Shown piece by piece: positions 1-47,943 of a DNA stretch of 47,943 bases. Position 1 is the stretch's first letter, and every line of letters starts with the position of its first letter. Below the pieces are notes generated by a model. The model did not search any database and was not told where the DNA came from. It was given only the letters and a program-made list of their open reading frames with translations. The stretch is from Candidatus Woesearchaeota archaeon (GTDB lineage Archaea > Nanobdellota > Nanobdellia > Woesearchaeales > GW2011-AR15). The position numbers and the translations under genes were made by a program. Location: positions 1 to 47,943 of the forward strand of contig JAFGRO010000006.1 of assembly GCA_016935095.1 (NCBI GenBank), in the 5' to 3' direction.

Positions 1-1
1 A

Positions 2-229
2 ATGAGCATAAAATCATTTAATATAGATGAAGATACATATAATAGGTTCTCCAGTTTTTGCAAAGAAAACGGAATAAGTATGAGCAAACAAGTAGATTTT
101 TTTATGAAATCTGTAGTTGAAGAAGAGCCTGAAGCAAAAAAAGAATATTTGAAGAAATTAGAAAAGATAAGAAATGGTAAATTTATTAGAGTTGAAAACT
201 TTGCTGAAAGATATGGTTTAAAAGAATGA
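2..229 (+). CDS. RHH-type antitoxin of a RelBE-like pair
   Basis: A 75-residue protein with a ribbon-helix-helix-like N terminus: a short strand (residues 3-8, SIKSFNID) followed by two helices, as in RelB/DinJ antitoxins. It has a charged, probably flexible C-terminal half that would wrap the toxin. Its stop codon overlaps the start of the next gene by 4 nt (ATGA), the usual coupling of antitoxin and toxin. By family knowledge it would neutralise the RelE-like toxin and bind its own promoter. The promoter lies off the window, because the ATG sits at base 2, so an upstream start cannot be excluded. Confidence 0.7.
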   Translation: MSIKSFNIDEDTYNRFSSFCKENGISMSKQVDFFMKSVVEEEPEAKKEYLKKLEKIRNGKFIRVENFAERYGLKE

Positions 230-489
230 AATACTCTCTGAAGATTTCTGAAAAAGCTGACAGAAAATTTAAGAAATTATTTAAAAAAGATAAGAGACAA
301 TTACAAATAATAAATAAAAAAATAAAACAAATTAGAGAAAACCCATATCATTTTAAACCATTACGCGGAGATATGTATGGTGCAAGGAGAGTCCATATTG
401 ATAAATCTTTTATTTTGATATATCAGATTGATGAAAATAATAAAAGAATATTAATTCTGGATTATAATCATCATGACAAAATATATTAA
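226..489 (+). CDS. relE: RelE/YoeB-like mRNA interferase toxin
   Basis: An 87-residue basic protein with the RelE/ParE fold pattern: a Lys-rich N-terminal helical hairpin, then LRGDMYGARRVHID and a strand IDKSFILIYQID. It ends in the HHDKIY tail typical of RelE/YoeB/YafQ toxins, which cut mRNA in the ribosomal A site. The length is typical. It is translationally coupled to the antitoxin by a 4-nt overlap. ParE-type gyrase poisoning is the alternative, but the C-terminal HDKIY favours the ribonuclease branch. Such pairs stabilise mobile or chromosomal segments or act in stress response. Confidence 0.75.
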   Translation: MKYSLKISEKADRKFKKLFKKDKRQLQIINKKIKQIRENPYHFKPLRGDMYGARRVHIDKSFILIYQIDENNKRILILDYNHHDKIY

Positions 490-491
490 AT

Positions 492-1115
492 TTATTCAGA
501 AGCATATTTATTAATTCTTATCCTTAAAGTTATATTCAAGGTAACCAATAAAAGAAGGATTACTAATAATATGATGGTTGAAAACCCCCCTACAGAATAA
601 TCAGCTTCACTAACAACAAAACCAGTCACAGACATTAATCCTTTTTCCTGTAATTCCCTTACTTCTTCTGTTCTTATATCTTTTATCCCCACTAAAAGCA
701 TTGTTTTTTTAATAACAACTGAAGAAGCAGGGGATTTGTTTATTTTTGTATGAACAGTCACAGAATTACTGTATTGGTGAGCAGGATCTTCTGCAGTAAT
801 TATGCATATAATTTCATCTCCTGGCTCAAACTCATATTCAAGAGAATCTTCTTTGCTTACTAAATCATTATTGACAAACCATTTATAATGAAACTCTAAT
901 TGTTCAGGGAATTCATCTTTCACTACTGTTTTAACTCTTAATGCAGAATCTTCATAATAAATAGATGAATCAAAAACAGCATTCTGTATTTCAGGAATAT
1001 CATTTATTATTTCTAATGTAATATAAGCATTAGCTGTTGCCTTTTCAGCAGAACTGAAACATATAAAATTAAGGAACAATAATACAGATAAAACAAATAT
1101 TATTATTTTTTTCAT
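492..1115 (-). CDS. secreted protein with C-terminal membrane anchor
   Basis: A 207-residue protein I do not recognise by family. It has a signal peptide (residues 1-22, MKKIIIFVLSVLLFLNFICF), an extracellular region with an Ig-like/PKD-like beta pattern around residues 35-125 (FHYKWFVNNDLV and EFEPGDEIICIITAED resemble PKD strands), and one transmembrane helix near the C terminus (about 176-198) followed by a short basic tail. This topology is common for archaeal surface proteins. It lies 4 nt downstream of the NUDIX gene on the same strand, so the two are probably co-transcribed, although no functional link is obvious. Confidence 0.6.
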   Translation of the reverse strand: MKKIIIFVLSVLLFLNFICFSSAEKATANAYITLEIINDIPEIQNAVFDSSIYYEDSALRVKTVVKDEFPEQLEFHYKWFVNNDLVSKEDSLEYEFEPGDEIICIITAEDPAHQYSNSVTVHTKINKSPASSVVIKKTMLLVGIKDIRTEEVRELQEKGLMSVTGFVVSEADYSVGGFSTIILLVILLLLVTLNITLRIRINKYASE

Positions 1116-1119
1116 TTTT

Positions 1120-1536
1120 TTATTTAGATTGTTTAAAAGGATTATAATTTAATTTAAGTAAATTTATTATTGGAAGGAAAAGAGGCTTAGGCATTTTATC
1201 CCACTCAAACCACTGCCATCTCTCGCATTTTTCAGGCTCTTTTAATTCAACTTCCCCTGAATCATAATCTGAAACAATATACACAGTTATATAATGTTCG
1301 CCTATTTCTTTGAATATGTCATTTGTAACAGGACCGAACTCAAGGTTTTTTATGTTGATTCCTGTCTCTTCAGACACCTCTCTTTTAGCGCAGGTTTCAA
1401 TATCTTCATTAAACTCTAAACGGCCTCCTGGAAAAGACCATGTACCAGTACCAAGAAGGCTCTTTCTTTTTCCCATTAAAACCTTGTTGCCTTTTTTAAT
1501 AATTACCCCGATACCTACTCTTGGTTTCTTATCCAT
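1120..1536 (-). CDS. NUDIX hydrolase
   Basis: A 138-residue NUDIX-family pyrophosphohydrolase. The Nudix box is complete: GG at residues 37-38, then EFNEDIETCAKREVSEETGI, giving the REVSEE metal-binding core. The N-terminal RVGIGVIIKKGNKVLMGKR and the late WFEWDKMP are typical of the 7,8-dihydro-8-oxoguanine/dinucleotide-type NUDIX group (MutT/ADP-ribose-pyrophosphatase-like). The exact substrate cannot be read from sequence; sanitising oxidised nucleotides is the usual guess. It is the first gene of a two-gene minus-strand unit. Confidence 0.85.
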   Translation of the reverse strand: MDKKPRVGIGVIIKKGNKVLMGKRKSLLGTGTWSFPGGRLEFNEDIETCAKREVSEETGINIKNLEFGPVTNDIFKEIGEHYITVYIVSDYDSGEVELKEPEKCERWQWFEWDKMPKPLFLPIINLLKLNYNPFKQSK

Positions 1537-1580
1537 TAAAAAAGAGAATTCACCAAAGTTTATATTTTTTTTGATTATAT

Positions 1581-1700
1581 GGCTCTGATGAAATACTGGG
1601 CGTCTGTGCCGTGAATGTCATTGATTGTTTTTTACAATCATGGCATGGCCAGACGGAACTGACTTTGTTCATATACGAAGTATAAGGTTAAAGTCAGTGA
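1581..1700. other. structured intergenic region with nested hairpins
   Basis: Between the NUDIX gene and the next plus-strand gene lie two strong inverted repeats. Hairpin 1 (1602-1654) pairs GTCTG, GCC, ATGTCA and TGATTGT with ACAATCA, TGGCAT, GGC and CAGAC around a T5 loop, with small bulges; this is about 21 bp. Hairpin 2 (1658-1698) pairs ACTGACTTT with AAAGTCAGT and has an inner TATAC-GAA-GTATA stem. No long reading frame explains the conservation of pairing. It could be a non-coding RNA, a bidirectional terminator or a decayed element; the strand is not known. Confidence 0.45.
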
Positions 1701-1770
1701 AGTAGAACAGGATTTCAAAAGAGCAGATTATACCAATAAATATTAAAACTAATTATAATTACTAAAAAAT

Positions 1771-2262
1771 ATGAAAAGCCTGGCTATAATGAATACGAGA
1801 GAGATAAAAGAATTACATAAAATCCTGAAAAAACAATATGATTTCAATAAAAAACTCGATTATGTTTTTCTAATAAACAATAAAAACAGGATTTATATTA
1901 TAACTGATAATATAAGGGAAATTAATCTGGAAACATTAAGAATAGACAGGATTGGATTGTATATGGGAGAACTGTTCAAAGAAAAAAAAGAATTCAGGCC
2001 AAGCTGGGAAGGCTCGCAGATTATAGGAAAAGATGCTAAAAAAAATATTATTGAATTAAAAAACAAAAAACAATTTGCAGAATGGATGAAAGGGCTTGAT
2101 GTGGAAATTGACCTGGACAATAATAAAAAATTAGATTTAGATTGTTATTTAATTGTTAAATATAATAAAGACATTATAGGCACAGGAAGATACAATAAAA
2201 AAGAGAAAAAGCTTATGAATTATGTTTCTAAATCAAGAAGATTAGCAACAGTTAATGTTTAA
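1771..2262 (+). CDS. PUA-like RNA-binding protein (RsmF/NOP2 C-domain type)
   Basis: A 163-residue protein resembling the PUA-like RNA-binding domain found at the C terminus of NOL1/NOP2/Sun rRNA m5C methyltransferases, but here free-standing without the methyltransferase part. The sequence shows the usual order: IDRIGLYMGELFK, then FRPSWEGSQIIG, FAEWMKGLDVEID, YLIVKYNKDIIGTGRYN, and the closing LMNYVSKSRR, close to the N-[VI]-PK-SRR end of that domain. It probably binds structured rRNA or tRNA. Its end overlaps the convergent HAD gene by 4 nt. A terminal function in ribosome assembly is inference. Confidence 0.65.
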   Translation: MKSLAIMNTREIKELHKILKKQYDFNKKLDYVFLINNKNRIYIITDNIREINLETLRIDRIGLYMGELFKEKKEFRPSWEGSQIIGKDAKKNIIELKNKKQFAEWMKGLDVEIDLDNNKKLDLDCYLIVKYNKDIIGTGRYNKKEKKLMNYVSKSRRLATVNV

Positions 2263-2984
2263 TTATTATTTATCCTCTCTATCAACCCAGGCAGCTCTTC
2301 AATCTTATTTATAGTATAATCCACATATCTCAGAGTTTTATCTACTTTAAAAGCCTCTTGCGTCCACACTGTTGTCATGCCCAGTCTTTTAGGCACTTTT
2401 AAGTCCCATCTCGGATGGTCACCGACAACAAGGGTTTCATCAGGCTTAAAGCCGTGTTTCTCAAGTATATTCTTATAAATAATGAAATGGGGCTTGCTTA
2501 TATCAGGATTGTCGGTTGTGTATATGCCATCAAAATAACCAGTTATTCCCAGTTTCTCAATCCTGTCAAGCTTTATTTTCAGCTCACCGTCGCTGCTGCT
2601 TAATATTACTATTGAGTATTTTTTCTTAAGTTTATCAAGAACTTCCTTTGTTTTTGGAAATAATTCAACTTTATTATTCATAATTTTCCAGTATTCATTT
2701 TTTAAGGATTCTGCTTCTTTTTCCAATTGCTCACTATCTGATATTACCTTTAATTTTTTCAGCAAATAAAAAAACCAAACTTTTCTGTTATGGGCTACTG
2801 TAGGCCTTCTTCTTGGGATGTCTATCTTATTCTTTAATTTATCAAAAATTTTTAGAACTTTTCCTGCATCTAATTCATATTTATCAGCTATTTTTTTAAT
2901 TAAAGAAACAGTAATCTCATCATAAAAAGGCCTAAAATTTTCAAGAGTATCATCAAAATCAAATATTATGAATTTTACAGCCAT
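2259..2984 (-). CDS. HAD-superfamily hydrolase (phosphatase)
   Basis: A HAD-fold phosphohydrolase of about 241 residues. Motif I is FDFDDTLE (the DxDxT nucleophile loop) directly after the start. Motif II is the ILSSSDGE segment, and the motif III/IV region contains ISKPHFIIYKNILEKHGF followed by VVGDHPRWDLKVPKRLGM (GDxxxxD). The ATG at 2984 (MAVKFIIFDF) was chosen over an in-frame TTG 21 nt upstream because it sits right before the first beta strand. The helical cap inserted after motif I (about residues 20-95) suggests a small-molecule phosphatase such as phosphoglycolate-phosphatase or YjjG types. The substrate is unknown. Confidence 0.8.
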   Translation of the reverse strand: MAVKFIIFDFDDTLENFRPFYDEITVSLIKKIADKYELDAGKVLKIFDKLKNKIDIPRRRPTVAHNRKVWFFYLLKKLKVISDSEQLEKEAESLKNEYWKIMNNKVELFPKTKEVLDKLKKKYSIVILSSSDGELKIKLDRIEKLGITGYFDGIYTTDNPDISKPHFIIYKNILEKHGFKPDETLVVGDHPRWDLKVPKRLGMTTVWTQEAFKVDKTLRYVDYTINKIEELPGLIERINNN

Positions 2985-3011
2985 TTTAACAACATAACTT
3001 ATCAATCACAA

Positions 3012-3272
3012 TCAAAGAATGTCCTCTATAGGCTTCTTCTTTTCTTTTTTCCCTGATTCTTCTTTTGATTTCTCTGCTATCTTCTCAAGGTCAACGCCCA
3101 TATCCTTCAGCTCCCCTATATGAATCTGCATAAGCCTTTCAACAATCTGCAGTATTCTGGCAAGCTCCTGCCTTTCTTTTGCAAGAGTGCTTAAAGAGCC
3201 TTTATGAAAGCCTATTTTCTCTTCTTTTGAACTTTCTTTATTAGGTTCTATTTTTTGTTCTTCATCAGACAT
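3012..3272 (-). CDS. small charged coiled-coil protein, unknown function
   Basis: An 86-residue, highly charged protein. The middle (about residues 20-65) is predicted helical, with heptad-like LARILQIVERLMQIHIGEL, and the termini are Lys/Glu-rich and probably disordered. The ATG at 3272 (MSDEEQK) was preferred over an in-frame GTG nine nt upstream, which lies inside the ribosome-binding AGGTGAT. No enzymatic motif is visible. It sits just upstream of the HAD gene on the same strand and could be co-transcribed. The family is not recognised; a protein-protein interaction role is only a guess. Confidence 0.5.
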   Translation of the reverse strand: MSDEEQKIEPNKESSKEEKIGFHKGSLSTLAKERQELARILQIVERLMQIHIGELKDMGVDLEKIAEKSKEESGKKEKKKPIEDIL

Positions 3273-3370
3273 TTTTATCACCTTTGTTATTATATTATCA
3301 ACATAATATTAGATAGAGAAATACAGACATTTTTAAATCTATTGGTAAAAATATAATAAATTTATAAAAA

Positions 3371-3404
3371 AATAAAATAAAAAAGTCCTTATAATTTCAG
3401 GACC
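3371..3404 (-). terminator. possible hairpin-plus-T-run terminator of the TrmB gene
   Basis: On the minus strand, GGTCCT (3399-3404) can pair with AGGACT (3384-3389) across a 9-nt loop that contains the TrmB stop codon. An A-rich plus-strand tract (3371-3384), a T-rich run in the transcript, follows. The stem is short (6 bp with one G-U), so the T-run may be the main archaeal signal. Confidence 0.35.
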
Positions 3405-4210
3405 TTTTTTGCTGTCTCCATGTCAACCCATGCCAGCTCAAACAAATCCTCTAAAGCTGAAGCGAAGAAAGGTGTATTCACCCATATTCCCACGTCATAG
3501 CTTGGATGAACATCTTTGTCATCCATGACCATAAATATTAATTCTTTGCTGTCAACCACAACAAATCTTGCCTTGGTCTTGTCTATGTTTCTTATTTCAG
3601 CATATTTCTGCAGCTCCTTGACTTCTTCCTTGACATCCTTATCCAGCGGAGCAGCTATCCTTACAGCAACATTTCTCTTCTTAAGCTGCTCAAAAACAGG
3701 CTTTAATATAGTTATCTTCCTTTTCAGGCCGTCTTTTGTAGTGACGATAGTCACTGTTTTCTCTGCCCCTCTTATAGTCATGTCAAGATGGTTATACAGG
3801 TTGTTTCTCCCTTTTAATGAGCCGGATAAATCTGTTGGGTCAACTGTTTCAATACCATCAGTATGCAACCCGCTAAGTTCATCAAGCAAATCACTTCCTT
3901 TTAATTCCTCTAATTTCTTAACATCAGTTTCTGCCTGCTTATGGACATTCTTCTTTACTCTCTCAATAACTTCTTTTGGCGGGATAGCCATATACTTGAT
4001 TGGCTTGCCCATCTTCATTACAATAAATCCTTTTTTCTCTAAACTTTCAAGAATATCATAACTCCTTGACCTGGGCACATCTGCGATCTCAGACAACTCG
4101 CCTGCTGTGGAAACTCCCCTTGACAGCAACGCAGTCCAGATTTTAACCTCATACAGGTTCAGATTAAAATATCTCCTTACCTTACTTAAAAAATCTTTCT
4201 CTACAATCAT
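3389..4210 (-). CDS. TrmB-family transcriptional regulator
   Basis: About 273 residues with the TrmB layout. An N-terminal winged helix-turn-helix (residues about 10-75: LNLYEVKIWTALLSRGVSTAGELSEIA, then VPRSRSYDILESLEKKGF) is followed by a coiled-coil linker (about 85-110) and a C-terminal phospholipase-D-like/regulatory domain. TrmB proteins repress or activate sugar-uptake and central-carbon genes through sugar binding in the C-terminal part. The ATG at 4210 was chosen over an in-frame TTG eight codons earlier because that TTG abuts the G-rich sequence. No sugar transporter is adjacent, so the target genes are unknown. Similar linker-type TrmB proteins are widespread in DPANN archaea as global regulators. 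Confidence 0.8.
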   Translation of the reverse strand: MIVEKDFLSKVRRYFNLNLYEVKIWTALLSRGVSTAGELSEIADVPRSRSYDILESLEKKGFIVMKMGKPIKYMAIPPKEVIERVKKNVHKQAETDVKKLEELKGSDLLDELSGLHTDGIETVDPTDLSGSLKGRNNLYNHLDMTIRGAEKTVTIVTTKDGLKRKITILKPVFEQLKKRNVAVRIAAPLDKDVKEEVKELQKYAEIRNIDKTKARFVVVDSKELIFMVMDDKDVHPSYDVGIWVNTPFFASALEDLFELAWVDMETAKKVLKL

Positions 4211-4350
4211 TTTTAACCCCCGATTGTCAGGCAATCACCCCTTTTTTAAAATTATTAAAAAGGTAAAATTTTATAGTTTAAATATGTTACGGTTTTTACA
4301 TTTAAAGGATAGTTACACCAAAGTATCATATATAAATGGTAAAAATAAAA

Positions 4351-5223
4351 TTATTTTGTTAAAATATAGAATTTTTCATTCGGAACTTGGAAAGATGTGG
4401 ATTTAATAGAATAGGTGTCTATAATTTTCTCAAACCATTTTCTTTTACATATATCTATTCTATTTTTCCCGCCGAGGGTTTTTGTTGGGAATGAAACAAC
4501 CAAGCATGGATAATTATTAGTTATAAGAAAATCAAAAAGGTTATAGCTTATGTTATAATTCTGGGTTTCAAGGGAATCAAGGAGCTTGAAAATAAAAACA
4601 ATATCGCCCTTTGGGATTTTTTTCAGGTTTTCCTCTTTGCTGAGGTCAATATTAAATGCTTTTCCTTTTATCCCCATTATTTCAAAATATTTCCTTATTA
4701 TGCCGCAGTCCCCTGCGTTTAATTCAACTGCATTATATTCTTCAGGCTCAAAATATTTTTTCATATAAATATAACTTAAAGGATTGAGCCCAGAACCAAG
4801 GTCAACAATCCTTTTTTTGTTTTTTATATTAATTATACTAAAGACTTTTGAATATATATCATTATAATAAGGCAGCCTTTCTCTCGTGGACTTATGCATT
4901 TTTAGTAGAATCTCATGATTTTCAGCGCTATTATCCTCTGATAGTTTTTTCATAAATTTATCTATCTTCAAATAGTTTTTTTCAATAAAAACACCATAGA
5001 TTTCCCTGAAATATCTCCTGAGCTCTTTTATGGCTTTTTTGAATTCTTTTGAAGAAAAGGCCTTTTCTTTTTTTTCATAACCAAGAATCTTTTCAAAAGC
5101 CTTAGTGTTTTCATCCATATATTTTAAAACTCTCTCCCTGATTATATCCTCATCCAGATTCCTTAATTCCTTTTTCTCCCTTACTTTTTCTGTAATCAAA
5201 GAAACTAATTGCTTGTTTTCCAT
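4351..5223 (-). CDS. FmrO/ArmA-like 16S rRNA methyltransferase
   Basis: A 290-residue SAM-dependent methyltransferase that resembles the aminoglycoside-resistance 16S rRNA (guanine-1405-N7) methyltransferases (FmrO/Arm family, PF07091). An N-terminal helical extension precedes HKSTRERLPYYNDIY (110-124), matching the conserved helical pre-domain motif. The SAM-binding motif I is IVDLGSGLNPLS (139-150), an acidic post-I position lies near NAVELN, and the characteristic loop SFPTKTLGGK lies at 244-253. Aminoglycoside producers use such enzymes for self-protection. In this archaeon a housekeeping rRNA modification is as likely. It overlaps pelA by 19 nt, pointing to translational coupling with ribosome rescue. 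Family-level confidence is moderate; the target base is inference. Confidence 0.65.
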   Translation of the reverse strand: MENKQLVSLITEKVREKKELRNLDEDIIRERVLKYMDENTKAFEKILGYEKKEKAFSSKEFKKAIKELRRYFREIYGVFIEKNYLKIDKFMKKLSEDNSAENHEILLKMHKSTRERLPYYNDIYSKVFSIINIKNKKRIVDLGSGLNPLSYIYMKKYFEPEEYNAVELNAGDCGIIRKYFEIMGIKGKAFNIDLSKEENLKKIPKGDIVFIFKLLDSLETQNYNISYNLFDFLITNNYPCLVVSFPTKTLGGKNRIDICKRKWFEKIIDTYSIKSTSFQVPNEKFYILTK

Positions 5224-6260
5224 CTTTGTATGCCTGCTATGCCGCCCAGGCCATCTAATTTCTGAGAAGCCTCATCTGTTTCAATTATATATATTCTGGA
5301 TTGTATCTTGTCTGCTTTTGACAGCGCATCATCAACCTCCTCGTAAAAACCATCTTTTCTTGTTTTCATAATATAATTGTCTGTAACCAATAAAACATCA
5401 AGGTTTCCATTGATAATGTTCTGTTTAACCTCTTTTAAGCCGTATGCTGCATTTTCCTTTGCTATATTCATCATAAGATTATCAACAAGCTCAAGCTCAT
5501 TTCTTATCCTGTCTTTTTTCAGAACATTTTTCAGCTCAGGCCTTTTAAGAACCTCATTTATTGCATTCATGTCTACAGAAGAGCATCCTGCAAGCGTAAT
5601 CTTTTTCCTTGTTTCCTCATCCATTGCATTAATAATATATTCCTTCCAGAATCCCGGGCTTGCAACAATTGCTTGCTTTATTTTATATTTGGCCAAATAT
5701 TCTTTCAGCTGTTTTGCAACCGTATTATAAAATCCTCCTTTTGCTTCATGGTCCTCTCTTTTTTTCCTTACATCGCCTTTAAGATGGGACAAAACACTGT
5801 AATTCCTGTCTTCCAGCAGAGCAAAATATGCCTCTTCCCTGTCCATCACAACAATTATTATCTTTTCCCTCGACCCTGCCATTGCATCCTCTATCTTCTT
5901 AAGCTGAAAACTGAACCATTTTTTCTTGATTATCTTTATTATTGAATTCTCAGATATGTCTATTGTATGATAAGAGCCGGCCGGGATGTCATCTGTGCCT
6001 TCTGTTATTTTGCCATTCACCCTTAATATGTCCTGCTGTGCAGAAAACTCAATCTTCTCTGCTTTCACAGTCAATGTTACGGGCTTTCTCACTATCCTCT
6101 TGTTTCTTTCACTGTCATCGCCCAATTTTATTTTTCTTTCAGTCTTTCCTTTAACCAAATCATCTTTCTCAATTATATGGCTGAGATACCATAAGTCAGC
6201 CAGGTTTGTTACTTTGAGTTTTATTTCCCCTTTCCCAAGATTTTTGTACAGTAATTTCAT
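5205..6260 (-). CDS. pelA: mRNA surveillance protein pelota (Dom34)
   Basis: A 351-residue archaeal pelota, an eRF1 paralog that works with aEF1A/ABCE1 to dissociate ribosomes stalled on aberrant mRNA. The three domains are in order: an Sm-like N domain (1-130, beginning MKLLYKNLGKGEIKLKV, with DLWYLSHII at 22-30), a central domain (about 133-255) without the GGQ tripeptide, as expected for pelota, and a C-terminal eRF1-like domain (about 258-350; AAYGLKEV, LLVTDNY). The length is standard. It is the first gene of a unit with the rRNA methyltransferase. A palindromic TATA box centred 25 bp upstream implies a leaderless transcript. Confidence 0.93.
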   Translation of the reverse strand: MKLLYKNLGKGEIKLKVTNLADLWYLSHIIEKDDLVKGKTERKIKLGDDSERNKRIVRKPVTLTVKAEKIEFSAQQDILRVNGKITEGTDDIPAGSYHTIDISENSIIKIIKKKWFSFQLKKIEDAMAGSREKIIIVVMDREEAYFALLEDRNYSVLSHLKGDVRKKREDHEAKGGFYNTVAKQLKEYLAKYKIKQAIVASPGFWKEYIINAMDEETRKKITLAGCSSVDMNAINEVLKRPELKNVLKKDRIRNELELVDNLMMNIAKENAAYGLKEVKQNIINGNLDVLLVTDNYIMKTRKDGFYEEVDDALSKADKIQSRIYIIETDEASQKLDGLGGIAGIQRWKTSN

Positions 6261-6279
6261 ATACTAAAAAAGAAAAACA

Positions 6280-6291
6280 TTTATATATAAA
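6280..6291. promoter_or_regulatory. palindromic bidirectional TATA box
   Basis: TTTATATATAAA is a perfect 12-bp palindrome between divergent genes. Its centre lies 25 bp from the pelA ATG (minus) and 29 bp from the ATG at 6315 (plus), each about the normal TATA-to-start distance in archaea. One element could serve both directions. Confidence 0.6.
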
Positions 6292-6314
6292 GTTTTTTAA
6301 TAAATAGAGGTAAT

Positions 6315-7997
6315 ATGGAAATCAGGAAAATAATGAGCAAAAAATCACAGTCTGCAACAGGCGCCACATTGCTTATTCTTATTATTGCAATTACTCTTAT
6401 AGTTTATATAATGCTTCTTCCTTCTGAAGAAAGGGAAAGCCTGCTGAATGAAAATGTAAACGGCGGAAATTATCAAAACCCTGAGAGCAAAGGGAATACA
6501 GAAGAATCCTATGTTGAATTATTAAATGAAAACATAGGGAGACTTATTTATGAGGAATATGATAAAAGGACTTATGACCTGAACTCGTTCAGGATAGAAG
6601 CAGTTACAGAAGCAAAGAGCATAAAAAACATTGATTCCCTTTATCTTAAAAATTCCCTTTTTGAGAAAGTCAGGAAAAACCTGACTTTTAGCCTTGATAA
6701 GGAATTAAGCGAATCCCTTCTTTTAACTTTTAATGTAAAAGAGGCAAAAGGCGTACTTAATATATATCTCAACGGCTATAAAATATCTGAAAGAAAATTC
6801 CAAGAAGGCAATATTGAGCCCATAAATCTCCCTGAAGACCAGTTAAGAAACTATAATATAATAAAATTTGAGGTTTCTAAAGTAGGCTGGGCTTTCTGGA
6901 GAACAAATTATTATCTCATAGAAAACATAAGGGTTATTGGTGACATAAAAGACATAACTAACAGTGTATCCCAGCAGTCATTTTACACAGGGGATATTGA
7001 CAAGGAAGATGTTGAAGAGGTAACTCTTAAGTTTTATCCGGGATGCGATATTGATGAAACAGGAAAGCTTAAAATAGAACTTAACGGCCATGACATCTTT
7101 GAAGGAATGGCTGACTGCGGGATGAGAAACCAATTGAATATAAATCCTGACTATTTATACAGCAAAGATAATTTAATTGAATTCAGGGCAGAAGAAGGTT
7201 CTTATATTATAGATAATATAGAAATAACCATTGACTTCATGGAAAATGTTAATCCTGTTTATTATTTTGAGCTTGGCTCAGAATATTTTGAATCCGGGGA
7301 AGAGGAAGATATAATATGCGGTGAGAAAGATGATAAATGCCCTTCGGGATGCAGTTCTGACAGGGACATTAACTGCTGTTTTGATGATGGGAACAACTAC
7401 TGGTGCGACCTGCCAACATCAAACATGAATGACAGGTGTGTTGGCTATGTTTATGAAAGCCAGTGTGGAAGATGCCCTTCTGGCTATGAAGACAGGTACG
7501 GGGAAGCACCTGACAACTGTGAAGGAATGTGCGGGGATGACAATGATGATGAATGCAACTGTTATATTTATAATGGAAAATATTATGACAAGGACTGCTG
7601 CTATGAGGACAACCCAGATAATTACTGGTGCAATGAGGTTCCTGTAACTGGATTAAGCTACACCTGCACTGCATCAGTTGAAGGCGACCAATGCAAAGAC
7701 TGCCCTTCAGGATATAAAAATGAGGACGGTGACAGGCCTGAATGCTATTATGAAGAACCTTCTTACAAGGATGAAATACTGGATAAGTATGATGTGACTC
7801 TTACAATAACATTTACAAATAAAGATGAAAGAAAAAGGGCTGAGGTCATAGTCAACGGATACACTTTCTTTATAGACACTTATGAGCTAAGCTACAGCAG
7901 AAAAATTGATGATTATGTAAGGGAAGACACTAATTCAATAGAGATAAACCCAAAAAGCGACATGGATATTGCAGAGCTGAAGGTTGAAATAGAATAG
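6315..7997 (+). CDS. Cys-rich surface protein with pilin-like anchor
   Basis: A 560-residue protein of unknown function. A short basic N terminus and a hydrophobic helix (about residues 17-35, GATLLILIIAITLIVYIML) resemble type IV pilin/class III anchors. Two beta-rich regions follow (about 90-320), with paired strand patterns such as LLLTFNVKEAKGVLNIYLNG and VTLKFYPGCDIDETGKLKIEL that look like repeated galactose-binding-like folds. A Cys-rich segment (about 335-477) contains two copies of a CC-x-(D/E)-D-x-NYWC ... QC-x2-CPSGY unit, and a final copy of the beta module closes the protein. An alternative start ATG lies at 6333. First gene of a surface operon. Confidence 0.65.
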   Translation: MEIRKIMSKKSQSATGATLLILIIAITLIVYIMLLPSEERESLLNENVNGGNYQNPESKGNTEESYVELLNENIGRLIYEEYDKRTYDLNSFRIEAVTEAKSIKNIDSLYLKNSLFEKVRKNLTFSLDKELSESLLLTFNVKEAKGVLNIYLNGYKISERKFQEGNIEPINLPEDQLRNYNIIKFEVSKVGWAFWRTNYYLIENIRVIGDIKDITNSVSQQSFYTGDIDKEDVEEVTLKFYPGCDIDETGKLKIELNGHDIFEGMADCGMRNQLNINPDYLYSKDNLIEFRAEEGSYIIDNIEITIDFMENVNPVYYFELGSEYFESGEEEDIICGEKDDKCPSGCSSDRDINCCFDDGNNYWCDLPTSNMNDRCVGYVYESQCGRCPSGYEDRYGEAPDNCEGMCGDDNDDECNCYIYNGKYYDKDCCYEDNPDNYWCNEVPVTGLSYTCTASVEGDQCKDCPSGYKNEDGDRPECYYEEPSYKDEILDKYDVTLTITFTNKDERKRAEVIVNGYTFFIDTYELSYSRKIDDYVREDTNSIEINPKSDMDIAELKVEIE

Positions 7998-8041
7998 TAA
8001 TTACAGATAATAAGAACCTTAATCTGAAAAAGAGGATAATG

Positions 8042-9940
8042 ATGGCTGGTGTAAATCCTGAAGAATGGAAAAATATTAAGAATATTCTTAATAGGATGGA
8101 TATTGAGGGTATTGGCGCTAAATCAAAAAATGCCATGGGGAAACATTTTCTTGAACAGGGCATTAAGAGCCATGAAGAAGCAATGAAGCATTTAAGAAGC
8201 GAGGAATTCAGGAACTCGCAATTAAATAACAGAATTAAAAACAGAGTAGAAGATCACATGGAAAAACAAAGGGCAAATGAATCCAGAGAACAGCAGTTCC
8301 TGGAAAAGAGAGAAGCAGCATTAAGGGAAAAGGAAGAGATGAGGGAGAATAGTTTCAGGAAAAAAATACAGAATCAGCTTAAATCTGCTGAGGATATGCC
8401 CGGACCTTTAAAATTCTATATTAATTTGTGGTCGTGGCTTGATGTCGTAGGTGACCCTGCCATAGGCCTTATTCCTGTGTGGGGAGATATTATATCATTC
8501 GGAATTAATTTTATAATATCGCTATTCTGCGTCCTTCCTTACATAGGGCTTTTCCACTGGTTGGCTGTTCTTGGAATACTAATTTTTGATTTAATAGTCG
8601 GACTTATTCCTGGTGTAGGGGACATTTTGGATCTTATATTCCCTGGTGCTATGGCCTCAAGATTATATATTGTTAAGCAATGGGAAAACATAAAGAAAAG
8701 AAAACAGGAAAATATTATGAAAAAAGGATATTTAGGATATGGGAAAAAAAGAAAATCTTTTTCACCAAAAAATGTTCTTATTGTATTAATTATATTGTTC
8801 ATAATAATAGTTCCTTTTGCAAGGGGATTTAATGTAATAGCCTGGGTCCTTACGGGAGAATATAAAGAGGATTTGGATAATTTTTTCGGAAGAACAACAG
8901 CAGAAAGTGAAGAAATAGTAAAAGATACAGGTTTATTTCAGAGAGTAATAGATGCATGGAAAAGGTCATGGGCGATGACAGAAGGAGATTATTATACCGG
9001 AAAGGTTGAGGATACAGAAGATGAGCCAATAGGTTTAGAGATAGAAGAGATTAGGGCAATAGAGGATTTTTACACTACAGACAGCAAAGCAACATTATGG
9101 GCTGATATTCACGGAAAGACTTTTGTTGACAATATAACTGTAATCACAACATGTGAAGCAAACAAGGCAGGAAAAAAAGAAAAGATATCAGGAAAAACCT
9201 CTCCTGAAAGCTATACTGTTGTTTATGAAGACACTCATTCAGTAAAATGCGAATTTGAAGAAAACAGCCTTGAAAAAGGATATTATAATGTTGAATTCAA
9301 TGCCTTCTTTAATTTTGAGACATGGGCATATATAAAATATTATTTTGTCTCAAGGGAAACTTACCAAAGTCTTTATTATAAAGACATAAACCAGCAGCTG
9401 GATATACCTGAAAAATCAGTATCTGTCTCAACACCGGGTCCTGTAATCTTAGGGTTAACAGCAAAAAATATCAATCAGCCGATATATATAGATCCTGAAG
9501 AGGACTACCTACCTGTACCCTTCGGAGTTACCCTGGAGAACAATTGGAAATCAGCAGGCAGCGAGATAAAACAGGTTGATTATTTTATTGTTCAGGTGCC
9601 TTCAGAGCTTGAGCTTGTTGACTGCGACAGGGCAGGGCCAAATAATGAATATATGGAAGACTGGGGAAACCAAGACATGGATTTAAACAGGATGGATGAA
9701 AACTATAGATTTTATAAATTTGAAAACCCTTATTTCGGAAAGGAAGGTTATTCATTTTCATCAATGACTTGCTTCCTGAAACTGAAAGGATATACTGAAG
9801 AGCAGAAAGAAGCATCAATGGAAAAACTGCTGGACCAGGGGCAGAAAGCTGAAAAAACCTTTGTAGTAAGGGTAAAATATAAATATAATCTTCAGGAAAG
9901 TGAAACTATAAACATAAAAGAGCCGTTTGGCTCAGAATAA
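8042..9940 (+). CDS. large membrane protein with DUF4112-like core
   Basis: About 632 residues. A charged helical N terminus (about 1-115) precedes a membrane region with LWSWLDVVGDPAIGLIPVWGD and GLIPGVGDILDLIFPG (about 130-205), which matches the DUF4112 pattern of duplicated GLIPxxGD. A further transmembrane helix (about 245-262, NVLIVLIILFIIIVPF) leads to an extracytoplasmic part (about 300-632) with beta-sandwich-like segments. The second of two adjacent ATGs was chosen because its spacing to GAGG (8032-8035) is better. Its position between a pilin-like protein and lipoproteins suggests the integral-membrane component of an envelope assembly. The function is unknown. Confidence 0.65.
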   Translation: MAGVNPEEWKNIKNILNRMDIEGIGAKSKNAMGKHFLEQGIKSHEEAMKHLRSEEFRNSQLNNRIKNRVEDHMEKQRANESREQQFLEKREAALREKEEMRENSFRKKIQNQLKSAEDMPGPLKFYINLWSWLDVVGDPAIGLIPVWGDIISFGINFIISLFCVLPYIGLFHWLAVLGILIFDLIVGLIPGVGDILDLIFPGAMASRLYIVKQWENIKKRKQENIMKKGYLGYGKKRKSFSPKNVLIVLIILFIIIVPFARGFNVIAWVLTGEYKEDLDNFFGRTTAESEEIVKDTGLFQRVIDAWKRSWAMTEGDYYTGKVEDTEDEPIGLEIEEIRAIEDFYTTDSKATLWADIHGKTFVDNITVITTCEANKAGKKEKISGKTSPESYTVVYEDTHSVKCEFEENSLEKGYYNVEFNAFFNFETWAYIKYYFVSRETYQSLYYKDINQQLDIPEKSVSVSTPGPVILGLTAKNINQPIYIDPEEDYLPVPFGVTLENNWKSAGSEIKQVDYFIVQVPSELELVDCDRAGPNNEYMEDWGNQDMDLNRMDENYRFYKFENPYFGKEGYSFSSMTCFLKLKGYTEEQKEASMEKLLDQGQKAEKTFVVRVKYKYNLQESETINIKEPFGSE

Positions 9941-9951
9941 CAAAAGAAAAA

Positions 9952-11031
9952 ATGAAAAATGAAAAGACAGCAAATAGATTTTTTTCATTAGGAATAATAG
10001 TTATTATAATAATATTAACATCAATTACAGGATGCGGGCCTGTAAATCCCAAGAATATAAATTATTTTAAAGGCTCTGATGGGCTGGTTTTTGATTTTAT
10101 AGCCAATTATCCCCCTTATGAGATGTACCAGAATACATCAGTCATAGTTCAGGCAAAAGTCCATAACAAAGGGGCTTTTAATCTATATGATGAAAACTTT
10201 TACGGGCTTTTATTCCTGAACACGAACAAAAATTTCATTGAAACAGGAGAAGAGGAGGAAACCATTAAACAAATACTGCTGAAAGGAAAATCAACAGATT
10301 TTCCTGAGGGCGAAAGCCAGACATATTACATGGGGGCAATTAAAAGCAAAGAAATAGGGCAGTTTGAAAGCCTACCTACTGAAATATCCCTTACTGCATG
10401 CTATCCTTACAGGACTTATTTCGCAGACACTGTATGCATTGACTATTCTGAAGTCTCGGGGGACGAAAGAATGCAGGTATGCAGGACCCATGATATTACT
10501 GCTGAAGACCAGGGTGCGCCTGTTGCTGTAAAAGAAGTTAAGGTTAATATGATACCCTACGGAACAGATTCCTCAGATGGAAAAACAGTATATAAAATAA
10601 AACCACAGTTCATAATAACTATAGAAAATATAGGCTCAGGCAATGTTGCAAAATCAATCTATAAAATATCAGATTTATCACTGCTTCCCCCACCGCCAAA
10701 TCCTCTTAGCATGAATGAGGGAGAAAGAGCTGAAAATGTTAAAGATGTGGCTGTTATTGAATATGATGTAACTGAAATATGCTCTATGATAAGCAATCCT
10801 CCTGAAGATTATTTTGATTATGTATTAGTAAGGGCAAAACTGGGAAACTTTAGTCTTGAATGTGAGCCGCAGATTGTCAAATTAAAGGACAATGAGGGAA
10901 AAATAAGGTGCAGTATGAATGAAAAAGATATGTTTAAAGGAGTGAGCAATTACAATTCGCTGCTTATTATTGCATTGGATTATACTTATATTGATACTGT
11001 TTCAAGCCAGATAAAAATAATTAGAAGCTAA
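9952..11031 (+). CDS. lipoprotein, paralog 1 of 3
   Basis: A 359-residue predicted lipoprotein: a basic N terminus, a hydrophobic stretch and the lipobox SITGC with Cys28 as acceptor. The mature part begins with KNINYFKGSDGLVFDF, shared in form with the next two genes (YxGxxGLxxxF), and has CARDB-like beta strands (VIVQAKVHNKGAFNLYDENF). A second shared block is Cys-containing (CYPYRTYFADTVCID ... VCRTHDITAEDQGAPVAVKEV). It starts 11 nt after the DUF4112-like gene and is clearly in the same operon. It probably sits on the outer face of the membrane; the ligand or partner is unknown. Confidence 0.7.
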   Translation: MKNEKTANRFFSLGIIVIIIILTSITGCGPVNPKNINYFKGSDGLVFDFIANYPPYEMYQNTSVIVQAKVHNKGAFNLYDENFYGLLFLNTNKNFIETGEEEETIKQILLKGKSTDFPEGESQTYYMGAIKSKEIGQFESLPTEISLTACYPYRTYFADTVCIDYSEVSGDERMQVCRTHDITAEDQGAPVAVKEVKVNMIPYGTDSSDGKTVYKIKPQFIITIENIGSGNVAKSIYKISDLSLLPPPPNPLSMNEGERAENVKDVAVIEYDVTEICSMISNPPEDYFDYVLVRAKLGNFSLECEPQIVKLKDNEGKIRCSMNEKDMFKGVSNYNSLLIIALDYTYIDTVSSQIKIIRS

Positions 11032-11101
11032 AAGTGCATATACCAATAAATTTAAATATCAATTATAACAAAAGAATAATAAGATAAAAAAACAGGTGAA
11101 A

Positions 11102-12364
11102 ATGAAATATCTTAAAATAATGGTAACTCTCGGAATTCTGCTTTTAATAATATTTACAGCAGGATGCAGTCCTGAAGATGCAAAGAACCCAAAATATGCA
11201 GAATACTATCAAGGCACAGACGGCGTATATATGGAAATAGAAACAGGCTCGCTGCCGTCAAGGCTGTATTATTATTACGGCGGGACTGATGAAGAAAATA
11301 CATTTGATGTTGCTGTTAATTTGCATAACAGAGGGGCTTCCATGACAAAAGGCACTGTGTATATTGCAGGATATGACCCTTCTATAATAAGTGTTGAGGG
11401 TGTTGAACTTGAAAAAAGCTACGGACTGGGAGACTGCAACTTCAATTTCCATCAGCTTGATAGTTTTTTCCTGAGCGGGGGATGCGGGGACATATTTGAC
11501 GGATGGTATGATACTGGAAACGGCCAATGGAAACTAAACCTTAAAGATGTTGTCAGCAATATAGGAGAATTAACAGGAAAATGGGATGAAACATTGTTTG
11601 ATTTTGACATTACCCTTACTAATAACGGAATCGAGGAGTTTGCAGCAGGCATGAACTGGGGAGAACTTGACCTTGATGTTCTTGGAAGAGGGGAATTATC
11701 TATAATACTTGCACAGGCTGTCCATGACTTCAGCAAATACGGGAAACCTTATTTTCTGCAGGGAGATATATATGATTATCCTGGCGGGGAATCAATGTAT
11801 GAAAACTTCGAGGTTACTATAAAAGACTGGCCTGCCCACGGGCTGGATAAAATGGAGCAGACATTCATGATTAAGAACTGCTATGTATATTCAACCTATG
11901 CATCTCCAATGGTTTGTATTGACCCAAATCCTTATTCAGGGCAGGAAAAAGTATGCATACCACAGACGGTTTCATTATCAAGCCAGGGTGCACCTGTGGC
12001 TGTTACAAGAATTGAGCAGGAATCAACAAGACAAAAAATATTCTTTACAATACATGTCCAGGATTTAGGAAACGGGCAGGTTTATTCATTATTCAGCCTT
12101 GATGCATGCAATCCTTATTATGGAGAAAGGGTAAACCCGGCTGATAAGGATATTGTAGATATTGCCTTTGTAAGCATAGGAGACCAGAGGCTTGACTGCA
12201 ACACTCACAGGCTGAGGCTTAACAACGGCTATGGAGTATTTACCTGTACATATGATGTTGAATACAAAGAGGCAACATCCGCCTATAAGACTCCATTGTA
12301 TATTCACTTATTGTATGGCTATGGTGACTATATCAACAGGTATGTCACTATAAAAAGAGTGTAA
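11102..12364 (+). CDS. lipoprotein, paralog 2 of 3
   Basis: About 420 residues with lipobox FTAGC (Cys22). It shares the family layout: YYQGTDGVYMEIETG after the lipobox, a CARDB-like strand set (FDVAVNLHNRGASMTKGTVYI), and the Cys block VCIDPNPYSGQEKVC followed by SSQGAPVAVTRIE. It is longer than its paralogs because of an inserted region (about 110-215) rich in Gly, Asp and aromatic residues. The ATG at 11102 was chosen over a GTG six nt upstream that lies within the AGGTGA ribosome-binding site. A TTTAAATA box about 11050-11057 suggests an extra internal promoter. Confidence 0.7.
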   Translation: MKYLKIMVTLGILLLIIFTAGCSPEDAKNPKYAEYYQGTDGVYMEIETGSLPSRLYYYYGGTDEENTFDVAVNLHNRGASMTKGTVYIAGYDPSIISVEGVELEKSYGLGDCNFNFHQLDSFFLSGGCGDIFDGWYDTGNGQWKLNLKDVVSNIGELTGKWDETLFDFDITLTNNGIEEFAAGMNWGELDLDVLGRGELSIILAQAVHDFSKYGKPYFLQGDIYDYPGGESMYENFEVTIKDWPAHGLDKMEQTFMIKNCYVYSTYASPMVCIDPNPYSGQEKVCIPQTVSLSSQGAPVAVTRIEQESTRQKIFFTIHVQDLGNGQVYSLFSLDACNPYYGERVNPADKDIVDIAFVSIGDQRLDCNTHRLRLNNGYGVFTCTYDVEYKEATSAYKTPLYIHLLYGYGDYINRYVTIKRV

Positions 12365-12397
12365 TAATAAATAAAATTTAAAGGTGCTCTGAAATTA

Positions 12398-12490
12398 CGA
12401 AAATCAAAGATTTTCGAACTTAAACAAAGTATGTTTAAGTTATAAAAAAATAATTTCTGGCATCTTTTTGATAAAAAAATCAAAAAGGTG
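12398..12490 (+). promoter_or_regulatory. three tandem hairpins before lipoprotein 3, the last masking its RBS
   Basis: Three perfect or near-perfect hairpins lie in the 131-nt gap: CGAAAATC/GATTTTCG (12398-12416), AACTTAAAC/GTTTAAGTT (12417-12441), and CATCTTTTTGAT/ATCAAAAAGGTG (12461-12490). The right arm of the third contains the GGTG of the ribosome-binding site (12487-12492) of the gene at 12496. The arrangement could set the expression of the third lipoprotein relative to the first two, or end part of the transcripts. Confidence 0.55.
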
Positions 12491-12495
12491 ATAAA

Positions 12496-13461
12496 ATGAA
12501 AAACAGAATTTTTAGCATAATTTTGATAATGGCTCTTGTATCTGTATCAGTTTTTCTGGCAGGATGCAGTGAAGATGAGCCAAGTTTTGGAAAGGAAAAG
12601 ACTTTTCTCGGAGGAACAAAAGGCCTTGAGATTGAATTCATGAACGGTGAGCCTCCTGAAGAAGTATATGATGGCGGGGATTTCCCTTTTTCAATAACAT
12701 TAAAAATAAACAACAAAGGTGAATACGATATCCCTGAAGAGGATGTCCTTGTGTCAATACAGGGATTTGATGCCGAGGAATTCGGATTGACTCTGGATGA
12801 CCTTGAAAAAAATCCTGATGAGGACATAAAAGGATATGGTATAAACCCCGACACAGGAGAGCCTATTGAGCCTCCTGAATATTATGTAACCTTTTCAGAC
12901 CTGAATTATCAGGGAACACTGTCAGGAAACCATCAGTTTCCTGCTGTTGCAAATATCTGCTACAGGTATTTAACAAAGGCAACAACAGACCTGTGTATAA
13001 AAGAAAACCTGCTTGATACACAGGATACATCTGTATGCACTGTTTCAGGAAAAAGAAGCTATGAAAACTCAGGAGCACCTGTGCAGATAACTGATGTTGA
13101 AGAGTTCACAGCTGGCTCTTCTGCAGTAAGGTTCTCTTTCAGGGTAAAGCACATAGATAATAACGGAAATATATACGGTGAAACAGGAGGAGACTTATGT
13201 GATAAAGCATTGGCCAATAAAAATAAAGTATATGTTGAGGTTGACACAGGAATGGAAGGAACCCTGAAATGCTCTGGCCTGTCAGATGGGAATTCCGGAG
13301 AAATCATATTGACAAACGGGGAAAGGATGATATCATGTACACAGGAAGTGAGGAATCCCTCAAACAGGATAAAGATAGTGAATATAGAGTTAAGCTATGA
13401 CTATGAAACCACAGAAGAGACAGACTTTTTAGTAAAGCATAATCCAGAACTGGGAGATTAA
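12496..13461 (+). CDS. lipoprotein, paralog 3 of 3
   Basis: A 321-residue predicted lipoprotein with lipobox FLAGC (Cys24). After an acidic linker it follows the same plan as the two upstream genes: FLGGTKGLEIEFMNGEPPEEVY, a CARDB-like strand pair (FSITLKINNKGEYDIPEEDV), and the Cys block DLCIKENLLDTQDTSVCTV followed by NSGAPVQITDVEEF. The ribosome-binding site is GGTGAT four nt before the ATG but can be paired in a hairpin. The gene ends the surface operon; a T-rich tract follows its stop and meets the convergent rfcS gene 26 nt away. Function unknown. Confidence 0.7.
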   Translation: MKNRIFSIILIMALVSVSVFLAGCSEDEPSFGKEKTFLGGTKGLEIEFMNGEPPEEVYDGGDFPFSITLKINNKGEYDIPEEDVLVSIQGFDAEEFGLTLDDLEKNPDEDIKGYGINPDTGEPIEPPEYYVTFSDLNYQGTLSGNHQFPAVANICYRYLTKATTDLCIKENLLDTQDTSVCTVSGKRSYENSGAPVQITDVEEFTAGSSAVRFSFRVKHIDNNGNIYGETGGDLCDKALANKNKVYVEVDTGMEGTLKCSGLSDGNSGEIILTNGERMISCTQEVRNPSNRIKIVNIELSYDYETTEETDFLVKHNPELGD

Positions 13462-13487
13462 TCCCGGTTTTTCTTTTTTATTTATTT

Positions 13488-14456
13488 TTATTTAGAATTA
13501 ATTAATACAAACTTAGCTAATAATGCTTCTAATTGAATAAACTCATCACTGCCCTCTACCATCCTGAACTCTATTTCACCAGTTTCTTTTATCATTTCAA
13601 GCTTTTTTTTATTGTCTATGCTTAAGCCCCATATATTAGACTGAAACTGCTTTACTGTATCTATTCCTGACAAGCCATAATGCAGCATTGTTTTCAGCAA
13701 TTTATCCCTTGCTTTTTCAAAGCTATTGTTTATGCAAAGGCTTAATACCTCTTTTATCTCATCAGGCCTTGCTGCTGAAGCCAATTCATAAATAAGACTG
13801 GTATTTATTTTTTTGCTTATTGCAGCACATCCCTGAAGTATATTCTCAACCCTACGGCAGTCGCCGCTTGAAACATTGAACAATGCTTTTTTTGACTCAT
13901 TGTCAATTGAAAATCCTTCATTTTCGGCTATATTTTCAATAATTCTAAAAACATCCTCTTCAGGAAGTGGCTTGAACTTAAATAATGTACATCTTGACTG
14001 TATGGGGTCTATGATTTTTGAGGAATAGTTGCATGCCAGTATAAACCTGCATGTCTGCGTGTAATTCTCCATGGTTCTTCTCAAAGCCTGCTGTGCCTCT
14101 TTTGTCAAAGCATCTGCCTCATCCAGGTATATTATCTTAAAAGGTATATTTCTTAAAGAACGGCTCCTAGCAAATTCCTTTACCTTTTCCCTCACAACAT
14201 CTATCCCCCTTTCATCAGAAGCATTCAACTCCAGGAAATTTTCATTCCATGATTCTTTGAATAACTGCTTTGCTGTTACGAGAGCCAGGCTTGTTTTTCC
14301 AACACCTGCAGGCCCTGCAAACAAAAGATGGGGCATATTCCCCTGCTTCACAAAAGCCCTTACTCTTTTTACTATCTTATCCTGACCTAAAACCTCATCA
14401 AAATTACCGGGCCGGTATTTTTCAGTCCACATGGCTGTTTCATTCTTATCATTCAT
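13488..14456 (-). CDS. rfcS: replication factor C small subunit
   Basis: A 322-residue archaeal clamp-loader small subunit that opens and loads PCNA at primer-template junctions. Visible are the N-terminal WTEKYRPGNFDEVLGQ RFC box, Walker A GPAGVGKT (48-55), Walker B YLDEADALT with DEAD (112-115), and the sensor-1/arginine-finger SRC motif at 154-156. The C-terminal helical collar domain (about 235-322) is complete. The length is typical. The large subunit is not in this window. The start is the only ATG compatible with a normal N terminus. Confidence 0.95.
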   Translation of the reverse strand: MNDKNETAMWTEKYRPGNFDEVLGQDKIVKRVRAFVKQGNMPHLLFAGPAGVGKTSLALVTAKQLFKESWNENFLELNASDERGIDVVREKVKEFARSRSLRNIPFKIIYLDEADALTKEAQQALRRTMENYTQTCRFILACNYSSKIIDPIQSRCTLFKFKPLPEEDVFRIIENIAENEGFSIDNESKKALFNVSSGDCRRVENILQGCAAISKKINTSLIYELASAARPDEIKEVLSLCINNSFEKARDKLLKTMLHYGLSGIDTVKQFQSNIWGLSIDNKKKLEMIKETGEIEFRMVEGSDEFIQLEALLAKFVLINSK

Positions 14457-14517
14457 TATAAAAAAGCAGAAAATATTTTTATTTATATATGTTGTGTTTT
14501 GAAGAAATTCCTAATGT

Positions 14518-15006
14518 TTATTTTCTATTCTTTTCTAACCACTCATTAAAATATTTATAGAATTTCCCATTAATCTTTAAATCTTTATTAATAACTTCCT
14601 CAGTTTGATTATTTACAATTTCAAGACTTTTTTGTGGAGTAAAAATCTTAATTGGTTTTACAGCAATTTCTGTATTTGATTTTCCATCCCATTTATTTAT
14701 ATGAAAAAGATTCTTTAATCCAATATCCCAAGTAGCATCTAAAATCTTCCAATTTCCATCTATGTTTATTTCAAGATAAGTGTGTGTACAATCATCATCA
14801 TGAGGGATTTTTTCTAATTCAGAAGGAAGATTCAGATCACTCCACAAAAAAACACAAACTCTATACCTAACTTTATATCCTTCTTTTTTAAGTAAATTAA
14901 ATAATTTTTCGTGTTTACCACTACAACAATTATCCTCTTCTCCCAATTTCAAAGGAATTCTATAAGGAATATCTCTTATTGATTCAAAAATTGAAATTAA
15001 ATTCAT
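14518..15006 (-). CDS. transglutaminase-like cysteine protein
   Basis: A 162-residue intracellular protein of the transglutaminase/protease-like superfamily. The catalytic triad pattern is visible: Cys27 or Cys28 in DNCCSGKHEKLFNLLKKEGY at the helix start, His75 in THTYLEINIDGNWKILDATWD and Asp90 in LDAT. Members can be peptidases, N-glycanase-like or cross-linking enzymes. The protein is small and has no signal peptide, so it consists of the core fold only. A minus-strand TTATATAAATT box about 20 bp upstream suggests a leaderless mRNA. Substrate unknown. Confidence 0.65.
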   Translation of the reverse strand: MNLISIFESIRDIPYRIPLKLGEEDNCCSGKHEKLFNLLKKEGYKVRYRVCVFLWSDLNLPSELEKIPHDDDCTHTYLEINIDGNWKILDATWDIGLKNLFHINKWDGKSNTEIAVKPIKIFTPQKSLEIVNNQTEEVINKDLKINGKFYKYFNEWLEKNRK

Positions 15007-15054
15007 AATATTAAATAATATAATTTATATAAAAATATATTGTTAAAAAGAAAA

Positions 15055-16038
15055 TCATATCTTATTTAAAACAATCTTTCTCCTGTCTTTTTTTATTTTT
15101 ATAATCATCTGTTTTCTTGTGAGTAATCCGTTCTGTGCACCATAATATTGTATTACTGACTCTGAATTGCATAATCCCATTTTTATACAATCTTTGATGC
15201 TTTTCTTCATAATAATTCCTGTGCCAAAGCCTGAGACAAAAGCATCCCCTGCGCCTGTTGTCTCCTTTATATTTACTTTTGTTGTAAAGCCGTGATAATA
15301 ATTATTTTCTGTGTCTAAAACATAAACTCCTTTTCTCCCATCTGTGATTACTGCAATTCCAGGAATGGTTTTTTTCAGACTTTTAATTAGATTTTTTATG
15401 TCATCTGTGTTCTTGTTTAAAAGAATTTCTGCCTCTTCTTTGTTTAAAACAAGAATATCGCAGTTTTTCAGTATATTTTTTAGATTTCGTGTTCCTTTTT
15501 TTGCAAGATAACTGCTCGGGTTGAACATTACTCTTATATTGTTTTTTTTGCAGTAAACTGCAAGCTTTTTTGCACTTATAAGGGATTTTCCCATAAGGCT
15601 TCCAAATAAAACATATTTTGTTTTTAATTTTTTCAGGTCGATATTTTTATAATCTATGTTGCTGTTTTCTCCTTTATAGACTAATATCGTTCGGTCTCTT
15701 TCTACTGCATCAAGCACTACTGAATAGCCTGAGTTTTTTCCTAAATCCCCAATATAAGCAACATTTTCCTCTTTTAGTTTTTTGAAAATCTTAAGGCCGT
15801 TTACATCCTTTCCTATTTTTCCAAGTAAAGCAGAATGCAAGCCTAATTTTGAGAATCCTATTGAAGTATTTACGCCTCCTCCCCCTATCTGGAATTCCAG
15901 GTCTTTAATCAGTATTTTTTCACCCAAAGGATAAGCAAGCTCGTATTTGCCTTTATTTTTCAGAACATCAACTGCTCCTGCTTCTGTCTTTGCAAAAACA
16001 TCCATTGTCGCAGAACCCATACAGATTACATCAAACAT
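15055..16038 (-). CDS. PfkB-family carbohydrate/nucleoside kinase
   Basis: A 327-residue ribokinase-fold kinase. It has the N-terminal DVICMGSATMDVF, the substrate-binding di-Gly loop IGGGGVNTSIGFSKLG (about 53-68), the mid-protein NPSSYLAKKG and VLNKEEAEILL, and the C-terminal PfkB signature ETTGAGDAFVSGFGTG with catalytic Asp in GAGD (about 262-265). It phosphorylates a sugar or nucleoside using ATP. A nucleoside kinase role in purine salvage, or ADP-sugar type use, cannot be distinguished. The start is supported by GAGGTGA five nt upstream. No sugar-uptake gene is adjacent. Confidence 0.85.
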   Translation of the reverse strand: MFDVICMGSATMDVFAKTEAGAVDVLKNKGKYELAYPLGEKILIKDLEFQIGGGGVNTSIGFSKLGLHSALLGKIGKDVNGLKIFKKLKEENVAYIGDLGKNSGYSVVLDAVERDRTILVYKGENSNIDYKNIDLKKLKTKYVLFGSLMGKSLISAKKLAVYCKKNNIRVMFNPSSYLAKKGTRNLKNILKNCDILVLNKEEAEILLNKNTDDIKNLIKSLKKTIPGIAVITDGRKGVYVLDTENNYYHGFTTKVNIKETTGAGDAFVSGFGTGIIMKKSIKDCIKMGLCNSESVIQYYGAQNGLLTRKQMIIKIKKDRRKIVLNKI

Positions 16039-16104
16039 TCTTCACCTCTTTATTTCCTGATAATAATTATTGAATAAAAGGTTTATAAATTTTATTGAAA
16101 AGGA

Positions 16105-16617
16105 TTATAAAAGATATTTAAATATATATTTTTCAATAATCCTTCTTGAACTATTAGTAAAAAGATTTGGTTGTTGTAATAATTTCTGAAGTTGTGACTT
16201 ATTAAAAAAACGTACTTCTTTTACTTCTTTATCATCTACATTAAAATCATCCAGAGAAATGTCCTTTTTAATAATATAAATCCTTACAAATCTTTTATTT
16301 TTTTTATTTGGTTTTATTGAATTTAATCTCTCATAAGAAATTTCTTTAAGTTCATTTATATTAATTTTTACACCTAATTCTTCTTCAAATTCTCTTTTTG
16401 CACCTTCAATATAAGACTCATCTTTTGAAAAATGACCTGCAGCAGAATGATCCCAGAAACCACTACTCTGTCTTTTTTGGAGAAGAACTTCATTATCAGA
16501 ATTTATTAAATAAACATAGGATTCCCTATGAAGCAATCCCAACTTATGAACTTTGGAAAAAGATTCAACTCCAACAACCTCATCCTTTTCATTTACTACA
16601 GGGATTAATTCTTCCAT
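16105..16617 (-). CDS. NUDIX hydrolase, Idi/YfcD-like
   Basis: A 170-residue NUDIX protein of the isopentenyl-diphosphate-isomerase-like branch. It starts EELIPVVNEKDEVVGVES with LGLLHRESYVYLIN and LLQKRQSSGFWDHSAAGHF, and has a Nudix box EGAKREFEEELGV. The catalytic Cys of type I IPP isomerase (normally in a TCCSHP motif) is replaced in WDHSAAGH, so isomerase activity is unlikely and a YfcD-like pyrophosphohydrolase is the better call. The substrate is unknown. It lies upstream of the PfkB kinase on the same strand with a 66-nt gap, so co-transcription is possible. Confidence 0.8.
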   Translation of the reverse strand: MEELIPVVNEKDEVVGVESFSKVHKLGLLHRESYVYLINSDNEVLLQKRQSSGFWDHSAAGHFSKDESYIEGAKREFEEELGVKININELKEISYERLNSIKPNKKNKRFVRIYIIKKDISLDDFNVDDKEVKEVRFFNKSQLQKLLQQPNLFTNSSRRIIEKYIFKYLL

Positions 16618-16650
16618 AATAAGATAAAATATGTGTTATAATAAAAAACC

Positions 16651-16668
16651 ACCGAAAACATTATAAAT
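16651..16668 (+). promoter_or_regulatory. BRE/TATA promoter of tRNA-Phe
   Basis: ACCGAAAACA (BRE-like, 16651-16660) is followed by TTATAAAT (16661-16668), centred about 33 bp before the tRNA 5' end. The spacing and sequence fit an archaeal tRNA promoter. Confidence 0.6.
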
Positions 16669-16697
16669 ATTAGTCTATCTCTTTTTTATGTTCTCAT

Positions 16698-16771
16698 GGG
16701 TCGGTAGCTCAGACTGGGAGAGCATCACGCTGAAGCCGTGAATGTCCTGGGTTCAAATCCCAGCCGACCCA
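16698..16771 (+). tRNA. tRNA-Phe (anticodon GAA)
   Basis: A complete 74-nt cloverleaf. Acceptor GGGTCGG pairs with CCGACCC, D-arm GCTC...GAGC, anticodon stem TCACG/CGTGA around loop CTGAAGC (anticodon GAA), a 5-nt variable loop ATGTC, and T-arm CTGGG/CCCAG with loop TTCAAAT. The discriminator is A at 16771, CCA is not encoded, and there is no intron. pheT and pheS, the subunits of its own synthetase, are encoded 2.7 kb downstream on the other strand. Confidence 0.95.
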
Positions 16772-16820
16772 CTATCCTTTTGTAAAAAGGATAGGGCCCA
16801 AAAGTCCGACTTCGTCGGAT
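16772..16820 (+). terminator. two hairpins directly after tRNA-Phe
   Basis: CTATCCTTTT (16772-16781) pairs with AAAAGGATAG (16785-16794) around GTA, a perfect 10-bp stem starting at the base after the discriminator. A second stem TCCGAC-TTC-GTCGGA spans 16806-16820. They could terminate the tRNA transcript or mark its 3' processing site. Confidence 0.5.
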
Positions 16821-16882
16821 AAAGAATTCTAATGAAAAAATAAATCTAAAATAAGTGTTAAAGAATTAATTTTTAGACAAAA

Positions 16883-17173
16883 CTAAATATCAGTTCTATC
16901 AGCCAAAGGCGTATATACCTCTTTACAAAGATGGGATTCTGCATAAAAGAAAGTATGAGGATCATCCCGGATTCCTTTTAAGACCTCAGGAGTTAATTTA
17001 GAAGCAGTTTCTTTATACCAATTAAATATTCCTTTTTTACTAAAATAATTATCATAAGTAATATCAGCAATTAGTCTATGATCTGCTTCGGGAATTTTTG
17101 GGTACAACTTACAAAGTTTTGAAACTACTTTTTCAATCTCTTCCAGGGTTGCTTTTGAAGATCCATATGGCAT
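16883..17173 (-). CDS. hypothetical protein, 96 aa
   Basis: A small soluble, helix-rich protein I do not recognise. Features are an amphipathic N terminus (TLEEIEKVVSKLCKLYPKIPE), a middle ADHRLIADITYDNYFSKKGIFNWYKE and a His/Cys-containing tail (HTFFYAESHLCKEVYTPLADRTDI). No catalytic motif is evident. It stands alone between tRNA-Phe and another small gene on the opposite strand; the 106-nt divergent gap between them holds AT-rich promoter-like sequence. Codon usage and composition match the neighbours, which supports a real gene. Confidence 0.5.
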   Translation of the reverse strand: MPYGSSKATLEEIEKVVSKLCKLYPKIPEADHRLIADITYDNYFSKKGIFNWYKETASKLTPEVLKGIRDDPHTFFYAESHLCKEVYTPLADRTDI

Positions 17174-17279
17174 AAATTTAATGATTCAATAAAAGTATAT
17201 AAACTTTTCTATTTTGTAGTATTTATAAAGTAGTAAAATAACAGAAAGTTTTATAAATAAAATAATTATCTGAATTTCT

Positions 17280-17624
17280 ATGGGAATGATAAAATATGAT
17301 GGGTCTTATGTAAAAAGAGATGGACTTGTTATGGGACTTGAAAAAGCTAAAATTAAACCTATTAGGGAATTAGATGATTTAAGTGATGAATTATCTAAAA
17401 AATTAGGAAGAAAGGTTAATGTTGTAGATGTTATTGAGAATTATGTTAATGAAGACAAATATCATTCACTTATTACAGGTAAACAACATGATGCTTTTTT
17501 AAGTGAATATGATAAATCTGGATTCAGACTTATTATGGTTGATAGAAAAAAGACTAAAGGAGAAAAAGAATATAAAATTTATAATACATTACTAATATAT
17601 AAAGAAGAAAAATCAAAAAAATAA
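17280..17624 (+). CDS. hypothetical protein, 114 aa
   Basis: A small soluble protein with a mixed alpha/beta pattern and no recognised domain. It has a hydrophobic strand near the end (FRLIMVDRKK and YKIYNTLLIYKEEK) and a central helix (LSDELSKKLGRKVNVVDVIENYV). The start ATG at 17280 lies about 25 bp after a TTTATAAAT box (17250-17258), which predicts a leaderless mRNA and supports the start. It sits in a short region of small orphan genes next to the tRNA, a common site of gene turnover. Confidence 0.5.
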   Translation: MGMIKYDGSYVKRDGLVMGLEKAKIKPIRELDDLSDELSKKLGRKVNVVDVIENYVNEDKYHSLITGKQHDAFLSEYDKSGFRLIMVDRKKTKGEKEYKIYNTLLIYKEEKSKK

Positions 17625-17732
17625 ATCTAATATTTCTGGCAAAAAACATTTGTAAATAAAATTGTATGCTTTCTTATTTATAGTCCTATAAAAAAGATTT
17701 AAATATTATTTGTATTTTATATTACAGAAATA

Positions 17733-18686
17733 ATGAGACTAAAGGAAATATTATCAATATTCTTAACTATGGCTGTCCCTATAGGATATTCTTACTGTAA
17801 TCAAAAGTCCTTGGAACTTCCTATTGTTGATGAAGGCTTTTATCAAAAATATAAAGGGAAAAAAAAGGAAATTAAGGAAGAAAAGAAATCTCTCTTAGAT
17901 AAAGAAGATATATGGAAATATGAAAAACTTGAAGGCCTGGAAAAGGTATTAAATGAGCATGACATGTACTCAAGGATAAAATCAATATTCAATGAAAACC
18001 TGAAATTATTTGCAGGAACAGAGAGTATGAATAAAAAAGAGATTGAAAGAAGAATTGAATCTTGTCTTGATAAATATGTTGTTGTTTCCCTGTCAAAAAG
18101 AACCCTTTATTTCTTTGAAAAAGACCATTTAAAAAAAGAGTACAATATAATCCCCGGCAATTTTGCTCCTGAAATCTATTTTAAAAACATAGATGATTTA
18201 AAAGAAGAAAAAGTTAAAGAATTAATTTCTAAATACAGTAAAACTCCTGTGGGTGTTTTCATATTAAAAGAGGTAAAACACTGGCCCACACACCGCCCCA
18301 GCAGGAATCTGGTCAGGGAACAGGAACAATTATTCGGCAAGCAATGGGTCGAGGATGTTTATTCAGAAGATGAAAAAGGCAAGTTTATACCTCCGGGAGA
18401 CAGACATAATCCATTAGGGGAATATGCAGGAAGATTGTATGGCATAAATATAAAAAATCCTGAGGGCATTTATTACAATATTATTAATGATGAGGAATTT
18501 AAGAAATATAAAACATACATATTTATCCACACTCCGTGGGAAAGATTTCAGGATAATTTAAAATGGTTTAGGAAAAAGAATGAAAAAAGCCATGGCTGTA
18601 TAAGATCACCTGAACTGATAATGAGTGATTTACATAAAGAAACTCAGAACAGGGAAAAAGGAATGTTTGTTTTTATTGTTCTTTGA
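17733..18686 (+). CDS. YkuD-family L,D-transpeptidase-like protein
   Basis: A 317-residue exported protein. A hydrophobic N terminus (about 1-21, MRLKEILSIFLTMAVPIGYS) and a charged linker precede a YkuD catalytic domain (about 114-317). The domain starts YVVVSLSKRTLYFFEK and continues KTPVGVFILKEVKHWPTHRPS. It has the active-site pattern H266 ... S286-H287-G288-C289-I290-R291, with the nucleophilic Cys and both His present. In bacteria this family makes 3-3 or lipoprotein cross-links in peptidoglycan. Archaea of this kind lack peptidoglycan, so the substrate here is open: a bacterial neighbour's wall or an unrelated amide. The catalytic site appears intact. Confidence 0.8.
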   Translation: MRLKEILSIFLTMAVPIGYSYCNQKSLELPIVDEGFYQKYKGKKKEIKEEKKSLLDKEDIWKYEKLEGLEKVLNEHDMYSRIKSIFNENLKLFAGTESMNKKEIERRIESCLDKYVVVSLSKRTLYFFEKDHLKKEYNIIPGNFAPEIYFKNIDDLKEEKVKELISKYSKTPVGVFILKEVKHWPTHRPSRNLVREQEQLFGKQWVEDVYSEDEKGKFIPPGDRHNPLGEYAGRLYGINIKNPEGIYYNIINDEEFKKYKTYIFIHTPWERFQDNLKWFRKKNEKSHGCIRSPELIMSDLHKETQNREKGMFVFIVL

Positions 18687-18775
18687 TTTATAAAAAACAA
18701 TTTTCTTTTTATGAAAAACTTTCTTAAATAAATAAGAAAACTTTATAAATAATAAAACATTACAATTAAATTACA

Positions 18776-19033
18776 ATGGTAATGGATACAATGCAGATAA
18801 GATTGACCAAAGGCTTAATCAAAAGAATAGATTATCTTGTGGAAACAGGAATGTATTCAAGCAGGTCTGATGCTGTCAGGGATGCTGTAAGAAATCTGGT
18901 CTTAAAAGATATGGTAGGAATAATTCCTAACAAAGGAGATTCAATAAAAGAAATAAGAAATATAAGAAAAAAATTATCAAAAGAAATCAAAAACTTCAAA
19001 GATGTAGAAAAAATAAATAAATTAGGAGATTAA
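18776..19033 (+). CDS. ribbon-helix-helix (CopG-like) regulator
   Basis: An 85-residue RHH DNA-binding protein. The strand is MQIRLTKGLIKRIDYLVETG, then helix two, MYSSRSDAVRDAVRNLV, with the conserved RSDAVRDAV stretch, and a Lys-rich C-terminal helix. Such proteins act as repressors or antitoxins. Its 3' end overlaps a convergent PIN-domain gene by 12 nt. A TTTATAAAT box at about 18741-18749 and ATG at 18776 imply a near-leaderless mRNA; a further ATG at 18782 would fit the strand start as well. It probably serves as antitoxin or autorepressor for the PIN protein, despite the unusual orientation. Confidence 0.8.
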   Translation: MVMDTMQIRLTKGLIKRIDYLVETGMYSSRSDAVRDAVRNLVLKDMVGIIPNKGDSIKEIRNIRKKLSKEIKNFKDVEKINKLGD

Positions 19034-19450
19034 ATCCTCTGGCTTTTTTACTTCTACATATTTTTTGGCTGTTTTAATCAATTCTTTATCTCTGGTTATC
19101 AAAACTGCATTCAATCTTTTAGAAATCGCAATATGCAGATAATCATGAAAACCTAAATTGGTTTTATTTACTCCTTCAATATTCCTCGCTAAATCATAAT
19201 CTTCAGAAAATGTTTTAATTATTATATAATCACGTGATCTAAAAAATTCATTCACTAAATAAAATTTATTTTTTAATTTAAATTTTAACTCTTTTAATAT
19301 TATTGTGGAAACAATTATTTTGGAATCCTTTATAATTTCAATAAACTCTTCGGCTAATTTCCAATAAGGAATTCCTTTTTCAGGAGTACCTTCTTTTTTG
19401 AACAAGTTTAACCAGATACATGTATCTATATAAAAGAGATTCTTCACCAT
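19022..19450 (-). CDS. PIN-domain ribonuclease (VapC-like toxin)
   Basis: About 142 residues with a PIN-nuclease layout. The N-terminal FYIDTCIWLNLFKK carries the first Asp, STIILKELKFKLKN a conserved Glu, GFHDYLHIAISKRLNAVLITRDKELI the third and fourth acidic positions (D in FHDYLH and TRD). These residues bind Mg2+/Mn2+ to cleave RNA, usually tRNA. The ATG at 19450 (MVKNLFYIDTC) was chosen over one 39 nt upstream because it fits the PIN start. It is oriented tail-to-tail with the RHH gene rather than downstream of it as in usual vapBC. Confidence 0.75.
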   Translation of the reverse strand: MVKNLFYIDTCIWLNLFKKEGTPEKGIPYWKLAEEFIEIIKDSKIIVSTIILKELKFKLKNKFYLVNEFFRSRDYIIIKTFSEDYDLARNIEGVNKTNLGFHDYLHIAISKRLNAVLITRDKELIKTAKKYVEVKKPEDLIS

Positions 19451-19507
19451 ATTACAGAATAAATATATATTATTTAAGAAACTTAACAAGTAAATTCCGG
19501 AAATATT

Positions 19508-21139
19508 TCACATAACCTCAAACAATTCACTCAGATTTAACTCAAGGACAGAAACAGGCATTTCTATTTTATAATTCTGCAGAACTTCAGGATTTATCTC
19601 GCCAATATAAGCAACATCTTTTCCATTCACAGAAACCCTTGCAACCCTGCCTTCTATAAAAGAAGGATGCTCTGTTTCATTTATCTCAAATTTTAAATCT
19701 AAATCAAGCATTAAACTCTGGAATATCTGCTTTACTGCTGTAAAATTGCTTTTCTTATTGCATAAAGCCACAGCAACCCTGTCATTTTCAATAATCTCAT
19801 CAATTTTCTTCTTAAAGATTTTCCCGATTTCAAAAATATTCTGCGGGTAATCATTATGGGTGTTTTCAGACAGATTTTTCAGTAATGAAGGTATCAGCCA
19901 TCCTCTCAGTCTTGAATATTCCTCAGATAAAGGATTTTTTATTTTTACCTTGTCAATCAGGCATTTAGTTAATTCATTCCTGTTTTCTGAAACCAGCTGG
20001 AAGTTCTTTACCTCTATTAATTTATTTCCAACCATAAAATCCCTTATTTCCCTTTTGAATTTTTCAAACTTCATCTCTTCAGCCACAGTATCTATTCTGG
20101 GTAATTCAGCCTCAAAATTATCATAGCCGTAGGCAATGGCAATATCCTCAATTAAATCAATGGGATGCAGGATATCTGTCCTGTAAGCAGGTATAAGAAC
20201 ATCATTATTTGAAATATTGTAACCCATTTTTTCCAGCAATCTTTTTATTGTCTCTTTATTCAGGCTCAAACCCAGAATTTTATTAATATAATCAGGCTCA
20301 AGTTTCATTTTTTCAGGCTTTAGCTCAGGAGTAATGACTTTTTTGTTTCCGTATTCTAATTTCAAAGAATAAATCTCTCCGTTCATATCTGCCAGATTGC
20401 ATACAATCATATTAAGGGCTTTTTTAAGATAATTCAGATTAAATCCGCTGCATTCTATAAAAACATCTTTGGTGTCAGAATCAATTTTCCCTACGGTGTG
20501 GCTGTTGATAATGGGCGGCATTGACAATATTTGTTTATTAGCATCAACAAAAATAGGGAATTTTTCTTTTCCTTTTAATAAATGAGCATAATCTTTTCCT
20601 TTAGGGTGTTTCTCTAAAATCTCTTTTCCATTCATTTCCCTGCTGCTTTCCAATGGGACAAACATTATTTTTTCAGGAGATCTTGCTTCATAAGTTATAG
20701 GAAACTTAATCTTTTCCATAGGATATATTCCTATAGCTATTTTTTTCCTGTTCCTGCCGTAAGTTATATGCAGTTTTTCCTGCATCTGCATTATCTCCTT
20801 TATCTTTTCATCATCAAACTTTATATTTTTAACAATAGCACATGCAGTAAAAGGCCTTACTTCTTTTACAGAGTCCTTTATGATTATTTTTCTGCCAGAG
20901 CTTTTAACATTATATTCCTTAATCCCTTTTTCTATTCCCAGAAATGTTTTCAGAGCCCTGGAAAAGCCCTGGACGCTCAGCATATCAGGCCTGTTCGGGA
21001 ATATCTCAACCTTTACAGTTTCATCAAACTTCTCCAGGTCTGTCCCCAGGAAACTTATCTTTTCCTTTAACTCAGTCTCATCTGTCTTTTTTCCCAGATA
21101 TTTCATTAATTCCTTTTTTTCAAATTCTATAACCGGCAT
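19508..21139 (-). CDS. pheT: phenylalanyl-tRNA synthetase beta subunit
   Basis: A 543-residue archaeal-type PheT, the larger partner of the heterotetrameric enzyme that charges tRNA-Phe. It begins MPVIEFEKKELMKYLG, with the FPNRPDMLSVQGFSRAL segment (about 47-63), followed by the B3/B4 editing region (about 90-270, including NSHTVGKID), the B5 fold DYINKILGLSLNKETIKRLLEKMGY, PAYRTDILHPIDLIEDIAIAYGYDNF, and the C-terminal catalytic-like domain. It has the short archaeal/eukaryotic layout without the bacterial anticodon-binding B8. It starts 2 nt after the stop of pheS, so the two are co-translated. Confidence 0.95.
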   Translation of the reverse strand: MPVIEFEKKELMKYLGKKTDETELKEKISFLGTDLEKFDETVKVEIFPNRPDMLSVQGFSRALKTFLGIEKGIKEYNVKSSGRKIIIKDSVKEVRPFTACAIVKNIKFDDEKIKEIMQMQEKLHITYGRNRKKIAIGIYPMEKIKFPITYEARSPEKIMFVPLESSREMNGKEILEKHPKGKDYAHLLKGKEKFPIFVDANKQILSMPPIINSHTVGKIDSDTKDVFIECSGFNLNYLKKALNMIVCNLADMNGEIYSLKLEYGNKKVITPELKPEKMKLEPDYINKILGLSLNKETIKRLLEKMGYNISNNDVLIPAYRTDILHPIDLIEDIAIAYGYDNFEAELPRIDTVAEEMKFEKFKREIRDFMVGNKLIEVKNFQLVSENRNELTKCLIDKVKIKNPLSEEYSRLRGWLIPSLLKNLSENTHNDYPQNIFEIGKIFKKKIDEIIENDRVAVALCNKKSNFTAVKQIFQSLMLDLDLKFEINETEHPSFIEGRVARVSVNGKDVAYIGEINPEVLQNYKIEMPVSVLELNLSELFEVM

Positions 21140-21141
21140 TT

Positions 21142-22665
21142 TTACTCCATAAAGCGTTTTATTTTTTTTAGTTGCTCTAAATCATTCTTATTGATTTCCC
21201 TTAAGTCTTTCATATTAAAATAAGGAACAATAATCCTTTCAAGGCCCAATCCCCATGCTAAAACAGGGCATTCAAATCCCAGCAAAGGCTTGGTAACTTC
21301 AGGCCTGAATATTCCAGAGCCTCCAAGTTCAATCCATTGCTTTCTGTTTTCATCATAAACCTCAACCTCAGCACTGGGCTCAGTATATGGGAAATAAGCA
21401 GGCCTTATCCTGACCTTGTCATAGCCCATTTTTTTGTAAAACTCTTTTAAATAACCTAATAAATGCCTGAAATTAACATTCTCGCTTACCACAATTCCCT
21501 CAACCTGATAAAATTCAAACAAATGCTTCCAGTCAAGGACTTCATTCCTGAAAACCCTTCCGACTGAAAAGAATTTCTGTGGAAGGTCTTCTTTTTTTAA
21601 TTTGGCAATGGTTCTGGCGCTTAAAACAGTGTTATGTGTTCTCAATAATAATTTCTCAGCTTCTTTTTCACTCCAATTATAATCCCAGCCTTTGCTTTTT
21701 TCAGTTCCTTTTTCATGAACTTGTTTTATTTTTTCCATTATTTTTTTGTCTATTTTTGCTTTTCCCTCTACATAAAAAGTATCCTGTAATTCCCTTGCAG
21801 GATGGTCCTGAGGGACAAACAATGCATCCATGTCCCAGAAAGCACTCTGAACTAATGAGCCCTGCATTTCTTTAAAACCAAGTTCTAACCAGATCTTTTT
21901 TATATATTCAATAACCTGGTTCTGAAAATGCTTTTTGCCGTATTCCTTAAACGGAACCTGGGCTTCAATGTCATATGCCCTGAATTTTTTATTTTTCCAT
22001 GAGCCTTTTTTCAGCATTTCAGGAGTTAATTCATCAACATAATCTTCTTTCAGATCTTTTTTCAGAAGTTTTTTTCCTGTCTCGCTTATTTCAGCATTTA
22101 CAGTTATGGATTCTTTTTCCTTTACAATGTCCTTTCTTTTCTTCAGAGCGCCGTAAGCATACCTTTCCTGAGGAGTAAGGTTTTTATTTGATAAGGGAAA
22201 TTTATTTTTCAGGAAGTTTTCTTCCAGAGTTTCTTTTTTTAATAAGGTTTTGCCTGTATTTGTTATTCTTAATATTGTTTTTTTATTGGCTTTGTTTATT
22301 TCAATTGCTCCTTTTGACCTTAATAATCCAATAGCAATATTTACCTCATTTCTTTCAAGTTTTTTGAATAAATCATTTAATTCCATGGACTTTTCTTTGT
22401 CCAGTATTTCCAGAAGCCTTTTTTCAGGAAGCCCTTCTTTAATATATTTTTCACCGTTTTTTCCCAGGACTATCTTTGTTTCAGTGTCTTTTTTTATTTT
22501 TAAAACATCTTTATTCTGCAGCCATTGAAGTGCTCTCATTATTTCAACTTCTTTTAGTTCAGAATGTTCTTTTATTTCCTCAAGATTTTTATATTTAGGC
22601 AAAACCTTCAGCACTTTCCTCTCAAGAGGATGCAGTTTTTTTACCAGTTTATCTATCTCAGCCAT
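21142..22665 (-). CDS. pheS: phenylalanyl-tRNA synthetase alpha subunit
   Basis: A 507-residue archaeal/eukaryotic-type catalytic subunit. The N-terminal winged-helix repeats (about 1-160, LHPLERKVLKVLPKY and later) are followed by class II catalytic motifs: KKIWLELGFKEMQG (motif 1 region), VFRNEVLDWKHLFEFYQVEG (motif 2) and PVLAWGLGLERIIVPYF (motif 3). DHPARELQDTFYVEGKA and TVLSARTIAKL are typical of the family. It makes Phe-AMP and transfers it to tRNA-Phe; the gene for that tRNA is in this window. First gene of the pheS-pheT operon. Confidence 0.95.
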   Translation of the reverse strand: MAEIDKLVKKLHPLERKVLKVLPKYKNLEEIKEHSELKEVEIMRALQWLQNKDVLKIKKDTETKIVLGKNGEKYIKEGLPEKRLLEILDKEKSMELNDLFKKLERNEVNIAIGLLRSKGAIEINKANKKTILRITNTGKTLLKKETLEENFLKNKFPLSNKNLTPQERYAYGALKKRKDIVKEKESITVNAEISETGKKLLKKDLKEDYVDELTPEMLKKGSWKNKKFRAYDIEAQVPFKEYGKKHFQNQVIEYIKKIWLELGFKEMQGSLVQSAFWDMDALFVPQDHPARELQDTFYVEGKAKIDKKIMEKIKQVHEKGTEKSKGWDYNWSEKEAEKLLLRTHNTVLSARTIAKLKKEDLPQKFFSVGRVFRNEVLDWKHLFEFYQVEGIVVSENVNFRHLLGYLKEFYKKMGYDKVRIRPAYFPYTEPSAEVEVYDENRKQWIELGGSGIFRPEVTKPLLGFECPVLAWGLGLERIIVPYFNMKDLREINKNDLEQLKKIKRFME

Positions 22666-22925
22666 TTTACACAGTTTTAGTTATTGAATTTTGTTTATAA
22701 AATTATTGGTTATCATCTTAAAATCATGAAAACAACTGCTTTTCTAAAGAAATGCATTAAAAGGCTTATATTTTATTGTGTATTTTTATGCTTTAGAGAA
22801 AACTATAGAAAATCCTCGTCGGAAGGTTTCCGGGGCTTGTTTTTTATCGTGTATAAATATATGTTATAACTAAATAGTGATAAAAAAGCGAAAAGTTTAT
22901 AAATAAAAAGAGATATTTTATATGT
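22666..22925. other. 260-nt gap with a small GC-rich hairpin and T-run
   Basis: The AT-rich gap between pheS and the SLT-domain gene contains a locally GC-rich stem CGGAA-GGT-TTCCG (22820-22832), extended by flanking CCT/GGG pairs and followed by a TTGTTTTTT run (22838-22845 region). It reads like a terminator or the end of a small RNA on the plus strand. A TTTATAAAAT box near 22694 could start such a transcript. A 47-61 codon reading frame crosses it but looks random. The TATA box of the next gene, TTTATAAATA, lies about 22896-22905. Confidence 0.35.
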
Positions 22926-24041
22926 ATGGAATTGAAAAAAGAGCCTAAATTCACTGAAATCATGAAAAATATTGGTAATTCTGAGACTATTGGCAGAATT
23001 ACAGACGGCATTCTCTCACTAGGAGTCGGATTTATTCCATACAGCATTCTGAATAATCCTGAATTGATTCAGAAATTTTCAATGAGCTCTTCAATAGAGG
23101 AAGTTCTTGAAAATGCACTTCCATGGATAGGGGCAGGAATATCAGCATATTACTTTTCAAACAGGAACAGGAAATTCAGCCTGAAAAATGCTTACAGAAA
23201 ATTAAAAGTGAAAAATCTTCTTTCTGCAAAAAAAGGCATGACAAAAATAGGGCAATTTATTGCCGGCACTTATTTACTGACTTCTTTTTTCAATATGGCA
23301 GAAGACGGGATAGATGCTTATTTCAAAGCCAGGAATTTATTTCCCAAAAAAAGCACTAAAATAGAGCAAATACAAAAAGATAAAGAGCCGCTGGAGGAAA
23401 TTATAAAAAAAGACAGTACTGAAAAAAAGGAAAACAAAGAATTAGAACAGAAAGCAGAAAAGAACATTTATACAAGAGAAGGCCTTTCTATGATGATAGA
23501 AGAAGTAATGAAAGAAAAAGGTTATTGGGAAGATAAGCATAAAGTTTATGCCCAGATTTTCAGGGAATCTAGTTTCAGAACAAATGCAGTAAGCAAAACA
23601 GGAGTGAGGGGATTGGCTCAGACAAAAAAAACAGTTTTTGAAGCTTATAAGGATTCGGGGCATAATGACATACATAACCCTGAAGACAATTTCAGGGCAG
23701 GTCTGAATTATATAAACCACTTGCAGAAAAGTTTAAAGCCGCTTGTGAAAGACGAATTTTTGTGGGATTACAGCTATATAGCTTACAACCTGGGGCCTAC
23801 AAATGTAAGATATCTGATAAAAAACAGGAATTACCCCGGAGAATCACCTTATGTTTTTGTTGAAAAACTATTAAAAGATACAAAAAAAGGACCTATAAAA
23901 TATAAATACGGAAATAAAACAATAATAATAACCAACAAAAAAGCAAAAGAAACAAGAGATTACCTTTATGACTGCAACTGGAGAGCAAACATAAAAATTA
24001 TTTACCATCCGGAGAAAGGAGTTATATATAATAGAGATTAA
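22926..24041 (+). CDS. membrane-anchored lytic-transglycosylase-like (SLT) protein
   Basis: A 371-residue protein. Two or three hydrophobic segments lie in the N-terminal third (about 28-42, 65-78, 106-122), followed by a highly charged linker (about 140-180). An SLT/goose-lysozyme-like domain follows (about 183-310) with the catalytic Glu214 in RESSFRTNAVSKTGVRGLAQ, then HNPEDNFRAGLNYI and YIAYNLGPTNV, the usual ES-GLMQ-N-x-xxG-AYNxGP series. The last 50 residues are a family-specific tail. In bacteria this domain cleaves peptidoglycan; no such polymer is expected here. An L,D-transpeptidase is encoded 4 kb away. Confidence 0.75.
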   Translation: MELKKEPKFTEIMKNIGNSETIGRITDGILSLGVGFIPYSILNNPELIQKFSMSSSIEEVLENALPWIGAGISAYYFSNRNRKFSLKNAYRKLKVKNLLSAKKGMTKIGQFIAGTYLLTSFFNMAEDGIDAYFKARNLFPKKSTKIEQIQKDKEPLEEIIKKDSTEKKENKELEQKAEKNIYTREGLSMMIEEVMKEKGYWEDKHKVYAQIFRESSFRTNAVSKTGVRGLAQTKKTVFEAYKDSGHNDIHNPEDNFRAGLNYINHLQKSLKPLVKDEFLWDYSYIAYNLGPTNVRYLIKNRNYPGESPYVFVEKLLKDTKKGPIKYKYGNKTIIITNKKAKETRDYLYDCNWRANIKIIYHPEKGVIYNRD

Positions 24042-24048
24042 TTAAAAA

Positions 24049-24588
24049 TTATAAAGCCCTGACAACCACTTCTGAGAAACCTTTTCCTATTATGCAACCC
24101 ATTAAGGCTGTTCCTAACTGCAAAGGGCCCATTGCTATTAAAAACATCTGGGGAACCAAGCCTGAGAAATAAAATACAGAAGCTATTGAAAACAGGAAAA
24201 AAGCTTTTACAAAAGAAGAGCCAATGGAATTTATTACAATGTTTTTCTTTTTATTAACATAAAAATATTTTATGCCAAACCACAGCAAAGCATTTCCTAT
24301 CCATATAAATGGAATCATGTAAACTAAATGTGAGGTAAAAGAACCAAATAACAATCCTGCTGTCAATACGCCGAGAGAAGGAAGCATAATCACAGGCAAA
24401 GCTTTCCTGAAAGGATGGTGCAGTGCTGAAATCACAATCAATGCATTAATCACAGAACCAACCAATAATTGGGGATGCCCCAGAACCATTGGTAAAAAAA
24501 AGCTTACAGCAGAAAAAACCACTATTTCTATATTTTCATACAATCTGGGGAAATCATAAACCCTTTCATTAAAGTTTTTGAATTCCAT
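24049..24588 (-). CDS. six-helix membrane protein divergent to the hydrogenase
   Basis: About 179 residues, almost entirely hydrophobic: helices at about 22-40, 43-58, 63-85, 88-108, 122-145 and 150-172. The conserved-looking polar positions are GHPQLLVGSVINAL and WIGNALLWFGIKYF, reminiscent of small ECF-type S-component or transporter-like proteins seen beside FeFe hydrogenases in other anaerobes. The ATG at 24588 was chosen over an in-frame TTG 18 nt upstream. It shares a short 53-bp divergent promoter region with the hydrogenase operon, so co-regulation and a role linked to the hydrogenase (cofactor or metal uptake) are plausible but not shown. Confidence 0.6.
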   Translation of the reverse strand: MEFKNFNERVYDFPRLYENIEIVVFSAVSFFLPMVLGHPQLLVGSVINALIVISALHHPFRKALPVIMLPSLGVLTAGLLFGSFTSHLVYMIPFIWIGNALLWFGIKYFYVNKKKNIVINSIGSSFVKAFFLFSIASVFYFSGLVPQMFLIAMGPLQLGTALMGCIIGKGFSEVVVRAL

Positions 24589-24610
24589 TTTTATAATAAA
24601 AACCAAAAGA

Positions 24611-24624
24611 CATATAAATATTTT
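24611..24624. promoter_or_regulatory. shared TATA region of hydrogenase operon and membrane gene
   Basis: CATATAAATATTTT lies in the 53-bp divergent gap. Its centre is about 25 bp from the plus-strand ATG at 24642 and about 29 bp from the minus-strand ATG at 24588, so it can position transcription in both directions with leaderless or very short-leader mRNAs. Confidence 0.5.
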
Positions 24625-24641
24625 ACGATGTTATATAATAA

Positions 24642-25040
24642 ATGAAAAGACTGCTTATGGAATTGCATGCTTTACAGGATAAGTATGGGTTCCTTCCAAA
24701 AAAGAGGTTAGAGAAATTATCTAAAAAGACAAATATTCCTTTAGCAATTATTTACAGCACTGCCACCTTCTATTCCGGTTTTGAGCTGGAGAAACAGCCT
24801 AAATATGTTATAGGTGTTGTTACATGTCCTTCATGCATTGCAAACGGGGCTCTTGAATTAATTGAATATATAGAAAAAACACTTAACCTTGAAATCAACA
24901 ACCCCAACAAAAAATGCCTTCTGCTTAAACTTCAATGCATAGGAAGATGCTATGATGCCCCTGTAATAACTATAAACAAAAAGATTTACACAAAAATGAA
25001 CAAAGAAAAATTATCAGATTTATTGAAAAAATGCAGATAG
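24642..25040 (+). CDS. nuoE: NuoE-like [2Fe-2S] subunit of the hydrogenase complex
   Basis: A 132-residue thioredoxin-fold ferredoxin of the NuoE/HoxE/HydC type. The N-terminal helical part (LHALQDKYGFLPKKRLEKLSKK, then IPLAIIYSTATFYSGF) matches the family. The cluster ligands are Cys62 and Cys65 (TCPSC), then Cys99 and Cys103 (CIGRC). The first pair has C-x2-C spacing instead of the usual C-x4-C, while the second keeps C-x3-C, and there is an extra Cys92. It would pass electrons to or from the NuoF flavin subunit. It overlaps the next gene by 10 nt. First gene of the three-gene operon. Confidence 0.85.
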   Translation: MKRLLMELHALQDKYGFLPKKRLEKLSKKTNIPLAIIYSTATFYSGFELEKQPKYVIGVVTCPSCIANGALELIEYIEKTLNLEINNPNKKCLLLKLQCIGRCYDAPVITINKKIYTKMNKEKLSDLLKKCR

Positions 25041-26134
25041 AAAAAAAACCAAACTTTAAGGGAATTGAAAACGCATTAAAAATAAGCCCTGAAGCAGTTA
25101 TAGATAAAATAAAATTATCCAAACTAACAGGCAGGGGAGGGGCATGTTTTCCCACAGGAAAAAAATGGGAGATTGCATCTGCAAACCAAGGTGAAAAGTT
25201 CTTCATTATAAATGCAGATGAGTCAGAGCCCGGTAACTTTAAAGACCAATATATTTTAAAAAATAATCCTGACTTGATAATAGAAGGTCTGTTGATAGGA
25301 TGCCATACTGTAAATGCAAAAAAAGGATTTATCTATATAAGGGATGAATACAAGGATTTAATCAAAAACCTGCAGGATTCTGTAAATAAATATATAAAAA
25401 AATATCCTCAGTTTGATATTGAAATAATTCTGGGCGCAGGGGCTTATGTGTGCGGAGAAGAAACTGCTATAATAGAAAGCATAGAAGGGTTCCCGGGCAT
25501 ACCAAGAATGAAGCCTCCTTATCCTGGTGAAAAAGGCTTTCAGGGAAAACCCACTGTGATAAATAACGCTGAAACCATAGCAATGATCCCCTTGATAATG
25601 AACAATGAATTCAATCCTGAATTAAGATTATTCTCGCTCTCAGGCAATGTAAAAAAGCCAGGGGTTTACGAATTTCCTTTAGGAATAAAACTAAAAGAAA
25701 TTATGGAAAAGGCTGAGCCAGAGGGAAAGATAAAATCTATATTTATGGGTGCAAGCGGAGGATGTTTAAAATATGACCCTGAAATAAAGGTTACACAGGA
25801 AGCATTCAGAGAAAAAAATGTATGCCTTGGCTCAAGAGGAATTATTGTAATAAATGAAAACCAGTCACTAATAAGAATGCTGAAATATATCACTGAATTC
25901 TTTATCCATGAATCATGCGGCAAATGCACGCCGTGCAGAGAAGGCAATGCAAGAATCCTTGAGCTTATTGAAAAGTCAATTGAAAAAGGGTTAACTAAAG
26001 AAGAGCATGAAAGATTAAATGACCTGGCCAATTACATCAAAGAATGCAGTTTCTGCGGCCTGGGAATGTCATCCACAACAGCATTATTGAATATATTGAA
26101 AGAATTTAAAGAAGAAATAAAATGCCTGAAATAA
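25031..26134 (+). CDS. nuoF: NuoF-like FMN/NAD(P)H-binding subunit of the hydrogenase complex
   Basis: A 367-residue NuoF/HoxF core: FMN-binding GRGGACFPTGKKW (34-46, with Cys39 where Gly is usual), NADESEPGNFKDQ (61-73), the NADH-site segment AGAYVCGEETAI, PPYPGEKGFQGKPTVINNAET, and a [4Fe-4S] site of Cys296, Cys299, Cys302 (SCGKCTPCREG) and Cys342. It lacks the N-terminal thioredoxin-like and C-terminal two-[4Fe-4S] ferredoxin extensions of bifurcating HydB proteins. It would exchange hydride electrons between NAD(P)H and the Fe-S chain. Overlaps: 10 nt with NuoE and 13 nt with HydA. Whether the complex bifurcates is not visible. Confidence 0.9.
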   Translation: MQIEKKPNFKGIENALKISPEAVIDKIKLSKLTGRGGACFPTGKKWEIASANQGEKFFIINADESEPGNFKDQYILKNNPDLIIEGLLIGCHTVNAKKGFIYIRDEYKDLIKNLQDSVNKYIKKYPQFDIEIILGAGAYVCGEETAIIESIEGFPGIPRMKPPYPGEKGFQGKPTVINNAETIAMIPLIMNNEFNPELRLFSLSGNVKKPGVYEFPLGIKLKEIMEKAEPEGKIKSIFMGASGGCLKYDPEIKVTQEAFREKNVCLGSRGIIVINENQSLIRMLKYITEFFIHESCGKCTPCREGNARILELIEKSIEKGLTKEEHERLNDLANYIKECSFCGLGMSSTTALLNILKEFKEEIKCLK

Positions 26135-27798
26135 AAATCAACGGAAAAAAAATAAAATTTGAAGAAGGCAAAACAATATTAGATGTATGCAGAAAAAACA
26201 ATATAAAAATACCTACTTTATGTTATCATCCTGACTTAAAGGCTGAAGGAAAATGCAGGCAATGTATTGTTGAGGTAAACGGAAAAATAATGACTTCATG
26301 CAATACACAAGCAAAAGAAGGTATGAACATCATTACAGAAAATGAAAAGATAAAGAAATACAGAAAAATTAACGCTGCATTACTGATGTCAAGGGTTAAA
26401 ACAAAAGACATCCTTGAAACAGAAGACATAGAAGAATTGATGGAGCATGACGGGCTGTTTGAAAACAAATTAAGGAATCTGCCCATAGATAATAAAAACC
26501 CTGCAATTGAAAGAAACATAAACCTATGCATCAACTGCGGCAAATGCATAAGAAAATGCCATGATGTTCAAAGTGTTGATGCAATATATCCTGCTTTCAA
26601 AGGAATAGAAACTATTGCAGCTACTCCTTTCTTATGCCCCCTTGACCAAACTGTTTGTACTTACTGCGGACAGTGCTCTTTGGTTTGTCCTACTGGAGCC
26701 ATAAGGGAAAAATCCAGCATAAGGGATGTTGAAAAAGCACTAAAAGATGAAGGAAAACACGTAATTATACAAACAGCACCTTCAATGAGGGCTTCTCTTG
26801 GGGAAGAATTCGGATTAAAACCAGGGTCATTAATAACAGGAAAGATGGTAACTGCCCTGAAAAAGCTCGGCTTTAATAGGGTTTTTGATACTGACTTCGG
26901 AGCTGATATGACAACCTATGAAGAAGCCCATGAATTAATGGAAAGGATTGAGAAAAACAAAAACCTGCCTATGACCACATCATGCTGCCCTGCATGGATT
27001 GTATTTATGGAAAAAAATTATCCTGAATTATTAAATCATATTTCAACCTGTAAATCGCCGCAGCAGATGTTCGGTGCAATAGCTAAAACATATTATGCAA
27101 AATTACATAATATTGACCCGAAAAATATAGTGGTTGTCTCAGCAATGCCATGCACAGCAAAAAAATTTGAATGCGAGCGCAGGGAAATGAGAAGCTCCGG
27201 ATTCAAGGATGTGGATTATGTGCTTACAACAAGAGAGCTCGGAAGAATGCTGAAGCAGAACAATATAAATCTTCCTAGCTTAAATGATTCTGAATTTGAC
27301 AAACCTTTAGGAATAAGCAGTGGCTCAGGAGCTATATTCGGAACAACAGGAGGAGTTACACAGGCTGTTTTAAGAGTTATAGAATGGAAAATGAAAAGCA
27401 TGGATGTGGAATGGGAAGAGCTTAAAAAAGTAGAGGGAATAAGGCAGATAAAATTAAAGTTAGGTGATAAGGAATTATTGCTTGGGATTATATATGGTCT
27501 TGGAAATGCAAGAAAAGTTATGGAAGATCTGAAAAAAGGAAAATGCAGATATGATTTTATCGAGGTAATGGCATGCCCCGGAGGATGTATTGGCGGAGGG
27601 GGACAGCCAAAAAGCACAGACATGGATATTGTAAAAAAGAGGTCTCTTGCATTATACAGGCAGGATGAAAAGCTTGAAATGAGAAAAGCTCATGAAAACC
27701 CTGTTTTAAAAGAAGTCTATGATAATTTCCTTGGAGAGCCTTTAAGCAAAAAAGCACATAAGTATTTACATACAAGATATTTTAACAGGAAGAAATAA
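26122..27798 (+). CDS. hydA: [FeFe] hydrogenase catalytic subunit
   Basis: A 558-residue [FeFe] hydrogenase. Domains in order: N-terminal [2Fe-2S] (Cys34, 45, 48, 60), two [4Fe-4S] motifs (Cys136/139/142/146 and Cys179/182/185/189), then the H-cluster domain with L1 TSCCPAW (286-292), L2 MPCTAKKFE (342-350) and L3 EVMACPGGCIGGGGQP (481-496). H-cluster ligands should be Cys289, 344, 485 and 489, and Cys288 the proton relay. A small-subunit-like tail (about 505-558) is fused at the C terminus. The His-Cys3 [4Fe-4S] cluster normally between the [2Fe-2S] and the two [4Fe-4S] motifs has no ligands here. Maturases HydE, F and G are not in the window. Confidence 0.96.
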   Translation: MPEIKINGKKIKFEEGKTILDVCRKNNIKIPTLCYHPDLKAEGKCRQCIVEVNGKIMTSCNTQAKEGMNIITENEKIKKYRKINAALLMSRVKTKDILETEDIEELMEHDGLFENKLRNLPIDNKNPAIERNINLCINCGKCIRKCHDVQSVDAIYPAFKGIETIAATPFLCPLDQTVCTYCGQCSLVCPTGAIREKSSIRDVEKALKDEGKHVIIQTAPSMRASLGEEFGLKPGSLITGKMVTALKKLGFNRVFDTDFGADMTTYEEAHELMERIEKNKNLPMTTSCCPAWIVFMEKNYPELLNHISTCKSPQQMFGAIAKTYYAKLHNIDPKNIVVVSAMPCTAKKFECERREMRSSGFKDVDYVLTTRELGRMLKQNNINLPSLNDSEFDKPLGISSGSGAIFGTTGGVTQAVLRVIEWKMKSMDVEWEELKKVEGIRQIKLKLGDKELLLGIIYGLGNARKVMEDLKKGKCRYDFIEVMACPGGCIGGGGQPKSTDMDIVKKRSLALYRQDEKLEMRKAHENPVLKEVYDNFLGEPLSKKAHKYLHTRYFNRKK

Positions 27799-27871
27799 TT
27801 ATCTGGTTTAACAAAAAATATAAAAAGAAACAGATTTATCTTTATGATAATTAAATAAAAAGGGGAATATT

Positions 27872-28456
27872 ATGGAAAAAACTATAGAAAATCTTACTAA
27901 AGCTTTTATCGGTGAGAGCCAGGCAAGAAACCGTTACAGCATGTATGCTAAGATAGCACAAAAAGAAGGCTTTGAGCAGATATCAGAATTATTTTTATTA
28001 ACTGCAGAAAATGAAAGAGAGCATGCAAAATGGCTGTTCAGGTTAATAAATGACTTAAAGAAAAAATCAGATAAAGATTTAAAAGAGATCGAGGTTGAAG
28101 CTTCAGCCCCTACAACTCTGGGTGATACAAAAGCAAACCTGCAGGCTGCAATTGACGGAGAAAATTATGAGCATACAAAGATGTATCCTAAATTTGCAGA
28201 TGTTGCAGAAAAAGAAGGTTTTCCTGAGATTGCAAACAGGCTGAGGGCTATAGCAAAAGCAGAAGAACACCATGAAGAAAGATATAAAAAATTACTGAAT
28301 GAAGTCAAAAACAACACTGTCTTCAAAAAAGAAAAAACAGTTTACTGGGTCTGCAGGAAATGCGGCTATATTCACGAAGGCAACGAGCCGCCTGATACAT
28401 GCCCTTCATGCAGCCATCCAGGGAATTATTTTGAAAGGAAATGTGAAGAATACTGA
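27872..28456 (+). CDS. rbr: rubrerythrin
   Basis: A 194-residue rubrerythrin, a peroxide reductase. The N-terminal four-helix di-iron domain carries Glu in [11 protein letters not shown] (residue 15) and ENEREHAKW (about 49-57), and a second pair in [12 protein letters not shown] and [13 protein letters not shown]-terminal rubredoxin-like domain follows, with [10 protein letters not shown] and [11 protein letters not shown] (Cys pairs about 159/162 and 175/178). It starts after GGGGAA. It opens a four-gene set with ferritin-like, glutaredoxin and superoxide reductase genes, downstream of the oxygen-sensitive hydrogenase. Confidence 0.95.
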
Positions 28457-28465
28457 GGTGAGAAA

Positions 28466-28753
28466 ATGCTGTCTAAAATACCTATAGATTTAACTAAAAT
28501 AAAAAAAGAAAACATAAACAAAGAAATATTAAGAGCAGGACTAATAGCAGAGTATGATGCTGTCAATTTATATGAGCAAATGGCTGAACTGACTGATAAT
28601 GAAGAAATTAAGAAAGTCTTGCTGGATATAGCCAAAGAGGAAAAAGAGCATGTCGGTGAATTTCAGACATTGTTAGAAAAAGAAGACCCTGAGCTTAAAG
28701 GGGCCATGGAAGAAGGAAAAGAAGAAGTTGAAGAGCTTTTAAAAGGAGGATGA
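28466..28753 (+). CDS. encapsulin-cargo-like ferritin-like protein
   Basis: A 95-residue, two-helix ferritin-like protein with the EncFtn pattern: helix one LRAGLIAEYDAVNLYEQMAE with Glu29 and Glu37, and helix two EEIKKVLLDIAKEEKEHVGE with Glu59 and His62, then a polar acidic tail ending EELLKGG. In many anaerobes this fold is packed inside encapsulin shells or fused to them, where it oxidises and stores Fe(II). There is no encapsulin shell gene next to it, and the C terminus shows no clear targeting peptide. The ribosome-binding site GAGGTGA is 4 nt before the ATG. Confidence 0.75.
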   Translation: MLSKIPIDLTKIKKENINKEILRAGLIAEYDAVNLYEQMAELTDNEEIKKVLLDIAKEEKEHVGEFQTLLEKEDPELKGAMEEGKEEVEELLKGG

Positions 28754-28757
28754 AAAA

Positions 28758-28994
28758 ATGTCTAAAATAATTGTTTACAGCACAAAGATGTGCCCTTACT
28801 GCACTATGCTCAAGGATTTTTTAAGGGAGAAAAATATTGAGTTTGAAGCTGTTGATGTGGGGGAAGACAGGGAAAAAGCTGAAGAGATGATAAGAAAATC
28901 AGGGCAGATGGGAGTTCCCCAGATTGAGATAAACGGAAAAATCATCGTGGGCTTCAACAAATTGGCTATTGAGGAAGAATTATCAAAAATGTGA
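28758..28994 (+). CDS. glutaredoxin-like protein (NrdH type)
   Basis: A 78-residue thioredoxin-fold protein with the redox-active pair CPYC (Cys12 and Cys15), a cis-Pro segment GVPQIEINGKIIVGFN and a final short helix AIEEELSKM. It is of the glutaredoxin/NrdH family, which reduces disulfides using glutathione-independent donors in anaerobes. It may recycle peroxide-reducing enzymes in this oxidative-stress set. GGAGG precedes the start; it is 4 nt after the ferritin-like gene. Confidence 0.9.
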   Translation: MSKIIVYSTKMCPYCTMLKDFLREKNIEFEAVDVGEDREKAEEMIRKSGQMGVPQIEINGKIIVGFNKLAIEEELSKM

Positions 28995-29003
28995 GGTATA
29001 AAA

Positions 29004-29387
29004 ATGGCTAAGCTAAACAGATTTTATAAATGCAATGTCTGCGGAAACATAGTTTCTGTGGTTGAGTCAGGCGCAGGGGAATTAGTATGCTGCGGTGAGC
29101 CAATGAAACTGATAGAAGAGAAAGGGAAAGACCAGGAAGGAAAGGAAAAGCATGTTCCTGTTCTGGAAACAACTGAAAAAGGCATTATTGTAAAAGTAGG
29201 CTCTGTGGAGCATCCTATGGAAGAAAAACATTATATTGAACTGATACAGCTTATTGACGGGGATGAAATAGTTGGCGGAAAAAGATTAAAGCCGGGCGAA
29301 AAGCCCATGGCTGAATTCTGCATGGTTAAAAAACAGGGCCTGAAAGCAAGAATATTGTGCAATGTGCACGGGCTGTGGATTAATTAA
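29004..29387 (+). CDS. dfx: desulfoferrodoxin (superoxide reductase)
   Basis: A 127-residue two-domain 2Fe-type superoxide reductase. The N-terminal desulforedoxin Fe(Cys)4 site is Cys10, Cys13, Cys29 and Cys30. The catalytic Fe(His)4Cys centre has His50 (EKHVP), His70 and His76 (HPMEEKHY), and Cys119 and His122 (CNVHGLW). It reduces superoxide to peroxide, which the rubrerythrin in the same set can remove. The GAGGT upstream overlaps the glutaredoxin stop codon. It ends where the convergent yggS gene ends, with a tail-to-tail junction at base 29387/29388. Confidence 0.96.
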   Translation: MAKLNRFYKCNVCGNIVSVVESGAGELVCCGEPMKLIEEKGKDQEGKEKHVPVLETTEKGIIVKVGSVEHPMEEKHYIELIQLIDGDEIVGGKRLKPGEKPMAEFCMVKKQGLKARILCNVHGLWIN

Positions 29388-30050
29388 TTATTTTCTTTCC
29401 CCGAACAAGGCCCTTCCGAGCCTTATCATATTGCTGCCTTCATCTATTGCTGTCTTATATGAATCTGACATTCCTATGGAAAGTGTATCAACAGAATTAA
29501 ATTCTTTTTTCAGCTTATCATAAAAACCTTTCATCTTTTTAAAATAAGCCTTTTGTTCTTTTTCACCTATAGAATAAGGCTCCATTGCCATGATTCCTTT
29601 TAATACTAAATAATCCATTTTGCTTATTGCTCTTGCTAGATTCTCAATCTTCTCATATTCAGGCTCAATGCCGTATTTGGATTTTTCTTCTCCTATATTA
29701 ACTTCTATCATAACAAGTATTTTTTTATCTATTCTTTCAGCTCTTTTACTTATATTCAAGGCCCTGTATTCAGAATCAACAGTCTGGATAATATCAAAAA
29801 TCTTCAGAGCAGTATTTATCTTGTTTTTCTGCAGATGCCCTATCATGTGCCATCTGACTTTCTCTGCCTTATCTCCAAGTTTTTTGTAAAGCTCTTCTGC
29901 CTCCTGGACATAGTTCTCACCTATATCTGTTGCCCCTGCTTCTATAACTTCCATTATTTCTTTCAGAGTTCTTGTTTTCGCAGCCACAACTATTGTCACA
30001 TCATCCGGAACCTCTTTCCTGATTTTTCTATAGTTTTCTTTTATTGTCAT
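29388..30050 (-). CDS. yggS: YggS-family PLP homeostasis protein
   Basis: A 220-residue alanine-racemase-fold protein that binds pyridoxal 5'-phosphate without being a known enzyme. The PLP-lysine is Lys25 in VVAAKTRTLKEI; GENYVQEA, WHMIGHLQKNK and LSIGMSDSYKTAIDEGSNMIRLGRALFG are the family signature segments. YggS controls free PLP and amino-acid balance. Its start overlaps the end of the J-protein gene by 23 nt, putting it at the end of a long minus-strand operon. Confidence 0.93.
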   Translation of the reverse strand: MTIKENYRKIRKEVPDDVTIVVAAKTRTLKEIMEVIEAGATDIGENYVQEAEELYKKLGDKAEKVRWHMIGHLQKNKINTALKIFDIIQTVDSEYRALNISKRAERIDKKILVMIEVNIGEEKSKYGIEPEYEKIENLARAISKMDYLVLKGIMAMEPYSIGEKEQKAYFKKMKGFYDKLKKEFNSVDTLSIGMSDSYKTAIDEGSNMIRLGRALFGERK

Positions 30051-30390
30051 TGTCCGGCCATATAGACTTTTCCTTTATATTATAAAAATGGCTTAAACGC
30101 CATTCATTATATGACTTCCCAAGCTCTTCAGGCTTTTCTCCCAGAAAGTCTTCCACTAATTCATTGTTTTCAATTAAATCAGAAGCCTCTTTGTTTTCTA
30201 AATAATTCCTGGCTTGTTTTATTAACTTAAAATATGAACTTGCTTTTTCATCTTTATTTACATCAGGATGATACTCTTTGGCTTTTTCTCGGAATTGAAT
30301 TTTTATTTTTTTTGGATCTATATTTGCTTTTTCAGCTAAGCCAAGAATTTTTTTTGCCCTTTCCTCCAGACCAAACTCTTTTAATTTCAT
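30028..30390 (-). CDS. small J-domain protein
   Basis: A 120-residue protein with a J domain (about residues 10-70) containing IQFREKAKEYHPDVNKDE, with the HPD tripeptide at about 41-43 that stimulates DnaK ATPase. There is no Gly/Phe region, zinc fingers or C-terminal substrate domain, so this is a minimal class III J-protein; the tail is acidic and Trp/Asn-rich. It overlaps panD by 4 nt (ATGA) and yggS by 23 nt, so translation is coupled. Its client is unknown, possibly a protein of this operon. Confidence 0.8.
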   Translation of the reverse strand: MKLKEFGLEERAKKILGLAEKANIDPKKIKIQFREKAKEYHPDVNKDEKASSYFKLIKQARNYLENKEASDLIENNELVEDFLGEKPEELGKSYNEWRLSHFYNIKEKSIWPDNDNKRKL

Positions 30391-30731
30391 TTTAAATACC
30401 TTACAAATTTATTTTCCTCATTAACAAGTACAATTCTTGGTTCTATGTAATTGTCAGAAAGCTCAAATCCTGCTATTATAATATTATCTCCTTTTTTTAT
30501 CTTCTTTGCTGTTGCCCCATTCATGCATATTGTTCCTAGGTTTCTTTTTCCTTCAATTACATAAGTTTCCAGCCTTTCCCCGTTTGTAATGTCCCAGACA
30601 GCAACCTTTTCCCCTTTATGAAAACCTGCTTTTTCAATCAGTTCTCTATCTATAGTTATGCTTCCTGTATAATCAACATTGGCTTCTGTAACAGTAGCCT
30701 TATGAATCTTGCTCCTTAAGTACCATCTCAT
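30387..30731 (-). CDS. panD: aspartate 1-decarboxylase, pyruvoyl type
   Basis: A 114-residue bacterial-type PanD that makes beta-alanine for pantothenate/CoA. The self-cleavage site is Gly23-Ser24 in YTGSITIDREL, where Ser becomes the pyruvoyl group. MRWYLRSKIHKATVTEANVDY is the typical start and GTICMNGATAKKIKKGDNIIIAGFE the C-terminal signature. Most archaea make beta-alanine with a PLP-type aspartate decarboxylase instead, so the gene is likely of bacterial origin. PanB and PanC are not in the window. Confidence 0.93.
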   Translation of the reverse strand: MRWYLRSKIHKATVTEANVDYTGSITIDRELIEKAGFHKGEKVAVWDITNGERLETYVIEGKRNLGTICMNGATAKKIKKGDNIIIAGFELSDNYIEPRIVLVNEENKFVRYLK

Positions 30732-30745
30732 TTTAATTAAATATT

Positions 30746-30940
30746 TTATGAAACATCTATCTTAGTTCCGTCAGGCATTAAATTGTCGGGGTGTGCTTCC
30801 CCTCTTTCAACCATTTTATATCTTATGCAGTTTTTAAAATTATCTTCTGTATCACAATAATTATTCTTCCATTTCTCTTTAATTTTACCTTCTCTTTCCA
30901 ATCTTCTCAACGGACAACTTTCAAACCATTCACAAGTCAT
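30746..30940 (-). CDS. small Cys4 protein, unknown function
   Basis: A 64-residue protein with four cysteines (Cys3, Cys9, Cys29, Cys38) in TCEWFESCP and YCDTEDNFKNCIRY, a likely zinc or Fe-S site, and a C-terminal HPDNLMPDGTKID. This pattern recurs in small archaeal and anaerobic bacterial proteins without known role. It sits between the DUF134 regulator and PanD in the same strand and spacing, which suggests a member of the metal/redox operon. Confidence 0.6.
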   Translation of the reverse strand: MTCEWFESCPLRRLEREGKIKEKWKNNYCDTEDNFKNCIRYKMVERGEAHPDNLMPDGTKIDVS

Positions 30941-30943
30941 TTA

Positions 30944-31432
30944 TTATCCTCTTGTCATTCTTGCTCCGCATTTCGGGCATTTCCTGCTTACACATGGAAC
31001 CCCTCTTTGCTGAGACTCTTTATATCCGCATTCAGGACAAACACAAATTCCTCCGGGGCCTACAGCAAATCCTCCCATTCTGCCTCGTCCTCCCCCGCTG
31101 ATTCCTCTTCTTTGTCCTCTTCCCATACCTTGTCTTGGCATTGCCATTTTAAAATCACCTCCTTTTATCCTTATTGCCTTCCCATTTACAAGGGCTTCAG
31201 CTATTTTTTTCCTTGCTGAATTCAGCACCCTGTTAAAAGTTGGCTGTGATATATTCATCTTTTCAGCTGCTTTTTTCTGCTCAAGATGCTCAAAATCCTT
31301 TAATCTTATAGCCTCATGCTCCTCCCTGGTAAGATTGACTTCCTTTAAATCCATAAGCCTTATTCCTGCTGGCTTGAAATAAGTCACCTCGGGGTCAAAC
31401 CATATCCTTCTTCTTCGTCTTGGCCTTGGCAT
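30944..31432 (-). CDS. DUF134 DNA-binding protein with zinc ribbon
   Basis: A 162-residue predicted regulator. After a basic MPRPRRRRRIWFDPEVTYFKP start comes a sigma-70-region-4-like HTH (about 30-80: LTREEHEAIRLKDFEHLEQ, KKAAEKMNISQPTFNRVLNSARKKIAEAL), characteristic of DUF134. A Gly/Arg-rich linker (about 100-125) follows, then a C-terminal zinc ribbon with CPECGY and CPKCGA. It lies between a NifX-like gene and the Cys4 protein. It may control this operon through the palindromes upstream of the first gene. Confidence 0.85.
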   Translation of the reverse strand: MPRPRRRRRIWFDPEVTYFKPAGIRLMDLKEVNLTREEHEAIRLKDFEHLEQKKAAEKMNISQPTFNRVLNSARKKIAEALVNGKAIRIKGGDFKMAMPRQGMGRGQRRGISGGGRGRMGGFAVGPGGICVCPECGYKESQQRGVPCVSRKCPKCGARMTRG

Positions 31433-31434
31433 GA

Positions 31435-31743
31435 TTATTCCTCTGTTTCATCCAGTGCTTCTTTTACAGTCTTGCCACTAACCTGTTTGAATTCTATTCC
31501 TTTTTGTTGTAAAGCCATTTCCATATTAGGCCCTACTTTTCCAGTTACAACTAAATCAACATTTTTGTCTGCCAGCATTTTTGCTACTGAAAAGCCTGCT
31601 CCTCCTCCGCCCCTGTCAAAAGGATTTTTTATTTTTTCCACTAATTTTTTATTCTCAAAAATCAGATAAAACGGTGCTCTTCCGCCCATTTCACTAATCT
31701 CAGAATCTTCATTATCTTCTTTAGCAGATATTGCTATTTTCAT
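31435..31743 (-). CDS. NifX/NafY-like iron-molybdenum-cofactor-binding-fold protein
   Basis: A 102-residue protein of the dinitrogenase FeMo-cofactor biosynthesis (NifX/NafY/VnfX, MTH1175-like) fold. It has MKIAISAKEDNEDSEISEMGGRAPFYLIFEN, the Gly-rich NPFDRGGGGAGFSVAKMLADKNVDLVVTGKVGPN, and GIEFKQVSGKTVKEAL. There is no nitrogenase here; in anaerobes these stand-alone forms are linked to metal or Fe-S handling. It overlaps the permease gene by 4 nt and abuts DUF134, a widespread combination. Confidence 0.85.
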   Translation of the reverse strand: MKIAISAKEDNEDSEISEMGGRAPFYLIFENKKLVEKIKNPFDRGGGGAGFSVAKMLADKNVDLVVTGKVGPNMEMALQQKGIEFKQVSGKTVKEALDETEE

Positions 31744-32258
31744 GTTTTTACCTCCATAATTTTATTCATAATTAGTCCTTCCAAAACTGAAATAAAAACC
31801 ATGACAAAAGTTAAAAAGATCACAAATTTAAAGCCAAAATAAACAACCATTACAGGCAATAAAGGAAGTTTAACCGCCCTATTGTATAAAAAGGTTGCAA
31901 TAAACCCGCTCTTAACACCTTTGTCCTTTAACTCAGCAAGCAAAGGATACCACATATAAATAGGACCTGTTGAAATAACTCCTGTTACAACAGCAGCAAT
32001 CCATCCTTTAAATGATCTGCTGTGGCCAAAATACTTGACAAGTTTTTCAGGCCTGATAAAATAATTTGTTAATGCCATTAAAACAAAAACCCCCATAAAA
32101 ACCAGGACTATCTTTTTCAATATTCCCCATGAAAACAATAATGAAGGAATTAATATTGAAGGTTTTATTATTGAAACCATACCTAATATTAATACAGCTA
32201 TTATTAAAAATGTCCATGTTCTCGGTATTTCCTTTATTTTTTCAATAAATTTCATCAT
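31740..32258 (-). CDS. permease half, DUF318/ArsP-like
   Basis: A 172-residue membrane protein, the C-terminal half of a DUF318/YraQ/ArsP-like permease that is usually a single chain. About four helices are seen, with the marker GPIYMWYPLLAELKDKGV and FLYNRAVKLPLLPVMVVYFG. Such permeases are thought to move metal or metalloid compounds. It overlaps both the other half (4 nt) and the NifX-like gene (4 nt), so translation is coupled. The split into two genes is seen in other anaerobic prokaryotes too, and need not be a frameshift. Confidence 0.8.
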   Translation of the reverse strand: MMKFIEKIKEIPRTWTFLIIAVLILGMVSIIKPSILIPSLLFSWGILKKIVLVFMGVFVLMALTNYFIRPEKLVKYFGHSRSFKGWIAAVVTGVISTGPIYMWYPLLAELKDKGVKSGFIATFLYNRAVKLPLLPVMVVYFGFKFVIFLTFVMVFISVLEGLIMNKIMEVKT

Positions 32259-32677
32259 ATCACATTTAATATTCCTACTGTAATTATGGCAACAACTATA
32301 GCAAAAACAAAACTTAAAACATTTCTAGTTATAGCAAATTTTTTTCCCAGAATCATTGATTCAGCAGGCAATTGAACAAATCCTACAGTAACCCATGAAA
32401 CTATAAAAGCAGTTACTGCAATTAATGTTACTCCTTGATTTAATAATTCACCACCTAAAACATAACTTGTTATTGGGCTTCCTGCCAGAATGCTACCCAT
32501 AACAGACCCAATCAGAGGATCTAAAAAAAAGTTGCCCCTGAATAATTCTGTATAAAAAGACTTTGGGATTAGAGTATTAACTAAACCAATTAATAAAATA
32601 ACCCCTGCTATTACAGGAAGCATTTTACCTAAACCTTTTCCTGACTTTTTTATTGCTTCTTTAAATTGTTTGTTCAT
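32255..32677 (-). CDS. permease half, DUF318/ArsP-like
   Basis: A 140-residue membrane protein, the N-terminal half of the same DUF318-type permease: about four helices, with the family marker GSILAGSPITSYVLGGELLNQGV and FVQLPAESMILGKKF. The two halves together correspond to one ArsP_1-type permease of about 310 residues. It overlaps the C-terminal half by 4 nt. The transported ion is unknown; the neighbours (NifX-like, DUF5320, DUF134) point to metal or redox stress. Confidence 0.8.
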   Translation of the reverse strand: MNKQFKEAIKKSGKGLGKMLPVIAGVILLIGLVNTLIPKSFYTELFRGNFFLDPLIGSVMGSILAGSPITSYVLGGELLNQGVTLIAVTAFIVSWVTVGFVQLPAESMILGKKFAITRNVLSFVFAIVVAIITVGILNVI

Positions 32678-32679
32678 AT

Positions 32680-33027
32680 TTATTCTTTTTCTATGGTTTC
32701 AATTCTCTTCTTAACTTCTTCTAATTCCTGGTTTATATCTTTCTTTTCCTGTTCTAGTATGTTTAGTTCATTTTTTAAGTTTTGGATTTCTTCTTCTTTA
32801 GTATATTGTCTTACAGGCACAAATTCCTGTGGCACTGCTCTTACAGGTATTCTTCTAAAACCTCTACCAAATCCTCTTCTAAAGCCAAAACCTCGGCTAT
32901 ATCCAAAACCTCTGCCCATCGGCATTCCTCTTGTAAAACCAGGACTATTGTAGCCATTGCAATAACCCATTCCTCTACCTGTCATAGACCCCTGTCCGTT
33001 TGGTCCTGTTCTATCTCCTTGTGGCAT
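32680..33027 (-). CDS. DUF5320 Gly/Arg-rich protein
   Basis: A 115-residue protein with the DUF5320 start MPQGDRTGPNGQGSMTGRGM, a Gly/Arg/Phe-rich stretch (about 40-65) and a C-terminal coiled coil (about 75-115, EEEIQNLKNELNILEQEKKD). Such proteins sit at the head of permease/NifX-like clusters in anaerobes; the role is unknown, perhaps metal or nucleic-acid binding. The ribosome-binding site GGAGGTG is 6 nt before the ATG. First gene of the operon, downstream of two palindromes. Confidence 0.75.
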   Translation of the reverse strand: MPQGDRTGPNGQGSMTGRGMGYCNGYNSPGFTRGMPMGRGFGYSRGFGFRRGFGRGFRRIPVRAVPQEFVPVRQYTKEEEIQNLKNELNILEQEKKDINQELEEVKKRIETIEKE

Positions 33028-33059
33028 ATTTACACCTCCAAATATTATATTTTATTCTC

Positions 33060-33106
33060 AGGTTATGGATTATTATTCATAACCTATTATGAATATATAT
33101 TCATAA
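33060..33106. promoter_or_regulatory. two adjacent palindromic operator-like sites
   Basis: Site 1 (33060-33085) is AGGTTATG-N10-CATAACCT. Site 2 (33087-33106) is the perfect 20-bp palindrome TTATGAATATATATTCATAA. Both share TTATGRAT/ATTCATAA half-sites and lie 33-79 bp before the DUF5320 start. Site 2 could overlap its TATA box. A dimeric regulator (DUF134 or the GbsR-like protein) is the likely ligand. Confidence 0.6.
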
Positions 33107-33138
33107 CTACTATATAAACCTTTCGATTTTTAAAAACA

Positions 33139-33181
33139 TTTATATATAATAACTTTCATTATTTTTAATAATTATTAAAAA
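33139..33181 (+). promoter_or_regulatory. TATA box plus 20-bp palindrome before the GbsR-like gene
   Basis: TTTATATATAAT (33139-33150) is followed by the perfect palindrome TTTTTAATAATTATTAAAAA (33162-33181), which would cover the transcription start about 25 bp downstream. The ATG follows at 33191. This layout fits autoregulation by the encoded winged-helix protein. Confidence 0.5.
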
Positions 33182-33190
33182 TTGTAAAAG

Positions 33191-33667
33191 ATGGAAGAGT
33201 TTAACAGGAAAATAATCTCTCTTTTCAAGGAAATGGGAAGGGGGCAGGGGATTGAGGATAACTTGCTAATGGAAATATTCGCAAGGCTTTATGTTGAGCC
33301 TGAGCCGACTGCAATGGATGAACTTGCAGAAGCAACAGGATACAGCCTTGCATCAATAAGCAACAAGATTAAAATGCTTGGACCTATAATAGGAATAAAA
33401 AGAATAAAAAAACCAGGCTCAAAAAAGCTTTATATTTATATGGAAAAGGACTTTCTGGCAATATGGAAAAATGCCCTTATTAAAAAAGAAGAGTTTGTGA
33501 TAAAAAATGCCAAAGAAAAGATTCCCCTGATAATAGATGAGTATAAAAAAAAGGCAAGAACAGAAAAAGACAAAAAGAAAATAGAGATTATCAATAATTA
33601 TTATAAACAGATATTGAAGCTGGAAAAGATAACAAATATAATGGTAAAAGAACTGAATAAGATATAA
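33191..33667 (+). CDS. GbsR/MarR-type transcriptional regulator
   Basis: A 158-residue winged-helix protein of the GbsR (MarR-superfamily) type: MGRGQGIEDNLLMEIFARLYVEPEPTAMDELAEATGYSLASISNKIKMLG carries the HTH, IKRIKKPGSKKLYIYMEKDF the wing, and a C-terminal coiled helix (about 95-158) allows dimerisation. It is 1 nt upstream of an ABC-transporter ATPase gene and is expected to repress this exporter operon and itself through the palindrome at the transcription start. The inducer is unknown, and the exporter suggests a toxic compound. Confidence 0.8.
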   Translation: MEEFNRKIISLFKEMGRGQGIEDNLLMEIFARLYVEPEPTAMDELAEATGYSLASISNKIKMLGPIIGIKRIKKPGSKKLYIYMEKDFLAIWKNALIKKEEFVIKNAKEKIPLIIDEYKKKARTEKDKKKIEIINNYYKQILKLEKITNIMVKELNKI

Positions 33668-33668
33668 A

Positions 33669-34412
33669 ATGACAAATACAATTGTTAAATTAAAGAATGT
33701 ATGGAGAGTATATGATTTAGGAAAAGTACGGGTTGAGGCAGTCCGCGGAGTGAATATGGATATCAAGAAAGGGGATTTTGTCGCTATAATGGGGCCATCA
33801 GGCTCAGGAAAAACCACTTTGCTTAATATGATAGGCTGCCTGGATGTGCCCTCAAAAGGGAATATTTACCTTAAGAACCACAATATAGGAATGATGAATG
33901 AGTCAAACTTAGCAATGATAAGGGGGAAAATCATAGGGTTCATATTCCAGACCTACAACCTCATGCCGACAATAAACGCCCTTGACAACGTGGAACTTCC
34001 TATGATATTTCAGGATATGGAAAAAGAGGAAAGGATGAAAAGGGCAAAAAGATTATTAACTGATGTGGGCCTTGAAAAAAGAATGAGCCATAAGCCGACT
34101 GAACTGTCGGGAGGGCAGCAGCAAAGGGTTGCAATAGCAAGGGCTCTGGCAAACAAGCCGGAGATACTCATTGCAGATGAGCCGACAGGAAACCTGGATT
34201 CAAAATCAGGAAAAGAGGTCATGAACCTCTTATCAGAACTTAATAAAAAAATGGAAACAACCATAATATTAGTCACACATGACCCCAACATAGCAAAATA
34301 TGCTAAAACTATTAATATAATAAGGGATGGAAAAATAAATAAAATAATAAAGCCGTCAGAATTAAAAAAGGAGATCATTGAGGAAATAGGAGGTAATGAC
34401 CATGAAAAATAA
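33669..34412 (+). CDS. ABC exporter ATPase, MacB/LolD type
   Basis: A 247-residue ATP-binding subunit of the MacB/LolD/FtsE group. It has Walker A GPSGSGKT (42-49), the Q-loop in FIFQTYNLMPTINALDNVELP, the signature LSGGQQQRVAIARAL, Walker B ILIADEPTGNLD and the H-loop LVTHDP. It would power the FtsX-like permease two genes downstream. It starts 1 nt after the regulator's stop and overlaps the next gene's coding start, so the genes form one operon. Confidence 0.95.
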   Translation: MTNTIVKLKNVWRVYDLGKVRVEAVRGVNMDIKKGDFVAIMGPSGSGKTTLLNMIGCLDVPSKGNIYLKNHNIGMMNESNLAMIRGKIIGFIFQTYNLMPTINALDNVELPMIFQDMEKEERMKRAKRLLTDVGLEKRMSHKPTELSGGQQQRVAIARALANKPEILIADEPTGNLDSKSGKEVMNLLSELNKKMETTIILVTHDPNIAKYAKTINIIRDGKINKIIKPSELKKEIIEEIGGNDHEK

Positions 34413-35583
34413 GTTTAATTATGTATTTTGGATTTTGTTTTTTTGTGTTTTTATGCATCAGTCATATGCAGCAGACAAATCAAGCCTGGACCTTACATTA
34501 CTGAGTTACAGTCCTGCGCCTGCCTCTCCGGGGGAAACCATTGAGGTATGGATACAGATAGAAAACCTCGGGACAGATAAAGCAGACAGTGTTGCACTGA
34601 CAATGGTTGAAAACAATGTTTTCACCAACTATGAAAAAGAGGATATAAAAACATACGGGATATTAAACCAGGGAAGGTCTGTGGTCGCAAAGTTCAATAT
34701 TATTGTTAACAGCGATGCCTCGAAAGGAACCAATTATTTAAAGATAAAATACTGCTCTGACTACAGCTCAGCAACAGGAGAAGCATCATGGGTGGAGGAA
34801 AATGTTGAAATAGACATCCAAATACATGCACCAGCATTAGTGATTTCTGAAATAAAAACAGACCCTGAAAGGACAAGGCCCGGAAACGAAGGGGAATTAT
34901 GCATAAAGATTGAAAACAAGGGCTCAGATTTGATAAGGGATCTGAAGGTGAAGCTTAGTGTAGGCTCATTAACCTCATTCATACCTTTATCATCAACACA
35001 ACATATTATACCTGCATTAAGGCCCAACAGTGTAACAAGAGAATGCTTTGATTTTATGATAGACCCTGAAACAGAAGCAGGAACTTACAGGCTGCCGATA
35101 AATATGACCTTTTATGATGAAGAGGGAACTTCTATAAATTTTGATGACTATGCAACAATAATTGTCTCATCAGAGCCTTCAATTATCATAAGCACAGATG
35201 AAGCTGAATACACAGATGGAGCAGTTGAAACCTCTGTTATCATAAGCAACAATGGCCTAGAGCCTGTAAAATACATGACAGTAGAGATAACATCAGCAGA
35301 AGGTGCAGAAATAATATCTCCAAAAGAAAAAGAGTACCTTGGGAACATAGATATTGATGATGATGCAACATTCACCATAAAACTAAAACCGCTGAAAAAA
35401 GAAGCAAATATAACAATAAAGATGGATTATCTTAATGCATTGAATGAGGAATACAGCGAGGAAAAAACTGTGATTATAGAAATTCCCCCAAGACAGAGAA
35501 GCTATGGAGGGATTATATTCTGGCTGATAGTTATCGGAGTTGCAATATTTATGTGGAGAAAAAAACACAGACTAAAAAAGTAA
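34402..35583 (+). CDS. secreted CARDB/NEW3-domain protein of the ABC exporter
   Basis: About 393 residues: a signal peptide (about 1-24, ending QSYAADKSS), three beta-sandwich repeats of the CARDB/NEW3 type (LTLLSYSPAPASPGETIEVWIQIENLG; ISEIKTDPERTRPGNEGELCIKIENKG; SIIISTDEAEYTDGAVETSVIISNNG), and a C-terminal transmembrane helix (about 372-389) with a basic tail. The ATG at 34402 was chosen because GGAGGT has 7-nt spacing to it. It lies between the ATPase and permease genes, taking the place of a MacA-like periplasmic adaptor. It probably acts outside the membrane with the permease. Confidence 0.8.
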   Translation: MKNKFNYVFWILFFCVFMHQSYAADKSSLDLTLLSYSPAPASPGETIEVWIQIENLGTDKADSVALTMVENNVFTNYEKEDIKTYGILNQGRSVVAKFNIIVNSDASKGTNYLKIKYCSDYSSATGEASWVEENVEIDIQIHAPALVISEIKTDPERTRPGNEGELCIKIENKGSDLIRDLKVKLSVGSLTSFIPLSSTQHIIPALRPNSVTRECFDFMIDPETEAGTYRLPINMTFYDEEGTSINFDDYATIIVSSEPSIIISTDEAEYTDGAVETSVIISNNGLEPVKYMTVEITSAEGAEIISPKEKEYLGNIDIDDDATFTIKLKPLKKEANITIKMDYLNALNEEYSEEKTVIIEIPPRQRSYGGIIFWLIVIGVAIFMWRKKHRLKK

Positions 35584-35602
35584 AATATATGTTGTATAAA
35601 AA

Positions 35603-36826
35603 ATGAAGATATTTGACTTATTCTTAATAGGAATAAGGAACTTAAGCCACAGGAGACTGAGAAGCTATCTTACCATGCTAGGCATCCTGATAGGCATTAC
35701 TGCAGTTGTGGCTTTGATTAGTATGGGGCAGGGTATGGAGGATGCTATAACAGAGCAGTTCGAGTCTGTGGGCAGCAATATTATTATGGTTATGGGCTCT
35801 GGAGGGGGCATGTCTTCGCCGATAATGAGTATGGTTTCTGAAAAGCCCCTGACTGTAAAAGATAAAGAAGTGATTGAAAGTGTTAAAGGCGTTAACCTTG
35901 TGGCTGAATATATAATTATGTCTGCAACAGTCGGTTTTCATGGCGAAAGGACAGATGCTTTTTTAGGGGGTGCATCACCAGGACCCACAAGAGAGATAAT
36001 AGAAGCAAGCATGAATGCATACAGAGAAGCAGGCAGGGAATTAAAGGAAGGAGACCGTTATAAGGCTGTAATAGGAAATAATATAGCACACACTGCATTT
36101 GAAAGGGAAGTAACTATAGGTGATAAGATTACTCTATTCGACCAGGAATTCAGGGTTGTCGGGATATATAAAAAAATAGGAAACGCAATGGATGATAATT
36201 CTATAATGATTCCCATAGATATAATGCGTGACTTAATAGATGAAAAAGAAAAAATAAGTATGCTTTATTTAAACACCAAAAAGGGGTATGATGTGGAAAA
36301 AGTTGCTGAAAATATAGAGGAAAAACTGCGTGATTACCGGGATGAGGATGAAGGGGATGAAACTTTCGTGGTAAGCACTGCATCAGACCTTATTGAAACC
36401 TTTGGCTCAATATTAAACATTGTCCAGGCTGTTGTTGTTGGTTTAGCCGCGATCAGCCTGTTGGTTGGCGGTGTAGGAATAATGAACACAATGTACATGG
36501 CTGTGATGGAAAGAACAAGGGAAATAGGAACAATGAAAGCAATAGGTGCAACAAATGCAGATATTTTGTTTATTTTTATTGTAGAATCAGGTGTTCTTGG
36601 AATGATTGGAGGGATTATCGGAGTTGCTATTGGTTTAGGAATAAGCAAAATGGTTGAGATAGCTGTTACCCAGTTCTACGGGAGTCCTTTAATAAAAGCC
36701 CATATTAGTTTGGTTTTGGTCGGAGGAGCTATCGCATTTAGTTTCATTGTTGGAATGATAAGCGGCATACTACCTGCAAAACAAGCCTCAGGCTTAAAGC
36801 CTGTGGAAGCTTTGAGATACGAATAG
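35603..36826 (+). CDS. MacB/FtsX-like ABC permease
   Basis: A 407-residue permease. An N-terminal transmembrane helix (about 20-42, LRSYLTMLGILIGITAVVAL) is followed by a large extracytoplasmic MacB_PCD domain (about 45-275) and three C-terminal helices of the FtsX domain (about 278-302, 325-350, 367-395), with the closing GILPAKQASGLKPVEALRYE typical of the family. It exports peptides, lipids or drugs or transmits mechanical signals, paired with the MacB-type ATPase. Gene order regulator-ATPase-CARDB protein-permease suggests an inducible exporter. Confidence 0.93.
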   Translation: MKIFDLFLIGIRNLSHRRLRSYLTMLGILIGITAVVALISMGQGMEDAITEQFESVGSNIIMVMGSGGGMSSPIMSMVSEKPLTVKDKEVIESVKGVNLVAEYIIMSATVGFHGERTDAFLGGASPGPTREIIEASMNAYREAGRELKEGDRYKAVIGNNIAHTAFEREVTIGDKITLFDQEFRVVGIYKKIGNAMDDNSIMIPIDIMRDLIDEKEKISMLYLNTKKGYDVEKVAENIEEKLRDYRDEDEGDETFVVSTASDLIETFGSILNIVQAVVVGLAAISLLVGGVGIMNTMYMAVMERTREIGTMKAIGATNADILFIFIVESGVLGMIGGIIGVAIGLGISKMVEIAVTQFYGSPLIKAHISLVLVGGAIAFSFIVGMISGILPAKQASGLKPVEALRYE

Positions 36827-36964
36827 TATTTCAAAAGCTACGAACGTTAGTAAGTATGTATTATGATACGAATGAAGTGAGTATGAGTATCGCTAATGTC
36901 AAGGAACGAATAAACTGAGTGATAGACTTTGAGATATGAGTAAAATATTCTGAGAAATATTATA
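36827..36964. repeat. decayed repeat region after the ABC permease
   Basis: The gap repeats the permease's last codons: CTTTGAGATACGAATAG at the gene end reappears as CTTTGAGATATGAGTAA (36928-36944), still reading LRYE-stop. Between them are two similar units, CGAATGAAGTGAGTATGAG (36883 on) and CGAATAAACTGAGTGATAG (36907 on), and a GATAC/GTATC stem within ACGTTAG/CTAATGT. It looks like a degraded tandem duplication or intergenic repeat element. Confidence 0.4.
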
Positions 36965-37558
36965 TTATTTTTTTATTCCTTGTATTATATACAAACTTGT
37001 TAAACCCGGCTCTTTACTGGGAAATATTCTTTCTTTTATAATGCCCAGATAATACTCTGTTTTAACCGAGAAATATTGATTTATGGTTTCTTCAATTTTA
37101 TGTAAACCAACGTGTTTAATCTTATTTATATATGAATATGGATCCCCAACCCTGCTATTGAAATATTCTGATTCAGGATTAAGAAGCATTATCACAATTC
37201 TGCCTTTTGGTCTTAAAACTCTGGCTGTTTCATATACAGCTTTTTTATAATCATCAATAAACTGCAAAGATGCAACATAAACAGCAGCATCAAAAGTTAA
37301 GTTTGTGAAAGCCATATTTTCTGCATTCCCAACTACTTTTTGAATATTTTCCGGTGCTTTTTTAAAAGCTTCTATGGAAACATCCAGCCCAGTAACATTA
37401 AAACCGTGCTCTTCCAAACCAGTTTCTATGATGGCCGGACCACAGCCCACACTTAAGATGTCATTATAACCCTTTAAAGATGTTAAAAGATAATCCAATT
37501 CTTTTTCAAATACTTTTTTCCAGAATTCAGACTGGCATGATTCTAAATAGCCTGACAT
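36965..37558 (-). CDS. class I SAM-dependent methyltransferase
   Basis: A 197-residue methyltransferase of the Methyltransf_11 type: motif I ILSVGCGPAIIETGL (about 34-48), motif II-like VTGLDVSIEAF, VVGNAENMAF for adenine contacts, and the post-motif FDAAVYVASLQFIDDYKKAVYETARVLRPKGRIVIMLL. The substrate is not visible; a small molecule is likely. It is divergent to the SemiSWEET gene with a short AT-rich gap. No operon partner on its strand. Confidence 0.85.
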   Translation of the reverse strand: MSGYLESCQSEFWKKVFEKELDYLLTSLKGYNDILSVGCGPAIIETGLEEHGFNVTGLDVSIEAFKKAPENIQKVVGNAENMAFTNLTFDAAVYVASLQFIDDYKKAVYETARVLRPKGRIVIMLLNPESEYFNSRVGDPYSYINKIKHVGLHKIEETINQYFSVKTEYYLGIIKERIFPSKEPGLTSLYIIQGIKK

Positions 37559-37650
37559 AGTATAGAATGATAAATTATTGGTATTTAAATAATTTAATCT
37601 TAATTACAAATAACGATAATTTTAAAAATAAAGGAATAAATTTATTATTT

Positions 37651-37905
37651 ATGAACATAATTACTTTATTAGGATTGATGGCAGCAGCATGCACAACAAT
37701 TTCTTTTCTGCCTCAGGCTATAAAGACAATAAAGACAAAACACACAAAAGACTTATCTTTGGCTATGTATGCCATATTCACAACAGGAATCTTCTTATGG
37801 CTGGTTTATGGTATTTTTATAAGAGATATCCCTTTGATAACAGCAAACATCATAACGTTTATATTTACCTCCGTAATACTTGTAATGAAGATAATATATA
37901 AATAA
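37651..37905 (+). CDS. SemiSWEET/PQ-loop transporter
   Basis: An 84-residue three-helix protein of the SemiSWEET (MtN3/PQ-loop) family: helix one MNIITLLGLMAAACTTISFL, the PQ-loop FLPQAIKTIKTKHTKDLSLAMY, helix two FTTGIFLWLVYGIF, helix three ITANIITFIFTSVIL. It works as a dimer, moving sugars. The start at 37651 was chosen because it matches the family length and the first helix, whereas an ATG 84 nt upstream would add a polar, Asn-rich tail. It stands alone between divergent and convergent genes. Confidence 0.85.
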   Translation: MNIITLLGLMAAACTTISFLPQAIKTIKTKHTKDLSLAMYAIFTTGIFLWLVYGIFIRDIPLITANIITFIFTSVILVMKIIYK

Positions 37906-37914
37906 TATTGAGAA

Positions 37915-38520
37915 TTATTTTTTACAAATAACACTGTAATAAGGTCCTTTTTTGCCTGTTGTTTTAAGCAAATATTCAGCACTCGCTGTTTCTAAGCCTA
38001 CTGAAATATAAAAGAGGTCAGAAGTTGCTCTTTTTTCTTTATAAAATACTCCTCTTCTTGTAAACTTTTTCATCTCATCCTGATCACTATTTAAATAAAT
38101 ATCACTTAAATTAAATATTCCATACGATACTATATTGTCATATAATTTCAACATTTCATCAAAAGAGCCATCATAATTAAAATTGACCAGTTCATTAAGT
38201 GAAAAATCCATGCCGTGTCTTTTATAACAAACTTTAACATTAAAAAAATCAGGGATTTCCTTTAGAAAGGTTCCTTTATTGTTTAAAAAATAATCACAAA
38301 ATAAATTATCAAAAGAACTTAACCTAAGAAAGAGTAAATGTTTTTTATTTTCTTCAGGACAAAATTCGGTTTTTATCATATTCTTCATTAAGCCGTCCTC
38401 ATATCCAAAAGACTCAAAAATTTTTGTTGTTTCATCAGGTAAAGAATGTAAAAATTTTTCTAACAAAGAATCATGCTCATCTCCAGGTTTAAATCCTACA
38501 AGCAGATTTTTGTAAGCCAT
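37915..38520 (-). CDS. hypothetical protein, 201 aa
   Basis: A soluble 201-residue protein I do not recognise. It has mixed alpha/beta character without a signal peptide: AYKNLLVGFKPGDEHDSLLEKFL, a hydrophobic strand KKHLLFLRLSSFDNLFCDYF, an ISYGIFNLSDIYLN-like middle and the tail TTGKKGPYYSVICKK. Four cysteines are scattered without a metal-site pattern. It ends 9 nt from the convergent SemiSWEET gene. No motif suggests a function. Confidence 0.55.
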   Translation of the reverse strand: MAYKNLLVGFKPGDEHDSLLEKFLHSLPDETTKIFESFGYEDGLMKNMIKTEFCPEENKKHLLFLRLSSFDNLFCDYFLNNKGTFLKEIPDFFNVKVCYKRHGMDFSLNELVNFNYDGSFDEMLKLYDNIVSYGIFNLSDIYLNSDQDEMKKFTRRGVFYKEKRATSDLFYISVGLETASAEYLLKTTGKKGPYYSVICKK

Positions 38521-38558
38521 TTTTATATAAAAGACTTAATTATTTAAATTTTTTATTA

Positions 38559-39242
38559 TTAATCAACGTCCATAATGCCGAGCATTGCATAGCCGAACCT
38601 GTCTGAAACTCTCACAGCATCCTCATCATCCTTAAACTGGACTATGATGCAATTATTTTCTGTTGTGAAAACCTTGGTCTCATTTCCTTCTCTCATCCAT
38701 ATAACCCCTGTTTTTGAAGTGACAATATCGCATTTCACAACAGGAGTCTGGTTATCATAATCCTCAGGAGGCTCATAAAACGCCGAATGTGTTGGTATGT
38801 TTGCCATAGAATATCTTTCCCCAAGGATTCTTGCAAACTCTATTGTACCCAGAACCACCTTGGATGAAAGGTTCGGCATCAAAGTTATATATAATTCACC
38901 GTCATATTTCTGGTAATGGGCAAGAATATCAACTGCCTTGCCCTCAACATATAAATCCTCAAGGCTTTTGGGGTCATTGTAAAAAGGAATATCATAAAGC
39001 TGTCCTTTTACACCTCTTACCTGCGTGAACCATATATCCCCCATCTTTTTGAATTCAAAGCCGTTGTATGTATAGGTTTCAACAGTTTCTTTGTTTAAAG
39101 TATTGTAGAGAAAAAATATGCTCATTCCAAAGCCGAGAAATATTAAAAAAATCACGACCATAAGAAGCCTGTTGGCTTTATGAATTTCCTCAGAGCCTTT
39201 TTTTATCTTTTCAATATCCTTTTTTGTAATCTTTTTAGTCAT
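38559..39242 (-). CDS. single-pass membrane protein, paralog A
   Basis: A 227-residue protein: a basic N terminus, one transmembrane helix (about 26-48, RLLMVVIFLIFLGFGMSIFFL) and an extracytoplasmic domain starting YNGFEFKKMGDIWFTQVRG. The C-terminal part (VVKCDIVTSKTGVIWMREG, then ENNCIIVQFKDDEDAVRVSDRFGYAMLGIMD) is shared in form with the next gene. The two genes overlap by 8 nt. Function unknown; conserved Cys pair around 170 and 203 could form a disulfide. Confidence 0.65.
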   Translation of the reverse strand: MTKKITKKDIEKIKKGSEEIHKANRLLMVVIFLIFLGFGMSIFFLYNTLNKETVETYTYNGFEFKKMGDIWFTQVRGVKGQLYDIPFYNDPKSLEDLYVEGKAVDILAHYQKYDGELYITLMPNLSSKVVLGTIEFARILGERYSMANIPTHSAFYEPPEDYDNQTPVVKCDIVTSKTGVIWMREGNETKVFTTENNCIIVQFKDDEDAVRVSDRFGYAMLGIMDVD

Positions 39243-39864
39243 TTTCTTCTATTGATTCTTCTGTTATTATTCCATAAAAGCCATAAAGAAGCCTGTCCAT
39301 AAGAATAATAAAATCCTGGCCCTGACCTTGTATTATTATGCAGGAATCTTTTTCATATATTTTAGTTGAGTTTGAAACATTGAAATATATAACAGGCATA
39401 TATAATGATGAATTATCGCAGCCTAAAACAGGCAAATCATAATCTGGGCTGTTTTCAGATACGGCATTTATTATTCCGATTTGTTTATTTATTACCCTTG
39501 AAGGCAGCTCAAACCTTGCAAGGTCTATATGGACAAGGTCGTTTTGTTCATAATCAGGGTCAAAGGAAACTATCCAATATTTGCTGTTTTTTAACAGGCT
39601 TATTATATCAACAGAAACATTGATGCTGTCAACATATGAAGGAAGGACATAAAACTCCAGAACATTTCCCTCTGATGTTGTTATGTATCTTGTTCTTTCG
39701 CTGTTCACATCAAAGCCGAAGCCGTTATATACTATTGAATTAGAATTATCCTGTTGATTCATTGTAATCCCGAAGATAGACAATATCATAATCAGGGCTG
39801 TAAAGACAGCTATGAATATCTTGGGCCCTTTTGATTTTTTCTTTTTGAATTTTCCTTTTGGCAT
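39235..39864 (-). CDS. single-pass membrane protein, paralog B
   Basis: A 209-residue protein with a Lys-rich N terminus, a transmembrane helix (about 14-32, KIFIAVFTALIMILSIFGI) and a domain starting YNGFGFDVNSERTRYITTSEG. It ends DSCIIIQGQGQDFIILMDRLLYGFYGIIT, clearly like paralog A in the last 40 residues and in the opening YNGF-x-F. It overlaps A by 8 nt and follows the small two-helix protein by 7 nt; the three form a unit. The pair may form a heterodimer at the cell surface. Unknown family. Confidence 0.65.
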   Translation of the reverse strand: MPKGKFKKKKSKGPKIFIAVFTALIMILSIFGITMNQQDNSNSIVYNGFGFDVNSERTRYITTSEGNVLEFYVLPSYVDSINVSVDIISLLKNSKYWIVSFDPDYEQNDLVHIDLARFELPSRVINKQIGIINAVSENSPDYDLPVLGCDNSSLYMPVIYFNVSNSTKIYEKDSCIIIQGQGQDFIILMDRLLYGFYGIITEESIEEND

Positions 39865-39871
39865 TTTTTAC

Positions 39872-40084
39872 CTATAACCCCAGGAAACCAAGCAGTCCGT
39901 ATACGACAAAAGCTGGCCAGACAATAGCTTTCAGAACTCCTAAAACTCCCATCCAGAATCCTGTGGAAGTTGTTATAAAATATATTGCTGCGCCGATAAA
40001 GCCCAGGCCGTAAACTGCTCCTCCTCCGTTACAGGAATTGGCAAATTCCTTCTTGCATTTTATTTTTCTTTTTTTAGCTGGCAT
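39872..40084 (-). CDS. small two-helix membrane protein
   Basis: A 70-residue protein: a strongly basic N terminus (MPAKKRKIKCKKEF), two Gly-rich hydrophobic helices (about 23-42 and 46-68, VYGLGFIGAAIYFITTSTGF and VLGVLKAIVWPAFVVYGLLG). Such short proteins are common in archaeal DPANN genomes and have no known function. It leads the operon with the two paralogous membrane proteins. A TTTTTAAA box about 26 bp before its start suggests a leaderless mRNA, and a 46-bp repeat copy lies just upstream of that. Confidence 0.6.
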   Translation of the reverse strand: MPAKKRKIKCKKEFANSCNGGGAVYGLGFIGAAIYFITTSTGFWMGVLGVLKAIVWPAFVVYGLLGFLGL

Positions 40085-40123
40085 TTTTATAAAAGAAATG
40101 ATTAGGATTTAAAAAGTTGATTA

Positions 40124-40169
40124 TTTAACAGTTATAAATAAGCGTTGTTTATTTTTTCTTTGTAATAAT
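40124..40169. repeat. 46-bp direct repeat, copy 1
   Basis: Perfect 46-bp match to 42483-42528 in the same orientation. It covers the last base(s) of the aroG stop codon and lies 40 bp before the start of the small membrane protein. On the minus strand it reads the codons IITKKK-stop, the end of the surface-protein gene at 42508. Confidence 0.95.
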
Positions 40170-41212
40170 CATAAATTTAAACTATTATAACCTTCTTTTA
40201 TCAATTTTTCAGTTGTTTCAAAACTTATGCATTTGTCTGTAACAGAAACACTATATTTTAAATTATCTGGGTTAGTTATTTTCTGGTTTCCTTCATTAAT
40301 GTTTGACTCCAGCATCAATCCTTTTATGTTATTGTTGTTATTCATCTGTTTTATAACATCTTTGAAAACTTCTGGCTGTAATTTGTGGTCTTTTTTTGAG
40401 TTTCCATGGCTGCAGTCGATTATTATATTTGTTGGAAGTTTGTTTTCCTTGAGTTTTTCTATGGATTTAGAAACTTCTTCTTTGTAATAATTAGGTTCTT
40501 TACCTCCTCTTAAAATCAAATGAGCATATTGGTTTCCTTTGGTTTTTACAAGAACTGTTTTACCTTCTTTATCTATTCCGGGAAAATTATGTGGTTTGAT
40601 TGCAGAGCTAATTGCATTAACAGCTATATCAATGCTTCCTGTTGTATTATTTTTAAAACCCACTGGCATAGATAATCCTGAAGCCATTTCCCTGTGAGGC
40701 TGTGATTCTGTTGTTCTTGCTCCTATTGCAGCCCATGAAACTAGATCATCAATATACTGAGGAGTTATTGTGCTTAAAAATTCTGTTCCTGCTGGAATCC
40801 CTATTGATGTAATCTTTAAAAGCAGTTTTCTTGCAAGGATTATTCCTTTTTCCAAATCACAATCATCATTAAGGTCAGGATCATAAATCAGTCCTTTCCA
40901 TCCTGTGGTTGTTCTGGGCTTTTCAAAATAGGTTCTCATGATTATTAAGAATTTATCATTAACTTTTTCAGAAAGCTCTTTTAATTTTTTTGCATATTCA
41001 AATGCTTCTTCAATATTATGTATAGAGCATGGGCCTGTTATTATTATCTTTCTTTTATCTTTTCCATTTAGAATATTTATTATTTCTTCTCTTGTTTTTA
41101 TTAAGGTTTTTATATTTTCTTGTGTTAAAGGAAGTTCTTTTTTCAGTTCTTCAGGATTTTTAATTTTAGAATATTCTTTAATATTAACATCAGTAATCTT
41201 ATTTGTGTCCAT
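40169..41212 (-). CDS. aroG: DAHP synthase, E. coli type (class I alpha)
   Basis: A 347-residue 3-deoxy-D-arabino-heptulosonate 7-phosphate synthase, the first shikimate-pathway enzyme (PEP + erythrose 4-phosphate). Key segments are ITGPCSIHN (about 57-66), RTYFEKPRTTTGWKGLIYDP, GTEFLSTITPQYIDDLVSWAAIGARTTESQ, HREMASGLSMPVGFKN and the metal-binding IDCSHGN. This AroG/AroF/AroH type is bacterial and unusual in archaea, where other routes prevail. A TATA-like box 25 bp upstream supports the ATG at 41212. No other shikimate gene is present. It lies inside the 46-bp repeat-bounded unit. Confidence 0.95.
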   Translation of the reverse strand: MDTNKITDVNIKEYSKIKNPEELKKELPLTQENIKTLIKTREEIINILNGKDKRKIIITGPCSIHNIEEAFEYAKKLKELSEKVNDKFLIIMRTYFEKPRTTTGWKGLIYDPDLNDDCDLEKGIILARKLLLKITSIGIPAGTEFLSTITPQYIDDLVSWAAIGARTTESQPHREMASGLSMPVGFKNNTTGSIDIAVNAISSAIKPHNFPGIDKEGKTVLVKTKGNQYAHLILRGGKEPNYYKEEVSKSIEKLKENKLPTNIIIDCSHGNSKKDHKLQPEVFKDVIKQMNNNNNIKGLMLESNINEGNQKITNPDNLKYSVSVTDKCISFETTEKLIKEGYNSLNL

Positions 41213-41307
41213 ATATTTGCATAATAAGAAGATTATATAAAAATATTTTGGTGTAAAAGTAATAGAATTTGTTTATTTTTATAGATAATTTATTCTTGTT
41301 ACAGAAA

Positions 41308-42444
41308 TTAATTCTTAGTTTTTTTATTAACTATTTTCTCAGCAACATAGGTTACTTCCATAAGGAAATCTGAAATTTCAGTATCGTGTTGTATAAGAAC
41401 AACATCAGAATCTGTTTTGTATTCTTCCAGATTTTTAAGGGTTTTGCCATGCCATTCTTTATCCATCAGTTCTATTTTGGTTCCGGAAAAAGAAAAACCT
41501 GCCAGTACAGATTTTCCTTCATTAACCATTAAAAACAAATCCATTGAATCTGCACCTTTTCTTTCCCCGAGAAATTCATAATCAGTAAGTTCTAAAAGCT
41601 CCTGAAGTGTTGCCTGTTTCTTTTTTGCATATTCTCTTATTGCTTCTGTCCTTTCTTTAAAATTTTCAACCATTGTTTTATAAACTACATCACTCAAATC
41701 ACTCTCTAAAAGTTGTTCTTCAGGTTTGGGTTTGTCAGAATCATAGGGTAGTAATGCAGTTGCAAGTCCTGCATTATGTGCCAGAGCCCTTTGCTTTATA
41801 TTTTTTGGTATCTGCTCATTAACCACTTTTTCTATTTCTGCATCAACACAACTTGTATAATCATCAACGTGAGTAATTATGCCTGCTGGCTCTGTGTCTC
41901 CCTTAACACCTGCCTGAGCCCACATGAGGCCTTCCATCAAAGATATATAATTAATCTTTGAATGTAATTGACTGCGATATATTTTTTTCATTGTTTTATT
42001 ATCAGGCATTGCCTTGTATGCTTCTCTTGCTTCATTCAAACCCTCTTCAGAATAGTTAGTCATTGCTTTTACGTATTCCTCTAATTTGGAAATATCCTCT
42101 ACATCTCCTTTAAGCAGATAATCAATGTCAATATGCCGTCTGTTTAAATCCTCGATAGCATGTCCATCATTACTTATTAAATGTTCGGGGAAAGAATTTA
42201 ATCTTTCATCATAAAGTGTACGCATTTCATCATCCAGAAGAACACTCATTGCTTTACTGTATAATTCAAACTTCCTTCTGGCTTCTTTTGACAAGTCATC
42301 AGGCAATTCTCTTGTTTTATCCGGATGATAAAGTCTCCTGAGGTTGTTGCCTTTTTTTCTTATTGTAGCAGCATTAGCATTCCTGTCTACTTCAAGCAAA
42401 GCGTAAAAATCTACAATATAATCCACACCTTCAACTAATCCCAT
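41308..42444 (-). CDS. J-domain protein with unknown C-terminal region
   Basis: A 378-residue protein: an N-terminal J domain (about 10-80) with DFYALLEVDRNANAATIRKKGNNLRRLYHPDKT, HPD at about 40-42, and SKAMSVLLDDEMRTLYDERL. A long helical middle (about 110-290) and a C-terminal alpha/beta region (about 295-370) match no family known to me. It would recruit DnaK to an unknown client. A TTTTTTAAA box about 28 bp upstream supports the start. It shares the repeat-bounded unit with aroG. Confidence 0.75.
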   Translation of the reverse strand: MGLVEGVDYIVDFYALLEVDRNANAATIRKKGNNLRRLYHPDKTRELPDDLSKEARRKFELYSKAMSVLLDDEMRTLYDERLNSFPEHLISNDGHAIEDLNRRHIDIDYLLKGDVEDISKLEEYVKAMTNYSEEGLNEAREAYKAMPDNKTMKKIYRSQLHSKINYISLMEGLMWAQAGVKGDTEPAGIITHVDDYTSCVDAEIEKVVNEQIPKNIKQRALAHNAGLATALLPYDSDKPKPEEQLLESDLSDVVYKTMVENFKERTEAIREYAKKKQATLQELLELTDYEFLGERKGADSMDLFLMVNEGKSVLAGFSFSGTKIELMDKEWHGKTLKNLEEYKTDSDVVLIQHDTEISDFLMEVTYVAEKIVNKKTKN

Positions 42445-42482
42445 ATATAATTGGAAAACATCCTGCTTTAAAAAATTTATTT

Positions 42483-42528
42483 TTTAACAGTTATAAATAA
42501 GCGTTGTTTATTTTTTCTTTGTAATAAT
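42483..42528. repeat. 46-bp direct repeat, copy 2
   Basis: Identical to 40124-40169. This copy overlaps the last codons and stop of the surface-protein gene ending at 42508, and lies 39 bp before the start codon of the J-domain protein. Confidence 0.95.
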
Positions 42529-43677
42529 TAACAAAGTCAAGACAATAATAATTAAACCAATCAAACCAAATATAAAATATTTAACCATAGAACCATACGA
42601 CGATTCTTTTTCAGTAACTTCAATATATGCGCTTTGGCCGTAGCTTTCCTTCTTATTATATAATATTTTTCCCCTTATTTCATAACTTCCTGTAACATTG
42701 GCCTGGTAAAATGTTTCGATTTCTGTGGTCTCGCCGGGATATACATAATAGCTGTCGCTTTCTATGACATCTATAATCCTGTTGTTGCTGTAAACCTCTC
42801 CTTTGAATCTTGCTGTTACCGTTCTCTTGCCTGTGTTCTTAAAAACTGCTTTTACAGGCAATATCTCTTTTTCTTTCAGAGTATTGTTATTTACCTCTAT
42901 TCTTAATAATTCACCTTCATCAGTAATAGAACCTTTTTCCTGGACCCTGAATAAAACATCTTTTTCAACACCGCAGGTTTTAGCCAATATTTCTCCCAGA
43001 TAATCCCCTTTTTCCAAATCATGCACTTCAATTTCATAGCTGACTCTTTTTGTTTGTGTGGGCAGAACCTCTTCATTCACATTAAAGTCCTCACTGAAAA
43101 TTAATTCATTGCCTTTCCATACATCTAAATTAAATTCAGGCTTTATCCTTACATTCCCTTCATTCTTCACATCAGCATGCAATATTATATTTGAGTCTTC
43201 TTCCATAGGCTCTATTTCAACAGCACCTACATTGCATTTTATAATCTCTTCACCAATAATCTCAATTTTTATTTTCAGGCTTACTGTAGCAATCAGGCTT
43301 GAGCCTATATAGGCTTCATTTTTTCCCGGAGAAGCCATGAAACTGACCTTCCCCTCATAAATTCCGTTCATTATATCCTCAGGAGGCTTTATACTGACCA
43401 CAACTTCTTTTACAGCAGAAGAATTCAAAATAATTTCATCTGAAACATTCAGCCAGTCTTTTATTTCCCCGTAATACTCAGGCATTACATAGATGTTTTC
43501 ATTTGAAGTTGTTGATAAAAAAACAGAAGCCTCAGCATAGCCTCCTTTCCTTACTTCCTTAAAATTAACTGAAGAAGGGCTTATCCCCAGACCTGATGCA
43601 AGGCTATCAGGAATAATAAAGACAAATAAAACTATTAAGATAAAACAAATTATTCCTTTTTTAATTTTTGGATTCAT
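42508..43677 (-). CDS. membrane-anchored NEW3/CARDB-like surface protein
   Basis: About 389 residues: a signal-type N terminus (MNPKIKKGIICFILIVLFVF, then IIPDSLASG), several beta-sandwich repeats (SPSSVNFKEVRKGGYAEASVFLSTT; IILHADVKNEGNVRIKPEFNLDVW; EILPVKAVFKNTGKRTVTARFKGEV), and a C-terminal transmembrane helix (about 362-384) with a Lys-rich end. It starts 4 nt after the stop of the giant surface gene (TAAAATG), implying one operon. The start at 43677 is preferred to a distant upstream ATG because it fits the signal peptide. Its 3' end lies in the direct repeat. Confidence 0.8.
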   Translation of the reverse strand: MNPKIKKGIICFILIVLFVFIIPDSLASGLGISPSSVNFKEVRKGGYAEASVFLSTTSNENIYVMPEYYGEIKDWLNVSDEIILNSSAVKEVVVSIKPPEDIMNGIYEGKVSFMASPGKNEAYIGSSLIATVSLKIKIEIIGEEIIKCNVGAVEIEPMEEDSNIILHADVKNEGNVRIKPEFNLDVWKGNELIFSEDFNVNEEVLPTQTKRVSYEIEVHDLEKGDYLGEILAKTCGVEKDVLFRVQEKGSITDEGELLRIEVNNNTLKEKEILPVKAVFKNTGKRTVTARFKGEVYSNNRIIDVIESDSYYVYPGETTEIETFYQANVTGSYEIRGKILYNKKESYGQSAYIEVTEKESSYGSMVKYFIFGLIGLIIIVLTLLIITKKK

Positions 43678-43678
43678 T

Positions 43679-46600
43679 TTAACTATCAATCTCTGCACTG
43701 AATACAATATTGCCGCTGCAGTTGCCATGAACTCCGGGCGGAGCCTTTAGTTTCCAGTATAATTTAGCCTGTGATGCTGTTCCATCAGTGGTTTTTGGGA
43801 TATTTATATCCACTTGATTAGGAGATGATTGATTACTCAAAGCAGTCATAAGATTATAATCCTGACCTGAATTTAAAGAAAATCTCTCCCATTCCACACT
43901 TATGTTTCCATCCTGGCAGCCCATAGCCAGGCTGTCGGGGGTTAATGAAGCATAACCAAACAAATTCATGTCTATCATTACATTTCCCAAATTGGTTATT
44001 GTGACATTCTGCTCATACGATTCCTGGCCTGTTCCTATATCACCATAATCAATCCAGGATTCAGTTATATTTAAAGCAGTTAAATCATTTATTGTGGTTG
44101 TATTTGTACCTGAACCATATAAGCCTGCTTCATCTTCTGCTGTTACATTGCAGTACCATGTTCCGTTTAAGGCATAATAATAAATATCAAATGAACAAGT
44201 GCAGTTTTTTCTCATTATGTCATTTTGTACACATAAACAGCTTTCATTTGTATAATGCGTATTATTATCATCCGGGTCAGATGATTCGTTTGCAATATAA
44301 TAAAGAACTGCGCTTGCATTAATTATATCCTCATAGCCGTTATCATCCCTTATTACCGCACTGCAGTTTACCCTGGTTGTTGAGCCTGCCTTCAGATTAA
44401 CAGGGTTATTAACATTAACCAATTCAATTACAGGAGAAGTATTATTTATGGATAAATTTACAGGCAAGGTAATATTCTGCCATGGAATGCCTATGGTTAT
44501 TGTTACACTCCAGTTTTCTGAATAAAATGCACTATACCCTAAAGAGTCAACACACCTGACATTCCATATAAATGTTGTATTATAGCCAATATTATTTATC
44601 TCAAATGAGTTTAAGCCATTAGTTGCATTATTATCTGTATCCACAATACCCCATCCACTAAGATTTGTATAAAGCTCACAATAACTTAGATTAGCATCAT
44701 TTGCATTATAATAAAAGGTTATATTACCGTCAGGGTCTGTATCATTGTCAGGAGGGTCAACCAAGGTTACAACTGGAGGCAGGGTGTCTGTTTCATAAAC
44801 ATAATATTCGGCAGTATATTTTAATCCTAAAACATCAAAGGCTGTAACTCTCCAATACCATGTAGTATCAGTTGTCCATTCAGATGCAGCCTGATATTGT
44901 GTTGTGGATATATCATAAATATTATATACATAATCTATTGTTGCAAAATCAGGGTCATTGTCCACTTGTATTGTGTAATTTGCAAAATTATTCTCTGCTG
45001 TCTGCGACCAGTTTAATAATGGAGTTAAATCACTGCTTATTGTATTGTTTGAAGGAGTTAATAAACTAAAAGAGCCTGGGGGAGTATTATCTATTGTTAT
45101 ATTCACATGGCTGTCATTATTGCCCCTGTTTCCATAGGTGTTATTTGCATAAACCCTCACTTGGTATTCATTTCCGTCAGCCAATCCTGAAATGCCCCAG
45201 CTGCATTCAAAAGGAGAGCCGTCTGTGTCATTGCATGCATTTTTCCATGTGTCTGTAGAATTATATCTATATTCAAATGTTGCTGTGTCAATTTCAGTTC
45301 CGGTAATGGTTGCATTGACAGTGTAAGTTGTTCCTGTAATGAACTCATTGTTTTCAGGTTTATCCAGAGTTGAATTAGGTGCTGTGGTTATGATATTTAG
45401 TATCCTTGTCTCTGAGCTGTTTTCATTGCCTGAAATATCTGTACAGTTTATAGACCAGTTGTATGAGCCTTCATTTAAATAAAGGGTGAAATTATTTTCC
45501 TGTTTATTTGAAACAGAAGAGTTAGTCATATTTATTATGTTATTGATTATTAAAGAGCAGTTTGCTATATCTGCATTGTCTGAAGGTGTGTAATAAAATG
45601 TTATATATCCCGGACTCTGTGAGGAATCATTCAATGGCTCTCCTAATACTACAGTAGGGTATATTGTATCAGCCGTAATCCTGAACCATGCATAATCTGT
45701 TCCTATATTATAGCTTAGGCTGGATGCAAGAGAAACAGCAGAGTAATTCCCATATTCCCGGCTGAATGTGTTCCATGACCATTCAAAAGAGCCGTCAGAA
45801 CCAGTAGTGCCTGAGCTTCTGTTTACAAATATCTCCTCTCCTCCTGTTGAAACATAACTGTTTTGGTTAGAAACAATCTGATAGCTCATGTTTATCCAGT
45901 CAAGGGTTCTCGGAACATCTGAAATCCTTACTTCATCAATATCTCCTGTAAATTCCTGGCCTGTGTCAATCTTATCACCCATTCCCAGCCCGTCAATGCC
46001 GTCATAGTCGCCTATGCCTCCTGTAAAAGAGACTTCATCAACCAAGACACCATCTATATAATAGCCAAGGTACGAGCTATTGTAAGTTCCAACAATGTGA
46101 TGCCAGGTTGCATCAGATATGGTGATTTCTGTTGTGTCTGCGTTTGTTGATGAGCTTGCTATGTGCCACCTGACATCTGAGTCGCTTGTATCATAAAACT
46201 CAAAGCCGTATGCCCCCCAGGGGGAATCATCATTAGGGCCATACCACAGCACTTTTGCCCAGGTATTCTGAGCCCCGTTCCGTCTTATCCATGCAGATAA
46301 TGTTATTGAAGAAGAAGGCTCTAAGTCCGTAGTCTGGTCAACTTCAATCATTGAGGAGGAGCCGTCAAAACTCTGTGCTCCTGAGATTACTCCTGTGGTC
46401 ATAGATGCGCCGGAATTTGTTCCGTCATTGCCGTAAGATGTTGAATCCTCTCTTGGGGAGCTGCCGCTCTCAGATAAGTGCCATACGCCAACATAATTAT
46501 CATTCCATACGCTAGCTGGGTTTTCTCCTGTGGTTGCTGCTGAATTGTTGTAATACATATATATTGTATTTATTCCTGTGCTGAATAAAGGTATTTCCAC

Positions 46601-47943
46601 CCAGACATCTGCTTTGTTTGAGTCATAGTATTCTATCTCATAATCAAGTTCTGTATAGCCTGAGGAAGAAAAATCAATGAACCTTAAATCCTCATAATCA
46701 GTCTGCATCCCGTCTTCATTTGAGATGTTGATGTATATGGGGAAATTTGAAAGGTTTGTTGTGCCTGAGTTGGTTATATTTATCTGTTTTCTTGAGTTCC
46801 ATGAGATATTCCACCAGGGCATTGTTGTATTTGCTTTTATTATATCTGTTGTTACATTTACATCAACAGCAAAACCTAATTCATCAGTCACATTAGTTGT
46901 TATGACAGTATGCTCCCCTTCATAATACAGGGTTTTATTTGTTGTTACATCCACAATAAGATTGCCCAGAATAATCACTGTCAGGTTCCTTGTTTCAGTG
47001 GAGTTTGTAAGGTTTATGTAATCAGTACAGTTGATGCTCCAGTTTATCCGGGTTCCGTTTTCTATATTATTTAAATGAAAATATTGGTCTATTCCTTTCT
47101 GTACAGAACTATTGGTTTGATTTATGATGTTATTGATTATTAAAGAGCAGTTTCTGATTATGGAAACATCATTTACCTGATAGCTGAACTGTATATCCCC
47201 GTCAGTATCTGTATAATCATCAGAAGGGGAAATTAACTGGATAGTTGGTGCATTATGGTCAATAGTAATGTTATGATGGATATCATAATTACCAATATTG
47301 CCAAAACTATCGTTTGCATGAACCCTGAACTCATATTCATCCCCATCAGTCAAGCCTGAGATACCCCATGAGCATTCAAAAGGCTCACTTCTATCTGTAT
47401 CATTGCATGCACTTTTCCATGTATCAGTACTATTAATTCTATATTCAAAGATTACTGTATCAACCTCACCAGTTGCATCACTAACACTGGCATTTACTGT
47501 ATGAGATGAACCTGTTATTATAGATAAATCTGCAGGCCTGTCCAGAACTGAAACAGGGCCTGTGGTATCAACAGTAAAATTTCTTATTTCTGAGCTGTTT
47601 ACATTTCCAAGAAGGTCAGTACAGTTGATGCTCCAGTTGTGAAGTCCTTCTGTTAACTCTTCTGTAAAGTTTTGTGTCTGACCTTCCTGAATCGAATATT
47701 CAGTATCATTAATATTATCATCAATCATTAATGAGCAGCTATAAACTGAAGATGTTGCATCTGTAACATTATAATAGAAAATTACGCTGCTGTTGGAAAT
47801 ATTGGCATTATCCTCAGGGCTATCTAAATTTACTACAGGCCCATGCCTGTCAATTCTAATATTGGTGTGAACATCATAATTGCCTATATTATTAAAGGAG
47901 TCATTTGCATAAGCCCTTATCTCATAGGTTGAGCCATCCTGTA
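43679..47943 (-). CDS. giant surface protein with DUF2341 and LamG-like domains (5' end cut)
   Basis: At least 1,420 residues, with the reading frame open beyond the window edge, so the true start and any signal peptide are not visible. It has many repeated beta-sandwich modules (around DATGEVDTVIFEYRINSTDTW, CSLIINNIINQTNSSV and similar), a DUF2341 domain (NSRKQINITNSGTTNLSNFP ... DVWVEIPLFSTGINTIYMYYN), then a LamG/concanavalin-like domain (SITLSAWIRR ... WHHIVGTYNSSYLGYYIDGV ... GDIDEVRISDVPRTLDW), and more Ig-like modules with dozens of N-x-S/T sequons, suggesting heavy N-glycosylation. It may bind glycans or mediate cell contact. It is co-transcribed with the downstream anchor-type protein. 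Confidence 0.85.
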   Translation of the reverse strand, partial: QDGSTYEIRAYANDSFNNIGNYDVHTNIRIDRHGPVVNLDSPEDNANISNSSVIFYYNVTDATSSVYSCSLMIDDNINDTEYSIQEGQTQNFTEELTEGLHNWSINCTDLLGNVNSSEIRNFTVDTTGPVSVLDRPADLSIITGSSHTVNASVSDATGEVDTVIFEYRINSTDTWKSACNDTDRSEPFECSWGISGLTDGDEYEFRVHANDSFGNIGNYDIHHNITIDHNAPTIQLISPSDDYTDTDGDIQFSYQVNDVSIIRNCSLIINNIINQTNSSVQKGIDQYFHLNNIENGTRINWSINCTDYINLTNSTETRNLTVIILGNLIVDVTTNKTLYYEGEHTVITTNVTDELGFAVDVNVTTDIIKANTTMPWWNISWNSRKQINITNSGTTNLSNFPIYINISNEDGMQTDYEDLRFIDFSSSGYTELDYEIEYYDSNKADVWVEIPLFSTGINTIYMYYNNSAATTGENPASVWNDNYVGVWHLSESGSSPREDSTSYGNDGTNSGASMTTGVISGAQSFDGSSSMIEVDQTTDLEPSSSITLSAWIRRNGAQNTWAKVLWYGPNDDSPWGAYGFEFYDTSDSDVRWHIASSSTNADTTEITISDATWHHIVGTYNSSYLGYYIDGVLVDEVSFTGGIGDYDGIDGLGMGDKIDTGQEFTGDIDEVRISDVPRTLDWINMSYQIVSNQNSYVSTGGEEIFVNRSSGTTGSDGSFEWSWNTFSREYGNYSAVSLASSLSYNIGTDYAWFRITADTIYPTVVLGEPLNDSSQSPGYITFYYTPSDNADIANCSLIINNIINMTNSSVSNKQENNFTLYLNEGSYNWSINCTDISGNENSSETRILNIITTAPNSTLDKPENNEFITGTTYTVNATITGTEIDTATFEYRYNSTDTWKNACNDTDGSPFECSWGISGLADGNEYQVRVYANNTYGNRGNNDSHVNITIDNTPPGSFSLLTPSNNTISSDLTPLLNWSQTAENNFANYTIQVDNDPDFATIDYVYNIYDISTTQYQAASEWTTDTTWYWRVTAFDVLGLKYTAEYYVYETDTLPPVVTLVDPPDNDTDPDGNITFYYNANDANLSYCELYTNLSGWGIVDTDNNATNGLNSFEINNIGYNTTFIWNVRCVDSLGYSAFYSENWSVTITIGIPWQNITLPVNLSINNTSPVIELVNVNNPVNLKAGSTTRVNCSAVIRDDNGYEDIINASAVLYYIANESSDPDDNNTHYTNESCLCVQNDIMRKNCTCSFDIYYYALNGTWYCNVTAEDEAGLYGSGTNTTTINDLTALNITESWIDYGDIGTGQESYEQNVTITNLGNVMIDMNLFGYASLTPDSLAMGCQDGNISVEWERFSLNSGQDYNLMTALSNQSSPNQVDINIPKTTDGTASQAKLYWKLKAPPGVHGNCSGNIVFSAEIDS

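Follow-up and report, generated by a model that had tools for sequence, protein, structure and literature searches.

We analysed a window of 47,943 nucleotides from a Candidatus Woesearchaeota archaeon. Around its centre lie three plus-strand genes, hydC, hydB and hydA, whose open reading frames overlap by 10 bases (hydC/hydB) and 13 bases (hydB/hydA), next to a divergent gene for a membrane protein:

24049..24606, minus strand: ECF S-component-like membrane protein, 185 aa, divergent neighbour of hydC, co-occurring with HydA
24642..25040, plus strand: hydC, NuoE-like thioredoxin-fold [2Fe-2S] subunit, 132 aa (PF01257, E 3e-29)
24816..24836, plus strand: HydC residues 59-65, VVTCPSC, with the first ligand pair C62-x2-C65 replacing C-x4-C, unique among 99 HydCs
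25031..26134, plus strand: hydB, NuoF core (FMN, NADH, one [4Fe-4S]), 367 aa (PF01512, 6.5e-42; PF10589, 3.3e-23), ferredoxin extensions absent
25217..25246, plus strand: HydB NADH-site signature DESEPGNFKD (non-bifurcating: K, no M; N against the usual T/S)
25433..25465, plus strand: HydB FMN site GAGAYVCGEET, Tyr being of the non-bifurcating type
25910..26059, plus strand: HydB [4Fe-4S] ligands ESCGKCTPC...C (B2/N3 cluster)
26122..27798, plus strand: hydA, [FeFe] hydrogenase catalytic subunit, 558 aa (NF040763, 720 bits; TIGR02512, 491 bits)
26221..26301, plus strand: HydA [2Fe-2S] ligands C34, C45, C48, C60
26302..26526, plus strand: place of the lost His-Cys3 [4Fe-4S] cluster (HydA 61-135), no cysteine
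26527..26688, plus strand: two HydA [4Fe-4S] ligand sets, C136/139/142/146 and C179/182/185/189
26977..27609, plus strand: H-cluster motifs L1 (26977-26997), L2 (27145-27165) and L3 (27568-27609)

The open reading frames and Pfam matches (for HydA PF02906 at 1.6e-101, PF02256 and Fer2) agree with a first-pass annotation of the DNA, which had placed overlapping genes for a NuoE-like protein, a NuoF-like core and an [FeFe] hydrogenase at 24642-27798. The contig also encodes PheRS alpha and beta (PhetRS_B1 domain), an eRF1/pelota-like protein and replication factor C and is therefore archaeal. The earlier description of an archaeal trimeric [FeFe] hydrogenase is supported, and the enzyme belongs to group A. 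[FeFe] hydrogenases in archaea, DPANN included, are credited to Greening et al. 2024 (Cell 187:3357) where that work is cited in PMC11406978. Downstream of hydA on the same strand (27872-29387) lies an oxygen-defence set of rubrerythrin, ferritin-like, glutaredoxin-like and desulfoferrodoxin genes. Within our phylum sample of 371 genomes, 34 encode HydA. Its distribution is patchy: it was found in the window's genome but in none of the five other members of the genus and family that were sampled.

Inspection of the H-cluster motifs L1 (TSCCPAW, residues 286-292), L2 (MPCTAKK, 342-348) and L3 (MACPGGCIGGGGQP, 483-496) confirmed the earlier statement that all are intact. HydA, a group A [FeFe] hydrogenase, exceeds the TIGR02512 cut-off for the H-cluster domain (491 versus 406 bits), and its cluster ligands are complete apart from the His-Cys3 (HC3) set. 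The top-ranked NCBIfam family was NF040763 (group A6, NADH-dependent) at 720.2 bits, below its cut-off of 765.

HydB defines the type of the enzyme. Judged by the residues with which Losey et al. 2020 (PMC7311640) tell bifurcating and non-bifurcating HydBs apart, the window protein is non-bifurcating: it carries FKD at the NADH site and Tyr at the FMN site and has no GGPSG. Counting against the A6 assignment are the sub-threshold NF040763 score and the Asn, neither Thr nor Ser, at the equivalent of residue 232. N- and C-terminal ferredoxin extensions are both lacking, as the first-pass annotation had seen in calling the protein a NuoF core, and its expectation that the complex probably does not bifurcate in the known way is supported by the residues and by the absence of both ferredoxin domains. 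The window thus has neither of the group A3 bifurcating features (HydB ferredoxin extensions and bifurcating residues); of the group A6 features it has the core HydB and the non-bifurcating residues, without HC3. A bifurcating enzyme with its ferredoxin site on another subunit would fit the HydABC architecture, which is common to bifurcating enzymes, and the bifurcating-type relatives in the same phylum, but given the HydB residues and the missing ferredoxin domains we consider it extremely improbable.

The closest described counterpart is the NADH-dependent, non-bifurcating Hyd1ABC of Syntrophomonas wolfei (NF040763, A6), likewise a heterotrimer with the non-bifurcating HydB signature and a core-only HydB without ferredoxin domains (407 aa, against 367 aa in the window). 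Hyd1ABC, however, was expressed together with its own maturation proteins, whereas the window's system is archaeal and maturase-free. Across the phylum sample, core HydBs (about 346-395 aa as assembled) always carried the non-bifurcating signature and long HydBs (578-646 aa) the bifurcating one, with a single departure (G030, Tyr at the FMN site). In two loci (L066 of G244 and L092 of G273) the hydB sequence runs across two reading frames, reflecting a frameshift or an assembly error.

The two larger subunits gave different trees. In the HydB tree, all 16 archaeal core HydBs grouped together (SH-aLRT 100) and joined 21 bacterial non-bifurcating HydBs (100), whereas in the HydA tree all archaeal HydAs, of both types, fell on one side of a branch against the bacteria (support 98). 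HydA thus sorts by domain of life and HydB by bifurcating or non-bifurcating type, so that their histories partly differ; the mismatch in these sequences suggests subunit exchange. The bifurcating-type hydABC of the same phylum (G034, G081, G120, G096 and others) have HydAs on the window's side of the 98-supported branch but differ from the window in a HydB of about 600 aa with ferredoxin domains and in a complete HC3; three of them have hydGEF.

The absence of HC3 ligands between HydA residues 61 and 135, pointed out in the first-pass annotation, holds: this region contains no cysteine at all. Among 109 HydAs compared, HC3 was complete in 76 of 78 bacterial sequences, the remaining two keeping the three cysteines, and in 13/13 archaeal bifurcating-type but 0/18 archaeal non-bifurcating HydAs (Fisher 5e-9 for absence between the archaeal types; 12 of the 13 bifurcating rows were assigned by HydB signature and G273, with its split hydB, by HydA clade). 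All 21 sampled bacterial non-bifurcating HydAs, the S. wolfei type, retain HC3, unlike the window. Loss of HC3 therefore marks a group, the archaeal non-bifurcating HydAs, and intermediates are present. Ten of these 18 show an H/Q-x3/4-C-x8/9-C remnant from which the middle cysteine is missing and in which, in most cases, a conserved His precedes the last Cys; the other eight, the window included, are eroded further. Three members of one genus differ in this respect: G125 and G274 keep the remnant, which G244 has lost. At HydA 86-112, eight loci (L065, L067, L069, L072, L077, L081, L084, L085) share a conserved H/Q-x3-C-x8-H-x2-C in place of HC3, a pattern that might hold another metal site.

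The HydA tree alone did not group the archaeal non-bifurcating rows together. A tree with all 18 held in one clade was not rejected by the AU test (p 0.75), its likelihood being higher by 15.5, so a single loss of HC3 followed by erosion is possible. HydB and HydC were considered as donors of the missing ligands, and neither has an evident extra cluster motif. Nor did we find a well-described hydrogenase group sharing the loss. The significance of this Y-junction cluster has been described as unknown (eLife 79361); its graded loss offers a natural experiment, confined to the non-bifurcating enzymes of archaea.

The second deviation concerns HydC. An alignment of 99 HydCs upheld the observation of C-x2-C rather than C-x4-C in the first ligand pair: in 98 sequences a cysteine stands two residues earlier, and the window alone has Val there. 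The Val codon, GTT, differs from TGT at two positions, more than one miscalled base could account for. The second pair (C99-x3-C103) is invariant in the aligned HydCs. In G047, whose HydA is the closest to that of the window, the stretch reads CTCPSC and both positions carry a cysteine, as expected of an intermediate in a ligand swap; in the window the later Cys is presumably the working ligand.

Since the AlphaFold model of HydA was too poor for cluster distances (pLDDT < 50 over residues 131-194), we took the electron path from the published cryo-EM structure of Thermotoga maritima HydABC (7P5H). This bifurcating enzyme has the same three-subunit plan and central chain, FMN-B2-A3-A2-A1-H, as the window's, which lacks its HydB extensions, bifurcating signature and HC3 (A4) cluster. 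In T. maritima, HC3 lies at the HydA-HydA interface, outside this path, and the HydC cluster sits on the far side of FMN, off the FMN-to-H-cluster chain (eLife 79361). Every on-chain cluster ligand is present in the window's HydABC. Because both altered clusters are off the chain, HC3 appears dispensable and the HydC ligand changeable: loss of HC3 should remove the bridge for electron exchange between two HydABC protomers and leave the NADH-to-H2 chain in place, and exchanging a HydC ligand would be compatible with turnover. Electrons would pass from NADH to the FMN and [4Fe-4S] of HydB, then to the [2Fe-2S] and two [4Fe-4S] clusters of HydA and on to the H-cluster. The "altered electron-entry chain" and "unusual electron path" proposed earlier are thus not sustained, as both deviations hit off-chain clusters, and S. 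wolfei Hyd1ABC already provides a described case of NADH-only chemistry on a core-only HydB. Most likely, the mechanism is the known NADH-dependent, non-bifurcating one, in an enzyme whose lineage has lost a cluster lying off the path.

A review reports HydE, HydF and HydG from every microorganism that has an [FeFe] hydrogenase and describes each of the three as essential (PMC6212873). Profile searches of the window's own genome (82 contigs, 95% completeness) returned no match for HydG, at best 19 bits for HydE and at best 40 bits for HydF, the latter to the GTPase domain only, against cut-offs of 312, 255 and 326 for HydG, HydE and HydF, respectively. All three were absent from 31 of the 34 HydA-encoding genomes of the phylum, among them the single-contig G351, the four-contig G070 and G150, and G014 and G017, which are 99-100% complete. 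Only G034, G081 and G120 carry HydG, HydE and HydF, in compact hydGEF clusters on a contig other than that of hydABC:

L097, L098, L099 (G034, G081, G120): rare hydGEF clusters of archaea, confined to genomes whose HydB is of the bifurcating type

Among 40 bacterial relatives, 27 have HydG, including 5/5 isolate genomes (p 2e-7 against the archaeal HydA-encoding genomes), a conservative contrast because incomplete bacterial MAGs inflate the absences. An ordinary A6-type hydrogenase whose hydEFG is in the cell, but unassembled or unbinned, would be consistent with the fragmented assembly of the window's genome, with the three phylum members that carry hydGEF apart from hydABC, and with bacterial relatives whose MAGs also lack HydG (13/40). 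As the absence extends to the one-contig, two four-contig and two 99-100% complete genomes among the 31, we find this explanation unlikely; the one-contig G351 comes close to a closed HydA-encoding genome of this order that has no hydEFG.

As known [FeFe] hydrogenases need HydEFG, an enzyme without maturases may lack activity or contain just the [4Fe-4S] part of the H-cluster. The absent maturases would suit a HydA with a lone cubane [4Fe-4S] or another metal site, working as an NADH-linked oxidoreductase rather than a hydrogenase. The pocket speaks against this. Throughout the maturase-less archaeal HydAs, counted where the alignment has letters (30-31 archaeal rows), the residues lining or serving the diiron site do not vary: C299, K358, M353, M497, S323, P324, E279, E282 and S319 (CpI numbering) are all kept, as they are in 27 HydG-bearing bacteria. 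Of these, C299, K358, M353, M497, E279, E282 and S319 serve only the diiron site or proton path. We therefore judge a non-hydrogenase role quite unlikely. HydA dN/dS was 0.09-0.11 among the close relatives G125, G244 and G274; purifying selection and the conserved active site argue that the window's HydA is still an H-cluster enzyme. The first-pass annotation had held that loss of the maturases would count against its reading; the loss is real, but the diiron residues and purifying selection oppose that consequence. With no HydE, HydF or HydG, yet a diiron pocket kept and a dN/dS of about 0.1, the [2Fe] subsite has to be supplied by some other route.

HydEFG could be replaced by unrecognised genes in the archaeon's own genome, which has 45 radical-SAM matches, mostly covered by the HydE and HydG searches alone. 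These profiles reach distant radical-SAM kin in control genomes but found nothing relevant here. Ten radical-SAM proteins typed in two compact HydA-encoding genomes belong to other families, none of them HydE- or HydG-like, the remaining matches there being covered by the HydE and HydG searches, and comparison of neighbourhoods revealed no shared extra gene beside hydABC apart from the ECF-S-like gene. Replacement by the archaeon's own genes is thus very unlikely.

Overall, we regard HydABC as probably an NADH-dependent, ferredoxin-independent, non-bifurcating group A6-like enzyme that has lost the off-chain HC3 and obtains its [2Fe] subsite in an unrecognised way. The genes and motifs, the HydB signatures, the loss of HC3, the missing maturases and the sequence conservation are observed, while its activity, the direction of electron flow and the source of the subsite are what we infer. 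The subsite would most simply be acquired from a partner or host cell. What stands out is that HydEFG are systematically missing while the active site is conserved: a phylum-wide set of archaea that have a conserved HydA and none of these maturases makes it directly testable whether an H-cluster can be made or obtained without HydEFG.

The 185-aa ORF at 24049-24606 had no match in Pfam or NCBIfam, while its bacterial homologues match PF12822. Relatives adjoin hydABC in more than a dozen genomes, and a profile of the protein detected it in 28/371 phylum genomes, 26 of which encode HydA (p 1e-30). In 11 of these 26 the gene and hydABC lie on separate contigs, so the association cannot be due to linkage alone. 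For its AlphaFold model (pLDDT 90), Foldseek pointed to the ECF S-component fold, with probabilities of 0.94 for ThiT and 0.91 for RibU (TM about 0.5), but with E > 0.1. EcfT (PF02361) is absent from the window's genome and from 33/34 HydA-encoding genomes. The protein may be a solitary vitamin or flavin importer or may import something for the H-cluster. It is no simple maturase replacement, since three of six bacterial genomes with a homologue have HydG and three do not, and the archaeal G034 and G120 have both the protein and the maturases. That a DPANN group runs [FeFe] hydrogenases without HydEFG, receiving the diiron subsite or a precursor from a partner cell, possibly via this protein, is a tentative proposal to which we give a small chance.

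For the NADH-dependent, non-bifurcating enzyme, gene neighbourhoods offer a metabolic setting. In G150, a member of the window's order, and in G233, hydCBA runs directly into the type I (NAD-type) GAPDH gene gap and then pgk:

L081:3608-9076; L095, L096 (G150, G233): hydC-hydB-hydA-gap-pgk string

Relatives of gap and pgk also occur near hydABC in G295 and G336. HydABC would reoxidise NADH from sugar breakdown and evolve H2. Bifurcating-type archaeal hydABC or hydA genes lie near pta and/or ackA in L082, L086, L089, L071 and L093 (G096, G188, G030, G291 and G128). Both kinds of neighbourhood fit an H2-evolving fermentation, with NADH as the donor for the window's type.
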